Of a stretch of 50,562 bases of DNA, positions 1 through 50,562 are shown one piece after another. Location: positions 1 to 50,562 of the IMG/VR virus record IMGVR_UViG_3300009506_000049. One strand, given 5' to 3'. A model generated the notes under the pieces. That model saw nothing but the letters and a program-made list of their open reading frames with translations. It did not search any database and was not told the DNA's origin. Origin of the DNA: a virus. Numbering within the stretch: the first letter of the stretch is position 1; every line of letters begins with the position of its first letter. The position numbers were made by a program, and so were the translations under genes.

Positions 1-38
1 ATTGGCATTTAGTAGATAGCAGAACCCAGGAAATAATC

Positions 39-380
39 ATGAGCAATATATCATATAGCTTCGTATATGAAGGAAAGATATATGACACAGATAAAGCTGA
101 TTATTTATGGTCAAGCCAAAGGAAATGGTATGACAGCGGATATGGTCGTGAGCATGATTATCGGAGGCATCTCTATCGGACAAAAAAAGGGCGATTGTTC
201 GAGGTGGTTGAAACATGGAGATATAAGTTAGTCTGGCTATTAAGAAGAGAGCCTTCATCAATTCCTACGTACAGCGGCGTAACAGTTGACGAGCGTACAG
301 CGATAAGGCGATTAACAGAAGAGGGGTATTCGGCAGAAGAGGCACTTAATATCCTTCATATTGAAATAGAGGAAGGATAG
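39..380 (+). CDS. Hypothetical protein, 113 aa
   Basis: I do not recognise this protein. The N-terminal third is rich in aromatic residues (segment YSFVYEGKIYDTD) and looks like beta strands. The C-terminal 35 residues (DERTAIRRLTEEGYSAEEAL) read like a small helical UBA-type fold, which is only an impression. The ATG at 39 is preceded by AGGA at a workable distance, and the next gene starts on the base after its stop, so the two are probably co-transcribed. Transcription must come from upstream of the window because no promoter is visible in the first 38 bases. Confidence 0.7.
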   Translation: MSNISYSFVYEGKIYDTDKADYLWSSQRKWYDSGYGREHDYRRHLYRTKKGRLFEVVETWRYKLVWLLRREPSSIPTYSGVTVDERTAIRRLTEEGYSAEEALNILHIEIEEG

Positions 381-647
381 ATGATGCTGAACGCTAAAGA
401 CGCAAAAGAGATAGCACGTAAATTCTTGCCAGATGCAACACAAAATGCGATTGAAAAACTGGATCAGAAAATCTCTGAGCTTGCGCATCAGGGGTATACA
501 TCAGCTTATGTTTCCTATGATTATCTGATGCCATATCGAAACAGTGAGATTGAGAAATCGATTATGTGCGCATTGCAGCGTGCAGGATATGACGTAGCAA
601 CTACAGATTCATTAGGAACAAGAGAGTTCATTATAAGATGGAATTAA
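381..647 (+). CDS. Small phage alpha/beta protein, 88 aa
   Basis: The pattern is a helical N-terminus, a central amphipathic helix ending in a GY.V strand (QRAGYDVATTD) and a final strand ending I-I-R-W. This pattern is frequent in small phage proteins of unknown function. Two adjacent ATG codons (381 and 384) are possible starts; AAGGA lies just upstream. The end overlaps the next gene by 10 bases, which suggests coupled translation. No function can be assigned. Confidence 0.7.
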   Translation: MMLNAKDAKEIARKFLPDATQNAIEKLDQKISELAHQGYTSAYVSYDYLMPYRNSEIEKSIMCALQRAGYDVATTDSLGTREFIIRWN

Positions 648-877
648 AACCACCACATGAAGGCTGGGTGCTTATTGATGAATGCCAGGAAGAATACGAA
701 GACTGGTTTTTTATGAACCTAGATCGTGGATGCACATGCTTCACGGGGTGCGCTCCATGCTCGTGGTGTACCCATCCAGGCAACCCGATCGGACTGAATG
801 AGTGTTATGAATGCTGGAAAGATGGAAATGAGTTAAGAGCCGCGGTTCGCCGAGTTGTGGAGAGCAATAATGACTGA
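638..877 (+). CDS. Cysteine-rich small protein, 79 aa
   Basis: The protein has a central cluster of seven cysteines (GCTCFTGCAPCSWC followed by NECYEC) and several histidine, tryptophan and acidic residues, which suggests metal binding, most likely a small zinc-binding fold. It overlaps both neighbours and sits in a run of tiny co-directional genes. The start at 638 lies inside the previous gene, with only a weak ribosome-binding site. Function unknown. Confidence 0.65.
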   Translation: MELKPPHEGWVLIDECQEEYEDWFFMNLDRGCTCFTGCAPCSWCTHPGNPIGLNECYECWKDGNELRAAVRRVVESNND

Positions 878-1046
878 AAAGCAAGAATGCAAGCATGAGC
901 ATGTAGATCCTTATTGGGACTATCTGAAGTGCAAAGAATGCGGAGCAATCCATACAGATGATGGATGGGGTATTGCATCGCTAAAATGGTTCAAGAGCTT
1001 TGACGATGCTCAATACTATAAGATGCATGGGAGATTACCTGAATGA
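870..1046 (+). CDS. Zinc-ribbon-like small protein, 58 aa
   Basis: The protein contains C-x-H-x-H near the N-terminus and C-x-x-C (LKCKECGA) 15 residues later, a spacing typical of a small zinc-binding fold. I chose ATG 870 rather than an in-frame TTG at 855 because it follows GGAGAG and overlaps the previous stop only slightly. The TGA overlaps the ATG of the next gene. Function unknown. Confidence 0.65.
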   Translation: MTEKQECKHEHVDPYWDYLKCKECGAIHTDDGWGIASLKWFKSFDDAQYYKMHGRLPE

Positions 1047-1462
1047 ACAAGATCATGGTGTCAGGAGGATTCGATCCTATGCATGTAGGTCATGTCGAAA
1101 TGCTCAGGGAGGCATGGGAAACGGGGATGATGGTGGTAGTCGCTCTCAACTCCGACGAATGGTTGATGAGGAAGAAGGGGTACGTATTCATGCCATGGGT
1201 GCATCGCCGGGAAATCCTTATGGCAACCAAGTATGTAACCAAGGTAATCGACTTCGACGATTCTGACAACACAGCAATTGATGCGTTAAGAAAAGTAGAG
1301 CCAGCAGCATTTGCTAACGGTGGTGATCGCAGCCAGGGTAACGTGCCGGAGGAAGATTATTGCATAAGTCACGGCATAAAACTCATCTACGAAGTTGGTG
1401 GTCGACGTAAGCTCGCATCAAGTTCTGATCTCGTCCAGGCGACAAGGAAATTTACAAACTGA
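1043..1462 (+). CDS. Cytidylyltransferase-family nucleotidyltransferase
   Basis: The 139-residue protein begins with a GGFDPMHVGH stretch, carrying the HxGH nucleotide-binding signature at residues 14-17, followed by a strand with ALNSDEWL and, near the C-terminus, ASSSDLV in the position of the second (ISTS-like) motif. This is the fold of glycerol-3-phosphate cytidylyltransferase (TagD) and of the RfaE/HldE nucleotidyl domain, and the length matches the single-domain family. These enzymes join a phosphorylated small molecule or sugar to a nucleotide with release of pyrophosphate. The substrate cannot be read from the sequence. It could feed activated precursors to the sugar-transfer genes at 19-28 kb, which is inference. 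The start overlaps the previous TGA and follows GGGAG. Confidence 0.85.
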   Translation: MNKIMVSGGFDPMHVGHVEMLREAWETGMMVVVALNSDEWLMRKKGYVFMPWVHRREILMATKYVTKVIDFDDSDNTAIDALRKVEPAAFANGGDRSQGNVPEEDYCISHGIKLIYEVGGRRKLASSSDLVQATRKFTN

Positions 1463-1474
1463 TGGAGGTAGTTG

Positions 1475-1519
1475 ATGCTAAGTACAAAACAACCTAACGC
1501 CACATTACAGATGAGATGA
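1475..1519 (+). CDS. Possible 14-residue leader peptide
   Basis: A 14-codon open frame starts at an ATG preceded by a strong GGAGGT ribosome-binding site and fills the gap between two genes. Its size makes chance likely; the ribosome-binding site is the only support. Confidence 0.22.
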   Translation: MLSTKQPNATLQMR

Positions 1520-1537
1520 CACGCCACGGAGATAGTA

Positions 1538-1891
1538 ATGAGTAGTACAAACGAACAGATCCTTAGCACGCCAGAGCTGAATGAGTTGTTAGCTTGCCCA
1601 TTTTGCGGAGGGAAGCCTAAATTGAAGCAACGCATGGAGCGTATTGGGTACGGAAGTTATGAACGAACTCACGAATATTGGGTGGTTGAATGCCAGAGCT
1701 GTTCTGGTAGCGGAAAGGAGTACGAGCAGAAACCATTATGCGACTACACAAACCATACTGTCGCAGATTTCCGTAATAACCCAATACTCCGCGCAAAAGT
1801 AGAGGATGACTACAATGCCTATGTTGAGCAGACAAAGAAACTTGCTATAGATGCGTGGAATCAAAGGGCGAGGTTAGAAGGAGACAGGTAA
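1538..1891 (+). CDS. Lar-like restriction alleviation family protein
   Basis: The 117-residue protein starts with the family hallmark ACPFCGGKPKL (first Cys pair at residues 20 and 23), has a second CxxC (VECQSC) about 50 residues later and ends with an AIDAWNQRA motif. These three marks define the Lar-like zinc-ribbon family, named after the Rac prophage protein that relieves type I restriction. Many phage homologues have no tested function. It is longer than usual because of an insertion of about 40 residues between the second CxxC and the C-terminal motif. GGAG sits 7-8 bases before the ATG, and the following gene begins immediately after the stop. Confidence 0.8.
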   Translation: MSSTNEQILSTPELNELLACPFCGGKPKLKQRMERIGYGSYERTHEYWVVECQSCSGSGKEYEQKPLCDYTNHTVADFRNNPILRAKVEDDYNAYVEQTKKLAIDAWNQRARLEGDR

Positions 1892-2329
1892 ATGAAAGAA
1901 TATAACTTACTTGAGGATATGCGTTACTGGCGACCTGAGCGTCCGGATGAATGGAAGATGGATGAATTTATCCGTGGCGTAGAAAAACTATCCCAGGAAC
2001 TACAAGAACAACAGAAAGAGATTGATGAACTCAGGGCGCATGTTGAGCGGTTGCGGGATGAGATATTTCATGCAGCATGTGAGCTAGCTGAGTCAGATAT
2101 CAACGACGATGATGGTTTAAAAGCGTTGCATGCCAGCCTTGTGAAAGCCAGTTCGGAAACACCGGTCCAATCCCTCAACCACATCATGGCGCAAGTTGAG
2201 GAGGAGACGATTGAGCGGTGTGCAAAACAGGCACTTGCCGTGAATGCCAGAATATTGGGGAAGCAGATCAAATGCCTACCGCGCAAATACTCGAACCAGC
2301 CAGAGACTGTTGCAAAGGATGGTGAGTGA
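1892..2329 (+). CDS. Coiled-coil hypothetical protein, 145 aa
   Basis: Residues 25-65 form a long charged helix (EKLSQELQEQQKEIDELRAH and following) with heptad spacing typical of a coiled coil. The C-terminal part contains HIMAQVEEETIERCAKQAL, a pattern often seen near the end of phage proteins of the ead/Ea22 type, so it may be a distant member of that group. A strong AAGGAGA precedes the ATG. The stop overlaps the start of the next gene. Confidence 0.65.
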   Translation: MKEYNLLEDMRYWRPERPDEWKMDEFIRGVEKLSQELQEQQKEIDELRAHVERLRDEIFHAACELAESDINDDDGLKALHASLVKASSETPVQSLNHIMAQVEEETIERCAKQALAVNARILGKQIKCLPRKYSNQPETVAKDGE

Positions 2330-3354
2330 TGCAAAAAGTAGCGAGCAATAGTGGAGGGAGGACAAGTGCGTTTATGACAAAGCTACTAAAAGAGCGCGAT
2401 AGTAGTACCGCTGTCGTCTTCATGGATACGGGAGCAGAACACCTGAAGACATATACATTTCTACGTGTATGTGATGAGCACTTTAATCTTGGAACAACCG
2501 TTCTGCGTGGCGATTTCAGTCAACCGCTCGGTGTTGGGGCGTCGTACCACATCGCCGATATAGGCGAAATCGGCCCTGATCTGGTGCCATATAAGAATAT
2601 GATGAAAAAATATGGGGTTCCTTACATTGGCGGCATGGGCTGCACCGATAGGATGAAGCTAACTCCGTTCAAAAAATATTGTGACGATACGTATGGAAAA
2701 GGCAATTATGAAGTATGGATCGGGATACGGATAGATGAGCCGAAGAGATATTTTAGTGAAGAGGTAGTGAGATTGCTCCCACAGTTTGAGAATGAAGACT
2801 TTAAAAACTTGTTCATGTCGTTACGCTGGAATGAAGATAATCCTGATGATGAGGTAGATATATGGGATGGTATGTGGGTAGATGATTTGTTCGGCTTTAA
2901 TGACGAGAAGGCGAGAGTAGAAGCTGCTGTATATGCAGCATTTGAACGGAAGACGAGAAACAACATCCATTATCTGTTTGAGATAAGCGATGCCACAAAG
3001 GAGGATGTTAATGATTTCTGGTCAAAAAGCCCCTTCGATTTAGAAATACCAGAATGGCTAGGTAATTGTATATTCTGCCCGAAAAAGTCTGATTTGAAGC
3101 TGGCTGCTGCTATGTATGATGCACCAGAACAATACGAGCAATTTGTGACGGCGTTGCACGCAGAGAGTGTACGAACCGGGAAAGGAACTGGGAAACGTGA
3201 GCAGATGTATCGCAAAAAAAGACCATTAGAAAAAGTGGTAGCGCAATATGATGGTATCGATCCATACGATATAAAGCGACGCATCCGTGGCAGTCACATG
3301 GAGGATACTGGGTCTTGCTCTGAATCATGCGAGGTGTTTAGCAATGAAGATTAA
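2329..3354 (+). CDS. PAPS reductase/ATP pyrophosphatase-like enzyme
   Basis: The 341-residue protein opens with SNSGGRTSAFM, a PP-loop (SGGxTS) that binds ATP in the PAPS reductase and sulfurtransferase superfamily, followed by strand VVFMDTGAEH as in those enzymes. A late GNCIFCPKKSD segment supplies a CxxC pair. Family members cleave ATP between alpha and beta phosphates to adenylate a substrate or reduce PAPS; phage copies often lack a proven role, and related domains occur in DNA phosphorothioation (DndC) systems. No Dnd partner genes are visible here. ATG 2329 is preferred over GTG 2326 because of spacing from AAGGA. The end overlaps the DUF2591 gene. Confidence 0.75.
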   Translation: MQKVASNSGGRTSAFMTKLLKERDSSTAVVFMDTGAEHLKTYTFLRVCDEHFNLGTTVLRGDFSQPLGVGASYHIADIGEIGPDLVPYKNMMKKYGVPYIGGMGCTDRMKLTPFKKYCDDTYGKGNYEVWIGIRIDEPKRYFSEEVVRLLPQFENEDFKNLFMSLRWNEDNPDDEVDIWDGMWVDDLFGFNDEKARVEAAVYAAFERKTRNNIHYLFEISDATKEDVNDFWSKSPFDLEIPEWLGNCIFCPKKSDLKLAAAMYDAPEQYEQFVTALHAESVRTGKGTGKREQMYRKKRPLEKVVAQYDGIDPYDIKRRIRGSHMEDTGSCSESCEVFSNED

Positions 3355-3715
3355 AGTATCAGAACTCGAAGGCTCACTGCTCGCGGAATTTGTGGCTAGG
3401 GCGCAGGGGTGGACATGTGACAGCGATCCAACAGAACTCGCAATGTGCATCCCTGTATGGAACACACACGTATTGCGTGATGATGGTATAGAGAAAACGG
3501 TGGTTATGCGGAGCTATCGACCAGACATCAACGGTGGGCAGGCTATGGAGTTGGTGAAGGAGTTTGATGTAGACGTGAACAAACTTGGAAGTAGTAACGA
3601 ATGGTGCGCTAGAGTGTACCCAAGAAAGGGAATGGAAACAATTTCAGACACGCCAGAAATTGCCATCTGCCGTGCTGTCGTAGCATCCAAGTTCGGTGAG
3701 TATGTGGAGGTATAA
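3344..3715 (+). CDS. DUF2591 (NinX-like) phage protein
   Basis: The 123-residue protein begins MKIKVSELEGSLLAEFVA and ends with DTPEIAICRAVVASKFGEYVEV. Both ends match the DUF2591/NinX pattern (a KVSEL.G.. start and a DTP..A..R..VAS..G..V end) common in enteric phages, where the function is unknown. The start at 3344 overlaps the previous gene by 11 bases and has GAGGTG 8-9 bases upstream. Confidence 0.8.
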   Translation: MKIKVSELEGSLLAEFVARAQGWTCDSDPTELAMCIPVWNTHVLRDDGIEKTVVMRSYRPDINGGQAMELVKEFDVDVNKLGSSNEWCARVYPRKGMETISDTPEIAICRAVVASKFGEYVEV

Positions 3716-3767
3716 GCAGTAATGAAATTAATTCATCCACATGTACGTCATATTGTAGGAAAAAATT

Positions 3768-3944
3768 ATGAATGTAAGAAAAAAGATTAATCCGAAATAT
3801 CCGCTGTCTATCGAAATAGACAATGGCGATGTTTATATCACATACAGAACTAGAGAATCGAATCATAGAGATGAGCTCAGAGCTGTAGCAACGATCATCT
3901 ACTTCGTATGCGGTGAGCGCAGAATGGGAGTATCGATGAAATGA
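3768..3944 (+). CDS. Small hypothetical protein, 58 aa
   Basis: An intact 58-codon frame begins at ATG 3768 after an AGGA ribosome-binding site and fills the gap between two confident genes. The protein has a basic N-terminus (MNVRKKINPKYP), a short strand pair and a hydrophobic segment ATIIYFV near residue 44. A 22-codon frame (3722-3790) in another reading frame overlaps its start and is less likely to be real. Function unknown. Confidence 0.5.
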   Translation: MNVRKKINPKYPLSIEIDNGDVYITYRTRESNHRDELRAVATIIYFVCGERRMGVSMK

Positions 3945-4009
3945 AATTACGGTCTTGGTGTAGATATACGAGGCGAACAGCTAATGGATAAATTAGGAGA
4001 ACAGCAGCC

Positions 4010-4228
4010 ATGAAGATAGTCTGGGATGTAATAGTAAAAGAGGGCTCACATTATGGGCATGATCTTATTCTCACATACCAGACATTCAAGGATGCTTCGG
4101 ATAAGGTAGATTGGCTACGAGGCGCAACCAGCGAGTGCATGTGGAAGCTTTGCACATCCATCAGTATGCGACCAAGAATAGAGCGTAGTGGAGGCGGGAA
4201 ACTAGCTCCAACAGCAAGACTGTTCTAA
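4010..4228 (+). CDS. Small hypothetical protein, 72 aa
   Basis: The N-terminal half (MKIVWDVIVKEGSHYGHDL) looks like a two-stranded sheet followed by a helix (KDASDKVDWL). The basic C-terminus is low in structure. AGGAG precedes the ATG. It lies directly upstream of the sialidase-like gene. Not recognised. Confidence 0.55.
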   Translation: MKIVWDVIVKEGSHYGHDLILTYQTFKDASDKVDWLRGATSECMWKLCTSISMRPRIERSGGGKLAPTARLF

Positions 4229-4240
4229 CAGGTGAACGAA

Positions 4241-5269
4241 ATGAAAAACGTTATAGTTGCATCAAAAGAAGGAAGATATTTCGGATGGCCGGCTAACAAA
4301 GGTGCATGGGCATGGGGCGATGAATTGCTCGTCGGGTTTGTAGACGGTACTTATGCACCAGGTGGCATCCATAATTGCCATCGGCCATTCATCGATAGTT
4401 TCGCAAGGAGTATGGATGGTGGTATTACATGGAAAGTTGAGGTGCCAGAAGTAAACTGTGGTGATAAGCCTAATGGGCCATTGCCTGACAATATCGACTT
4501 CAACGATCCTGACCTTGCGCTGAGGTTTACAGGGTCATTCGACCATTCAAAAGGCACAGCTGATGAAGGCGCCGTATTCATCTCTTACAGTCGCGGAAAG
4601 AAATGGGCAGGCCCATTTTCAATGAAGTCCGCAGGGCTTGCTAAAGCTGGCATTCACAGCACAATGCGAACCAATTACATCAAAGAGCTCGGGATGATAT
4701 TCGGGAGTTCAGGATTCAATAATAGCTGGGGCGATGATTATGCCGTATGCATAAACAGGAACCTAGAGAGGCATTCTGTGATATGCGCAGATACCAGTAG
4801 AGCAGTGATGCCGGCAGCTGCATTCGTGGATGGCGGAATAACGGTGCTGTTGCGCAGAAGAAACAATCTTCGCGAGCAATGCTGGATCGAATCATTCAGG
4901 CTGGAGAGCCTTGCTGAACAGGTTTGGATATCCCAGGGTCATGTAACTGATACCGGTGGCACACCAAGAAACGGTAATCCGCCAGCACTGATATATCACG
5001 AAGAAGCAGGTATGCTCATTATGGCATACGGAAATCGCGATCAGAGAACCATGAATTACCGCACATCGTATGATGCAGGTAAGAACTGGAGCCAACCAGT
5101 AATCATCCGCGATGACTTCTACGATGAGTTATCAGGGTATGGTGATCTCGGATACCCACAGCTATTCAAAAGCAGTCAAGGCATTGTTTGCGTGTACTAC
5201 TGGGCTACAAAAGAGAACCCGCATCAACATATTGCGGCAAGCATACTGCATAGGAATCGCCATGATTAA
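4241..5269 (+). CDS. Sialidase-like BNR/Asp-box beta-propeller protein
   Basis: The 342-residue protein carries Asp-box (BNR) repeats of the sialidase fold: a near-perfect SMDGGITW at residues 57-64, a degenerate SYSRGKKWAGP near 115-125 and SYDAGKNWSQP near 276-286. The length fits a single six-bladed propeller. Exo-sialidases of this fold remove terminal sialic or related nonulosonic acids; other propellers of this type only bind glycans, and I cannot place the full catalytic arginine triad by eye. There is no signal peptide, so it acts in the cytoplasm or in the virion. It stands among small accessory genes, far from the tail fibres, which is unusual for a phage glycan-degrading enzyme. 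ATG 4241 follows AGGTG; GTG 4232 is an alternative start. Confidence 0.75.
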   Translation: MKNVIVASKEGRYFGWPANKGAWAWGDELLVGFVDGTYAPGGIHNCHRPFIDSFARSMDGGITWKVEVPEVNCGDKPNGPLPDNIDFNDPDLALRFTGSFDHSKGTADEGAVFISYSRGKKWAGPFSMKSAGLAKAGIHSTMRTNYIKELGMIFGSSGFNNSWGDDYAVCINRNLERHSVICADTSRAVMPAAAFVDGGITVLLRRRNNLREQCWIESFRLESLAEQVWISQGHVTDTGGTPRNGNPPALIYHEEAGMLIMAYGNRDQRTMNYRTSYDAGKNWSQPVIIRDDFYDELSGYGDLGYPQLFKSSQGIVCVYYWATKENPHQHIAASILHRNRHD

Positions 5270-5435
5270 ATTCATCATGACTTTGATGGTGATGCACAAC
5301 AAACGTGCGGCACCATGCAGAGATGGCGGCCACCCCGAAGAAAAGCCGCCAGATTTAGAAACCGAAAACTGCCACAACTATGCAACCGCATATTATTGGG
5401 ATATGTATGGGGCTCTAGATATCAAGGAGATATGA
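5262..5435 (+). CDS. Small hypothetical protein, 57 aa
   Basis: The frame begins with a hydrophobic stretch MIKFIMTLMVM and continues as a charged and proline-rich tail (GGHPEEKPPDLETENC). It overlaps the end of the sialidase-like gene by 8 bases and its own stop overlaps the next start, consistent with a coupled small gene. Function unknown. Confidence 0.5.
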   Translation: MIKFIMTLMVMHNKRAAPCRDGGHPEEKPPDLETENCHNYATAYYWDMYGALDIKEI

Positions 5436-5578
5436 TGCGAGATGAAATCAGAGAATTTATAGAATGGCACGAGCGGGTAATATCAAAATATCACCCAATC
5501 GTCCAGGTAGAGCTAAGAGAAGCAAGAACAAAATTCGTGACTCACTGGAAACCGCTGAAGGAGGTATCGAATGAATAA
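5435..5578 (+). CDS. Small helical protein, 47 aa
   Basis: A short helical protein (EIREFIEWHERVISKYHP). A strong AAGGAG lies 5 bases before ATG 5435; ATG 5432 in the same frame is closer than ideal. It overlaps the next gene by 8 bases. Function unknown. Confidence 0.5.
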   Translation: MRDEIREFIEWHERVISKYHPIVQVELREARTKFVTHWKPLKEVSNE

Positions 5579-5768
5579 CCAACCATATTTCAGGGTAGAC
5601 AGGACAGTAGATCCTCCGCAAGCGTACATCATCTGCAGCAACTGCGGAGCAGATGTTCGAGAGATCAGGAAAGGTGAAAAGATAAGGCTCACCAGAGCAT
5701 ATTTCTGCGAGAAATGCGATGACGGAGTGATACACCTAAGCGCACCGAGAAATAGACGTAGACGTTAA
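5571..5768 (+). CDS. Zinc-ribbon small protein, 65 aa
   Basis: Two CxxC knuckles (CSNCG and CEKCDD) about 24 residues apart form a classic zinc ribbon, and the C-terminus is a run of arginines suited to nucleic acid binding. GGAGG precedes the ATG at 571. A role in transcription or translation control is only inference. Confidence 0.6.
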   Translation: MNNQPYFRVDRTVDPPQAYIICSNCGADVREIRKGEKIRLTRAYFCEKCDDGVIHLSAPRNRRRR

Positions 5769-5788
5769 ACAAACCAGGGGGAACTGGT

Positions 5789-5920
5789 ATGGGAAAGGTA
5801 GTCAAACAACGCAAAATGGCTCGCGACAGGCAGGAAAAACGTCACCAGCAAGCGCTTGTGGCGGCAGCTAAGGAAGAAGCTATACGACATGTAGCGATCA
5901 AGCAACGTCTATGTGAATAG
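5789..5920 (+). CDS. Very basic small protein, 43 aa
   Basis: A 43-residue lysine, arginine and glutamine-rich protein (MGKVVKQRKMARDRQEKRHQ) with one long predicted helix. A clear AGGGGGA ribosome-binding site precedes the ATG. It could bind nucleic acid. Function unknown. Confidence 0.5.
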   Translation: MGKVVKQRKMARDRQEKRHQQALVAAAKEEAIRHVAIKQRLCE

Positions 5921-5942
5921 ACAGAAGAGACTGGAGGTGACC

Positions 5943-6260
5943 ATGAGCCCGAAAACGCATCAAACCCTAACAGTGGTATGTATTGTCATGGGGTTCATCG
6001 CGTTCTGCACCATGATGCTGACACCGTTTACCATGCTATCAACCGATACATGCACCACCAAGGCGGCATATAACCGCAGCGTAGGAGTGATCGAGTTCAA
6101 CGAGGGATCAAGGTGCTATATGTATGGCAAGCACTTCGATTGCATCTGGGAGACAGAGGCGCTTATGAAAGACCTGACATCACCTCTCTACTCCGGATCC
6201 ATCAAACCGTTCGATGGCCAGCAAGTGACAAATCGAATGGCAGGAAAAAGGAAAAACTAA
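5943..6260 (+). CDS. Membrane-anchored small protein, 105 aa
   Basis: The protein has one strongly hydrophobic segment at about residues 11-33 (VVCIVMGFIAFCTMMLTPF) followed by a soluble domain with cysteines (TCTTK, RCYMYG, FDCIW) that could form disulfides if exported, giving N-in C-out topology. I chose ATG 5943 because it follows an ideal GGAGGT; an upstream in-frame start at 5913 overlaps the previous gene without one. The stop overlaps the next ATG. Confidence 0.65.
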   Translation: MSPKTHQTLTVVCIVMGFIAFCTMMLTPFTMLSTDTCTTKAAYNRSVGVIEFNEGSRCYMYGKHFDCIWETEALMKDLTSPLYSGSIKPFDGQQVTNRMAGKRKN

Positions 6261-6850
6261 TGGTAAAAAGAAAGGATAAGGTTAAAGCCAGGCTTATCGT
6301 TTCATACAAGTGCCACCGGCATTGTGAGAACTGTTGCAATGATCATGCACCAACCATGCTTGCCGCTTCACCCATATCAATTGATGGATTGGCTAGGTAT
6401 GAGAAGGTGATGATATCCGGTGGAGAGCCAATGTTGTTCCCTAAGCAAATCGGGGAACTGGTTCGTCGGTTGCGTGAAAAGAACCCGCAACAGGAGATTT
6501 ATCTCTACACGTCGTTGCCGTCGCCGTGGTTGATTAGCAACATGAACTTGTTCGATGGCATCACGGTTGGCTTGCATGTGCCGTACACCGGCAAGGACGC
6601 TTCCGCCTTCTGGCAGTTTCAGAAGGAGATTGGTGAGACAGGGAGTTTCCGGTTGTTCATTGATAAGGGCATCACGGAATCGATCCCGCTTATTCCCGGT
6701 AAGTGGGATCGTATCGGGGTTGGGCCAATGCTTCCCATTGGAGAGTGTCCGGTCCCGGAGGGCGAGGATTTGTTGGAGCTTCGCTCTGATTTACTTAATG
6801 CTGATTACGAGGAGTATCTTCATGAAAACAGAGATTGTATGTGTCATTGA
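6260..6850 (+). CDS. Radical SAM-family protein, compact
   Basis: The 196-residue protein has the radical SAM cluster motif CHRHCENC (CxxxCxxC at residues 18, 22 and 25) and the SAM-binding MISGGEPMLFP about 35 residues later. It would use a 4Fe-4S cluster to cleave SAM and generate a radical. At about 200 residues it is shorter than most family members and lacks a SPASM extension, resembling the short queE/NrdG-like class, but the substrate is unknown. The start overlaps the previous stop, and the end overlaps the vWA gene by 29 bases, suggesting a functional pair. Codon choice shifts here toward TTG, GTT and CGT compared with upstream genes. Confidence 0.75.
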   Translation: MVKRKDKVKARLIVSYKCHRHCENCCNDHAPTMLAASPISIDGLARYEKVMISGGEPMLFPKQIGELVRRLREKNPQQEIYLYTSLPSPWLISNMNLFDGITVGLHVPYTGKDASAFWQFQKEIGETGSFRLFIDKGITESIPLIPGKWDRIGVGPMLPIGECPVPEGEDLLELRSDLLNADYEEYLHENRDCMCH

Positions 6851-7403
6851 TCGTTCCGGATCCATGGTCACGGTTCGCGACGACGCGATTGGCGGCTTCA
6901 ATGCCTTTGTCGATGGCCAACGTCAAGTGGAAGGAGAGGCAAACCTGACCTTGGTGTTGTTCGATCATGAGGTCATTACCGTCCACGACAATATCCCACT
7001 CAACAAGGTGCCGGAGTTGACTCGTGAGACCTTCGTGCCCCGTGGTGCGACCGCCTTGTTCGATGCGGTTGGGGTGACCATGCACAAGGTTGGAGAACGC
7101 CTTGCGGCAATGTCGGAGGTTGACCGCCCAGACAAGGTTATCGTGGCAATTCTCACTGATGGACACGAGAATAGCAGCAAGACGTTCACGTTTAATGGGT
7201 TGGCAAGTGCCATCAAGCACCAACAAGAGAAGTACTCGTGGGAGTTCGTGTTCCTTGCCGCAGACCAGCAGTCGTTTGACCAAGCCACCCTGATGGGTAT
7301 TCCCCAAGGTGATGTTATTCGCTTCGATGCGACCAAGGAAGGAACCGCTATGGCCTACAGTGACATGACCCGTTCCGTTATCGGAAAGAGGATGCAGCAA
7401 TGA
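6822..7403 (+). CDS. von Willebrand factor A domain protein
   Basis: The 193-residue protein is a stand-alone vWA domain: CVIDRSGSM gives the DxSxS metal site at residues 10-14, GATALFD supplies the conserved Thr, and AILTDGHEN the acidic residue of the MIDAS. Such domains bind a divalent cation and a protein partner. There is no signal peptide or membrane anchor, so it is cytoplasmic. I chose ATG 6822 because the frame upstream has no family similarity and overlaps the radical SAM gene. It is also linked to the next gene by a 4-base ATGA overlap. The partner is unknown; the radical SAM product is an obvious candidate. Confidence 0.8.
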   Translation: MKTEIVCVIDRSGSMVTVRDDAIGGFNAFVDGQRQVEGEANLTLVLFDHEVITVHDNIPLNKVPELTRETFVPRGATALFDAVGVTMHKVGERLAAMSEVDRPDKVIVAILTDGHENSSKTFTFNGLASAIKHQQEKYSWEFVFLAADQQSFDQATLMGIPQGDVIRFDATKEGTAMAYSDMTRSVIGKRMQQ

Positions 7404-7828
7404 GGCTCGTGGTACTTATTCTGCTCATGGCCCCGCTTTATGGTTATGCGGCGGAATATGGCCCATACACTGCCCACCTTAACCGGGTTATCGATGGTGA
7501 CACTGTCGTCCTCGATGTGGCGATATGGCCGGACCTAACCGAGCGCATATCGGTCAGGCTCGACGGGGTTAATGCCCCAGAGACCCATACCCACATCCTG
7601 TGCGAGAAGATAGCAGGACAAAAAGCCAAGCAGTTCACAGAGCAATGGATGAACAGCGCCGGCCAGCTAACGCTATCCGATGTGATGCTCGGAAAGTTCG
7701 CCGGGAGAGTACTCGGCAGGATATCGAATGGGGTAGAAGACCTAGGGGATGCCTTGCTGAGAGCCGGCCTTGCCAGGCCATATGACGGAGGCAAGCGGCA
7801 ACCATGGTGTACCGACAAAGATAACTAG
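7400..7828 (+). CDS. Exported thermonuclease (SNase) homologue
   Basis: The 142-residue protein has an N-terminal signal peptide (hydrophobic VVLILLMAPLYGYA, likely cut near residue 18) and a staphylococcal-nuclease domain: RVIDGDTVVL, RLDGVNAPETH and GKFAGRVLGRI include the conserved Arg, Glu and Arg of the active site. The enzyme hydrolyses DNA and RNA with calcium. Export to the periplasm is unusual for a phage nuclease; a role against incoming DNA or in nucleotide scavenging is only inference. Two cysteines (CEK and WCTDK) could form a disulfide. The start overlaps the vWA stop (ATGA). Confidence 0.85.
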   Translation: MRLVVLILLMAPLYGYAAEYGPYTAHLNRVIDGDTVVLDVAIWPDLTERISVRLDGVNAPETHTHILCEKIAGQKAKQFTEQWMNSAGQLTLSDVMLGKFAGRVLGRISNGVEDLGDALLRAGLARPYDGGKRQPWCTDKDN

Positions 7829-7883
7829 GCCCGAAAGTCCGGAAACTGTATATGTAAATAGACAAAGCATAGGAGAAATGACT

Positions 7884-8153
7884 ATGTTCATCGAAGTGCA
7901 TGAGGATGGAAGAGAAGTAATAATCGTCGCTGAAAAGGTGGTGGCTATCACTGCTTATCAATCCACAACAGGATCAACAAGCAAAATCGACTGTGATGGT
8001 GGACATGTCTATTACCCTGACGAGGAAAAGAATGTTCTGATAAGCATGCTGAGAAAGGCAAGACAGGAAGAAATCATCGTAGATGACAAGGTCAGCATCA
8101 TGGGGCCTGAGCTACCGGTGATTACGCCTGAAGATATAGAGTGTAAGCTATGA
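7884..8153 (+). CDS. Hypothetical protein, 89 aa
   Basis: A small mostly beta protein (MFIEVHEDGREVIIVAEKVV, then IDCDGGHVYYPDE) with an acidic C-terminus. AGGAG at 7871 fits ATG 7884 with 7-8 bases; an in-frame ATG at 7878 is too close. The stop overlaps the next start. Function unknown. Confidence 0.6.
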   Translation: MFIEVHEDGREVIIVAEKVVAITAYQSTTGSTSKIDCDGGHVYYPDEEKNVLISMLRKARQEEIIVDDKVSIMGPELPVITPEDIECKL

Positions 8154-8419
8154 GCGACCAGGATAAAAAAGAATACCGTATCGCCAGCAGCGATGAATTA
8201 GGTCCAATATTATGTGAAGTATTTGGCATTGAGGTAGAAAATCTTTATGAACTCAATATCAAGCTGAAAGCTGGGCATGATATTAAGATTTATGCCACAT
8301 ATCTAGGGGTTTTAAAGGAAGAAGGGGCAAGAGCGATAAAAGAATTCGTAAGTAAGAGGGAATACAAATTGGTCGCCAACGAAACGCACTGCGTGAAGGA
8401 AAAAAGTTCGATATTATAG
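8150..8419 (+). CDS. Hypothetical protein, 89 aa
   Basis: Helical and charged protein (ARAIKEFVSKREYKLVANE). It is translationally coupled to the previous gene by an ATGA overlap and is the last gene before the promoter of the structural operon. Function unknown. Confidence 0.6.
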   Translation: MSDQDKKEYRIASSDELGPILCEVFGIEVENLYELNIKLKAGHDIKIYATYLGVLKEEGARAIKEFVSKREYKLVANETHCVKEKSSIL

Positions 8420-8437
8420 ACAAGGAACCTTGACAGC

Positions 8438-8466
8438 GTGACGAAGTTGCGCATCCCTCCTATAAT
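8438..8466 (+). promoter_or_regulatory. Putative sigma-70 promoter for the portal gene
   Basis: A perfect TATAAT (8461-8466) lies 17 bases after GTGACG (8438-8443, four matches to TTGACA) and about 25 bases before the portal ribosome-binding site. A tempting TTGACA at 8430 is 25 bases from the -10 and is rejected as the -35. Confidence 0.55.
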
Positions 8467-8493
8467 ATCTGAAACCAGTGGGAGGGAAGCGCA

Positions 8494-9942
8494 ATGCCAG
8501 TCAACAGCGAACATCCGAGTTACACAAAGCGAAAGGATCAATGGATCCGCTGCCGAGATGCTGTAGAGGGTAGTGATGCCATCAAAAAGGCAGGGACAAA
8601 ATACCTCCCATCCCTAGAGGATATGGAAGAGTACGAGTACAACGCTTACAAGGGTAGAGCACTCTTCTACGGTGCTACAGGCCGCACTGTCCAGGGGCTC
8701 CTTGGAGCCATATTCCGCAAACAAGCACACCAAAAGTTTCCAGACCGTTATAAAGAGCTCATAGAATTCACCACCCAGAACGGTATGGATCTGGACCGCA
8801 CGGTCGCTAAAATCTCCAAGGAGGTGATCGGTACAGGGCGAGTCGGCATCCTGCTTGACGTCCACGGAGACAATGAGAAACGCGCATACGCCTCACTGTA
8901 CTCGGCAGACACTATTATCAACTGGGAATACAAGAAGATAGACAACAAGAAGACCCTGAGCATGGTGGTGCTACAGGAGAGGTATAAGACCAACCCGAAA
9001 GATGAATTCGACCATGAGAGCAAGGTGCAATACCGAGTACTGCGCCTGCTTGAGGGTAATAACGGGAAGCACTTCTACCAGCAGGATGTATACCGGAAAG
9101 ACGATGGCGCCAGGGATAATGATTGGCTTCCTGTTGCCGATATGAGAGTTATACCTACCCGGGCAAGCCTACCACTTGACCGAATCCCATTCATTTTCGT
9201 CAATCCATACGACCTCGATGGAGACACAGACAAACCGCTACTGCTCGACCTAGTTGATGCCAATATCAGCCACTACATCACTACGGCAGACCTCGAGCAT
9301 GGAGCTCACTATACCGCACTCCCAACCCCATGGGTGGCCGGCTTCCCAGCAGATACCAAGCTCAAGATTGGCTCATCCATAGCATGGGTTTCAGAGAAAA
9401 CTGATGCGAAGGCTTATTTTCTTGAATTCTCTGGTGCTGGACTTGGGTTCCTTGAGAACCGGTTAAGGAGCAAAGAGCAATACATGGCTGTACTCGGAGC
9501 CAGGCTACTTGAGAACACTAAAGCTGGAGTTGAAGCTGCAGATACCGTAAGGCTCAGGGCATCAGGGGATAGCGGATCGCTGACCGCGGTATCGAAGAAC
9601 CTGAGTGAAGCGGTTGAGACGATGCTGCGCATCATGGTCTGGTGGTCCATGGGTGATGCGGTAATGAAAGAGATAGAATACCAGCTCAATACCGACTTTA
9701 TCGATTCTAGGCTTGGGCCGCAGGAATTGACAGCCCTCGTACAAGCATTCCAGGGCGGGAGCATCAGCCAAGATACCTTCCTGTTCAACCTTAAGCGTGG
9801 AGAACTCCTACCTGACGGACGGACAGTCGAGGATGAAAAAGCGCTACTCGATATGGGTAATGGTCCTACAGAACCATCGATGCGTAAGCCTCCGGTTTTA
9901 GTCCCAGTAAAATCCCCAGAACAACCTTCTAGCCAGAGCTGA
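8494..9942 (+). CDS. Portal protein (DUF4055 family)
   Basis: The 482-residue protein matches the DUF4055 portal family in length and pattern: YLPSLEDMEEYEYNAYKGRA near the start, a central domain with LDRIPFIFVNPYDLDG, the helical segment ENTKAGVEAADTVRLRASGD and a C-terminal IDSRLGPQELTALVQAFQGG module. Portals form the dodecameric DNA entry channel at one capsid vertex and dock the terminase and neck. GGAGGG precedes ATG 8494. No terminase gene is seen upstream, which is atypical because the terminase usually sits directly before the portal. Confidence 0.85.
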   Translation: MPVNSEHPSYTKRKDQWIRCRDAVEGSDAIKKAGTKYLPSLEDMEEYEYNAYKGRALFYGATGRTVQGLLGAIFRKQAHQKFPDRYKELIEFTTQNGMDLDRTVAKISKEVIGTGRVGILLDVHGDNEKRAYASLYSADTIINWEYKKIDNKKTLSMVVLQERYKTNPKDEFDHESKVQYRVLRLLEGNNGKHFYQQDVYRKDDGARDNDWLPVADMRVIPTRASLPLDRIPFIFVNPYDLDGDTDKPLLLDLVDANISHYITTADLEHGAHYTALPTPWVAGFPADTKLKIGSSIAWVSEKTDAKAYFLEFSGAGLGFLENRLRSKEQYMAVLGARLLENTKAGVEAADTVRLRASGDSGSLTAVSKNLSEAVETMLRIMVWWSMGDAVMKEIEYQLNTDFIDSRLGPQELTALVQAFQGGSISQDTFLFNLKRGELLPDGRTVEDEKALLDMGNGPTEPSMRKPPVLVPVKSPEQPSSQS

Positions 9943-10292
9943 CCAGGCTAAAGATATTGCTATTACCGACAATGCACATGGTACCTGGTGTTATGTCCCT
10001 GTATGTGCCCGGTGGTGCATGATGATTCTATCCGGCTGTGATTAATCCACCTATTTCAATAGGTTGTGTGGTAGATATTGCGATCGATGGTCTGGAAAGT
10101 AAGAAATGTTACTCACAGGTAAGAAATTTTACCTTTCATGAGCTAGGAAACCATGAATTTCACCGAGGTATTGCTCATTACTGCCAGGCGCCATGAATGT
10201 CTCCTAGTGTTGATATGTTAATCATGGTTAATCATGGTCTATTCTTCTTCTAATAGTTTACAGCGAGTTAACCTACCCACAGGAACCGCATA
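9943..10292 (+). other. 350-bp non-coding gap rich in small repeats
   Basis: No convincing gene. It holds several small inverted repeats: CCTATT/AATAGG, two successive hairpins of the form GTAA-6-TTAC near 10100-10137, and TTCATG/CATGAA. It also has a tandem repeat of TTAATCATGG near 10217-10236. No clear promoter or terminator was found. The size is notable in an otherwise packed genome, between two genes that normally abut. Confidence 0.6.
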
Positions 10293-13200
10293 ATGGCTAA
10301 CGCTACAACCCGCATCGCTGATGCCCTAACGAAACATGGAATTGACCTGCTCAGGGTCGAGGCTGGGCTCAGAAAAAAAATCATCAAGATGATCAACGAG
10401 TTAGAAGCTGATTATATCAAGGCGATATACAAGTTCGATCCAACTACACCAACAGCCATCAGCGCTAAGCTCAAGCAGCTTGACATACTCATAGCATCCA
10501 CCGGTAAAACCACTGTGGAAGCATACCAATCTATGCACGACTCCCTGCAGAAAGACCTCATGAAGATGGTGGAGGCTGAGGCAAAGAATACTGCCAATAC
10601 TATCAATAGGATAATCCATGTAGAGTTAGCTAGTGTCCGGCTAAACAAGAACGTCCTGCAGCACCTGGTAGATGGAACGCTGATTGAGGGGGCGCCATCT
10701 GCAGACTGGTGGAAGAAAGCTGACGAACAGATGCGGTTTGACTTCGAGCGCATCATGCGAAACGGCATCCTAACAGGTAAATCTGTGCCTGAGCTTGTGC
10801 GTGATGTGCGCGGCACCGCTGCCAACGGCTTCAAGGATGGAATCATGCAGGCGAAGCGATACCAAGCAGAGCGCTTGGTTAGATCGTCAGGTATGGCTGT
10901 AGTGAACAAGGCCAGGCTGCATACCTATGAGGCGAACAGTGATGTAATCAAGGGGATCCAGGTGCTTGCTACATTGGACTCCCATACCAGCGATATATGC
11001 AAAGCGCTTGACGGTCAGGCATGGTCCCTGGACTACAAACCTCTCCCGGGTACCCAATTCGAGTGGCCAGGCGAGCCTCCATACCACTGGAATTGCCGCA
11101 CTACCACCCTGCCGGTTCTAAAGTCATGGGATGAACTGTCTGGAACAAAGGATCCGGTCATCCGGGCAAAGCTGAAGAAGCATCGGCCGCACAAGAGCAT
11201 CCGCGCATCCATGGATGGTGGTGTGAGCGGAGACATGAACTACGGTGAGTGGCTGAAGACGAAAGACACCGGCATCCTTGACCCGGGCAAGAACCTCGCC
11301 TACAAAATCCTCGGGAAGACCAAATACGCACTCTGGAAGGATGGCAAGATCGGCATGACCGACCTCATCAGCCAGACCCATAATCCGATGACAGTCGACC
11401 AGCTGGTCGCCAAGGTCGCTGGCAAGGAAGCACAACAGGCGATCGCCACAGAAGCGCTGGCAATCAAGAATGCCACCACTACTGAGGCGGCGGCCACAGC
11501 AGCCAAGCAGGAAGCCATAGCCAAGGCGCAGGCTGCACAGAAGGGCCTCACCAAGGAAGTGGGAGCTAAACAACTAGAGCGCAGCGTGACGAAGGCAAAG
11601 GAAACCGCTGCAGCTATGCAAATAGACGAGATCAAGTCGAATGGAAAAGTGCTGGAGAAGAAAGCCCTCAAACACCTTGAATCCACCGGACAAGCAGCGC
11701 AATACACTCCGTCCAAGCTACTCGCGAAAGTCAAAGAGGATGCCGCTGTCCTCCAGAAGAAAGCCGGCGATGCAGCAGCCCTCACCAAGTACAAGAAATC
11801 CGTGCTGGCCGGGACGAAACCCCCGCAATACGCGCAGGCGGTATACGATAATCTAGACGACGTCTCGAAGAAGGCGATCGACGATGTGATCGCTGCAGCG
11901 AAAGCCAAGGAGGTGGCAGCTGCTGTCGCGAAGGAGGCTGAAGTAGCCAAGGTAGCGGCCAACCAGAAGGCTGGTGTGAAGCTCGCTGAGCTGGCTGACG
12001 GTAAAGGCAAGAAACTCGAGGTGAAAGCCTTCCAGAAGCTCAAGGGAACCATCGACTCCAAGACACAGGCATCCGAATTCCTCAAGCAGGTCCAGGATGA
12101 AGCAGCAATCATGCAGGAGAAGGCATCGAAGGCAGCTGCCATCACCAAGTATAAGCAGGCAAAGATCGCCGGGAAGAAGGTACCTCCGTATGCACAGAAA
12201 GCCTACGATTCACTTGAAGATGCCGACAAAATCCTAGTCAACGATGCCATCTTGGGCAAGAAAACAGCTGCTACTGCCACAAAAACCCTTGAGGAAACGA
12301 AGAAAACAGCAAAAGTGTTCGCGCCAACAGATAGTAAATACTATGCGAGCAAGGCAGACGAGATAGCTGGCCTAACTAAGAACATAAATGAAGATGATGC
12401 CATGTATCAGGTGGAACTCTTCCTTCAGGATGAGGGTGATCCATTAGCGGTAAAGGCAGCCAAAGAAGTAATGAGCGAGGTAGATGTCAATAATACAGAC
12501 CCGATAACCATCCTAGAGCACATCTCAGCCAAAGTGAATGCTCAGCTTGAGCATGCAGCGCAAGGAGCTGTGAGCGTAGCTGAGGCTCAAGCATCTGCCG
12601 AGGCGGCCATGAAAGGCGAATTAGACCTTAAGGACTTCAAGAAAATCGGCGACCAGGCAGGATCTAACTGGGGTGGGCTGTATAAGAACACCATCACTAA
12701 GGAAGACTGGTACGTCAAGGTTCCTGCGAGCGAGAATATCGCCAGGAATGAGGTTCTGGCCAATAAGCTCTATGAGAAAGCCGGCATCTCAGTACCAGAT
12801 GTGCGCCTGATCAAGACTGAGAAAGGTACCGGAGTAGCATCGAAGATTATTAAGGGTTTAAAGCGAGGAACAGATTCCCAGTTCGCGAAAGGAGCCTATG
12901 ATGGGCTGGATGATGGATTCGCTGTGGATGCGTGGCTGGGGAACTGGGACGTTGCCGGGGCGAACATGGACAACTTATTGGTAAAAGGTGGGAAGGCATA
13001 CCGTATCGATAATGGTGGTGCGCTACTCTATCGCGCCCAGGGAGCACCGAAAGGTACTGCATTCGGCAAAGTGGTCAACGAGATCGACACTTTGCGCGAT
13101 GCATCAAGGAACCCTCAAACCGCAAAAGCATTCCAGAAGCTCACAAAGGCTCAGCTGAAGGCATCCGTGAAGCGTGTGACCAGCATCAGTGACGATGAAA

Positions 13201-14978
13201 TACGCGCCATGGTCCATGAATACGGACCAGCCGACCAGAAGATGGCAGACGACCTGGCAGACACGCTTATCGAGCGCAAGCGCTACCTGGCCAAGGAGTT
13301 CGACACAGTAGAGAAGGCAATGCCGCCACCGGCAAGCGCAAAAGAGCTTATTGATACCACCGATCTTGAGAAGATACGTATCTCCAGGGGTAACGGATAT
13401 GCGATACCCACCGACGGTGGTGAAATAGAGGATCAGAGTGTTCTCATTTGGCAGGAGTTCGATGATAGCGGAAAGATAGTAACCAGGGCATCATTCAAGG
13501 TGCGCGGGGAAGGTATAAAGAAGATGCAAGAGGTTACACAGGCCGGCAGAACCATCACCCAGAGCATCAATGAAGAGGCGAGCACCCTAGATAGCAAGAT
13601 CATACAAACCCTGAAAGGCGCGAAAACAAACGCCACCAGCATCAGGATCAAGGACATCCAGCGAGCCCGGGAAGCGAAGATGCTGCACCGGGAAATGGTC
13701 GACAAGCTCGATGATCTGACGAAGAAGGGCTATTACACCAAGGCGCAATCGACAGCCATCAAGAAGAGCTATAAGGAATGGATGGATGAGATGGATAATA
13801 TCGCCAATACCGACGACGGACTACCGATCAGGTTCAAGAAGGCAGGGCTGTTCAAGGCGCCAGCCCACCCAGAGCCAAAACAGATCCAAGTAAACCCCAA
13901 CGTAAAATACAAATTCCACAAAACTCAGGCTGTATATCATGATGCAAAGATAGAAAACGGCTACATTCACCGAAAAAATACCATAAACAGAACATTCGGT
14001 ATCGCTCAAGAAGGTGACATCGATGGTGCTCAGGTCAGATATATTCGCTCAGAGAAGAGCGTAGAGAACTTCTTTGCCAACCTGGATACGGTTGAAATCA
14101 AAGTACCAGGCGGTGACAAAGAGGCGGCAAATAGGATAATGGAAACCATCAACAAGCTGGGGCTGGATAACCATCGAGCATCCGCGGCCGATATGGAAGA
14201 GCTCTACCTGCAGCAAATAGCATATCTCCATGGTGAAGATGTGTCGGCCATTATGAGGACGTATACCGATCAGAGCCTCCGTATAACCGAGCTCAAGAAA
14301 ACGCTGAGCAAGGCGATTGGCAGAAATATCACATCGTTGCCTGAGTACAATCCTGCAGGGGTCAGGCAGGCATACCAAGCCGGCCGGCGCCTTCGCTATA
14401 GGCCAGACCTAGTTGGACCTGGTTGGAACAAATTCGAGCAGAACATGGTCATAGCGCACGCTGAATACAGCGGCGATATGGCAAAGTCAGTGGACCGCAT
14501 CCTATCGAGCGGTGGAATGCTCACCCCAACAACCGACAAGCTTCGCAGGGGGATCGAGCTACACGGCATGTCACCGGAATCAGATATGGGTACCGGTGGA
14601 GCCAGCTACTTCTTCACCAGGATCAAAACACGCCAATCAGCAACTAACACCATAGGGTATATCTTCAAACCGAGAGCACTGAAGAGGATGGATGCCATCT
14701 CATATAGCGGAGATATGTATGGGAGGGTAACCGGAAGCACAGTGAGGGATTATCGCGTAACTGACATCAACAAACTCTATAACCTCTCAAATCATGCGTC
14801 AAATGAGACAATATTCAAGAACGGGGTGTCGCTATTCGACGATCTTGAGGCTATTGTGGTAAGAACTGAGGGCGAGCGGAAAGATGTGATCGCTGTCTTC
14901 AAAAAACACGGATACACAATCCTGCCAGACGGACGTAAAGTCGCTGACGTGGTGAAGGTGTCCGGGGAGGTTTTGTAA
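10293..14978 (+). CDS. Minor head protein (SPP1 gp7/Mu F-like) with kinase-like fusion
   Basis: This 1561-residue protein starts with a phage head-morphogenesis domain (about residues 1-290) ending in DSHTSDICKALDGQAW (229-244) and EPPYHWNCRTTTLPV (261-275), the hallmark of SPP1 gp7/Mu F-type minor head proteins, which are usually only 250-450 residues. Residues 370-690 are an Ala/Lys-rich helical region with two tandem repeats about 120 residues apart (EDAAVLQKKA and DEAAIMQEKA, both followed by TKYK and PPYAQ). Residues 785-945 resemble a HipA/PI3K-like kinase: WYVKVP (Lys near 808), a catalytic-loop-like GNWDVAGANMDN (882-893) and YRIDNGGALLY (903-913). The last 360 residues form another domain of uncertain identity; an ADP-ribosyltransferase-like fold is possible but unproven. 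It may be packaged and injected with the DNA. AGGA lies upstream of ATG 10293. Confidence 0.85.
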   Translation: MANATTRIADALTKHGIDLLRVEAGLRKKIIKMINELEADYIKAIYKFDPTTPTAISAKLKQLDILIASTGKTTVEAYQSMHDSLQKDLMKMVEAEAKNTANTINRIIHVELASVRLNKNVLQHLVDGTLIEGAPSADWWKKADEQMRFDFERIMRNGILTGKSVPELVRDVRGTAANGFKDGIMQAKRYQAERLVRSSGMAVVNKARLHTYEANSDVIKGIQVLATLDSHTSDICKALDGQAWSLDYKPLPGTQFEWPGEPPYHWNCRTTTLPVLKSWDELSGTKDPVIRAKLKKHRPHKSIRASMDGGVSGDMNYGEWLKTKDTGILDPGKNLAYKILGKTKYALWKDGKIGMTDLISQTHNPMTVDQLVAKVAGKEAQQAIATEALAIKNATTTEAAATAAKQEAIAKAQAAQKGLTKEVGAKQLERSVTKAKETAAAMQIDEIKSNGKVLEKKALKHLESTGQAAQYTPSKLLAKVKEDAAVLQKKAGDAAALTKYKKSVLAGTKPPQYAQAVYDNLDDVSKKAIDDVIAAAKAKEVAAAVAKEAEVAKVAANQKAGVKLAELADGKGKKLEVKAFQKLKGTIDSKTQASEFLKQVQDEAAIMQEKASKAAAITKYKQAKIAGKKVPPYAQKAYDSLEDADKILVNDAILGKKTAATATKTLEETKKTAKVFAPTDSKYYASKADEIAGLTKNINEDDAMYQVELFLQDEGDPLAVKAAKEVMSEVDVNNTDPITILEHISAKVNAQLEHAAQGAVSVAEAQASAEAAMKGELDLKDFKKIGDQAGSNWGGLYKNTITKEDWYVKVPASENIARNEVLANKLYEKAGISVPDVRLIKTEKGTGVASKIIKGLKRGTDSQFAKGAYDGLDDGFAVDAWLGNWDVAGANMDNLLVKGGKAYRIDNGGALLYRAQGAPKGTAFGKVVNEIDTLRDASRNPQTAKAFQKLTKAQLKASVKRVTSISDDEIRAMVHEYGPADQKMADDLADTLIERKRYLAKEFDTVEKAMPPPASAKELIDTTDLEKIRISRGNGYAIPTDGGEIEDQSVLIWQEFDDSGKIVTRASFKVRGEGIKKMQEVTQAGRTITQSINEEASTLDSKIIQTLKGAKTNATSIRIKDIQRAREAKMLHREMVDKLDDLTKKGYYTKAQSTAIKKSYKEWMDEMDNIANTDDGLPIRFKKAGLFKAPAHPEPKQIQVNPNVKYKFHKTQAVYHDAKIENGYIHRKNTINRTFGIAQEGDIDGAQVRYIRSEKSVENFFANLDTVEIKVPGGDKEAANRIMETINKLGLDNHRASAADMEELYLQQIAYLHGEDVSAIMRTYTDQSLRITELKKTLSKAIGRNITSLPEYNPAGVRQAYQAGRRLRYRPDLVGPGWNKFEQNMVIAHAEYSGDMAKSVDRILSSGGMLTPTTDKLRRGIELHGMSPESDMGTGGASYFFTRIKTRQSATNTIGYIFKPRALKRMDAISYSGDMYGRVTGSTVRDYRVTDINKLYNLSNHASNETIFKNGVSLFDDLEAIVVRTEGERKDVIAVFKKHGYTILPDGRKVADVVKVSGEVL

Positions 14979-15286
14979 TGCACATAGCAGAAGCTATTGA
15001 CCAGGGGATGAAGTTTAAGCTCATCCTACAGGACGGATCCACTGTCCAAATCAGCGACCTTTACTCCATCGATGGGGTGCTGGTGGCCGTGAGCGGAGCC
15101 TGGTGTGACCCGATGTACTTTGGGCACCCATTTCACACCCTGGCAGGAAAGGTGGCCGGAGATGGTCCGTGGATGGTTGATGGGGTGATCATTGACGAGG
15201 ATACCAGCAAGCGTGACAAGGCTCTCTGCGATAGTAAGAAGGGGTTGGAGATGGCTAAGCTATACTTAAAGGAGCATGCAGGGTAG
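14978..15286 (+). CDS. Hypothetical protein, 102 aa
   Basis: A small protein with beta-rich N-terminus (LILQDGSTVQISDLYSIDG) and an acidic helical end. It starts inside the stop of the giant head protein (TAATG) after a strong GGGGAGG, so it is translationally coupled to a structural gene. Function unknown. Confidence 0.65.
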   Translation: MHIAEAIDQGMKFKLILQDGSTVQISDLYSIDGVLVAVSGAWCDPMYFGHPFHTLAGKVAGDGPWMVDGVIIDEDTSKRDKALCDSKKGLEMAKLYLKEHAG

Positions 15287-15304
15287 ATATAACCGGAGGA
15301 TACC

Positions 15305-15808
15305 ATGAGTTTGATGGAGAGATACGCAAGATTGTTCGCCGATCATCATCATGCAGTAATAAACCAACGAAGAAAATATACCGGGGAACCCTACATCATG
15401 CACCCAGCTGCAGTTGCCAAGATCGTGAAAAGCGTTCCCCATACCCAAGAAATGGTAGCCGCAGCATGGCTTCATGACACGGTTGAAGACACCGAGGCTA
15501 CCCTGGTAGATATTAATCATTACTTTGGTCCAGATGTAACGATGTTGGTCGAAATGTTGACAGATGTTAGCCGGCCGGATGATGGTAACAGGGCGGCACG
15601 AAAGGCGATCGACCTCGAGCATACATCATTAGCATCGCCGGAGGCTCAGACTATCAAGCTGGCAGACCTAATTGATAACTCGAGAAGTATCGTCGAGAGA
15701 GATCCTGGATTCGCGAAAATCTACCTTGCAGAGAAAGCCAAGCTCCTTGAAGTATTAACAGAAGGAGATTCAACGCTTTACGCTATGGCAATGAAATTTA
15801 CGATGTAA
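15305..15808 (+). CDS. HD-domain (p)ppGpp hydrolase, SpoT/MESH1-like
   Basis: The 167-residue protein has the small alarmone hydrolase pattern: a HxxxxxQRRKYTGEPY stretch then HPAAVA (His 33), AWLHDTVEDT (His 57, Asp 58, Glu 61, Asp 62) and IKLADLIDN (117-125, with Asp 121). These supply the metal ligands and catalytic acids of RelA/SpoT-type HD hydrolases, which remove the 3-prime pyrophosphate of (p)ppGpp. No synthetase or regulatory domain follows, so it is a stand-alone hydrolase of MESH1 size. It could lower alarmone levels during infection or counter a toxic alarmone synthetase; that is inference. A strong GGAGG precedes the ATG. Confidence 0.85.
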   Translation: MSLMERYARLFADHHHAVINQRRKYTGEPYIMHPAAVAKIVKSVPHTQEMVAAAWLHDTVEDTEATLVDINHYFGPDVTMLVEMLTDVSRPDDGNRAARKAIDLEHTSLASPEAQTIKLADLIDNSRSIVERDPGFAKIYLAEKAKLLEVLTEGDSTLYAMAMKFTM

Positions 15809-15873
15809 AAAGTGGATGGTACTAGACACTTGTGCTATTGTTTCCCATGAATATTCACATAGGACGGGGAACG

Positions 15874-16317
15874 ATGAAAACACTCACAGAAATAAGGGTC
15901 ACAATGGCTGGCATGGCCGGCTTGCTAGCGAAGATAAGCGCAACAACCGCTGATGAAGAAATCCAAGATCAGATACATTCCGCGCTAACCGATTGGTGCA
16001 AGATAAGCTATTGGCGAGCAGAGCTCGGCCCAGCTGGTAATACCACCATCACCCCCCCAGACCAGAGCACCAAACATCAATGCTATTACCTGCAGGATAG
16101 GCGCAGCTACTGCGGCAACGATATTCTGTGGTGGCGCAAGGGTGGCGGATATACCACCAGCCTTAGCGATGCAGCCACCTTTACTCACGAAGAGGCATAC
16201 GCACAAAACCGCAGCAGAGAAACAGATATCCCATGGCCAGTCCAGCAAGCAGAGGTCATTAGTATCCCTGTAGTGGATATGCAAATCACCAAGCCATCAT
16301 GCCCGGGAGGTGAGTAA
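15874..16317 (+). CDS. Hypothetical protein, 147 aa
   Basis: Not recognised. It has helical N-terminal residues 1-45, then an aromatic and cysteine-containing section (KHQCYYLQDRRSYCGNDILW) followed by GGGYTTSLSDAATFTHEEAY. The latter resembles the phage pattern in which a small beta sheet displays a W..GG.GYT..l..A..F..EEA motif. ATG 15874 has GGGGA upstream and is favoured over 15832. The stop overlaps the next start. Confidence 0.6.
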   Translation: MKTLTEIRVTMAGMAGLLAKISATTADEEIQDQIHSALTDWCKISYWRAELGPAGNTTITPPDQSTKHQCYYLQDRRSYCGNDILWWRKGGGYTTSLSDAATFTHEEAYAQNRSRETDIPWPVQQAEVISIPVVDMQITKPSCPGGE

Positions 16318-16529
16318 TGCCGCGGGTAATAATATCGAAAGAAGTCCATGAAAAGATAGAAGAGCTTGCCATCGGGACGCTTGATGATTCTGATACCATA
16401 TTCCATGCAGACGGGAGCATAGAAATCTTGGTGGAAGATGATATCTATGAGGCGATAACAGTAGAAGGTAAGGATCACGACACGGTTCTAAGAGAGCTTC
16501 TAGGGGTACAAGAGAAGAAACTACATTAG
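16317..16529 (+). CDS. Small acidic hypothetical protein, 70 aa
   Basis: Helix plus strands (VIISKEVHEKIEELAIG, then SIEILVEDDIYEAI). The TAATG overlap with the previous gene and GGAGGTGAG upstream support the start. Function unknown. Confidence 0.55.
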   Translation: MPRVIISKEVHEKIEELAIGTLDDSDTIFHADGSIEILVEDDIYEAITVEGKDHDTVLRELLGVQEKKLH

Positions 16530-16563
16530 GCGCCATATGGTAGCGCTTAACAGGAGGTGTGCC

Positions 16564-16737
16564 ATGTTTGGATTAACGTCACACATAAGAAGAGCAGATA
16601 AGCCAGATATAAGCAATGATGAGCTCAGGACTCGCATAGCAAAAGGCAGTGTAGATAGTCAGATCGAGCTTGATAGGCGGATGAGAAAATACTCGGCCGC
16701 GGCAAAGATGAACAAAGAGAATATGAGGAAGATGTAA
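16564..16737 (+). CDS. Small basic hypothetical protein, 57 aa
   Basis: The frame is preceded by an ideal AGGAGGT about 7 bases before ATG 16564, which decides the start over one at 16537. The product is helical and basic (RRADKPDISNDELRTRIAKG). Function unknown. Confidence 0.55.
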   Translation: MFGLTSHIRRADKPDISNDELRTRIAKGSVDSQIELDRRMRKYSAAAKMNKENMRKM

Positions 16738-16770
16738 CACAACAAACATCCTCAAAAGGGGGATAAAGCC

Positions 16771-17004
16771 ATGAACACACTAGAGAAACTATCGATTATC
16801 GCAGTAGCGATCCTAATCGTATCATGCTCAGCGTTTGCTGTTTATGTTGCAGATGAAATAGACCATGCGGGAGGGTTCACTCAGCTGATCCTTAATACCG
16901 CAAAAGAAATCACCGACACAGAGTGTCACCTAACAAAAGAACAAGACAATACAGCCGGTATCCACTGTAAGCATCAGGAGGTGGATGATGATACAACCGA
17001 ATAG
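16771..17004 (+). CDS. Single-pass membrane or exported small protein, 77 aa
   Basis: Residues 7-27 form a hydrophobic segment (LSIIAVAILIVSCSAFAVYV), then a soluble acidic tail with two cysteines and histidines. The Cys in IVSCS is not followed by a clear lipobox arrangement, so a membrane anchor is more likely than a lipoprotein. GGGGGA precedes the ATG. Confidence 0.6.
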   Translation: MNTLEKLSIIAVAILIVSCSAFAVYVADEIDHAGGFTQLILNTAKEITDTECHLTKEQDNTAGIHCKHQEVDDDTTE

Positions 17005-17025
17005 AATAAAGTTCTATTGAGAGCA

Positions 17026-17310
17026 ATGATGGATAATTCAAAGCCAATCGAGACAGTGATGCATATCCATATGCAGAGCGGTGAGACGCTAAAGATGGAG
17101 CCGTTTCACCACAAAGGGAAGCCAGCAATCGGTGATGGGATAAGGGAAATGATGTTCATCCTCGAAGCAGATCCTGATTATATCAACTTTGTAGAGGCTG
17201 TTGTTATCCAGGAAGGGGAAATGATTGCTCGGCAAGAGATATACATTCCACATGAAACAAAGATAGGAGATACCCTTAGATTCCCGATGGACTATGGATA
17301 CCGGATATAA
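17026..17310 (+). CDS. Hypothetical protein, 94 aa
   Basis: A small alpha/beta protein (METVMHIHMQSGE-like strand, then GDGIREMMFILEAD). Two neighbouring ATG codons (17026, 17029) are possible; a TTG at 17017 is less likely. Function unknown. Confidence 0.55.
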   Translation: MMDNSKPIETVMHIHMQSGETLKMEPFHHKGKPAIGDGIREMMFILEADPDYINFVEAVVIQEGEMIARQEIYIPHETKIGDTLRFPMDYGYRI

Positions 17311-17323
17311 TTAGGAGAAGACG

Positions 17324-17572
17324 ATGACACCAGAAGAGCAATTAGATAAATGGGTTGATGGTATTAACATACATAACACAGACCGTGATGAGTGTTGTCC
17401 TGATTTCTCATGCTGCCAGGATAAATATAAGGCAACCACAGAAGAACGCGCCACATTCCGAGACAGGCCGGATCTACGTGACCAGATGTGCATTATCTTT
17501 CTTGCTGGATCGTTGGAGGCGAATTACGGGAAAAAGGTAGAGGTTATCGGCGAGCAAGAAGGAAACGCATGA
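17324..17572 (+). CDS. Cysteine-containing hypothetical protein, 82 aa
   Basis: The sequence DECCPDFSCC near residues 23-32 suggests metal binding. A second region (RDQMCIIFLAGSLEANYG) is a hydrophobic helix. AGGAGA precedes the ATG. The pattern DECCPDFSCC is seen in small phage proteins but I cannot name the family. Confidence 0.6.
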   Translation: MTPEEQLDKWVDGINIHNTDRDECCPDFSCCQDKYKATTEERATFRDRPDLRDQMCIIFLAGSLEANYGKKVEVIGEQEGNA

Positions 17573-17573
17573 G

Positions 17574-17786
17574 ATGAGCGATATGAAGAAAGTAGGTATA
17601 ACGATAGACAATTGGAAGCTGAAGATATTCAAGAAATATCTAAAGGAAGCCGGGTATGAATTCGAGCAGCATCCAGGATTAACACAATTTATTATGCTCC
17701 TGACCGTCAAAACCGATGATATCAATAAGCTTGGCAAAGTGGTGAAAAAGGCCAACGATGCCGCGGCCAGGAGTAAGATGCAGTGA
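17574..17786 (+). CDS. Small hypothetical protein, 70 aa
   Basis: An alpha/beta fold is likely: KVGITIDNWKLKIFKKYLKE, then FIMLLTVKTDDINKLGKVVK. This strand-helix-strand-helix arrangement recalls small ferredoxin-like phage proteins. It begins one base after the previous stop with AAGGA upstream. Function unknown. Confidence 0.6.
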   Translation: MSDMKKVGITIDNWKLKIFKKYLKEAGYEFEQHPGLTQFIMLLTVKTDDINKLGKVVKKANDAAARSKMQ

Positions 17787-17794
17787 GTGTGATA

Positions 17795-18283
17795 TCAGTT
17801 CCTGGTGAATCTAACGTTAACCTGAACCCCGATAGCATCATAGCCACTCGCGTCAACCCCAACCGCACAACTATGGTGCTGATACGTTCCGAGAAGGGAT
17901 ACCTGTGGGCTGAGGGAATAGATGTGTTGCCTGATCCCGCCACTGCTCGTAAGCCGATCATCCACATTATTGGCTACGCATACAGGGGAAATATCCCTGG
18001 TTCGCTCAACGCCGGCATACACCTCTGTGTACTTAAACCAGTCATGCTCCGCGGCCCGGGCATCGTTATTAAGAAAGAAGGCGAGTGCCACTAGGCCAGC
18101 AAGGACCAAGATGAAAGCCGCAATACCAGCAGGGGCGCCATCACCGGTCGTAATCCAGTGCTCCTTGAAGCGCTTGCCACTGAAGCCGACCCGCGCATAA
18201 ACGAACAGCAGCAGTAATGCCACTACCACGAAACAAGAACCAAAGAAGACCTGAAGCGTCTGCCAAAGGATATCGAGACCCAT
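17795..18283 (-). CDS. Reverse-strand membrane protein, 162 aa
   Basis: On the minus strand, a perfect AGGAGGTGGGCT lies directly before the ATG. The protein has two membrane segments (about residues 12-30, FFGSCFVVVALLLLFVYA, and 52-70, GIAAFILVLAGLVALAFF) ending in AxA-like ARAA, then an 85-residue beta-patterned exported domain with two cysteines (VYAGVERTRDISPVC and HHSCAVGVD) and an alternating C-terminus QVNVRFTRN typical of a beta strand at a barrel or sheet edge. It is the only reverse gene in this part of the genome, so it is likely an independently expressed accessory gene. Function unknown. Confidence 0.75.
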   Translation of the reverse strand: MGLDILWQTLQVFFGSCFVVVALLLLFVYARVGFSGKRFKEHWITTGDGAPAGIAAFILVLAGLVALAFFLNNDARAAEHDWFKYTEVYAGVERTRDISPVCVANNVDDRLTSSGGIRQHIYSLSPQVSLLGTYQHHSCAVGVDASGYDAIGVQVNVRFTRN

Positions 18284-18387
18284 AGCCCACCTCCTATCGG
18301 GGGATTAGATGCACCACAGATGCTGGTGCTGGATAGTTACCGCACAGATAGTATAGTTGATTAACCACCAACACCGGAGGAAATATC

Positions 18388-18732
18388 ATGTCGCTGACAA
18401 TAGGAGTCGGAGAGAAAGAAGAGAAAAAGCCTCATCATGTCGATGATTTCATTGATTATGGAACAAGCATTGTGACGGATGAAAGATCAAAGAATGAAGA
18501 CTATGCGAGGTGGGTACTCATGCATTTCAGGATGCCGGCAACACTGAAAATGGCATTCGGGAAGTTTATGAAGGACCACAAGCTGTTCTGCACCTATGAA
18601 GGAGAGCGGTATCGTGTCATCGGCGCCAGTCGACTAGGCGATATCTGGTTGACTAAGAAATTCGATAAGGATCATGGATACGATAAGCGTGTGATGGTTG
18701 ATGACTGCTGTGATTGGGGCGAGAACCCATAA
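18388..18732 (+). CDS. Hypothetical protein, 114 aa
   Basis: A charged protein; its C-terminal half has YEGERYRVIGASRLGDIWLT, a beta-sheet pattern, and then DDCCDWGENP. A GGAGGA ribosome-binding site precedes the ATG. Not recognised. Confidence 0.65.
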   Translation: MSLTIGVGEKEEKKPHHVDDFIDYGTSIVTDERSKNEDYARWVLMHFRMPATLKMAFGKFMKDHKLFCTYEGERYRVIGASRLGDIWLTKKFDKDHGYDKRVMVDDCCDWGENP

Positions 18733-18748
18733 ACAATAGGAGATATCA

Positions 18749-18793
18749 ATGAAACAAGATAAGCCGCTAACATTATTAACCACAGAGAAATAA
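18749..18793 (+). CDS. Possible 14-residue peptide
   Basis: A 14-codon frame with an AGGAGA ribosome-binding site 7 bases upstream fills the gap before the next gene. It may be a chance frame or a leader. Confidence 0.2.
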   Translation: MKQDKPLTLLTTEK

Positions 18794-18804
18794 GGGGAAC
18801 GAAT

Positions 18805-19161
18805 ATGTGGGTATTTCTCAATAACGCATTTCTATCGATCGTCGCTCACAGGGAAGAACCAAACATGCTTATGGTGCGATCCAGGATGGCCGGAGACATC
18901 GAAAAGACCTTCCCAGATGCAGAAGTAATCCGTACAGATGCGGCAGATTACAGATACCGAACTACAATCCAGAGAAGGCGTGTAGAAGAGGTCATGTTGA
19001 ATATTGTACATAACATAGGCTACGATAACTTTAAGAGCAGCATCCCAGCACACGAAACCGGCAGACATGACGCATATCTAGACGTCTGGTCTGTGATGCT
19101 CAGATACCAACACAAAGAGGATGACCCATGGGAGTACAGTTTGCTGTCCCATCCCACATAA
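18805..19161 (+). CDS. Conserved phage hypothetical protein, 118 aa
   Basis: The start MWVFLNNAFLSIVAHREEPN with MLMVRSRMAGDIEKTFP and DYRYRTTIQRRRVEE matches a small conserved protein family found in many phages and prophages (W.f....fISIV.h...p..l.vR.R...Di...FP...v....ADY.yR). Its role has not been established as far as I know. It overlaps the DUF115 gene by 34 bases. Confidence 0.7.
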   Translation: MWVFLNNAFLSIVAHREEPNMLMVRSRMAGDIEKTFPDAEVIRTDAADYRYRTTIQRRRVEEVMLNIVHNIGYDNFKSSIPAHETGRHDAYLDVWSVMLRYQHKEDDPWEYSLLSHPT

Positions 19162-20306
19162 CCAGAATGCTGATCCAGGATCAGCAGATGATGGCACAAC
19201 ATGCACCGGATAACCCCGGTGCTCCTGGTTCTGGGAATATGAAGATCAAATTCACCAATCCAAACATCGATAACTACGAAGGCAACATCAAGTATGCTGC
19301 GCAACTCCACAAGGAGAAGCATATTCAGATGGCCAGCAGAGACTCCCTAAAGGGCCGAAACGCGATCGTCTGCGGAAGCGGTCCATCCCTCAAGGATCCG
19401 AAAGTACTCAAGCGCATAAAGCGCAAGCTCAACAAAGGATATCTACTGTTTGCCTGCAAGGGCGCTATCAAATTCCTATACGAGAAGGGAATCAAGGTCG
19501 ACTATGGTGTCACCATGGACCCGGGAGCCCATATCGCTCGGCCAGATCGAAAGATTTACCGTGCGCCAGGTACCACTCATATCCTCGCAAGCTCGAGCGA
19601 CAAGCTCCTGTTCGATTATATGCTGAGCGAGCTACCGTATGGGGAGTGGCTGAATTCGCTTACCGAGGAAGAGCAGAAGCGGGTACTCATGGCAGACTTT
19701 GACAAGTGGAAGAATGATGGATTCCGCCCTGATGTCTCAAAAGGGAAGCAGCTTGTCGAGGATCATCCAGCAAAGGTGTTGATATTCCACTCGGCAACCG
19801 GTCTGAAGAATGAACTCAACCTCTACAAAACACTATTCTCCGATGGGTCATGCATGGGTGGTGGGTACAACGTAGTCAATCGAGCCATCAGCATCGCACG
19901 GTATATGGGCATAGACCATATCACGCTAGCAGGGGTCGATAGTGGATGGAGAATGAACGACGACTTCTATGTTGACGGTCCAGCGATGATGGACGGAGTC
20001 AATATGTGCGACAACGGCAAGATCGAACTTACCCCGCAGGAGCAGAACGAATATGCAAACATGCTCCAAATCATTGATTCAGAAGAGAAGCTAAACCAGC
20101 TACCGCAGAAGGTGAGGGAGCGCTACAGGGTTCTTAATAGCAAGGTCTGGATGACCAGGCCAGATATGCTCGCCAGTGCAGTAGCCATGGCGAAGATGAT
20201 CAAGAAAGAGCCTGACAGATACGATGTAATCGGCGATGCAATGCCAGCGTTTCTAGTGAAGAAAGACGACGAGTTCCTTGCTAGAGTGGCGAACTTTAAT
20301 GGTTGA
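19128..20306 (+). CDS. DUF115 (Maf/MptE-like) protein
   Basis: The 392-residue protein has the DUF115 signature RNAIVCGSGPSLKDP (about 76-90), then FACKGAIKFLYEKGIKVDYG and GGGYNVVNRAISIARYMG with LAGVDSGW. DUF115 proteins include motility-associated Maf glycosyltransferases, which put nonulosonic acids on flagellin, and archaeal MptE pterin kinases. Here the domain stands alone without the flagellar context. It is placed between the minor head gene module and the scaffold, so transfer of a sugar to a virion protein is a plausible but untested role. GAGGATG precedes the ATG. A weak hairpin (TTGATT/AATCAA) follows the stop. Confidence 0.75.
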   Translation: MGVQFAVPSHITRMLIQDQQMMAQHAPDNPGAPGSGNMKIKFTNPNIDNYEGNIKYAAQLHKEKHIQMASRDSLKGRNAIVCGSGPSLKDPKVLKRIKRKLNKGYLLFACKGAIKFLYEKGIKVDYGVTMDPGAHIARPDRKIYRAPGTTHILASSSDKLLFDYMLSELPYGEWLNSLTEEEQKRVLMADFDKWKNDGFRPDVSKGKQLVEDHPAKVLIFHSATGLKNELNLYKTLFSDGSCMGGGYNVVNRAISIARYMGIDHITLAGVDSGWRMNDDFYVDGPAMMDGVNMCDNGKIELTPQEQNEYANMLQIIDSEEKLNQLPQKVRERYRVLNSKVWMTRPDMLASAVAMAKMIKKEPDRYDVIGDAMPAFLVKKDDEFLARVANFNG

Positions 20307-20309
20307 TTC

Positions 20310-20338
20310 TTTTCAATCAATAATTTACCTACTATAAT
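20310..20338 (+). promoter_or_regulatory. Putative sigma-70 promoter for scaffold and coat genes
   Basis: TTTTCA (20310-20315) is spaced 17 bases from a perfect TATAAT (20333-20338). It lies 30 bases upstream of the scaffold start. Confidence 0.55.
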
Positions 20339-20367
20339 CCTGAACATGCGTACCGGAGGTAAGCAAA

Positions 20368-21198
20368 ATGGCACTGAAAGCATTACTAAAATCATTGGAT
20401 GAAGTCGACGAGCAATTCCAGTCCCTCTATGTGAAGGAGGGTGATGTTTTTGTTTTGGCTGTCGACGACACTGATTACAAACAAACGCTGGGCGAGTTCC
20501 GCAACAACAACATCGAGCTCACCAAAAAACTGCAGCAGGCAGAAGGTGCATCCGAAGAGCTTGCAGCATTGAAAGAACAAGTAGAGAAGTTCCAGGGCAT
20601 CGATCCTGAGAAGGCGAAAGAAGCCATGGACAAGATACGCAACATCGAAGAAAAGCAACTGATCGATGCTGGCGAAATCGACACCGTTATCGAGCAACGG
20701 GTAGCGCAGCGGGTAGAGCGCATGCGCGCAGACCTTGAAGGCAAGGTAAATGCTGCTACCAAGCGCAATGAGCAGCTTGAGGCAGAAAACGGTAAATATA
20801 AAGGCCGCCTCAGTGAGGTGGTAATTGATAGCGCCCTGCAGCAAGCGGTGTCTAATGTGGCGCCGATTCGCAAAGGGGCTATGCGTGACGCCATTGCGCG
20901 TGGTCGCGAAGTGTGGACTCTTGACGAGAATGGCCAGCCAGTTCCCATGATAAAGGGGGCAAACGGCAAAGAGGTCATGTATGGTTCAGACGGTAAAACC
21001 GTCCTATCCATGGATGAGTGGGCTCAGTCCCTCGCTATGGAAGCACCATATCTCTTCGAGGGCAATGCCGGAGGCGGTGCTAACGGCAACTTAAGTGGTA
21101 GCGAACAAAAGGGGGTCGTGAAAGCGAGCGACCAAGCATCCCTGGGCGCTAACCTTGAGGCAATTGCGGCAGGCGAAGTGGTCGTCTCTAACGAGTAA
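20368..21198 (+). CDS. Capsid scaffolding protein
   Basis: The 276-residue protein is acidic and largely coiled coil (about residues 45-150, with ELTKKLQQAEGASEELAALK and RNEQLEAENGKYKGRL), followed by SALQQAVSNVAPIRKGAMRD and GREVWTLDENGQPV, a pattern shared by many phage scaffold proteins. It sits directly before the coat gene, as scaffolds do. It would organise coat subunits into the procapsid and then leave. AGGAGGTAA-type signal (GGAGGT) precedes ATG 20368. Confidence 0.8.
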   Translation: MALKALLKSLDEVDEQFQSLYVKEGDVFVLAVDDTDYKQTLGEFRNNNIELTKKLQQAEGASEELAALKEQVEKFQGIDPEKAKEAMDKIRNIEEKQLIDAGEIDTVIEQRVAQRVERMRADLEGKVNAATKRNEQLEAENGKYKGRLSEVVIDSALQQAVSNVAPIRKGAMRDAIARGREVWTLDENGQPVPMIKGANGKEVMYGSDGKTVLSMDEWAQSLAMEAPYLFEGNAGGGANGNLSGSEQKGVVKASDQASLGANLEAIAAGEVVVSNE

Positions 21199-21199
21199 A

Positions 21200-21233
21200 C
21201 ATGACCGGTGGTCATGCGGAGGTCCGGTGGACC
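21200..21233 (+). other. Twin GGT-loop hairpins before the coat gene
   Basis: Two perfect hairpins, CATGACC-GGT-GGTCATG (21200-21216) and GGTCC-GGT-GGACC (21221-21233), stand in the 73-base leader between scaffold and coat genes. There is no T-run, so they are not a terminator. They may stabilise or process the coat mRNA. Confidence 0.5.
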
Positions 21234-21271
21234 AGAGAGAAAACATTTAACTACTGAATGAGGAAAGTGTC

Positions 21272-22423
21272 ATGGCTAATACATTAGACAATATGATGCC
21301 GAAGATCCTTGCTCGTGGTTTGCTGGCTCTCCGCGAACAGGCCAGCATGCCGCGATTGGTGAACGGTGATTACGGTACCGATGCTCGTGAGCAAGGCTCA
21401 ACCATCGATATCCCGATTCCGTCAGCTATCACTGCTGGCGATGTAACCCCGAGCAATACGCCTCCTGCGCCTAGCTCCATTACAGCAAAGAAGGTGTCTG
21501 TATCGCTCACTAACTGGAAGAAGGCTGACTTCTACCTTACCGACAAGGATATGCTTGAGGTTGATCGTAATCGCGATTTCATCCCAATGCAGATGAGCGA
21601 AGCTATTCGCGCCCTGTCGAATGCGGTGAACACCTCCATCTTCTCCAATTACACTGGCATCTACGGTTTTACCGGCACTGCCGGCACAACCCCGTTTGCC
21701 AGCACCGTAGCTGACGCGACCAATGGTCGTAAAGTCCTCCACCAGCAACGCGCACCACGTGATATGCGTCGTATGGTACTGGACTTCGATGCAGAGGCTA
21801 ACGCCCTGGGTCTTCAGCAATTCAGCGATCTGAGTCAGACCGGTGATCGCGCAGTCAAAATCGAAGGTGATATGGGCCGCAAGTTCGGCTTCGATATCTT
21901 CGCCGATGATGCTGTGCCGACACATACCGCTGGCTCTCTGGCGGCATACGGTGGCCTTGTTGGGTCTACCACCGCAGCTGGTGCAAGCACCTTGGACGTC
22001 AAGTCTGCATCCACTACCGGTAACCTCCTGGTCGGCGATATTTTCACCATCGCCGGTGATACCCAGACCTACGTGGTCGGCGCGACTGTTTCTGCAATCG
22101 CTTCCGGTGCCGCTAAAAGCGTAAGTATCAGCCCTAATCTTGCGGCTATCGCTAGCGCTGGTGCTGCAATCACCATCAAGGCAAGCCATGTCGTGAACCT
22201 GGTATTCCACCGTGACGCCTTCGCCTTCGCGAACCGTCCTCTGGTTGCTAGCTCACAAGACCTGGCACTGGGTAGCCGTATCCTCTCCATGACCGACCCG
22301 CAAACTGGTATCACCCTCCGCTTGGAGGTGAGCCGACAGTACAAGCAGGTTGTATGGGAGTTCGATATCCTGTGGGGTGACACCCTGGTACGTCCTGAGC
22401 TGGCAGCCCGTATCGCCGGCTAA
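21272..22423 (+). CDS. Major capsid protein (P22 coat-like)
   Basis: The 383-residue protein begins with MANTLDNMMPKILARGLLAL and has RLVNGDYGTDAREQGSTIDI, as in P22 gp5-type coat proteins with the HK97 fold. The segment SLTNWKKADFYLTDKDM and the ending RLEVSRQYKQVVWEFDILWG fit the same family. It is followed by a strong terminator. Codon use is noticeably more host-like (GGT, CGT, GCT) than in neighbours, as expected for the most highly expressed gene. GAGGAAAG precedes the ATG. Confidence 0.9.
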   Translation: MANTLDNMMPKILARGLLALREQASMPRLVNGDYGTDAREQGSTIDIPIPSAITAGDVTPSNTPPAPSSITAKKVSVSLTNWKKADFYLTDKDMLEVDRNRDFIPMQMSEAIRALSNAVNTSIFSNYTGIYGFTGTAGTTPFASTVADATNGRKVLHQQRAPRDMRRMVLDFDAEANALGLQQFSDLSQTGDRAVKIEGDMGRKFGFDIFADDAVPTHTAGSLAAYGGLVGSTTAAGASTLDVKSASTTGNLLVGDIFTIAGDTQTYVVGATVSAIASGAAKSVSISPNLAAIASAGAAITIKASHVVNLVFHRDAFAFANRPLVASSQDLALGSRILSMTDPQTGITLRLEVSRQYKQVVWEFDILWGDTLVRPELAARIAG

Positions 22424-22430
22424 ACGAATT

Positions 22431-22457
22431 ACCCCTGGGTTAACGCCCAGGGGTTTT
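22431..22457 (+). terminator. Rho-independent terminator after the coat gene
   Basis: A perfect 9-bp stem, ACCCCTGGG/CCCAGGGGT, with a 6-base loop is followed by TTTTC. It would end or attenuate coat transcription before the sugar-enzyme island. Confidence 0.85.
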
Positions 22458-22473
22458 CATTTGGAGGTGTGAA

Positions 22474-22647
22474 ATGAGCGGTCAACCTCGAGACAAGAAT
22501 GGTCGCTGGACGCGAAGTGGTATAACTAGTCGAATCGGAGTGCTTGAAACCAAGTACAACGCCATGACATTGCGGGCTCCACTGAAAGATAAAGTAAGGG
22601 TCAGCAAAGAACTGAAGCATCTACGTGGTCTGCTTGCGAAAATGTAG
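22474..22647 (+). CDS. Small basic protein, 57 aa
   Basis: An uninterrupted 57-codon frame begins after an ideal GGAGGT. The product is basic (MSGQPRDKNGRWTRSGITSR), with a C-terminal helix (VSKELKHLRGLLAKM). It follows the coat terminator. Function unknown; a small head-associated protein is possible. Confidence 0.5.
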   Translation: MSGQPRDKNGRWTRSGITSRIGVLETKYNAMTLRAPLKDKVRVSKELKHLRGLLAKM

Positions 22648-22726
22648 ATCATACAACCTCGGCGCAACGCCAAGGTAAACCAAAAGATGGATGCATTCCG
22701 CATCCGGAAACGAAGAGGAAGTAACT

Positions 22727-23140
22727 ATGGGATTCAAGCTACCTACGGTGCGTCTGCGCCACAAAAAAAAGAAGGATCGAATCATCACAGTCAACCAGGA
22801 TGATTATGCAACAGATCTTGGTAAGCATCGCTATCGTAATTATGAGCTTGTCGGTGAAACCCATGTAAGTGATGCTGACAAGAAAGCTGCAGAGGCAGCA
22901 GGCCCGTCACCGGTACAGATCCCGGAGCCTGACCAGGCCCAGATTACTGTTAAGGGTGATGTCGCACAGGAAACATCCTCTGAGCAAGAGCCTGAAGCCA
23001 CCAACGAGGCAACCAAGGGCACTGGCAGCGATCCTAAGAATGAAGGCCAGGATGCAGGTGGAGAGGCAGCAGGGCAAGAAGGCGATGATAAGCCTGCTGC
23101 AGTGAAAGCTACCCGCAAGAAGAGCGGGACCAGCCGATAA
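22727..23140 (+). CDS. Low-complexity head-region protein, 137 aa
   Basis: The first 50 residues form a compact basic part (RLRHKKKKDRIITVNQDDY, then HRYRNYELVGE), in line with small neck or decoration proteins coded after phage coat genes. The rest is a disordered Ala/Glu/Gly-rich tail ending in KATRKKSGTSR. ATG 22727 is chosen because of GAGGAAG; a start at 22691 lacks one. Its role in the head is inferred from position alone. Confidence 0.6.
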   Translation: MGFKLPTVRLRHKKKKDRIITVNQDDYATDLGKHRYRNYELVGETHVSDADKKAAEAAGPSPVQIPEPDQAQITVKGDVAQETSSEQEPEATNEATKGTGSDPKNEGQDAGGEAAGQEGDDKPAAVKATRKKSGTSR

Positions 23141-23161
23141 CATCGGTATTAAGGGGGAAAC

Positions 23162-23944
23162 ATGATCGTCACATCAATGGGGCCGAAAGGCTATGAGCAA
23201 TACGGCAAGCGATTCATTGAGACGTTCATTGAGCAGTGGCCGGAGAATGAGGAGCTCGTTGTCTACCTAGAGGAACCTGTGGACTTCGAGCATCCCCGCG
23301 TCACATTCAGGAACCTGCTCAGTGTGGAGGGGATGATACCGTTTCTGGATACCGTCCTAGCATCGAACCCGATCTTCCGCGGGTTACGACTCAACAAAAC
23401 GCAATACGACTACCACTTCGACGCATTCAAGTTCGCCAGAAAGGTATTCTCCATCGCAGACGCTGCAGCTGACTATCAGGGCGCCATGGCATGGATCGAT
23501 GCAGACGTATATACACACTCTAAGGTACCGGAGGGGTTTGTGAAGTCCGTCCTAGAGGGGGTCTATACCGCATATCTCGGCCGGCCGAACATGTACACAG
23601 AGGCAGGATTCATCGCATTCGACACCACCCACCCCGCACACCAGTACTTCATGAACCTATACATAGGTTCATACCTGAGCGGGGCATTCGTCTATCTCGG
23701 GGAATGGCACGACTGCTATGTTTACGACTTCGTTAGGATAGTCACAGGTGTTCCAGGGAACGATCTGGCTGCCGGCCTAAACCCGAACCATCCATTCGTC
23801 GAAAGCGTCCTCGGGGAATATATGGATCACGTGAAGGGTGAAGAGAGAAAGAAGGCAGGCAAAAGCCCTGAGTTGAGAGCACCAGACATCAAGAAGGGGA
23901 TCGAAGAGGCTATCGAGGCAGCAACAAAGGCAATGAACGAATGA
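23162..23944 (+). CDS. Putative glycosyltransferase, GT-A fold
   Basis: The 260-residue protein starts with a strand-helix unit (MIVTSMGPKGYEQYGKRFIE) and carries MAWIDADVYTHS with a DxD-type metal and nucleotide-sugar site at residues 113-115, followed by LGRPNMYTEAGFIAFD. Residues downstream (GEWHDCYVYDFVR) match the acceptor half of small phage or capsule glycosyltransferases. The C-terminal 40 residues are an acidic and lysine-rich helix. It begins the run of six or more sugar and methyl-transfer genes inside the head module. AAGGGGGAA precedes the ATG; the stop overlaps the next gene. Confidence 0.65.
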   Translation: MIVTSMGPKGYEQYGKRFIETFIEQWPENEELVVYLEEPVDFEHPRVTFRNLLSVEGMIPFLDTVLASNPIFRGLRLNKTQYDYHFDAFKFARKVFSIADAAADYQGAMAWIDADVYTHSKVPEGFVKSVLEGVYTAYLGRPNMYTEAGFIAFDTTHPAHQYFMNLYIGSYLSGAFVYLGEWHDCYVYDFVRIVTGVPGNDLAAGLNPNHPFVESVLGEYMDHVKGEERKKAGKSPELRAPDIKKGIEEAIEAATKAMNE

Positions 23945-24912
23945 AACCAATAGCGCTAATCACAGGGATCACCGGTCAAGACGGTGCTTACCTCGCGAAA
24001 AGCCTGCTCAACAATGGCTACAAGGTGATCGGCGGGAGCCCGCGCAGAGCGAACCAGAACTATGGCAACCTCGCCGATCTTGGGCTGATTGGAGCAAAAG
24101 ACCTTGAGCTGATCTCGCTGGATATCACATGTAGTGTATCGGTAGATCGGGTAATCGAGCGATACAAGCCGGCCAGGGTATTCAACCTCGCGGCACAATC
24201 GTTCGTAGCTGAATCCTTCTTATCACCATTAGCCACCGCAAACATAAACTATATCGGGGTGGTAAACATGCTCGAGGCAATTCGCAGGCTGGTACCAGGG
24301 TGCCGATTCTACCAGGCATCAACCTCGGAAATGTTTGGGCTGGTAAACGTGGAGGCGCAGAATGAAAAAACCCCTTTCCATCCGCGATCGCCTTATGGAG
24401 TGGCAAAAGTGGCGGCACACTGGGCTACGATTAATTACCGAGAGGCTTATGGGCTGCACGCCTCCTGCGGAATCCTCTTCAACCACGAAAGTCCACTCCG
24501 AGGAAAAGAGTTCGTCACGCGAAAGGTGACAGATGCTTGTGCCAGAATCGTTACCGGTCGGCAGAAGAAGCTACACTTGGGGAATATCACGGCTAAACGA
24601 GACTGGGGGCATGCTGCGGAGTATGTAGAGGCGATGCGCCTTATGCTAGACCAGGCTGTGCCGGACGACTACGTAATCGCTACCGGAAAGACATACACCG
24701 TGCGCGATATGGTGGAAATCGCATTTGAGCATGCCGGCCTAGATATCGATGAGCATCTGGTGATCGACAAAGACCTTTACCGGCCTAGTGATGTGCCACT
24801 GCTCCGCGGGGACGCATCCAAGGCAAACAAAGTACTCGGATGGAAGCCAAAAATCAGCTTCCGCAGGATGATCAAAGAGATGGTCGATGCAGATCTACAG
24901 AGGTACTCATGA
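23941..24912 (+). CDS. gmd: GDP-mannose 4,6-dehydratase
   Basis: The 323-residue short-chain dehydrogenase has the NAD(P)-binding GITGQDGAYLAK (9-20), QASTSEMFG (about 125-133) with the catalytic Ser/Thr and Glu, and SPYGVAKVAAHW with Tyr and Lys near 152 and 156; NHESPLRGKEFVTRKVT matches the Gmd-specific stretch. The enzyme turns GDP-mannose into GDP-4-keto-6-deoxymannose, the precursor of fucose, rhamnose and perosamine. No partner reductase or aminotransferase is visible, so the host would have to complete the pathway. It is slightly shorter than bacterial Gmd (about 345-370). It overlaps both neighbours by 4 bases. Confidence 0.88.
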   Translation: MKPIALITGITGQDGAYLAKSLLNNGYKVIGGSPRRANQNYGNLADLGLIGAKDLELISLDITCSVSVDRVIERYKPARVFNLAAQSFVAESFLSPLATANINYIGVVNMLEAIRRLVPGCRFYQASTSEMFGLVNVEAQNEKTPFHPRSPYGVAKVAAHWATINYREAYGLHASCGILFNHESPLRGKEFVTRKVTDACARIVTGRQKKLHLGNITAKRDWGHAAEYVEAMRLMLDQAVPDDYVIATGKTYTVRDMVEIAFEHAGLDIDEHLVIDKDLYRPSDVPLLRGDASKANKVLGWKPKISFRRMIKEMVDADLQRYS

Positions 24913-25196
24913 ATAACAGACATGAAGAAACGCTATTGTTCCTCGGAGGCACCCATGACGGAGAAAGGATAACCATAGAGATGGGGGCTCAATTCCACCG
25001 GATTCCAAGACAGGTACAACTCACATGCAAGGTAGGCGTAGATAATAGCGCAATGAGCCAGAAGGCTAACTTCGAAACATATCTCAGGGAGAGCTTCTAC
25101 GGAGGTAACGCCACCATACCGGTGATGGTCCTTGATGGATTGGTGGCGGAGGACATGATGAGAATGCTGATCGAAGGATACAAGAAAGGGGTATGA
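24909..25196 (+). CDS. Hypothetical protein, 95 aa
   Basis: A small beta-rich protein (TLLFLGGTHDGERITI) with a helical end (EDMMRMLIEGYKKG). The FLGGTHDGERI pattern is frequent in small phage proteins of unknown role. GAGGT precedes the ATG, which overlaps the Gmd stop. Confidence 0.6.
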   Translation: MNNRHEETLLFLGGTHDGERITIEMGAQFHRIPRQVQLTCKVGVDNSAMSQKANFETYLRESFYGGNATIPVMVLDGLVAEDMMRMLIEGYKKGV

Positions 25197-25197
25197 C

Positions 25198-25803
25198 ATG
25201 GAAAATACTGGCGAAAGGCAGATATCACCAACCCTATCAGGTATTAAGGGTGACCACAAAGAGCGCTACACATTTGCAGCTAACTGGCTCATAAGCAACC
25301 TCGGAATCACCAGCGTCCTAGACGGTGCCTGCGGCATCGGGTATGGGTCGTTTATCATGGGACTATCGGGGCATGTGGTAACCGGAGTAGATAAGAGCGA
25401 AGAGACGATCAACGCTGCCCGGGAACACTACCAATTTCCATGCGCTACATATGTGCATAAAGACCTAACCGAGATGGAGCTTGAGACCGGGGTGAAGTTC
25501 GGCGCAGTCGTGAGCTTCGAAACCATCGAGCATATCGAAGATCCAGAGCCTGTCCTGAAGAAGTTCAGGGAGGTATCCGACACCCTCATCGCCTCTGTGC
25601 CGAACCAGGACGTTGTCCCATTCAGCAAAGAGACCCATCCGTTCCACTTCCGGCACTACACGCCAGATGAATTTGAGAAGCTTCTGGAGCGATGCGGATA
25701 TGAGATTACCGGATGGTACACCCAATACGACAAGGTGGTTGGGCATGTCTCGCCAGGCGATAACGGCCGCACGCTTATCGTCACCGCAAAGGCAGTTTCA
25801 TGA
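25198..25803 (+). CDS. Class I SAM-dependent methyltransferase
   Basis: The 201-residue protein carries motif I LDGACGIGYGS (41-51), the acidic residue after strand 2 (TGVDKSEETI), motif IV-like VVSFETIEHIEDP and a later HFRHYTPDEFEKLLERCGY, the Methyltransf_11/23 arrangement typical of small-molecule or sugar O-methyltransferases. Location inside the sugar island suggests a sugar or glycan target. AAAGGGG precedes the ATG and the stop overlaps the next start. Confidence 0.82.
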   Translation: MENTGERQISPTLSGIKGDHKERYTFAANWLISNLGITSVLDGACGIGYGSFIMGLSGHVVTGVDKSEETINAAREHYQFPCATYVHKDLTEMELETGVKFGAVVSFETIEHIEDPEPVLKKFREVSDTLIASVPNQDVVPFSKETHPFHFRHYTPDEFEKLLERCGYEITGWYTQYDKVVGHVSPGDNGRTLIVTAKAVS

Positions 25804-26657
25804 GCATGCGCGTGGGGGTGTTCGTACCAGACAACAACATGGAGCACTCCCTGACTCTACTCGCCTTTGCTGCCGGTATCACCAGGGTAACCGGTAGAGC
25901 ACCAACGATGATCGACCTCAATAACACGCCTTACGAGCCATATGATGTGGCCGTGGTATTTGGGGTGGGAAAGAAGGGTATGCCAATCAGCTATCCCAGA
26001 GCGCGAGTGATCGCTGGCCAGAAAGATCGCAATCTTCCGGTGATCGTCATAGAGAAGGGGTATGTGAAGCGGGACAAATACTACGCTGTTGGACTTGGTG
26101 GGCTAAACGGTAGGGCAGACTTCAAGAACAAAGGCATGCCAGGTGATCGGTGGGATGCGCTCGGGGTAGAGCTGAAGCCATGGAAAGAGAGCAACTTCGG
26201 GGACGTTGTTATCTGCGGCCAGGTTCCTACCGACGCATCCGTACAGCATGTGGACTTCTTCGGATGGTGCTCAATGATGATCGAGGCGATCAAGAAGCGC
26301 ACCAACGATCTCATAGTGTTCCGTCCTCACCCGCTAGCACTTGACAGGACACCAGCATTCATCGGTACCAAACGCTCCAGTATGTCGCTGGACGACGATA
26401 TCGCCAGGGCAAGGCTGGTAGTCACATTCAACAGTAATATTGCGGTAGACGCAGCCATAGCCGGGGTACCGGTATTCGCATACGACTCTGGCAGTATGGC
26501 TATGCCCATAGCAAATTGCTTGATCAGCCAGATCAATAACCCTGTAAAGCCCGAACGTGAACAATGGGCTCATAACCTTGCATATACCCAATGGACCCAT
26601 GAAGAGATGGAGAATGGGCTTCCGTGGTTACACATCATGAGAGAAATCAATGGCTAA
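25800..26657 (+). CDS. Capsule-polysaccharide-synthesis-like protein
   Basis: The 285-residue protein looks like a GT-B-type capsule synthesis protein: VIVIEKGYVKRDKYYAVGLG in the first half and, in the second, VFRPHPLAL followed by ARLVVTFNSNIAVDAAIAG and VPVFAYDSG, the RPHP and S/N-x-x-x-D-A...G-x-P signature found in KpsC/KpsS-like and related transferases. The donor cannot be told. Overlapping starts and stops (25800 and 26657) tie it to the methyltransferases on both sides. Confidence 0.6.
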   Translation: MSMRVGVFVPDNNMEHSLTLLAFAAGITRVTGRAPTMIDLNNTPYEPYDVAVVFGVGKKGMPISYPRARVIAGQKDRNLPVIVIEKGYVKRDKYYAVGLGGLNGRADFKNKGMPGDRWDALGVELKPWKESNFGDVVICGQVPTDASVQHVDFFGWCSMMIEAIKKRTNDLIVFRPHPLALDRTPAFIGTKRSSMSLDDDIARARLVVTFNSNIAVDAAIAGVPVFAYDSGSMAMPIANCLISQINNPVKPEREQWAHNLAYTQWTHEEMENGLPWLHIMREING

Positions 26658-27189
26658 AGAATCCCAGAATGAAAAAGAGTTCGTCCCATTCCTCGATGTA
26701 ATCGCCGGGGCAGGGTCAGTCCTAGAGATCGGCAGCAGATATGGCCAGAGTCTCCTCCGGATGGCGCATGTGGCGCAGCCTGGGGCGAAGATCGTGTCGC
26801 TCGAGCTACCGGACGCTGGGTGGGGCAGGCCAGACAGCCTGCCGGTGCTGGAGTCTGTCATTAACCAGCTTGCAGAAGAAGGCTACGATGCGCACCTCGT
26901 CCTCGGTGATAGTCACGAGGATGATATAGCCACCACCATCCATGAGATGGGGCCATTCGATCTGATCTTCATCGACGGTGACCATAGTGAAGAAGGCGCA
27001 ATGATGGACTGGATCAAATATGGCCATCTTGGGAAAGCGATCGGATTCCACGATGTCGCATCGAAGTGGGGAGTGAGCAAGGTGTGGCCAGAGATCAAGG
27101 CGAAGCACCCAAGCATCGAGTTCGTGGACTACACCACCCCAGAGGACCGCAGGATGGGCATCGGGCTGATATACAGGGTTAACGGATGA
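26650..27189 (+). CDS. Class I SAM-dependent methyltransferase, Methyltransf_24 type
   Basis: The 179-residue protein has SVLEIGSRYGQSLLRM (23-38) and the characteristic DLIFIDGDHSEEGAMMDW with a DGDH motif, as in the Methyltransf_24/cephalosporin hydroxylase-like group common in polysaccharide clusters. GFHDVASKWGVSKVW near the end matches the same group, where HD residues often bind metal. It overlaps the previous gene by 8 bases and the next by 4. Confidence 0.8.
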   Translation: MAKESQNEKEFVPFLDVIAGAGSVLEIGSRYGQSLLRMAHVAQPGAKIVSLELPDAGWGRPDSLPVLESVINQLAEEGYDAHLVLGDSHEDDIATTIHEMGPFDLIFIDGDHSEEGAMMDWIKYGHLGKAIGFHDVASKWGVSKVWPEIKAKHPSIEFVDYTTPEDRRMGIGLIYRVNG

Positions 27190-27401
27190 AGCATATAGTT
27201 TCCAGCCTGAAGCTCTATGAAGTCTCCACGGCAGATAGTGGATGGCTAAGGCTGGAAGCCGAGGTTCTTGATGAGGATAGCGGAAAGAACCACAAAATAT
27301 TAAGACAGGCACCGATACAAGATGATGGGTCTCTAGAGGTCAACGATGTAAAGGCGATGTTATTCGGTGTTATCGAAGGTATCAGCGAAAAGCAGAGGTG
27401 A
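27186..27401 (+). CDS. Hypothetical protein, 71 aa
   Basis: A small beta-rich protein with strands SLKLYEVSTADSGWLRLEAE and a short helical tail. It is coupled to the previous gene (ATGA-type overlap) and lies within the sugar island. Not recognised. Confidence 0.55.
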   Translation: MKHIVSSLKLYEVSTADSGWLRLEAEVLDEDSGKNHKILRQAPIQDDGSLEVNDVKAMLFGVIEGISEKQR

Positions 27402-27411
27402 AAGATATTCG

Positions 27412-27576
27412 ATGCCAGTGAACAAGGTACCACCACCGAAGGGTATGAAAGGGCCGTGCTATAGATGGGGGGAACATGGAGCGATCTATTGCGGTAAAGA
27501 TGGAAACAAGAAGGCTGCTGCGCAGGGCGAGCAAGCCAAACGCAATGGGTATAAAGAGGGGAAAAAAAATGGTTGA
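27412..27576 (+). CDS. Small glycine/lysine-rich protein, 54 aa
   Basis: A 54-codon frame from ATG 27412 with GAGGTG 11 bases upstream. The product contains CYRWGEHGAIYCGKDGNKKA and a basic helical tail; the pattern CYKWG..GK.Y..G....A..KA..QG.A is common to small phage proteins often found near structural genes. It overlaps the next gene by 8 bases. Confidence 0.55.
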   Translation: MPVNKVPPPKGMKGPCYRWGEHGAIYCGKDGNKKAAAQGEQAKRNGYKEGKKNG

Positions 27577-28309
27577 ACCAATCAGAATATTCATCGGATA
27601 TGACCAGGTAGAGGCTGCAGCGTTCCATACCCTCTGCCATAGCATCTGGCGCCGTGCCAGCCGGCCGGTGTCCATCACACCAATCAAGCTTAATATGCTC
27701 CGCGATTACCATAACCGTGATCGGGATCCTATGCAGAGCAACGAGTTCGCGTTCACCAGGTGGCTGGTGCCGTTCCTCTGCAACTATGAAGGCCGCGCAA
27801 TCTTCATGGACTGCGATATGCTGGTGCTGGACGATATCGCAAAACTATGGAACCACTTCGACCCGCAATACGCTGTCCAGGTGGTAAAGCATAACCACGT
27901 ACCAGAAGAGAGCCATAAGTACCTCGGGATGCCGCAGAGCAAATACGAGAAGAAGAACTGGTCCTCGGTGATGCTCTTCAATAACGCAAAATGCCGAGCC
28001 CTGACGCCGGATTACGTCAATACTGCACACGGTCTCGATCTCCATCAGTTCAAGTGGCTGGAGGGCGATGAGCTTGTAGGTGACATCCCTATGCGCTGGA
28101 ACTTCCTCGTGGACTACTACAAGAAGATCCCGGTCGAGGCGCTCGGGAACATCCACTACACAATCGGAGGTCCGTACTTCAAGGACTACGCGAACTGTGA
28201 TTACGCGGGGGAATGGTGGAGCGAATACAAGAACATGACCCACGTAGAGCAGGCTGCAGGCATCCTCGCAGAACAGCACTATAGCGAGACACCCATCAAG
28301 ATTAAGTAA
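27569..28309 (+). CDS. Putative glycosyltransferase, GT8-like
   Basis: The 246-residue protein starts with IRIFIGYDQVEAAAFHTLCH, has SNEFAFTRWLVPFL, and AIFMDCDMLVLDDIAKL with the DxD metal site at residues 81-83, followed by SSVMLFNNAKC and LVGDIPMRWNFLVDY. This order matches the GT8-like group found in phages and marine bacteria. The true start is ATG 27569, after AGAGGGGAA; earlier in-frame codons overlap the previous gene. It closes the sugar island. Acceptor unknown. Confidence 0.75.
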   Translation: MVEPIRIFIGYDQVEAAAFHTLCHSIWRRASRPVSITPIKLNMLRDYHNRDRDPMQSNEFAFTRWLVPFLCNYEGRAIFMDCDMLVLDDIAKLWNHFDPQYAVQVVKHNHVPEESHKYLGMPQSKYEKKNWSSVMLFNNAKCRALTPDYVNTAHGLDLHQFKWLEGDELVGDIPMRWNFLVDYYKKIPVEALGNIHYTIGGPYFKDYANCDYAGEWWSEYKNMTHVEQAAGILAEQHYSETPIKIK

Positions 28310-28365
28310 GCACCATGGAGGTGCCAGGCGCATGACGGGAATGTTAGACCGTTAGTGTTGACCGT

Positions 28366-28403
28366 TTGCCGGTGGGCGGTGCGCTGATACACCGGCAACT
28401 ATT
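28366..28403 (+). repeat. Hairpin element, copy A
   Basis: A perfect 8-bp stem TGCCGGTG (28367-28374)/CACCGGCA (28390-28397), extended by one T-A pair, with a 15-base loop GGCGGTGCGCTGATA and a trailing ACTATT. A second copy with a compensatory base-pair change lies about 96 bases downstream. Between the copies are two further hairpins (TTCCGG/CCGGAA and GCGGGAG/CTCCCGC). Confidence 0.7.
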
Positions 28404-28462
28404 TCCGGAGTGCAGGCCGGAAGCTGCCGCGGGAGCCGCCATCCTCCCGCTTACCTGTTGCC

Positions 28463-28500
28463 TGCCAGTGGGCAATGCAGCAAATACACTGGCACCTATT
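28463..28500 (+). repeat. Hairpin element, copy B
   Basis: The stem TGCCAGTG (28463-28470)/CACTGGCA (28487-28494) keeps the pairing of copy A while one G-C pair became A-T. The loop GGCAATGCAGCAAATA shares GGC..TGC....ATA with copy A, and CCTATT follows. An alternative pairing TTGCC/GGCAA is possible, so the element could switch. Confidence 0.7.
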
Positions 28501-28539
28501 CGAGCTCTTACGGGCAGAAGGGGCGATATTTCGAGTAAG

Positions 28540-28548
28540 TGTTATAAT
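28540..28548 (+). promoter_or_regulatory. Putative extended -10 promoter for connector genes
   Basis: TGTTATAAT combines a perfect TATAAT (28543-28548) with the TGn extension. No -35 match is found 17 bases upstream. It lies 30 bases before the first connector gene. Confidence 0.5.
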
Positions 28549-28576
28549 TTATCGAAATTAGCCCGGGAGAGATGAC

Positions 28577-29101
28577 ATGGCAATCACGCTCGTAGTTGAA
28601 GACGGTACCGCAAAGACCGACTCCAATACCTATATATCGCTCGCTGACGCGGAAACATACTTCCTCGGTCATTACTATGCCTCTGATTGGAACGGTGCCA
28701 CCGATCCAAACAAGAACATCGTCCTCGCCATGGCCACCAGGATACTCGATCAATGGGTTACATGGTATGGCCAGAGAGCAACAAAAGACCAGGCACTCGA
28801 GTGGCCGCGGTATGGAGTTGTTGACCGTGATGGATGGCAATTTGATAGCAATATCGTCCCAGAGTTCCTGAAACGCGCAACCGCTGAGCTCGCTCTTTAT
28901 CTTCTGCGTGAAGATACAACCGTCAATCCAGAAACATTGGGATTCAAAGAGATATCGGTTGGATCGCTGCGACTAGTAGTCGATTCAATTGACCGAGATA
29001 AATTCGGGGCATTGCCAGATGCTGTTCTGGTGATAGTTGAGCCGTTTGGGGCAATCCGCAAACGTGGTACACCGATGATCGCGAAGCTATCGAGGGCATA
29101 A
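28577..29101 (+). CDS. Head-tail connector (DnaT-like/gp6-type) protein
   Basis: The 174-residue protein begins MAITLVVEDGTAKTDSNTYI and continues SLADAETYFLGH, ATRILDQWVTWYGQRAT and LEWPRYGVVDRDGW. This is the pattern of the phage family often annotated DnaT-like single-stranded DNA-binding protein, which in its genomic position acts as the connector below the portal. It opens the neck gene block and follows a promoter-like TATAAT and GGGAGAG. Confidence 0.8.
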   Translation: MAITLVVEDGTAKTDSNTYISLADAETYFLGHYYASDWNGATDPNKNIVLAMATRILDQWVTWYGQRATKDQALEWPRYGVVDRDGWQFDSNIVPEFLKRATAELALYLLREDTTVNPETLGFKEISVGSLRLVVDSIDRDKFGALPDAVLVIVEPFGAIRKRGTPMIAKLSRA

Positions 29102-29103
29102 CC

Positions 29104-29478
29104 ATGGGACTGAAGTCGGTATTCCAGAAGGCTGCACAGACAGCGTTTACCGCTGCAGGCGACGTAGCTGCGTCTGCCACATATGCTGCTCATGGTTCTG
29201 CCATCACAAACACAAGCGCAGGGACCGCATCGGTACCAATTACCAGGTATATGGTATCGATGATCTTCGATATGTATAAAGAGCGCGAGATCATCAACTC
29301 AGAAATACGCCCAACAGACCTGAAAGGCAGTATTCCACAACTTAACCTGACACCGGTGCCGGCAATAGGCGATGATATCCGTAAGGTAGAGGCTGGGGCA
29401 ACAGCGGTCTATGAGATCATCAATATCAAGACAGACCCAGCAGATGCGCTGTGGGAATTTCAGCTAAGGAAGCCGTAA
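29104..29478 (+). CDS. Head closure/neck protein
   Basis: The 124-residue protein (MGLKSVFQKAAQTAFTAAGD start, then RYMVSMIFDMYKEREIINSE and a beta-rich end with YEIINIKTDPADALWEFQLR) fits by size, position and its final strand pattern the phage head closure (SPP1 gp16-like) group, which plugs the portal after packaging. No catalytic motifs. The TAATG overlap couples it to the next gene. Confidence 0.65.
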   Translation: MGLKSVFQKAAQTAFTAAGDVAASATYAAHGSAITNTSAGTASVPITRYMVSMIFDMYKEREIINSEIRPTDLKGSIPQLNLTPVPAIGDDIRKVEAGATAVYEIINIKTDPADALWEFQLRKP

Positions 29479-29900
29479 TGCTTGAATTCACCAACCTAAA
29501 AGAGTTTGAGGATGACCTCGAGCAGTTTGTTAATAAGGCAGAGATTGATATCAATACAGCTATCAAACGGCTTGCGTTCGAAGCATTCCGCGGAGTGGTG
29601 CAGAGAACTCCAGTTAGAACAGGTTGGGCCAGGGGAGCCTGGACGATCAATGCAGGATTCATTGATACCACCATCCCGCCAAATGGTAGCTACAGCGAAG
29701 AGAACCCGATGCCAGCACCGAAAGCAACACAGTTTGACGGGATCAGCGGAAAGCATGACAGCTACTACATAGCCAATAGCGTTCCATATATCCTCATGCT
29801 TGAGGCGGGACACAGCAAGCAAATGGACAAGGGATACATGGTTGAACGCACCATGAACGACATCACCAAGAACTTCCAGAGCATCCTGAAAGGCAAATAA
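29478..29900 (+). CDS. HK97 gp10-like neck protein
   Basis: The 140-residue protein has VVQRTPVRTGWARGAWTINA and SVPYILMLEAGHSKQMDKGY, hallmarks of the gp10-like minor tail or neck family (R.tPvdTG.lr..w..., then pYa..lE.G). It would join head and tail. The start is in the previous stop (TAATG). Confidence 0.82.
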   Translation: MLEFTNLKEFEDDLEQFVNKAEIDINTAIKRLAFEAFRGVVQRTPVRTGWARGAWTINAGFIDTTIPPNGSYSEENPMPAPKATQFDGISGKHDSYYIANSVPYILMLEAGHSKQMDKGYMVERTMNDITKNFQSILKGK

Positions 29901-29902
29901 CC

Positions 29903-30304
29903 ATGAGTATCGCAACGGCAAGACGGGATATAGAGCTGAGAATGGAAGCGAACTGGGCCACCACCAGGATCGCCATGGCCAACATGCCGTTCACCAAGCC
30001 TGCGTCAGGTGAGTCATGGGTCAAGATCAGGGTATTCGAGGATCGAGCAACAAGAACCAATATCGGCCGGGATGCAGTGCATCGCTACTCTGGCACCATC
30101 GCAGTAGAAATCTACGTGCCTCAAAAAACAGGCACAGGAACCATAAGGGGGTATGCGGATACCATCGCAGAAATATTCAGGGACCAGCAATTCAACGGAA
30201 TCACATGCGAGGAGGCTAGGGTCGTTCCTGTTGGTGATTTTGAAGGGTGGTATCAGATGAATGTCACGGTACCATTTTACTGGGATGGCCGCTATTACGT
30301 ATGA
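29903..30304 (+). CDS. Tail terminator protein (DUF4128-like)
   Basis: The 133-residue protein has an N-terminal helix (MSIATARRDIELRMEANW) then the sheet pattern of tail terminator proteins, with SWVKIRVFEDRATRTNIG, GTIAVEIYVPQKTGTG and a final YQMNVTVPFYWDG. It caps the tail tube and joins it to the neck. The stop overlaps a possible 37-codon gene. Confidence 0.75.
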   Translation: MSIATARRDIELRMEANWATTRIAMANMPFTKPASGESWVKIRVFEDRATRTNIGRDAVHRYSGTIAVEIYVPQKTGTGTIRGYADTIAEIFRDQQFNGITCEEARVVPVGDFEGWYQMNVTVPFYWDGRYYV

Positions 30305-30414
30305 AGTCGTCTACAAGGATCCTCCACGAGACCTTGATCAGACTGGCTAAAGGGATGATCAAGGCATGGGAGGAATGGCTGAAAAAGCAGATACAAGAAG
30401 AAAGGGGTCCGTAG
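30301..30414 (+). CDS. Possible small helical protein, 37 aa
   Basis: A 37-codon frame overlaps the tail terminator stop by 4 bases (ATGA), a common coupling. The product is one basic amphipathic helix (LIRLAKGMIKAWEEWLKKQ). It ends just where the reverse operon begins. Size leaves real doubt. Confidence 0.4.
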   Translation: MKSSTRILHETLIRLAKGMIKAWEEWLKKQIQEERGP

Positions 30415-30420
30415 ACCCCT
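30401..30420 (-). terminator. Hairpin between convergent transcription units
   Basis: A perfect AGGGGTC-CGTA-GACCCCT hairpin sits between the + strand neck genes and the minus-strand operon. On the minus strand it is followed by TTTCTTCTTG, which is T-rich enough for a weak terminator. On the + strand no T-run follows. Confidence 0.5.
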
Positions 30421-30432
30421 AATAGCCGCATC

Positions 30433-30840
30433 CTAATGATCGCGCCTAGGCATGGGTATGACATTACTGATATCCATGCTGTTATGGGATGAAACGGTCG
30501 TATCATGAGATGGGCTCAGAGAAAGAACAGACCGTTCATATAAAGTTGCCTTGACAATATTGGAAATATCAAAATTAAGATCCCGAAGCTCTTCAACCGA
30601 CATCGGTGGCTCTTCACGGAAAGGGCCGTTAAAAAGCATATGGGATACAGCATGGAAGATTAGCGGGGATTTGTTCTGGGGAAGGTTTCTGACATTCATT
30701 CGTGTGCCAATCTTCCCGTCATCGGATGCCTGTATTGCCGCCAGCATAGGTACATCATATTTCTGGCAAAGCGATTGAAGAGCGTCAGCGGCAGCCTCAA
30801 TCTCAGACATTTGTTCAGCAGTGATCTTGTATGGTTTCAT
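30433..30840 (-). CDS. Hypothetical protein of the DUF932 operon, 135 aa
   Basis: The protein starts MKPYKITAEQMSEIEAAADA and has a helix-rich first half and a disordered serine-rich tail (SLSPSHDTTVSSHNSMD) ending MPRRDH. The segment LCQKYDVPMLAAIQASDDGK resembles small phage proteins in which a short sheet follows the first helix. GGAG precedes the minus-strand ATG. Last gene of the reverse operon. Function unknown. Confidence 0.65.
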   Translation of the reverse strand: MKPYKITAEQMSEIEAAADALQSLCQKYDVPMLAAIQASDDGKIGTRMNVRNLPQNKSPLIFHAVSHMLFNGPFREEPPMSVEELRDLNFDISNIVKATLYERSVLSLSPSHDTTVSSHNSMDISNVIPMPRRDH

Positions 30841-30882
30841 AGTAGAATCTCCAGATAAAAAGCCATCCTTGGCACCATGAAA

Positions 30883-31974
30883 TTAGACAGCGAGCTTTTC
30901 AGCCTGCACGGAGTTGACGATACGTTTCCATTCTGAGTTGGTAATATCAAGAATAGCACCACCAAGCTCTTCTAGCTCGGATGCGCGATCATAGGACTCG
31001 GCAGTATTAGCGATCTTCGTTACCGCATTCAGCGCACCCCACTTCGTATAGTCGCGGCCCTCGAGGAGGTTAATCAGGGCACTCTCCTGCTCGGCCAGAG
31101 ATAGGCCAACCACCTTACCGAGAGCCTCAACACCAGCAACAGGGTTCTGCATCTTCTCGGAAGCAGCTGCAGCGCGGAGATGCTCAACCTCCTTCATGAA
31201 CAGATCAGAGGAAGTCGCAGCTTCCACAACATCGGATACCTGAGAGAGAATGAGATCATCCTCCTTGCGCTGAGTATCATCAGAGAATATCTCGTATCCA
31301 GAAGCCGGAGCGACAACCGAACCGGTATGGTAGCGTTTCATACCGAACACATCACGCTTACCAAAGACGCAGCCATTCGTGCAGAAGTCGCGATAGAAGA
31401 AATATTGAACATCGAGGGCGCCTTGGCCGATCTCGCTGTTCGAAATGATCACCCCAGGACGAACCACATCATCCTTGGTTACCTCGGCAACGATATCGGG
31501 GAATAAGGTCTTCAAATACAGTTTCCGGTCAGTAACGTGAGAGGACAACAGGACCGCATTTGAGACGCTGGTGATCGCAGGTAGGGCTACCGCAGCAACC
31601 TGCTCGTTATCGAGGCGACGATAGCGGTCAGAGAGGAAGGCGCGAGCATTGTGGTCAAGGGTACGGATCATACGGCGCTCTGGGTCGCTATCGAACCAGT
31701 GTCGGACATTATCCTTCAACAGTTCCGGAGCCGTTGTGAGCATACGATCATAATACCGCTTGGGGATGCCAATACGCTGCGAAATCTGGCTGTGGGCATG
31801 ATCGGTAATGGCATAGAAACCGTTACCGGGAACATCAAGCACCCATTTCTGATCATCATCTTCACCCACACGATCAAACCCAACCTCGCGGGTATCGATA
31901 ATAAAATCACGCTTCGCATCAGCGCGGCGATTAAGCTCTGCTACCAGAGCATCAAGTTGCATACCTTGTTTCAT
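30883..31974 (-). CDS. DUF932 phage/plasmid-like protein
   Basis: The 363-residue protein has the DUF932 pattern: TDHAHSQISQRIGIPKRYYD, ARAFLSDRYRRLDNEQV, then LSSHVTDRKLYLK and VIISNSEIGQGALDVQYFF, with NGCVFGKRDVFGMKRYHTGS. The family occurs on phages and plasmids and has no settled function, although neighbouring genes often concern DNA metabolism or anti-defence. GGAG lies 8 bases upstream of the minus-strand ATG. It is the largest gene of the reverse operon. Confidence 0.85.
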   Translation of the reverse strand: MKQGMQLDALVAELNRRADAKRDFIIDTREVGFDRVGEDDDQKWVLDVPGNGFYAITDHAHSQISQRIGIPKRYYDRMLTTAPELLKDNVRHWFDSDPERRMIRTLDHNARAFLSDRYRRLDNEQVAAVALPAITSVSNAVLLSSHVTDRKLYLKTLFPDIVAEVTKDDVVRPGVIISNSEIGQGALDVQYFFYRDFCTNGCVFGKRDVFGMKRYHTGSVVAPASGYEIFSDDTQRKEDDLILSQVSDVVEAATSSDLFMKEVEHLRAAAASEKMQNPVAGVEALGKVVGLSLAEQESALINLLEGRDYTKWGALNAVTKIANTAESYDRASELEELGGAILDITNSEWKRIVNSVQAEKLAV

Positions 31975-32081
31975 GGGAAAATCTCCAAGTCATCAACTAG
32001 GCTCGTGTCCCAGCTGCGGCCTGCCATCATCAGCGCACGGTGGCCAATCCGATACGGACTCCCCCTCCGAGGGAGTTTCGG

Positions 32082-32396
32082 CTATTCAGTAAGAGGGATT
32101 ACATAACGGCAATAGTCGTATCCTTGAGTATCTACCAGCAGAAGACCGCGGTTTGAGCGAAGGACAAAATTCTGAGGAACATCCTTCCTATCAAAAGATG
32201 TGAGCATGAATTCCATGAAAGGGAAGGCACCATCAAATAACCAGTCAGCATCAATGAGAGGAAGATCACGTACCTCCGGAAAGAACTCACAAACACGGTC
32301 AATACTCACGTGGTGAGAGTTGCGCACATTATCCCAATTTGCCTTACGGAGAATACGCACATTCATTCGATCAGAAACACGATCAAGTAGTTCCAT
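32082..32396 (-). CDS. Hypothetical protein of the DUF932 operon, 104 aa
   Basis: The frame from MELLDRVSDRMNVRILRKAN (start at 32396 after GGGG) encodes a small alpha/beta protein ending with VLRSNRGLLLVDTQGYDYCR and YVIPL. An earlier in-frame start at 32498 would add a hydrophobic run overlapping the next gene, without a ribosome-binding site. Function unknown. Confidence 0.6.
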   Translation of the reverse strand: MELLDRVSDRMNVRILRKANWDNVRNSHHVSIDRVCEFFPEVRDLPLIDADWLFDGAFPFMEFMLTSFDRKDVPQNFVLRSNRGLLLVDTQGYDYCRYVIPLTE

Positions 32397-32400
32397 GACA

Positions 32401-32592
32401 TTATCCCCTATCGGTAAAAAGTATCGACACCTCGCAAAGAGGCAGGAAGGTAGCGCGGGTATAGGAAACGTCCACGAAATCGAAAAGGACGATAGCATTC
32501 CCTGAACGGGTTATACCGGATAATCTGCCAACCAGGTAAAGACCATCCAACATAAATTTGACGGGCTTACCTATATCTGAGCGACGAACCAT
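32401..32592 (-). CDS. First gene of the DUF932 operon, 63 aa
   Basis: Start MVRRSDIGKPVKFMLDGLYL is chosen because GGAGG lies 8 bases upstream; more distal starts overlap that signal. The product is a small beta-barrel-like protein (GKPVKF, YLVGRLSGITRSGNAIVLFD). It lies about 50 bases downstream of a consensus promoter. Function unknown. Confidence 0.6.
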   Translation of the reverse strand: MVRRSDIGKPVKFMLDGLYLVGRLSGITRSGNAIVLFDFVDVSYTRATFLPLCEVSILFTDRG

Positions 32593-32639
32593 CAGGACAA
32601 CCTCCATTGAGAACAATAACTTCTGTGATGCTGTGAAAA

Positions 32640-32668
32640 AGAATAGTCCAGACATAGGAGCATGTCAA
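32640..32668 (-). promoter_or_regulatory. Consensus sigma-70 promoter for the DUF932 operon
   Basis: Read on the minus strand, TTGACA (complement of 32663-32668) is spaced exactly 17 bases from TATTCT (complement of 32640-32645). This is among the strongest promoter matches in the window and accounts for expression of the four reverse genes. An inverted repeat GACAT/ATGTC covers part of the spacer and may be an operator. Confidence 0.75.
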
Positions 32669-32713
32669 GGAAGGGACACAAAGAAAATGCCAAAAATAAT
32701 ACATGCGCAGTGC

Positions 32714-32742
32714 TTGACATATAGGATATATGCACATAGGAT
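32714..32742 (+). promoter_or_regulatory. Sigma-70 promoter for the large structured RNA
   Basis: TTGACA (32714-32719) is spaced 17 bases from TAGGAT (32737-32742), predicting a start near 32749. It is divergent from the reverse operon promoter about 50 bases away. ACATAGGA occurs in both promoter regions. Confidence 0.7.
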
Positions 32743-33170
32743 CTCACCATCGTTTGGGGTATAAGCCAGGGCAACCTGGGGAAAGGGGTAAAGCCAACAT
32801 AACCCCCTGCCGCAAGGTGGATTCCAAGCAAGCTGAGCTGGGTGGGCATGCCCACCGCTTCGGTTCCTGACCGGAGCAGAGCCATGAGTGATTATGACCA
32901 GTTGCCGTAATAACCAAAGGGTGGCCATCGTGAGATGGTCTGGTTAAAAAGCGAATAGCCGACAGCAAAGGGTAGGTATGTAGTCCGAGCCGGCAAGCAA
33001 GGGCATATGCCAGCACAATCGGCCAGGGTCGAAGGATCCGAGGGTCGTGAAGAGCCGCTAAAGTACCAGGCATGGGAAACGGCATGTGGCGTGTAGCATT
33101 CATGCCCTCAAAAGGGGTGGGAACTACAGACAGGCGCACGTCATAGTTGGTTGCAAGCACCTTGCATAGG

Positions 33171-33244
33171 TGTGAAGTAGCTCAGCAGGTTAGAGCACAC
33201 CATTTGTAATGGTGAGGTCGCAGGTTCAATCCCTGCCTTCATAA
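33171..33244 (+). tRNA. tRNA-Thr (anticodon UGU)
   Basis: All four stems pair: acceptor TGTGAAG/CTTCATA (one G-U), D stem GCTC/GAGC, anticodon stem CACCA/TGGTG with loop TTTGTAA, and T stem GCAGG/CCTGC with loop TTCAATC. Anticodon TGT reads ACA and other ACN codons. The first base is U rather than the usual G, and CCA is not encoded. It lies inside the large structured RNA, so its release would need processing of that transcript. Confidence 0.88.
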
Positions 33245-33581
33245 ATGCGAAAGCAAAAGCGAAAGACGCCTGTCGGCACAAAGCTAAAGTGGCTTAATCC
33301 CACCCCCCTCGGGGAAGGTGAGGTTCCAGAAACTCGCAAGGTGGACGGAATTGATTGGAGGCTGCACACATTGGGAAGGCCAACCCAAGTGGTAAGCTGA
33401 GAATCGAGTAGCGATGTGCGACGAGGGAAACGCCACCCTCTCAGAAAAGGCAGTCACGATCCTTACCAGGTAGCACCTCGGTGTGCTTGGTGGACAAGGC
33501 GAGAACCGGGAGGTGTTGCAGCCATTCGGATAATGCGCCGAAAGAGGATTACGGAAGCCTAAGTCTAGGGCAACTGACCAA

Positions 33582-33612
33582 ACCCTGCGCGATAAAAAGC
33601 GTGGGGTTTTTT
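33582..33612 (+). terminator. Rho-independent terminator of the large RNA
   Basis: ACCCTGCGC pairs with GCGTGGGGT (9 bp with two G-U pairs) around an A-rich 8-base loop and is followed by six T residues. Confidence 0.85.
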
Positions 33613-33621
33613 ATTGCCATA

Positions 33622-33639
33622 AACTAGACATGTCTAGTT
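33622..33639 (+). promoter_or_regulatory. 18-bp palindromic operator candidate
   Basis: AACTAGACATGTCTAGTT is a perfect 9+9 palindrome. It covers the -35 box and half of the spacer of the promoter that would serve the methyltransferase cassette, the classical position for a repressor site. Confidence 0.6.
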
Positions 33640-33653
33640 ATCTAGGCTACAGT
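33625..33653 (+). promoter_or_regulatory. Putative promoter of the methyltransferase cassette
   Basis: TAGACA (33625-33630) is spaced 17 bases from TACAGT (33648-33653). The following 40 bases contain CCAAT/ATTGG and other short pairings, so the leader may be structured. Confidence 0.5.
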
Positions 33654-33693
33654 ATCCAATAGATGCGCTGCATTGGGGAGAAATCGCATTCCC

Positions 33694-33828
33694 ATGTCCT
33701 GGATGGAGTATTCTCTTAGGAGATGTATCGGTGAGAGACCGAATGTGGAGCCGCCAACCAACGCGTTAGTAGCGCAAAGCCATTGTGGACAGGATAGCAG
33801 TAGTAGCGACCTGCCTGCGCATCACTAA
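33694..33828 (+). CDS. Small cassette protein, 44 aa
   Basis: A 44-codon frame (or 41 from ATG 33703) ends with SHCGQDSSSSDLPAHH, whose last part is encoded by the direct repeat. Its TAA overlaps the ATG of the next gene (TAATG). The same DSSSSDLPA is read in frame from the second repeat copy at 35181. I take it as a possibly real cassette gene of unknown role. Confidence 0.4.
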   Translation: MSWMEYSLRRCIGERPNVEPPTNALVAQSHCGQDSSSSDLPAHH

Positions 33829-33833
33829 TGAGT
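33792..33833 (+). repeat. Direct repeat, left copy of the cassette
   Basis: A 42-base unit: GGATAGCAGTAGTAG and onward to ATCACTAATGAGT. Its first 28 bases recur identically at 35180, and its last 25 recur with one mismatch at 35339. It contains the overlapping stop and start of two small genes. Confidence 0.85.
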
Positions 33834-34019
33834 CAATGCGGGAAGCGGTGCGCGTGTGGCGGCACGCTGCACGACTACTCGGTGGACCGGCGTCGCAATA
33901 AGGCGCGGACGTGCCATTGCGACGGGCTATCCCATCCGCATAAGAAGGACTCGACGGTATGGTGCCGACACCATCCGACTAGGCCAACTGACCAGGATTA
34001 TGAGGAGCGTTACCGGTGA
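33828..34019 (+). CDS. Cysteine/histidine-rich zinc-finger-like protein, 63 aa
   Basis: The protein has C-x3-C-x-C (CGKRCAC), then CHCDGLSHPHK and WCRHHP, so about six cysteines and five histidines, a strong sign of zinc binding. The motif CACGG.L..YSVDRRR..K...C.CDG..HPH....WC..HP is familiar from small phage proteins encoded next to DNA methyltransferases. The start is within the direct repeat; the stop overlaps the GTG start of the methyltransferase by 4 bases. Confidence 0.6.
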   Translation: MSQCGKRCACGGTLHDYSVDRRRNKARTCHCDGLSHPHKKDSTVWCRHHPTRPTDQDYEERYR

Positions 34020-35116
34020 CCGCCTACTACAACGAGAAAGACAAATTCGCGGCCGCATGGCTGCGTGAACTAATCAGAATGGGGCAGATCGCTCCGGGGG
34101 TAGTTGATGAACGATCAATCGAAGATATCGTGCCAGCAGATCTTGAGGGATACACTCAGTGCCATTTTTTCGCCGGAATCGGAGTATGGTCCTACGCATT
34201 ACGCCGAGCAGGTTGGCCTGATGATCGACCTGTATGGACGGGATCTTGTCCTTGCCAACCTTTCAGCGCGGCAGGCAAAGCTGGCGGGTTTACTGACGAG
34301 CGGCATCTATGGCCACACTGGATCCACCTCATCCAATACGGAAAACCAAAAGCGGTCCCAGTCCTTGGCGAGCAGGTTGCGAGCAAGGACGGCCTCGGTT
34401 GGCTCGACCTTGTACAAACTGACATGGAAGGAGCGGGCTACGCCTGCGGAGCGGTCGATCTCTGCGCTGCGGGCGTCGGTGCGCCGCACATCCGGCAGCG
34501 CCTCTTCTTCGTTGCCGAGTGGTTGGGTGACTCCAAGCGCGAGGGACTGGAAGGACAGCGGGGCGGATATAACGCCGCGCAAGGACACGGGGAAAGAGCG
34601 CTTCGACCAGTTACCGAGGCAGGCGAATTTGGCGGGATGGCCGACACCATGCCAGCAGGACGGGCCGAAGGGTGGGCCGGGGCAGGGGATGGACCGATTG
34701 CCGGGTGCGGTGAGCCTGGCGGGGTGGCCGACACCGACCGCGAATCAACCAGGCGGGACAGCCGAAGCGCATGTGGCCCGCAAACTGGCGATGGGGCGAA
34801 AAACAGCGACGATAACCGACCTACGGATGATGGCGGAGACGGTAGGCCCGGCCCGACTAACGGCCTCTGGGCAGATGCTGACTGGCTCTACTGCCGGGAT
34901 GGAAAGTGGCGGCCAGTTGAACCCGGCACATTCCCGCTGGTTGATGGGACTGCCGAAAAGCTGGTGCGAGGCAGCGATCCAGGCGTGGACAGTGACGTCG
35001 CGCAAACCGCGAAAGCGCGGACGGGACGATTGAAAGGATATGGAAACGCCATTAACGCGGAAGTCGCCACGGCGTTCATCGAAGCGTACATGACCAAAGG
35101 CTATGATGCAGCGTAA
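34016..35116 (+). CDS. dcm: DNA (cytosine-5) methyltransferase
   Basis: The 366-residue protein has the C5-methyltransferase motifs in order: motif [13 protein letters not shown] (51-62), motif [16 protein letters not shown] (75-88) with catalytic Cys 80, a diverged motif VI LGEQV (117-121), motif [17 protein letters not shown] (155-167), and motif X GYGNAI (341-346) after a variable, glycine and aspartate-rich recognition region. It would methylate cytosines in a short target, typically protecting phage DNA from restriction. GTG 34016 follows AGGAG. Base composition is visibly more GC-rich than neighbours. A second long protein is encoded in another frame over most of its length. Confidence 0.88.
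34107..35033 (+). CDS. Protein overprinted on the methyltransferase gene, 308 aa
   Basis: A 308-codon frame lies entirely inside the methyltransferase gene, in a different + frame. It is not a random shadow: it carries [40 protein letters not shown], repeated GW-TP motifs ([35 protein letters not shown]) and ends with [20 protein letters not shown] then [14 protein letters not shown] recognise this pattern from a conserved family in proteobacterial prophages, where it likewise accompanies cytosine methyltransferases. Function unknown. ATG 34107 has only a G-rich stretch upstream. Both frames look intact, so the DNA appears dual-coding. Confidence 0.65.
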
Positions 35117-35249
35117 CATCCAGCTCGTGCTCGGTGGCCCCGGTACCGGCAAAACGACCCACTTCGTCGGCCGAGACGCGGATAGCAGTAGTAGCGACCT
35201 GCCTGCGTATCGCTCTTTAACAACAAATACTCATCAGGATGCGCTGTAG
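35103..35249 (+). pseudogene. Truncated P-loop ATPase/helicase start
   Basis: The frame opens with [20 protein letters not shown], a perfect Walker A (GGPGTGKTT) as in UvrD-type helicases that follow methyltransferase genes in other phages. After 25 codons the sequence runs straight into the direct repeat (DSSSSDLPA) and stops at 48 residues, so only the amino end survives. The junction at 35180 marks the recombination point that shaped the cassette. Confidence 0.65.
35180..35207 (+). repeat. Direct repeat, right copy (first part)
   Basis: 28 bases identical to 33792-33819, fused to the broken P-loop gene. The repeat continuation is lost after this point. Confidence 0.85.
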
Positions 35250-35338
35250 CTTCTGGAAAGCCTTACCCATGCAGAACAAAGAAGCAATCTAGGTAATGCG
35301 ATAGGAATGGGGCATCGAATCATTATCGCAGGCTGATA

Positions 35339-35363
35339 ACCTGCCAGCGCATCACTAATGAGT
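35339..35363 (+). repeat. Direct repeat, right copy (second part)
   Basis: 25 bases matching 33809-33833 with one mismatch, including the TAATGAGT stop-start. It directly precedes tRNA-Gln. With the copy at 35180 it reconstitutes the left repeat, interrupted by about 130 bases. Confidence 0.8.
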
Positions 35364-35369
35364 GTTTAT

Positions 35370-35445
35370 ACGCCTGTAGTTCAATTGGCAGAACACCGCA
35401 CTTTGATTGCGGTGGTTGATGGTTCGATCCCATACAGGCGTGCCA
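35370..35445 (+). tRNA. tRNA-Gln (anticodon UUG)
   Basis: The acceptor stem ACGCCTG/CAGGCGT pairs perfectly, followed by discriminator G and an encoded CCA. D stem GTTC/GAAC; anticodon stem CCGCA/TGCGG with loop CTTTGAT giving TTG; T stem GATGG/CCATA with one mismatch and loop TTCGATC. Confidence 0.88.
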
Positions 35446-35451
35446 AGCAAT

Positions 35452-35528
35452 GTTGGCGTAGACAAGCGGTCTAAGCCACCACCCTTTCACGGTGCGAATC
35501 ATGGGTTCGAATCCCATCGCCAACACCA
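35452..35528 (+). tRNA. tRNA-Glu (anticodon UUC)
   Basis: The acceptor stem GTTGGCG/CGCCAAC pairs perfectly, with discriminator A and encoded CCA. Anticodon arm CACC-CTTTCAC-GGTG gives TTC, as in bacterial tRNA-Glu; T arm ATGGG/CCCAT with TTCGAAT. The D arm is irregular. Six bases separate it from tRNA-Gln. Confidence 0.8.
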
Positions 35529-35615
35529 AACCCGGGATGACTGCTGGCCTTCCAAATGGGTGGGATCACGGCTAACGCCTAACGCAGTGACACATCGGAG
35601 AGACGATGATGCAAC

Positions 35616-35636
35616 ACCCCACTCCGGTGGGGTTTT
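35616..35636 (+). terminator. Rho-independent terminator before the tail operon
   Basis: A 7-bp stem ACCCCAC/GTGGGGT with a TCCG loop and TTTT ends transcription of the tRNA region. The T-run partly overlaps the -35 box of the tail promoter. Confidence 0.8.
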
Positions 35637-35663
35637 GTATTTCTGGCGATCGCCTTCTATAAT
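35635..35663 (+). promoter_or_regulatory. Sigma-70 promoter of the tail operon
   Basis: TTGTAT (35635-35640) is spaced 17 bases from a perfect TATAAT (35658-35663). It directly follows a terminator and is about 90 bases from the tail tube gene. Confidence 0.7.
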
Positions 35664-35712
35664 CCATAAAACGGGTTCGCGGATAGTCTCGCTCAAAAGC
35701 CACACTATCCAT

Positions 35713-35748
35713 CTGCCTCCCTGTAACAGAACCCAATACAGGAGGCAG
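35713..35748 (+). promoter_or_regulatory. Hairpin covering the tail tube ribosome-binding site
   Basis: CTGCCT-c-CCTGT (35713-35724) can pair with ACAGG-AGGCAG (35738-35748), 11 pairs with a single bulge. The AGGAGG Shine-Dalgarno of the tail tube gene is inside the 3-prime arm, so translation may depend on opening of this hairpin. Confidence 0.6.
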
Positions 35749-35752
35749 GACC

Positions 35753-36940
35753 ATGGCATTCGCAGACGCAAACCGCACTGGGCTACGCTATGTAGCTGAA
35801 ACAACCTGGGGTACTACGCCTGCAGGTCCAGTCATGAAAGCGCTCAACCTTACCGGTGAGAGCCTAAAATCTTCCAACACTACCGTTACCTCGGACACCA
35901 TCCGTGACGATCGCAACATATCTGACATCACCGTAGTAGGTGGCGGTGCCGGTGGCGATGGCGCATTCGAACTCCGCTACGGTGACGTAGATGATCTGTT
36001 TGAAGCAACCCTACAGGGTACCTGGGTAGAGACCATCGCCTCTGCAGGGGTGGCCAATGTAAACGTATCAGCTGCTGTTATCGAGGCGGATAGCTCTGCG
36101 CTCGTTAACGTCTTGGCAGACCAGGTCGTCAGGGTATCCCTATGCAGCACAACCGCAAATGATGGAGATTTCATCGTCACCGCAGTATCTACAGTGGCCG
36201 GCACTACCCGCCTACATGTAGCAGACGCATCAACAGGAGTCGCAGCGGCCTTCACCTCTGAAACATTCGACGCAACACATGGCCGTGTCTACGGCAAAAA
36301 CCTCCGAAATGGGGTCGTTAGCCGCAGCTTTACGATCGAAAAGTCGCATGGTGACGTCGGGCTCATTGCCCTGTACACCGGCATGCGAGCAACTACGCTG
36401 AACCTATCGCTTGAGAGCCAAAAGATCCTTATGGGTTCCTTCGGGTTCACCGGTAAGGGGCAGACCATATCATCCACTACCGTTGCCTCTGCGGTAACCG
36501 CGGCCAGCACCAACGATGTAATGAATGCCAGCGGCAACGTCACCCGTCTGTGGGAGGGTGGAGATGCCGTGACCAGCATCGCATTCAGTAAGCTCACGCT
36601 ATCGCTGAACAACAATCCTCGGGAACAATCCAAAGTCGGCAGTGATGTGCTAACAGGAGTGGCAACCGGACGATGCCAGATTACCGGTACATTCTCTGCG
36701 TACTTCGAGAACAAGAATCTGATCGACAAATTCGTTAACGGTACCGCGACTAGCCTGCGATTCCAAGTACAGGACGCATCAGGTAATGCCTACATCGTAT
36801 CGATCCCCAAAGTTCGACTGACCGACATGACCGTAGTGGCCGGTGGGCCGAATACGGACGTCATGCAGGACGGCACATGGGGAGCAATGGTAAACACCGG
36901 AGGGCTTTATGCCATCCAGATCGATTCCCTGAACGGGTAA
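35753..36940 (+). CDS. Major tail tube protein
   Basis: The 395-residue protein starts FADANRTGLRYVAETTWGTT, the signature opening of the tail tube family with LRYV.E..wGttP....; ESLKSSNTTVTSDTIRDDRN and GDGAFELRYGDVDDLFEATL follow. The later half has beta-sandwich strands and ends TGGLYAIQIDSLNG. It polymerises into the siphovirus tail tube around the tape measure. Position directly before the chaperone pair and tape measure agrees. It has its own terminator-promoter pair and a sequestered AGGAGG. Confidence 0.88.
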   Translation: MAFADANRTGLRYVAETTWGTTPAGPVMKALNLTGESLKSSNTTVTSDTIRDDRNISDITVVGGGAGGDGAFELRYGDVDDLFEATLQGTWVETIASAGVANVNVSAAVIEADSSALVNVLADQVVRVSLCSTTANDGDFIVTAVSTVAGTTRLHVADASTGVAAAFTSETFDATHGRVYGKNLRNGVVSRSFTIEKSHGDVGLIALYTGMRATTLNLSLESQKILMGSFGFTGKGQTISSTTVASAVTAASTNDVMNASGNVTRLWEGGDAVTSIAFSKLTLSLNNNPREQSKVGSDVLTGVATGRCQITGTFSAYFENKNLIDKFVNGTATSLRFQVQDASGNAYIVSIPKVRLTDMTVVAGGPNTDVMQDGTWGAMVNTGGLYAIQIDSLNG

Positions 36941-36960
36941 TCACAACAAGGGGGTAACAC

Positions 36961-37368
36961 ATGGATATTAAGCAAACCATAACTGACAGCAAGCTTGAGG
37001 TAGAAGGCCGGGAGGTACCGCTCGATGATGAAACGACTCTCATCATTGCGCGGTACATGAACCCGAAACATAAAGCATTCATCCAGCGCAAGCTGGAGCC
37101 ATACAAGAAGCAGATGCGTGCCAACACCCTGCCAGACGATATCTATCGCAAGATCGAGATCGAGGGTATCGCACGGCATGTTCTGATTGGATGGGAGGGC
37201 ATGCATGAGGGACCAAAGATCCTTCCGTATGACGTCGATGCTGCGATCCGCCTTCTGAGCAACCCCGGGCTTGAATGGCTGCTTGATTTCGTAAAGGAGG
37301 TATCTCAGGACATCACGCTCTACCGGTATCAGGAGATCGATGAGGAGGTAGACAACTTAAAAAAGTGA
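36961..37368 (+). CDS. Tail assembly chaperone, upstream frame (G-like)
   Basis: The 135-residue protein (MDIKQTITDSKLEVEGREVP, helical thereafter) sits between tail tube and tape measure as lambda gpG does. It ends in VDNLKK at an A-AAA-AAG slippery heptamer (37359-37365). A -1 shift there joins it to the next frame, giving a G-T fusion of about 250 residues. Such chaperones coat the tape measure during tail assembly. AAGGGGGTAA precedes the ATG. Confidence 0.82.
   Translation: MDIKQTITDSKLEVEGREVPLDDETTLIIARYMNPKHKAFIQRKLEPYKKQMRANTLPDDIYRKIEIEGIARHVLIGWEGMHEGPKILPYDVDAAIRLLSNPGLEWLLDFVKEVSQDITLYRYQEIDEEVDNLKK
37343..37365 (+). promoter_or_regulatory. Programmed -1 ribosomal frameshift site
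   Basis: Slippery A-AAA-AAG (37359-37365) in the correct zero-frame phase lies just before the TGA. An internal AGGAGG (37343-37348) lies exactly 10 bases upstream, the stimulatory spacing known from E. coli dnaX. After a -1 slip the ribosome enters the downstream frame at GTG-ATC-GCC. No convincing downstream hairpin was found. Confidence 0.8.
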
Positions 37369-37715
37369 TCGCCTGGGAGGTTCAGTGGGGTGGTTACGTA
37401 GAGTTTCTGGAAACCGTAGTGGCGGCATCGCTCGGGCATACACCGGATGCATTATTGAACAAACCTGAGCTCATGGAGGGGCTCGAGGATGAGAAATTTG
37501 CATTCAATGCCCTAGCTGGATCTAGGCCACCGGCTAGGATCATCTGGCCGATACCGGTATCAGAGATTCTCGGATATGCGCGAGATATGCACATATACGA
37601 TAAAGAGCGATTCTTAATCCTGATGATAGGTGCAGACGAGGCGTACCGGGAGGCGTTAAATGGACACAACACTGTATATGAAGCTGGACTCCCGGGGAGT
37701 AACGGAGGGAGTTAA
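37365..37715 (+). CDS. Tail assembly chaperone, downstream frame (T-like)
   Basis: This frame encodes 116 residues (IAWEVQWGGYVEFLETVVAA, then LGYARDMHIYDKERFLILMI) and begins exactly at the frameshift site, so it is most likely made only as an extension of the upstream chaperone. A free start at GTG 37365 is possible but poorly spaced from AGGAGG. It overlaps the tape measure start by 56 bases, which is typical of this gene pair. Confidence 0.78.
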   Translation: MIAWEVQWGGYVEFLETVVAASLGHTPDALLNKPELMEGLEDEKFAFNALAGSRPPARIIWPIPVSEILGYARDMHIYDKERFLILMIGADEAYREALNGHNTVYEAGLPGSNGGS

Positions 37716-39633
37716 AAACGCAAGAGCCGGCCTGGGTAAGCTCAAGAGATCGGTCAAGTCGGCCGCTACGGGATTTCGCGGGCTTCAAGACCACCTATTC
37801 TCGCTAAAGACCGCATTCGCCAGCCTCTCAGGGGCGCTAGTCGCACGATCCTTCCTTAACGCTGCTACCGCATCGGAAAACTACCAAAAGCGGCTGAAAG
37901 TACTGCTTGGAAGCGTATCGGAGGGCAATCGCCTATTCGACAACATGACAAAATACGCCAGCACAGTCCCCCATACCTACGAAAGCATCATGGATGCAGC
38001 GACCAGGCTGTCATCCGTTATGAAGGGTGGTGTGGACCAGGTGACTGAATGGATGCCGCTCGTTGGTGATATCGCGGCTGCAACTGGTCTCTCAGTCCAA
38101 GAGGCTGCCGACCAGATCGCAAGGATGTATTCGGCCGGTGCCGGGGCAGCTGACCTGTTCCGAGAGAAAGGTGTATTGGCTATGATGGGGTTCCAATCAG
38201 GAGCAACCTATTCGGTCGAGGAAACCAGGAAGAAGATCATGTCGTCCTGGAAGTCGACCACATCCATGTTCCGCGGAGCGGCGATGGAGATGGCCGATAC
38301 ATGGGATGGTCTCATGTCCATGATTAGCGATAAGTGGTTCCAGTCCAGAAAAGCAATTATGGATGCCGGTCTGTTCAACTATATCAAGGCAATAGCGTCG
38401 GTGATCAACGATAAGTTCGGCGAAGCCCTGACCAATAATAAAGACAAAGCCAAAGAATGGTCTGATTCCATCATCAATGGTATCGAATCGGTGCTGAAGG
38501 TGATGGGTGTTTTTGTCGATGGATGGCATGGCATCAAAATAATTTTCAAGGGTGCGCAAATAGCTTGGGAGGGTTTCAAGGGCGCCATGGAACTTGGGTT
38601 CTCTCTCCTGAAGCGATCATTTGAAACCTTCCTCCTTGACTGGAATTACTACATAGCAGGCCCGATCGAGAAGGCAGCAGCATTCTTCGGTAAAAAATGG
38701 GATCTTACTGTTGATTTCCATGTAACCGGATTACCGGATTTGCAAAACAGCGCTGATGAAATTGAGAAACTAAAAGGCGAGCTTCAGCAGATGTTAATGG
38801 AGCCGCTGCCATCTGTAGGGTGGCAGAAAGCAATTGATGATATCAGAGCGAAATTCGAAGACCTTCAGGCCGCGGCCAAGAAAGCGAGGGATTCCGCTAG
38901 TGGTGGTGGCGGTAATGGTGGTGAGGCAAAAGATGCTACTAAAGCGCTTAAGGATTTCAGAGACGCTATCGGAGATGTATATACAGAGCAAGAAAAGCTC
39001 AATCAGAGGATTGCGCAAATCTGGAAAGATTACGACAAAGCAATCGCTGGTGGGGTGGATGCTACCTATGCTTGGGAACTGGCAACCAAAGCCGAGATGA
39101 AAGCCTGGGATGATATGGGTGATAAATCGAAGGAAACCAGTGACGTTATGACAGAATTCATGGTTCAGGCAGCGCGGAATATGCAAAACGCCATGGGTGA
39201 CTACTTCTTCAACATCATGCAAGGTAACTTCGACAATCTCGGCCAGCGGTTCAAGGCGATGATCGACCGTATGGTGGCTGACCTGCTGGCATCCCAGCTG
39301 CTGGAGATGATCGCCAACATGATGAAGACTAGCAGCAACGCAACTATCGCGAATATCGGTGGACAACTACTGCAGCATAAGGCGATCGGCGGTCCTGTAT
39401 ACCAAGGGGTGCCGGTGATGACCGGGGAATACGGACCAGAACTCTTCGTCCCAAAAGAGAATGGTACGATTGTGACCGCGGCCAATACCCAGGGGAATGG
39501 GATGGGCGGGATCCATGTTAAAAATCAATTTTTCATCCAGGCAGATAATGGCCGGGTATCGATGGATAGTCAGCGTCAAGTCGCTGCTAAAGCCGCGCTA
39601 TCCGTATCTGCGGCTGCCAGGAGAAATCGATAA
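37660..39633 (+). CDS. Tail tape measure protein
   Basis: The 657-residue protein has the tape-measure N-terminal domain: YMKLDSRGVTEGVKNARAGL, ATASENYQKRLKVLLGS, and ATRLSSVMKGGVDQVTEWMP then DIAAATGLSVQEAADQIARM. The middle is helical, with a membrane-prone section near residues 250-300, and the C-terminus has GGQLLQHKAIGGPVYQGVPV and GEYGPELFVPKENG, a common ending of phage minor tail proteins. It sets tail length; at about 0.15 nm per residue a tail of roughly 100 nm is expected. GGGAGG precedes ATG 37660; the stop overlaps the next start. Confidence 0.85.
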   Translation: MDTTLYMKLDSRGVTEGVKNARAGLGKLKRSVKSAATGFRGLQDHLFSLKTAFASLSGALVARSFLNAATASENYQKRLKVLLGSVSEGNRLFDNMTKYASTVPHTYESIMDAATRLSSVMKGGVDQVTEWMPLVGDIAAATGLSVQEAADQIARMYSAGAGAADLFREKGVLAMMGFQSGATYSVEETRKKIMSSWKSTTSMFRGAAMEMADTWDGLMSMISDKWFQSRKAIMDAGLFNYIKAIASVINDKFGEALTNNKDKAKEWSDSIINGIESVLKVMGVFVDGWHGIKIIFKGAQIAWEGFKGAMELGFSLLKRSFETFLLDWNYYIAGPIEKAAAFFGKKWDLTVDFHVTGLPDLQNSADEIEKLKGELQQMLMEPLPSVGWQKAIDDIRAKFEDLQAAAKKARDSASGGGGNGGEAKDATKALKDFRDAIGDVYTEQEKLNQRIAQIWKDYDKAIAGGVDATYAWELATKAEMKAWDDMGDKSKETSDVMTEFMVQAARNMQNAMGDYFFNIMQGNFDNLGQRFKAMIDRMVADLLASQLLEMIANMMKTSSNATIANIGGQLLQHKAIGGPVYQGVPVMTGEYGPELFVPKENGTIVTAANTQGNGMGGIHVKNQFFIQADNGRVSMDSQRQVAAKAALSVSAAARRNR

Positions 39634-40481
39634 TGGCATTTCTAGATACTAGGTTTCCAGAGGCGATCAGCTATGGATCGCAGGGTGGACCAAAATACAG
39701 CACCAGCCTAACAACTACTGGTAGCGGGTATGAGAAACGCAACGCGAACTGGTCTACCCCGCGGCATGTTTACAATGTGGTCAATGGAGTTAAGAGCCAG
39801 AGCGACCTCGAGGACTTGCTGAACTTTTTCCATTCCGTCCGTGGTATGGCGTATGCATTCCGGTATAAGGACTGGGCCGATTACAAGTCATGCAAGACTG
39901 GGCTCACTCCAACATTCACCGACCAGGCGATCGGTACCGGTGATGGGACCACGGCAATATTCCAGATCGTGAAGGTGTACCAGGAGGGGTCGTTCGCCAC
40001 TACTAGAACCATCCTGAAGCCAGTCTCGGCCACCGTATCATGTGCTATCGCATCGGTTGAGACATCTGCGACTGTAAGCTACACATCCGGATTGGTGACA
40101 TTCCCAAACAAAAACGTCACCAACATAACCACGATCACACAGGCATCAACCGCAGTGGTGTCGGCAGTGGCGCATACGCTTACCGTAGGAGACTCCGCAT
40201 ATTTCTCCGCTGTAGTGGGGATGGTAGAGATAAACGGCACACGCGGGAAGGTACTGAGCAAGACAGCGAACTCGTATACCGTGGATATCAACACGCTTGG
40301 ATATACGGCATATGCTTCTGGTGGGGTCGCGCATACCCTGCCGCAGCCAGGGGAAACTGTCTATGCTGGATACGAATTCGATGTGCCATGCCGATTTGCA
40401 AGCGATGAGATGCCGGTATCGCTCGACGATTACAACATTGGGTCCATGACGATACCGGTGATGGAGGTTCGCAATGCGTAG
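39633..40481 (+). CDS. Distal tail protein, DUF2460 family
   Basis: The 282-residue protein begins MAFLDTRFPEAISYGSQGGP and has HSVRGMAYAFRYKDWADYKS, hallmarks of DUF2460 (the orfg12-like protein of gene transfer agents). Residues about 160-240 form an inserted beta domain (ITQASTAVVSAVAHTLTVGD, then YTAYASGGVAHTL), similar to a repeat in the next protein. It forms part of the distal tail ring. The stop overlaps the next gene by 8 bases. Confidence 0.83.
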   Translation: MAFLDTRFPEAISYGSQGGPKYSTSLTTTGSGYEKRNANWSTPRHVYNVVNGVKSQSDLEDLLNFFHSVRGMAYAFRYKDWADYKSCKTGLTPTFTDQAIGTGDGTTAIFQIVKVYQEGSFATTRTILKPVSATVSCAIASVETSATVSYTSGLVTFPNKNVTNITTITQASTAVVSAVAHTLTVGDSAYFSAVVGMVEINGTRGKVLSKTANSYTVDINTLGYTAYASGGVAHTLPQPGETVYAGYEFDVPCRFASDEMPVSLDDYNIGSMTIPVMEVRNA

Positions 40482-41538
40482 CTACTCCAGCGCGGCCATA
40501 GCACACCTAAGCGGCGATACAACAACGCTGGGGACATGCTGGTCTGTTATCCAGACAAACCATCAGCCAGAGATAACCAATATTAGCCAGGCCGCGAGCG
40601 CTCTTGTTACCACATTCCTGCCGCATAACAAAAGCGTAGGAGATCCGATTTTTATCGCGAATGTGAACGGCATGACACAGATCAACGACACCGTCTACCA
40701 GATCACCAGCGTGGTATCCAGCACCATCGTCGAAACCAATGCATCAACCACTACCTATTCTGCATATACCTCCGGTGGAGATATGAGAACGGTGCTCGGG
40801 TATACCGATCACGATGAGGACATCATCATCGGGAACATCACCTACGAATCACAGTCAGGAATCCTTGGAACGAAAGTAGACGTCCGGCAGAACGGTGGGG
40901 TATCGAACATGGATATTCAATCCCTACTCGGTACCGGCGCAACACTGAGTGCTGATATCGAGGCAGGGCTCTATGACGATGCGGTTCTCAGTGTTTTCGT
41001 GGTCAACTATGAGACCCCGTCCGCATTCAGCATATCAATCATCGATGGAGTGATCGGTGAGATAAAGATAAGCGATACCGAATTCGAGGTAGAAGTGCGG
41101 GACTTTATCGACTTCCTGCAGCGGCCGGCTGGCCAATACTACTCGAAGACATGCAGAGCCAATCTAGGAGATGCAAGATGCGGGGTCGACGTAACTGCAT
41201 ATGCATCAACCATGTCTGTGGCTAGCGTGGCTACGAATACATCATTCGTGGTATCAGCGATAGTAAGCGCTCCGAACTACCAGTACGGCACCCTAACATG
41301 GCTCACAGGCGCCAACCAGGGGTATAAGGTTGAGATCGCAGCAGCAGCATCCACCACATTCACTCTCCTACGGAGGATGCCTAACACCATCACGGTAGGA
41401 GATGTATTCTCCGTGCATAAAGGATGCGATCGGGTCTTTGCTACCTGCCGCGATATATTCAATAACGTGAACAACTTCCGCGGGGAGCCACACGTGCCGA
41501 TGCAAAACGAGGTGTCGAAATATGGCAGTAACACCTGA
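40474..41538 (+). CDS. Tail hub protein, DUF2163/BR0599-type
   Basis: The 354-residue protein matches the DUF2163 and BR0599 layout of GTA orfg13-like hubs: CWSVIQTN, ALGYTDHDEDI-type stretch (LGYTDHDEDIIIGNITYES), VEVRDFIDFLQRPAGQYYSK and CRANLGDARCGVDVTAYAS, with cysteines (C-x8-C, then CDRVFATCRD) that may bind a metal cluster. Residues 30-105 hold an inserted beta domain like that in the preceding protein. It links tail ring to the NlpC/P60 protein. GGAGG precedes the ATG. Confidence 0.83.
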   Translation: MRSYSSAAIAHLSGDTTTLGTCWSVIQTNHQPEITNISQAASALVTTFLPHNKSVGDPIFIANVNGMTQINDTVYQITSVVSSTIVETNASTTTYSAYTSGGDMRTVLGYTDHDEDIIIGNITYESQSGILGTKVDVRQNGGVSNMDIQSLLGTGATLSADIEAGLYDDAVLSVFVVNYETPSAFSISIIDGVIGEIKISDTEFEVEVRDFIDFLQRPAGQYYSKTCRANLGDARCGVDVTAYASTMSVASVATNTSFVVSAIVSAPNYQYGTLTWLTGANQGYKVEIAAAASTTFTLLRRMPNTITVGDVFSVHKGCDRVFATCRDIFNNVNNFRGEPHVPMQNEVSKYGSNT

Positions 41539-41953
41539 CGTTATCGCAAAGGCCCGCTCTTTCATCGGCACCCCATTCAAGCATATGGGAAGAATACCAG
41601 GAGAAGGGCTGGATTGTATTGGGCTCATACAGGTAACCCTCCATGAGTGCGGTCTGCTGCTTGATAAACAAACGGGCGGGTATGGGAGAGCGGCCAGGCC
41701 GGGAATGCTGATCGGAGGACTCGAGGATACATTTCAGAGGGTAAACCCATCCGAGATGCGCGAGGGGGATATTATCCTATTCTCGATCACCTCTGAGCCG
41801 CAGCATGTTGCGTGGTATACCGGGGATGATACATTCATTCATGCATACGCATTGACGCCTCGCCGGGTAACAGAACAGCGACTAAATAAGCAATGGAGAA
41901 CGCGGATCCGTGGAGTATTCAGGGTAAGGGAGCTGCGTTATGTCGGGAAATAA
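41522..41953 (+). CDS. Tail-associated NlpC/P60 cysteine peptidase
   Basis: The 143-residue protein has EGLDCIGLIQVTL with catalytic Cys 32, QHVAWYTG with His 95, and a third polar residue near FIHAY (His 107), the NlpC/P60 triad. Its position between the hub and tip proteins equals GTA orfg14. It likely cuts peptidoglycan peptides to help DNA entry. It overlaps both neighbours; GAGGTG precedes the ATG. Confidence 0.86.
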   Translation: MAVTPDVIAKARSFIGTPFKHMGRIPGEGLDCIGLIQVTLHECGLLLDKQTGGYGRAARPGMLIGGLEDTFQRVNPSEMREGDIILFSITSEPQHVAWYTGDDTFIHAYALTPRRVTEQRLNKQWRTRIRGVFRVRELRYVGK

Positions 41954-44900
41954 ATCCACAACATACGGCATAGCCGGAGCAATAGTCGGTGGGGTCATAG
42001 GGTTCTACTCAGGTAACGTCTTCCAGGGGGCGATGATTGGGTATTCGCTCGGTTCATCATACGGGGCGATGCAAGACCTGAAAGACCAGACCGTCGAGGG
42101 TCCGCGTCTAGATGACCTATCCGTGCAGACATCAACATACGGTGAACCTGTCTATCAGATCTTCGGTGAAGATATTATCGCGGGTAATGTGATCTATTCC
42201 ACCGGGAAAACCGAGCATGCCGTAGAAGAAGAGATGCAGGGTGCGAAAGGTGGTGGTGGTGGACCAACATACATCTCTTACTACGACACCACAGACGTAG
42301 CAATCGGTATATGCGAAGGGCCGATCGAGGCTATTGTGCAAATATGGGCAGATACAGAACTCATATACGATATGACGCCTACTACTTTGCAGCCAGTGCA
42401 ATCTACCGATATCGTCGATCTTGGTGATATAACCATCTACTTCGGTAATGAAACGCAAACACCAGATGCATTCATGGAATCGGTAGAAGGGGTGGGAAAT
42501 GTTCCCGCATACAGAGGAATGGCCTATGTAGTGATACAGAATTTCAAGCTGGAGAAATTCGGCAATAGGCTCCCGAACTTCCGCTTCAAGGTCATCAAAA
42601 ACGGCACCATCGGAACCGTTAAAGGCACCGTACCGGATTGGTCAGGCGTTCTTGGAGGAACACCTAGCATCACAGCCATCGATTCTTATGGAGAAACGAT
42701 GATTGGCATTATTTCTGCTGGATATCCTATCGCCTTATGCAACATGGCTACTGGTGAAGTCACTGAGGTTCAACTCCCAGCATCCGCCCTGACTAGAGTC
42801 GGTGGCACTGCCGTATATGATCCGGTACATGATTTATGGATTGTGGCTAGAGGTGTTCGCTTCTATAGTTTCACTCGTTCTGGGAGATTCCTCAGCGAAG
42901 TATACGGTCAATCTGGTTTTAGTATAAATACGGCATACGTATTGCAGTGCTATGACACCCGCAACAACGGTATCTGGGCGCACGAAGAACACTCCGCAAC
43001 CGCTTACTATTTTGGGTTTTATGATGTTTCTGCAGACGGCAGCATTACCTATAGCGGTAAGAGAATTTATCTCGGTAATGCACCAAACCCAGGAAGTGCC
43101 GCATACGACACCGTGAACTACAACATACTGGTGCAGTGGTACTTCAATACCGGGGTAATTGACTGCAAAACATTCACGATCGGTATTATCGACCCGACTA
43201 TTGGTCATAGCTCGACCAACTTCACCTACTGGGACGAATCACACCAACGAGCATTAATGTATTCCTCATTGACCGATAAGCTGTACGTGATCGATACCAC
43301 AACCCTCGCCTATACCGAGGTGTTTACTATTAACCCGCTATACGGCGGTGCTAACGGCATGGTCTACGATCCACAAAAGAACTGCTATTGGATAGCGTCT
43401 GCTTGGGGCGGCTATTCGAATGGTCTTGAGGCTGTGGATGCGGAGACATGGGTGGTATTAGAGGATTACAGCGGATCTTCCACTTACACCACGTCCGTCG
43501 GTGGAAGGGCAATGAACTTCAACGAGATTAGCTATGCCATCATGCTCAACGGATCACCAATGATGGTAGATCGGGTTATCGTAAACACAGTTACGCTAGA
43601 CTCAGTGGTATCGACCATCTGCACAGAAGCAGGATTAACATCAAGCCAATATGATGTGAGTGCGCTGACCGATATTATACCAGGCTATGTTATCGACCGA
43701 CCGATGAATGGCCGCGGTAAGCTTGCTCCACTAACCACAGGATTCCAATTCGATTATGTGCAATACGATGGTGTGGTGCATTTCATTAAGCGCGGAGCCG
43801 ACCCCATCGAGACTATCCCATATGCGCAAGTAGGTAACGGGAAAGACAGCAGGATGAACGTCACCAGGGGTCAGGAGCGTGATCTTCCGAGCATGGTGAC
43901 TATTCGCTACCCTCACCCAGATCGCATGTTTGAACCAGCAACCCAATCGTCAAAACGCACTGTGGTTGATTATGAAAATGAAACGATACTCTCGCTATCG
44001 ATTCCGTTTTCTGATGCGCAGGCCGCTCAAGTAGCAGACAAGGTACTGAGAACACTATGGGCAAGCAGGGATCGCTATGTCCTGCACTTAACCTATGAAT
44101 ATTCACACCTAACACCAACAGATGTAATCGTCGTCAGCTATCCAGACGGTGATTATGTTATGCGCATAATCAGGATCAATTACAGCATCCCGGGAGTGCT
44201 TGAGGTAGAGGCTGTTTCAGAGGACACCACATCATACATTTCATATGCAAGCGGTGTTGTCCATGGCGCATATGATCCAGGAGTCTATTACTTGCCAACA
44301 TCAAACCTTGAATGGCTGGATATTCCTGCGCTGCGCGACAAGGATGATAACGCAGGGGTGTATGTTGCTGCAGCAGGGATCGCTACAGGTTGGCCTGGGT
44401 GCGGGGTTTTCCGTTCTAGGGATGCAGGAGATTCATGGGAAGAAGTAGCTGTATTGCCAAATGAGTCTGTGATCGGAAGAACGGAAAACGCTCTCAAAGA
44501 TGGGCCAACTACTATATGGGATACAAGTAGCTCTGTAATCGTTCGCCTGCTACATAGCGGAATGTCTCTAACATCAGCATCAGAGGCAACCGTTCTAAAT
44601 ACAGAGACGAATACTGCCGTGATAGGAAATGAGATCGTCAAGTTTATGACTGTCGTAGATCTCGGCAACCATACATATCAGCTATCCAATTTCTTGCGTG
44701 GCATGTTCGGTACGGAGGGAGATACTGTAGGGCATGGTCTTGGCGAGAGATTTGTTCTGCTGCAAGAGGCAAAGATGCGCAGAATACAGGACGATGCAAC
44801 CTTCATAAACACCTCATACATATTTAAAGCTGTCACATTTGGTGGATATCTAGACCGTACTGGATATGTAACCAATTACCAGTCCGCCACTGCGCTGCGT

Positions 44901-45239
44901 CCATATTCTCCAGATCACGTGGAATGCAAAAAGGCATATAACAGCCTAGATTTCACAATATCATGGACAAGAAGAGCCAGGGTGAATGGGGCATGGAGAG
45001 ACTATGTCGATGTCCCACTGGATGAGTCGGCCGAACAATATAAGATCGAGATAACCACAGCAGGAGGCACTGTGGTGCGCACTGTAACAAGCGTTACAGC
45101 AGCAACATACATCTATACATCGGCGATGATGATCGCTGATTTCGGGGCTCCGACTTATTCATTCGGGGTGAATGTCGGCCAATACTCAGACGATATCGGG
45201 GTAGGAATTATGGCATCCTCGATTTTTAGCTTCACCTAG
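41940..45239 (+). CDS. Tail tip/host-specificity protein (GTA orfg15, J-like)
   Basis: The 1099-residue protein opens with a glycine-rich hydrophobic segment (IAGAIVGGVIGFYSGNVFQG) then LDDLSVQTSTYGEPVYQIFG and GWP-less CDTTDVAIGICEGPIE-like stretch typical of tip proteins. Residues about 235-540 are an inserted beta-propeller-like domain with YDPVHDLWIVARGVRFYSF and VYDPQKNCYWIASAWGG repeats. The hub domain resumes with VSTICTEAGLTSSQYDVSAL, RPMNGRGKLAPLTTGFQFDY and LSNFLRGMFGTEGDTVGHGL, the conserved core of this family. It ends in a fibronectin-type-III-like domain. It recognises the host and starts fibre attachment. GGGAGCTG precedes the ATG. Confidence 0.83.
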   Translation: MSGNKSTTYGIAGAIVGGVIGFYSGNVFQGAMIGYSLGSSYGAMQDLKDQTVEGPRLDDLSVQTSTYGEPVYQIFGEDIIAGNVIYSTGKTEHAVEEEMQGAKGGGGGPTYISYYDTTDVAIGICEGPIEAIVQIWADTELIYDMTPTTLQPVQSTDIVDLGDITIYFGNETQTPDAFMESVEGVGNVPAYRGMAYVVIQNFKLEKFGNRLPNFRFKVIKNGTIGTVKGTVPDWSGVLGGTPSITAIDSYGETMIGIISAGYPIALCNMATGEVTEVQLPASALTRVGGTAVYDPVHDLWIVARGVRFYSFTRSGRFLSEVYGQSGFSINTAYVLQCYDTRNNGIWAHEEHSATAYYFGFYDVSADGSITYSGKRIYLGNAPNPGSAAYDTVNYNILVQWYFNTGVIDCKTFTIGIIDPTIGHSSTNFTYWDESHQRALMYSSLTDKLYVIDTTTLAYTEVFTINPLYGGANGMVYDPQKNCYWIASAWGGYSNGLEAVDAETWVVLEDYSGSSTYTTSVGGRAMNFNEISYAIMLNGSPMMVDRVIVNTVTLDSVVSTICTEAGLTSSQYDVSALTDIIPGYVIDRPMNGRGKLAPLTTGFQFDYVQYDGVVHFIKRGADPIETIPYAQVGNGKDSRMNVTRGQERDLPSMVTIRYPHPDRMFEPATQSSKRTVVDYENETILSLSIPFSDAQAAQVADKVLRTLWASRDRYVLHLTYEYSHLTPTDVIVVSYPDGDYVMRIIRINYSIPGVLEVEAVSEDTTSYISYASGVVHGAYDPGVYYLPTSNLEWLDIPALRDKDDNAGVYVAAAGIATGWPGCGVFRSRDAGDSWEEVAVLPNESVIGRTENALKDGPTTIWDTSSSVIVRLLHSGMSLTSASEATVLNTETNTAVIGNEIVKFMTVVDLGNHTYQLSNFLRGMFGTEGDTVGHGLGERFVLLQEAKMRRIQDDATFINTSYIFKAVTFGGYLDRTGYVTNYQSATALRPYSPDHVECKKAYNSLDFTISWTRRARVNGAWRDYVDVPLDESAEQYKIEITTAGGTVVRTVTSVTAATYIYTSAMMIADFGAPTYSFGVNVGQYSDDIGVGIMASSIFSFT

Positions 45240-45286
45240 CGCTTGGCCATGGTCTAGCATTATAGAGATGAGATCGGAGACATAAG

Positions 45287-46318
45287 ATGACTACTCCACG
45301 AATGGGAATGCCGGAAATATCCGGAAGCCAGGCGAACAAATACGCAACGCACAATGAGGCGCTGCGTTATGTCGATGGCAATATACATACCGTGGCGCAA
45401 TCGCGAACCGTGTTCTCCGCTCCTGCCTCGACGGTCGCATTACCAGGCGGAATGTGGGTAGTGCCTGCAAGCAGCCTAACCGCAGGAACCCCATGGTCCA
45501 CCCACGAAAGCGATGTTGCGCACTTCTATGCCAGCACTTGGTACTTCTATACCCCATTTGATGGTATGAAATTCCGCGTCCTCGATGAAGGGACAACCGG
45601 ATTGGATTATGTCTATATCTCCGGTACCGGATGGACAAAAGACTTCCTATCCCAAGGATTCCTGGTATCAGACATATTTACGGCACCAGGGCAACTCTTC
45701 TACTCAAACGCAACAGCGCTTGCGACTACCCTCGGTCCAGGTACTGCTGGACAGACACTAATGACTGATGGGTCCGCGATATTCTGGTCGGTAGCCAGTG
45801 GCGCAGGTAACGTGATCGGACCAACATCAGCAACCAAATACATGATCCCGGTCTATGCTAGCACCAACGGGAAAATCATAACCTCATCCATGTGGGCGAT
45901 CGCTAATTCGTCCACTATGGAATCAGGCGGAAGGTTTGACGGTAAGAACAACCTGATTGCAAGTACCCAGATACAGGGATATCGGGAAACAGTGGTATCG
46001 GTTGTGGCAAGCGCAGGTGGTCCATCAGTAAATATCGATTTATCGCTGGCGAACGTATTCGATTTATACCTAGCGGCCAATGCAAGCGTTCAATTCGTAA
46101 ATGCCCTGGCTGGGGCTGGAAAAGCAACTCCGGTGACCATGCGCATCAGACAAGATGCAACAGGCGGCAGGACGGTGTCATACATCAACACCATGCTGTG
46201 GACCTATGGATCGGTGATAGCAGTAACGGCAAGCGCTAACGCGATCGACCTTAATACATATATCACGTTTAATAGCTCAACATTCATGGCAATGGTAGCG
46301 GCCAAGGATATCAAGTAA
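45287..46318 (+). CDS. Tail fibre or tip-associated protein, 343 aa
   Basis: The 343-residue protein begins MTTPRMGMPEISGSQANKYA and NEALRYVDGNIHTVAQSRTV, the phage DUF2793-like pattern (q..k..thNeAl..ld); the middle has VASAGGPSVNIDLSLANVFD as in fibre shafts. Threonine, serine, alanine and valine dominate. No catalytic motif. It sits between tip protein and LamG protein, so it is likely part of the fibre. CGGAGA precedes the ATG; TAATG couples to the next gene. Confidence 0.68.
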   Translation: MTTPRMGMPEISGSQANKYATHNEALRYVDGNIHTVAQSRTVFSAPASTVALPGGMWVVPASSLTAGTPWSTHESDVAHFYASTWYFYTPFDGMKFRVLDEGTTGLDYVYISGTGWTKDFLSQGFLVSDIFTAPGQLFYSNATALATTLGPGTAGQTLMTDGSAIFWSVASGAGNVIGPTSATKYMIPVYASTNGKIITSSMWAIANSSTMESGGRFDGKNNLIASTQIQGYRETVVSVVASAGGPSVNIDLSLANVFDLYLAANASVQFVNALAGAGKATPVTMRIRQDATGGRTVSYINTMLWTYGSVIAVTASANAIDLNTYITFNSSTFMAMVAAKDIK

Positions 46319-48489
46319 TGTCAGGAAGAAATTTCCATAGCGATATCTTCAACATCGTAAACCCATTCATTTCGAATGCGGCGATGGGGGGCGGATCGTG
46401 GTTCCGGAGAGGAGGGGCGGCGAGCGCTCCTGTTCCATCGTTTTTAGAATCTTCTTATTTCTCCGCTGTAAAGGCAGCAACCCCAGCAGGATACTGGCGT
46501 TTATCAGAAGGATCGGCTGTTGCATCAGTCGCAGATTATGCATCGGCAACTGTAGTGAGAAAAGGCAACTATGCAAATATCCCAACATTCTCATTAAGGG
46601 GTCCACTGGTCTACGCATCCACATATTGCATAGATTTTAACGGGATTACATCATATGCATCCATACCTGCAAGCACCATATTCACGCCAACAGACACCAA
46701 CTTCACACTCGAAGCGAATATTAAGATACCAGTTTCAGCAACAGCCTCAACAAGAAGTATAATCTCTAATTTCGCATCAGGGGTAACTGGTGGATATGCA
46801 CTCGAGGTAGACGGGAACAAGGTACGGATGATCATGGTTGATTCATCAACGGGAGCATCCCTCGTTGCATACTCAGTAGCATCCGTAAACGACAACGTAT
46901 TCCATCACGTAGCTGGTGTGCGAAACGGAACAAATTCCATACAGCTATTTTTAGATGGAGACTACATTACCGTCGACACAACCGCTGCCGTAAGCACGAT
47001 GGCAGCGGAAAACCCGATCATGTTCGGGAAACGAGGCTATAACGCCAACGATCAATTTATCGATGGCCAGGTTGCCGAGGTTGCCTACTATGCCACTGCC
47101 TTGTCATCCGCTACCATTCGCCATCACTATGTGGCTGCCAACCATAGTCGCTATCCTTACGAGGTTGTCACGGACGGTGCTTACGGATACTGGATACTGA
47201 ACGATGTTGGTGTGTCAACGGCTGAGGATTTGGTGGCGGCAAACGATTTGACTTATGCGTACACAAGCCAAGGTGCTGTCGCCGGCTGTTCTGCGGAAAC
47301 TGGTGGAACGTCGTTCCCACCTATTGGTGGTAATGCCAATGCTAACTACGGATCAGAGTTTTTCAGTATCTCACCACCAGTAACGCTTGAGCAGTGGTTG
47401 ACTAAGGGTACTGGAGCGAGTGACGAGGAGATTGTCACAACTAATAGAACCGATAGTTCCTACTATTATGGGTACAAGGCGGGACTTCAGGCCAACGGGT
47501 CGGCTTATACGCAGTGGGGCAAAGGGACTGCTGCTTCTACAAACCGTAGGACATTTATTTTTGATTCTCAACTGAAAGTTGGGGTTGGTTATCACGCTGT
47601 TTTTGTTTATGCAAGCTACGCCAATTTTGATATGTATATCAATGGCTACTCGGTCCCGGGGAAGCGTATAACCGGAACTGCGGCTGCTCCGTCTTTCGCG
47701 GCGTACCCTTACCGAGTAGCTAATCACTATGGTGGTGGAGGTGGATATGAAGGAGCGATAGCCCATCATGCTTGTTACGCTTCCGGGTTGACCCCGAGCA
47801 TTATCCGCAAGCACTTTGCGCTTGGTCGCGGCTACCAGAAGTACATCACCGCTGCTTGCCAGGATGGGCCGAGGGGCATGTTCCGTTTTGCCGAGGTCAG
47901 TACCACGGCAAGCGTACAAGACGATATCCAGTACCACGACGGAGACTACAACGGAACGATAACGCTTGGTGCTTCTTCGCCTGTACCCAATGAAGTTGCG
48001 GCAAGGTTTATTGATGGATATGTCTCTGTTGCCACGTCCGATGCGGTTGGTGCCGTGGCACATGCCATTGAGACCGTTTTTGCTTTCGCCTCGATCCCTA
48101 CCGGGGCGCAATCTTGGATCTACTCAGAGAGTGGGCCGTATGGGGTTGTGTTCGGACTATATGTTGATACCGATAACCGTCTGAAATATGCGGCCTACAA
48201 CGGTGGTTGGACCATCGTTGCTGGGCCGTCTGTTGTAGTATCAACTACATATCATGCTGTGTGCGAAGCAGATGGAAGCATCATGCGCTTGTTCGTTAAT
48301 GGCGCTCAAGCGAGTTCGTTGGCGGCGGCGTATGCCACGTCTGGGGTGTCCATGGTGGACATTGCTGCATATAGAGTTGGTTCCAGTGCTTTACCTACGC
48401 CGTCCTTCGACGGCACGATTGATTCGATGCTGTTCTACACTTCCGCCTTGACAACTGCGGTAGTGTCCACTCACTACGCCAACATATAG
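46318..48489 (+). CDS. LamG/concanavalin-like receptor-binding protein
   Basis: The 723-residue protein holds three LamG-like jelly-roll domains: about 50-275 (AGYWRLSEGS, TLEANIKIPVSATASTRSII, FHHVAGVRNGTNSIQLFLDG, EVAYYATALSSATIRHHYVA), 278-500 (AYGYWILNDVG, ... IAHHACYASGLTPSIIRKHF) and 505-723 (RGMFRFAEVS, ... SMLFYTSALTTAVVSTHYAN). Such lectin-like domains bind surface glycans and would serve host recognition. From about nucleotide 47080 to the end, codons shift to TTG, GTT and CGT, unlike the first 250 residues, which suggests that domains two and three were acquired separately. Confidence 0.78.
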   Translation: MSGRNFHSDIFNIVNPFISNAAMGGGSWFRRGGAASAPVPSFLESSYFSAVKAATPAGYWRLSEGSAVASVADYASATVVRKGNYANIPTFSLRGPLVYASTYCIDFNGITSYASIPASTIFTPTDTNFTLEANIKIPVSATASTRSIISNFASGVTGGYALEVDGNKVRMIMVDSSTGASLVAYSVASVNDNVFHHVAGVRNGTNSIQLFLDGDYITVDTTAAVSTMAAENPIMFGKRGYNANDQFIDGQVAEVAYYATALSSATIRHHYVAANHSRYPYEVVTDGAYGYWILNDVGVSTAEDLVAANDLTYAYTSQGAVAGCSAETGGTSFPPIGGNANANYGSEFFSISPPVTLEQWLTKGTGASDEEIVTTNRTDSSYYYGYKAGLQANGSAYTQWGKGTAASTNRRTFIFDSQLKVGVGYHAVFVYASYANFDMYINGYSVPGKRITGTAAAPSFAAYPYRVANHYGGGGGYEGAIAHHACYASGLTPSIIRKHFALGRGYQKYITAACQDGPRGMFRFAEVSTTASVQDDIQYHDGDYNGTITLGASSPVPNEVAARFIDGYVSVATSDAVGAVAHAIETVFAFASIPTGAQSWIYSESGPYGVVFGLYVDTDNRLKYAAYNGGWTIVAGPSVVVSTTYHAVCEADGSIMRLFVNGAQASSLAAAYATSGVSMVDIAAYRVGSSALPTPSFDGTIDSMLFYTSALTTAVVSTHYANI

Positions 48490-48499
48490 GGGCAGGAAG

Positions 48500-48886
48500 A
48501 TGGAAAAAATAAGCACAACAATCTTAGCCGCAAAACTCTTCGGGATATCAATACCGATGCCATTCCTTTCAACGGAGGATGATGGGAAGTCAAGAGTAGA
48601 CATGCAGAGGGTAATCGAGGCGATCATCATTGCCCTGGTGCCTGCGGCAGTGATGTGGGGGGTACTATCGAATACGGTAGATACCCTCAAGGAAGAAATG
48701 AGAGACCTAAAGACAGAGGTCCATGCCATCCAGAAAGAACAGATAGAGCTCAAGTTATCAGTGAGGGATTCAAGCAGAAAAGATTACGAAAGGATGAGCG
48801 CTCTGATAATCAAGCTCGATCGTCGCATCTATATCCTCGAGCGCAGAGAGGTGAAGGAGGGAAGTCGTAATGCCGAACTTCAGTGA
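48500..48886 (+). CDS. Membrane-anchored coiled-coil protein, 128 aa
   Basis: A hydrophobic segment at about residues 40-58 (VIEAIIIALVPAAVMWGVL) is followed by a coiled coil (VDTLKEEMRDLKTEVHAIQK, then ELKLSVRDSSRKDYERMSAL). Its location before the endolysin suggests a holin, antiholin or other lysis accessory of the XhlA kind, but the order of the membrane segment and coil is reversed. GGCAGGAAG precedes the ATG. The end overlaps the endolysin gene. Confidence 0.65.
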   Translation: MEKISTTILAAKLFGISIPMPFLSTEDDGKSRVDMQRVIEAIIIALVPAAVMWGVLSNTVDTLKEEMRDLKTEVHAIQKEQIELKLSVRDSSRKDYERMSALIIKLDRRIYILERREVKEGSRNAELQ

Positions 48887-49325
48887 GCAATCAAGAATGA
48901 AGCTGGCTACATGCTATCCGCTGATAATCCAATGGGCGAACGAGATCGTCGCTTCATATGACTGTCATGTGATAACCGGTCACCGAGGAATGATCGAGCA
49001 GAACAGGGCTTTCGCCGATAAGAAATCGAAAGTGCGATGGCCTAATAGCAGGCACAACTCCAACCCATCAATGGCGATCGATATTGGACCATGGATACCA
49101 GGAAGAGGGGTGCCATGGCCGCAATACCCATCAAACTGGAATAATGTCTCCGAGGTAAAGAAATATCTCGATGATCTCAATCAATGGTACCACTTCGCTG
49201 GATATGGATTGCGTACAGCAGAAGACCTCGGGATACAAATGCGCTGGGGTGGAGACTGGGACCGGGATAAGTATGTCGGGGACAACGGATTTGACGACCT
49301 GGCGCACTGGGAGATCGTCACATGA
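48870..49325 (+). CDS. Endolysin, M15-family peptidase
   Basis: The 151-residue protein has the zinc peptidase motif SRHNSNPSMAIDIGPW (His 62, Asp 71), RWGGDWD and the late AHWEIV (His 146), as in VanY/T5-type L-alanyl-D-glutamate peptidases. It cuts the peptide cross-links of peptidoglycan. No signal peptide, so it needs the holin for release. GGAGGGAAG lies before the ATG; the stop overlaps the holin start. Confidence 0.9.
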   Translation: MPNFSEQSRMKLATCYPLIIQWANEIVASYDCHVITGHRGMIEQNRAFADKKSKVRWPNSRHNSNPSMAIDIGPWIPGRGVPWPQYPSNWNNVSEVKKYLDDLNQWYHFAGYGLRTAEDLGIQMRWGGDWDRDKYVGDNGFDDLAHWEIVT

Positions 49326-49555
49326 AATTTATCGAATTTCTGGATAACCACAAAGGAGTAAGGAGATTCTCGCTGCTGTGGGCTGCAACCGTGTCCACAT
49401 TTGCGATCTACAAAACATTCTCCGACAACCCACCCGATATCAGCATGGGTACTGCTACCGCACTAGGTAGCGTCCTGGCCCTTATCGGCACCATGGCTAC
49501 GTTCTACGGTAAGGATCGACACAAAGAGGACATGGCCAGCAACGACAACGAGTGA
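49322..49555 (+). CDS. Putative holin, 77 aa
   Basis: The protein has two likely membrane segments (about residues 15-30, FSLLWAATVSTFAIY, and 42-62, TATALGSVLALIGTMATFYG) and a charged C-terminus (KDRHKEDMASNDNE). This size and topology, between endolysin and spanins, fits a class II holin. GGGAG lies before the ATG. Confidence 0.8.
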   Translation: MKFIEFLDNHKGVRRFSLLWAATVSTFAIYKTFSDNPPDISMGTATALGSVLALIGTMATFYGKDRHKEDMASNDNE

Positions 49556-49565
49556 GGGCTCGAAC

Positions 49566-49940
49566 ATGAATACTCTATATCTGAAGTTAGGTGGGATAGT
49601 TGGTATGCTCGCCATCATCGCCGGGGCATGGTTCCACTACAATAGCCTTGTGCATGAGCTTGCAGACCTGAAAACAACGGTAGAAAAGCAGAAAGACAAA
49701 CTCGATATAGCGGCACAAAAGCAGGCGGCATACGAGGATGCACTACTGAGCGTCAATAAATCGGCAACGAAAGTGAACCAGGAGCTGCAGACCGAGAGGG
49801 AGAAGATCGCACCGGTACAGAAGATATTCGGTGATCACGACTTTGCTAATCTGGCGAAGAAAAAGCCCGGGCTAATAACAAAAAGGATGCAGGCCGCGAC
49901 ATTAAATGAATTCCAGAAGCTGGAGGAAATCACGAAATGA
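49566..49940 (+). CDS. Inner-membrane spanin (Rz-like)
   Basis: The 124-residue protein has one N-terminal membrane segment (about 7-25, LGGIVGMLAIIAGAWFHY) and a long periplasmic coiled coil (ELADLKTTVEKQKDKLDIAA onward), the arrangement of i-spanins. It would span the periplasm with the following lipoprotein to fuse inner and outer membranes. GAGGG precedes the ATG, and the stop overlaps the next start. Confidence 0.83.
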   Translation: MNTLYLKLGGIVGMLAIIAGAWFHYNSLVHELADLKTTVEKQKDKLDIAAQKQAAYEDALLSVNKSATKVNQELQTEREKIAPVQKIFGDHDFANLAKKKPGLITKRMQAATLNEFQKLEEITK

Positions 49941-50248
49941 ACAAGATCATCATCCTTGTTGCATTATTGCTCATCACCGGATGCTCCATGTTCAAATCAA
50001 AGCCAGATGGTGATGTGACCGTGGTAGCATGCAGCCCACTACAAAAGGCGGATCCGCTCCATATGCTCAACGTCAGCCCATACGTCGTCGAGGATAAATC
50101 AGGGGTTATCTGGATTGGGATAACGCCAAAGCACTATGAAAATCTCTCCAAAAACCTGAAATCGATTGCTATTTACATAGCTCAGCAGAAAGCGATCATC
50201 CACGACCGGCAACTCTGCATAGATAGGTATTCAGGCAACGTGGAATAG
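49937..50248 (+). CDS. Outer-membrane spanin lipoprotein (Rz1-like)
   Basis: The 103-residue protein has a lipoprotein signal with lipobox LITGC (Cys 17). The mature part is longer than lambda Rz1 and carries two later cysteines. It is coded after and overlapping the i-spanin. A pair of spanins points to a Gram-negative host. GGAGGAAA lies before the ATG. Confidence 0.8.
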   Translation: MNKIIILVALLLITGCSMFKSKPDGDVTVVACSPLQKADPLHMLNVSPYVVEDKSGVIWIGITPKHYENLSKNLKSIAIYIAQQKAIIHDRQLCIDRYSGNVE

Positions 50249-50315
50249 TTAATGGGTAGACGGTGCATCACACTGGTAGCCTCCCCCTCTACCAGCGCAC
50301 CGGACTACCCACCAA

Positions 50316-50351
50316 CAAAAAACCCACCATTATCCAAGTGGTGGGTTTTTT
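50316..50351. terminator. Bidirectional rho-independent terminator
   Basis: Stem ACCCACCA (50322-50329)/TGGTGGGT (50339-50346) with A-run before and T-run after, so it works on both strands. It ends the lysis operon and the convergent small gene. Confidence 0.88.
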
Positions 50352-50369
50352 ATGAATTATTGATTAACT

Positions 50370-50552
50370 TTACTTACGGCTAGTTAAGCAAGTGACTGAA
50401 CCTCCTTTAACAGCGCATCGTGCATCAACTGGAGAAGCACCATTTTTCACCATTTCCAGCATGGCATTATTGTCATTATGGACTATATATGCTGTACAAG
50501 AAGAAAAGCTTGCGATAATGAAACAACCGCTTATAGCAATTAACTTATTCAT
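50370..50552 (-). CDS. Small exported protein, reverse strand, 60 aa
   Basis: The protein starts MNKLIAISGCFIIASFSSCT, a signal peptide or lipoprotein signal (candidate Cys 19), followed by AYIVHNDNNAMLEMVKNGAS and a short cysteine-containing end (ARCAVKGG, VTCLTS). The pattern N.AMLEMVKNGASPVDARCA recurs in small phage-encoded exported proteins. It runs toward the lysis operon and shares its terminator. The gene start is at the window edge, so its promoter cannot be judged. Confidence 0.6.
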   Translation of the reverse strand: MNKLIAISGCFIIASFSSCTAYIVHNDNNAMLEMVKNGASPVDARCAVKGGSVTCLTSRK

Positions 50553-50562
50553 TTAATCATCT

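What the first reader, a model, noticed from the sequence alone, without database searches (positions are those of the whole stretch)
32714..33612. Giant structured non-coding RNA with a tRNA embedded in it
About 865 bases between a TTGACA-17-TAGGAT promoter and a strong terminator have no credible protein gene but a dense set of perfect helices and GNRA tetraloops (GCAA at 32771, GTGA at 32930, GAAA near 33247), including long-range nested pairing (33391-33467). An intact tRNA-Thr (33171-33244) is inserted and closed by GCAT/ATGC. Established: GOLLD and ROOL are giant phage RNAs, often near tRNA genes, of unknown function. Inference: this is a member or an unrecognised relative, transcribed independently of the structural operons and able to deliver a tRNA by processing.
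Basis: partly seen in the sequence, partly recalled or inferred. Interest (0 to 1): 0.9.

Follow-up and report, generated by a model that had tools for sequence, protein, structure and literature searches.

The report
Phage GOLLD RNA carrying a tRNA
This stretch of a phage genome makes a GOLLD RNA, a known giant RNA whose studied member assembles into hollow cages, and it carries a complete transfer RNA in the loop that would face the inside of the cage; that arrangement is known, but this is the only one of 11 lineages compared here in which the carried tRNA still looks fully intact.

Summary
Between a TTGACA-17-TAGGAT promoter (32714-32742) and an intrinsic terminator (33580-33609) lies a ~0.83-kb structured non-coding RNA with an intact tRNA-Thr(UGU) at 33171-33244. 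It is a GOLLD RNA, not a new class. Rfam's GOLLD model matches end to end (33084-33572, 136.6 bits, E=1.8e-37), though below the curated cut-off of 150 bits. Helices of the 3' domain covary across relatives. Two covariance models of the 5' domain, built without the window, hit it in the right order and place (E ~9e-7 and 6e-6). There is no ROOL match. The tRNA sits exactly in the GOLLD linker, which cryo-EM of another GOLLD places inside a 14-mer RNA cage; tRNAs there are already reported. New here: among 11 GOLLD lineages with a detectable linker tRNA, only the window's has a complete 7-bp acceptor stem (free-standing tRNAs: 323/382; p~1.5e-7, post hoc). The others have frayed acceptor ends and sometimes odd anticodons, while sister pairs keep the arms paired by compensatory changes. 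So most linker tRNAs look like kept tRNA-shaped domains rather than tRNAs to be released; release remains possible for the window's copy, unproven. Verdict: new, divergent member of a known kind.

The parts
32714..32742 (+). sigma-70-type promoter, TTGACA-17-TAGGAT; predicted start of the RNA about 32748-32750
   Evidence: the 5'-domain model match begins at 32748
32748..33083 (+). GOLLD 5' domain
   Evidence: independent models R1 (32748-32833, 31.7 bits, E 9.2e-07) and R2 (32964-33044, 25.8 bits, E 6e-06), built without the window; covariation in A2
33084..33572 (+). GOLLD 3' domain, interrupted by the linker with the tRNA
   Evidence: RF02032, 136.6 bits, E 1.8e-37, model 1-416 of 416; covariation in A1
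33143..33249 (+). GOLLD variable linker (107 nt), between GCACGTC (33136-33142) and AAAGCAAAAG (33250-33259); position of the disordered cage-interior linker in the cryo-EM structure of GOLLD env-38
   Evidence: PMC12286853
33171..33244 (+). intact tRNA-Thr (anticodon UGU), full 7-bp acceptor stem, no encoded CCA
33580..33609 (+). intrinsic terminator, 11-pair stem followed by T-rich tail

Best explanation
A full-length (~0.83 kb) GOLLD non-coding RNA of a tailed siphovirus, made from its own promoter and ended by its own terminator. Shown by comparison: it has the GOLLD 5' and 3' domains, and the tRNA-Thr cloverleaf occupies the linker between the first hairpin of the 3' domain and the rest. 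Inferred from the solved homologue: chains assemble into a closed RNA-only cage (14-mer in env-38) whose linkers point inwards, so each cage would hold up to 14 tethered tRNA cloverleaves. Inferred from comparative evidence: the linker is a slot in which a tRNA fold is kept as a tethered domain, most likely to hold or attract something that recognises tRNA shape (for example a tRNA-acting enzyme or ribosome-associated factor), rather than a means of supplying decoding tRNA; the window's copy is the least altered example. My estimates: GOLLD identity about 0.98, cage with tRNA inside about 0.75, tethered-domain role about 0.4.
For: Full-length RF02032 match, E 1.8e-37, repeated at 9.8e-40 in a one-genome search with no hit in 14 control genomes. 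3' domain: 60 consensus pairs, 46 with at least one compensatory change; the window keeps 49 of 60, 17 of them changed on both sides relative to its relatives; Rfam's own structure on the MAFFT alignment pairs 74.3% of cells against 62.7% shuffled and 33-45% when slid, covariation score 0.335 against 0.140, 0/500. 5' domain: 94.7% of cells paired, covariation 0.468 against 0.188, 0/500; models built without the window find it as top hits in the correct order, and R1 also finds the 5' domains of other, tRNA-less GOLLD loci. tRNA in the same slot in ten other lineages. Full 7-bp acceptor stem in 1 of 11 linker-tRNA lineages against 323 of 382 free tRNAs; sister pairs GD86/L162 and Rey/Estes show four compensatory double changes and none broken in D, anticodon and T stems. 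Cage and inward linker: PMC12286853.
Against: The score is below Rfam's gathering cut-off (136.6 against 150). Eleven of 60 consensus pairs are not formed by the window in this alignment, and part of the central 3' domain aligns poorly. No expression, oligomer or cage was tested; the cage comes from one homologue. The acceptor-end comparison is post hoc and small, lineages were collapsed by eye, and the window itself is the exception to it. With its leader included, the predicted minimum-energy fold of the window's linker is not a cloverleaf.
Confidence: 0.8

Rival explanations
1. The GOLLD transcript is a carrier: RNase P and the 3' tRNA-processing enzymes cut the tRNA out, and it is used in translation during infection.
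For: The window's cloverleaf is intact with 7 acceptor pairs and a good U33/UGU loop; two other phage tRNAs lie 2 kb downstream. RNase P acts on tRNA shape in general (general knowledge).
Against: All ten other linker lineages have a frayed acceptor end, some with A34 anticodons (AUG, AAU) or 8-nt anticodon loops, which is not expected if the tRNA is usually delivered. Excision would split the RNA inside its 3' domain. Expression of the mycobacterial GOLLD pseudo-tRNA was not detected (PMC6582537).
Confidence: 0.3
2. The tRNA is a neutral passenger: GOLLD genes lie in tRNA-gene neighbourhoods, tRNA genes recombine into the length-tolerant linker now and then, and then decay.
For: Linkers are variable in length and most have no tRNA (2 of 81 pattern-matched IMG/VR GOLLD loci have one); degenerate remnants exist in Bongovirus and L143; GOLLD genes are often beside tRNA clusters.
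Against: Compensatory changes keep the arms paired in two sister pairs, and the fraying is concentrated at acceptor pairs 1-2 rather than spread over the cloverleaf.
Confidence: 0.3
3. A new giant RNA class unrelated to GOLLD, or a chance structure.
For: The match is below the Rfam cut-off and no DNA-level relative is found in phage or plasmid records outside the tRNA.
Against: Full-length model match at E 1.8e-37, covariation over both domains, and independent 5'-domain models.
Confidence: 0.01

Closest known systems
GOLLD RNA (Rfam RF02032); Mclasvirinae mycobacteriophage and M. abscessus prophage forms, and L030 (IMGVR_UViG_3300044699_000008)
   Same: Both domains, the same conserved motifs (UCAAAAG hairpin, GCACGUC, AAAGCAAAAG, CUCGCAAGG, GUGGA-AAG, AUAAU), and a tRNA in the same linker slot; L030 shares a 25-of-26-nt match in the 5' domain.
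   Different: More divergent (136.6 bits against 160-335 for most); longer linker flank on the 5' side; the only linker tRNA with a full acceptor stem; the phage's capsid resembles those of Vibrio and other Gram-negative siphoviruses rather than mycobacteriophages.
GOLLD env-38 (cryo-EM 14-mer, PMC12286853)
   Same: 5' domain followed by a conserved 3' domain, with a variable linker.
   Different: env-38 has a 42-nt disordered linker; here a 107-nt linker with a tRNA; oligomer not tested here, and the env-38 sequence itself was not compared.
ROOL RNA
   Same: Giant phage RNA that forms a cage, often near tRNA genes.
   Different: No ROOL match at E up to 10.

Membership tests
GOLLD (RF02032) | 3' domain matching the covariance model end to end | tested here: met
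   33084-33572, model 1-416/416, E 1.8e-37
GOLLD (RF02032) | Rfam gathering score of 150 bits (a curator's cut-off, not a biological feature) | tested here: not met
   136.6 bits. L146 (138.2) and the record of L147 (138.3) lie in the same range. L151, also with a tRNA insert, scores 226.4, so divergence and not the insert alone lowers the score.
GOLLD (RF02032) | covarying helices of the 3' domain | tested here: met
   the window keeps 49 of 60 pairs, 17 changed on both sides
GOLLD (RF02032) | less conserved structured 5' domain upstream | tested here: met
   models R1 and R2 built without the window; covariation
GOLLD (RF02032) | variable linker, sometimes holding a tRNA | tested here: met
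   tRNA-Thr aligned to the model's variable stretch; same slot in relatives
GOLLD (RF02032) | phage or prophage gene, often near tRNA genes | tested here: met
   portal, capsid and tail genes in the record; tRNA-Gln and tRNA-Glu at 35370-35528
GOLLD (RF02032) | homo-14-mer RNA cage | not testable with these tools
   needs purified RNA, mass photometry or cryo-EM
GOLLD (RF02032) | expression rising during the lytic phase | not testable with these tools
   no transcriptome available
ROOL | match to the ROOL covariance model | tested here: not met
   none at E up to 10 over 31900-34100
functional tRNA-Thr | complete cloverleaf with 7-bp acceptor stem and UGU anticodon | tested here: met
functional tRNA-Thr | release, CCA addition and charging | not testable with these tools
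   no CCA is encoded; needs tRNA-seq and acid-gel northern

The most novel reading that the evidence does not exclude
In a branch of GOLLD RNAs the cage-interior linker is a dedicated slot for a tRNA-shaped domain whose arms are kept by selection while its acceptor end and anticodon are not: a tethered tRNA mimic, up to 14 per cage, acting as bait or lock for a tRNA-recognising host factor. The window is the intact, least altered form and shows what was captured.
Probability: 0.3. Interest if true: 0.8.

Novelty: new member of a known kind. Interest (0 to 1): 0.5.

Why it matters
GOLLD has no known function. A member with an intact tRNA, beside relatives with altered ones, gives a clean pair for asking whether the cage releases, stores or displays tRNA. 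The observation that linker tRNAs keep their arms but lose acceptor pairs 1-2 narrows the hypotheses that Kretsch et al. left open (phage tRNAs, ribosomes, metabolites or proteins inside the cage), and the window's copy is a natural test case.

Tried and rejected
Protein-coding reading of 32714-33612: no convincing Pfam or PHROGs match. ROOL: no match. DNA-level relatives in INPHARED and PLSDB: only tRNA matches, or none. Relatives of the phage through the tail tube and DUF932 proteins: L096-L098 have no GOLLD and no tRNA; L097 shares genes on both sides but has other small genes in the gap, so GOLLD lies in an accessory island. Pattern hits without an Rfam match: L009, L017, L021, L026 and L032 look like chance matches, four of them one repeated phage sequence; L060, L061, L091 and L092 look like GOLLD ends cut at contig borders. 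GCAT/ATGC closure of the tRNA: not conserved. The genome-contig scan gave 22 hits, judged mostly chance from their spacing and not followed. The L101/L170 T-stem comparison was misaligned by me and is not used.

Full report
Check of the observation. The promoter (32714-32742) and terminator (33580-33609) are as described. ARAGORN and Rfam both find tRNA-Thr(UGU) at 33171-33244. The RNA folds better than shuffles (z -4.1, 20 shuffles). No overlapping ORF tested has a convincing protein family match. Small corrections are listed in the observation check.

What it is. With a permissive threshold Rfam's GOLLD model (RF02032) matches 33084-33572 over all 416 positions, 136.6 bits, E 1.8e-37; the default scan missed it because the curated cut-off is 150 bits. 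The tRNA falls in the model's variable, unpaired linker. No other giant-RNA family matches.

Independent support. I collected GOLLD loci from IMG/VR by DNA patterns, confirmed them with RF02032, and added named phages. On a MAFFT alignment of 20 3' domains (A1), RNAalifold gives 60 pairs, 46 with compensatory changes. The window keeps 49, of which 17 are changed on both sides relative to the commonest pair. Rfam's structure, mapped through the window's own alignment to the model and therefore leaning towards it, still beats every shuffle and all slid versions. The 5' domain (A2) covaries as well. As a test not depending on the window, two covariance models were built from the other sequences only (R1, R2). 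In the 50.6-kb window they hit 32748-32833 (E 9.2e-07) and 32964-33044 (E 6e-06) as best matches, in the right order on the right strand; E-values from these short calibrations are rough. R1 also hits GOLLD loci L100, L104, L108, L109, L111 and L112 upstream of their 3' domains. So the RNA is a full-length GOLLD, beginning where the promoter predicts.

Closest relative. L030 (a 46.9-kb IMG/VR contig) shares a 25-of-26-nt match in the 5' domain and also has a linker tRNA. The two phages show no shared proteins in the stretch compared by tblastn, although both have a DUF932 gene within 3 kb of GOLLD.

Genome context. The record is a siphovirus with portal, capsid, tail tube, tape measure and tail genes; its capsid is closest to Vibrio and other Gram-negative phages, at 47% identity. 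GOLLD lies in an island (about 30.3-35.75 kb) between the tail terminator and tail tube genes, with DUF932, a hammerhead ribozyme, a cytosine methylase and two more tRNAs. A relative (L097) with homologous genes on both sides has no GOLLD there.

The linker tRNA. Of 81 pattern-matched IMG/VR GOLLD loci only two have an ARAGORN-detectable tRNA in the linker, but it is common in the actinobacteriophage branch: prophi86-1, prophiT49-2, prophiGD54-2, Rey, Estes, L101, L103, L162 and L170, besides L030, L059, L168 and L178. Bongovirus and L143 linkers look like tRNA remnants by eye. The detectable ones form about 11 lineages (collapsed by eye). ARAGORN's own base-pair strings show the full 7-bp acceptor stem in only one, the window, against 323 of 382 unique free-standing tRNAs from the fetched loci (Fisher p about 1.5e-7 with collapsed lineages). 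Losses are mostly at pairs 1-2. Several have anticodons unusual in bacteria (AUG, AAU) or 8-nt anticodon loops, or Leu/Ser-type anticodons without the long variable arm. Yet in two sister pairs the D, anticodon and T stems differ by four compensatory double changes with none broken. This suggests the fold, not the decoding tRNA, is kept. The comparison was thought of after seeing the data and is small.

Mechanism. Shown: sequence and structural homology, the slot, promoter and terminator sequences. From the literature: GOLLD env-38 forms a 14-mer cage with the linker inside, tRNAs are sometimes present in the linker, and ribosomes were pulled down with GOLLD (PMC12286853); [quoted passage not shown] a pseudo-tRNA in a mycobacterial GOLLD was not detectably expressed (PMC6582537). 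Inferred: this RNA forms such a cage with tethered tRNA cloverleaves inside. I favour a tethered tRNA-shaped domain (about 0.4) over delivery of decoding tRNA (about 0.3) and a neutral passenger (about 0.3). The window's intact copy is the best candidate for delivery, so the issue is open for it. In silico the leader hairpin GCACCU/AGGUGU competes with its acceptor stem, which I regard as weak evidence.

Novelty. A new, divergent member of a known RNA family; the tRNA-in-linker arrangement is already described. The comparative fraying of linker tRNAs is, as far as the papers held here show, not described, but the original GOLLD paper (Weinberg 2009) and Morgado 2020 were not available to read.

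Noticed in passing
window 32015-32083 (-): Type II hammerhead ribozyme, 43.6 bits (cut-off 37), on the same strand between ORF 32082-32498(-) and the DUF932 gene 30883-31974(-), so it could cut the 5' leader of the DUF932 mRNA.
   Followed up: no
window 33622-33639: 18-bp perfect palindrome AACTAGACATGTCTAGTT just after the GOLLD terminator, the longest perfect palindrome in the window and without a second exact copy; possibly an operator.
   Followed up: partly
window 30300-35750: Accessory island between tail terminator and tail tube genes, replaced by other small genes in the relative L097.
   Followed up: partly
L059 5865-5938 (-) (= L148 491-564): GOLLD linker tRNA with a CUA (amber) anticodon, in an 87-kb phage contig with many other tRNAs and a tmRNA.
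   Followed up: no
window 30883-31974 (-) and L030 9487-10752 (-): DUF932 genes within 3 kb of GOLLD in both the window and its closest GOLLD relative; whether this is more than chance was not tested.
   Followed up: no
record of L018 (G016), 19736-20149 and 36280-36673 (-): One phage contig with two separate full-length GOLLD 3' domains (311.9 and 322 bits).
   Followed up: no
window 33640-34015: About 380 bases with no confident gene between the GOLLD terminator and the methylase gene; a 63-aa ORF (33828-34019) has a weak PHROGs match of unknown function.
   Followed up: no
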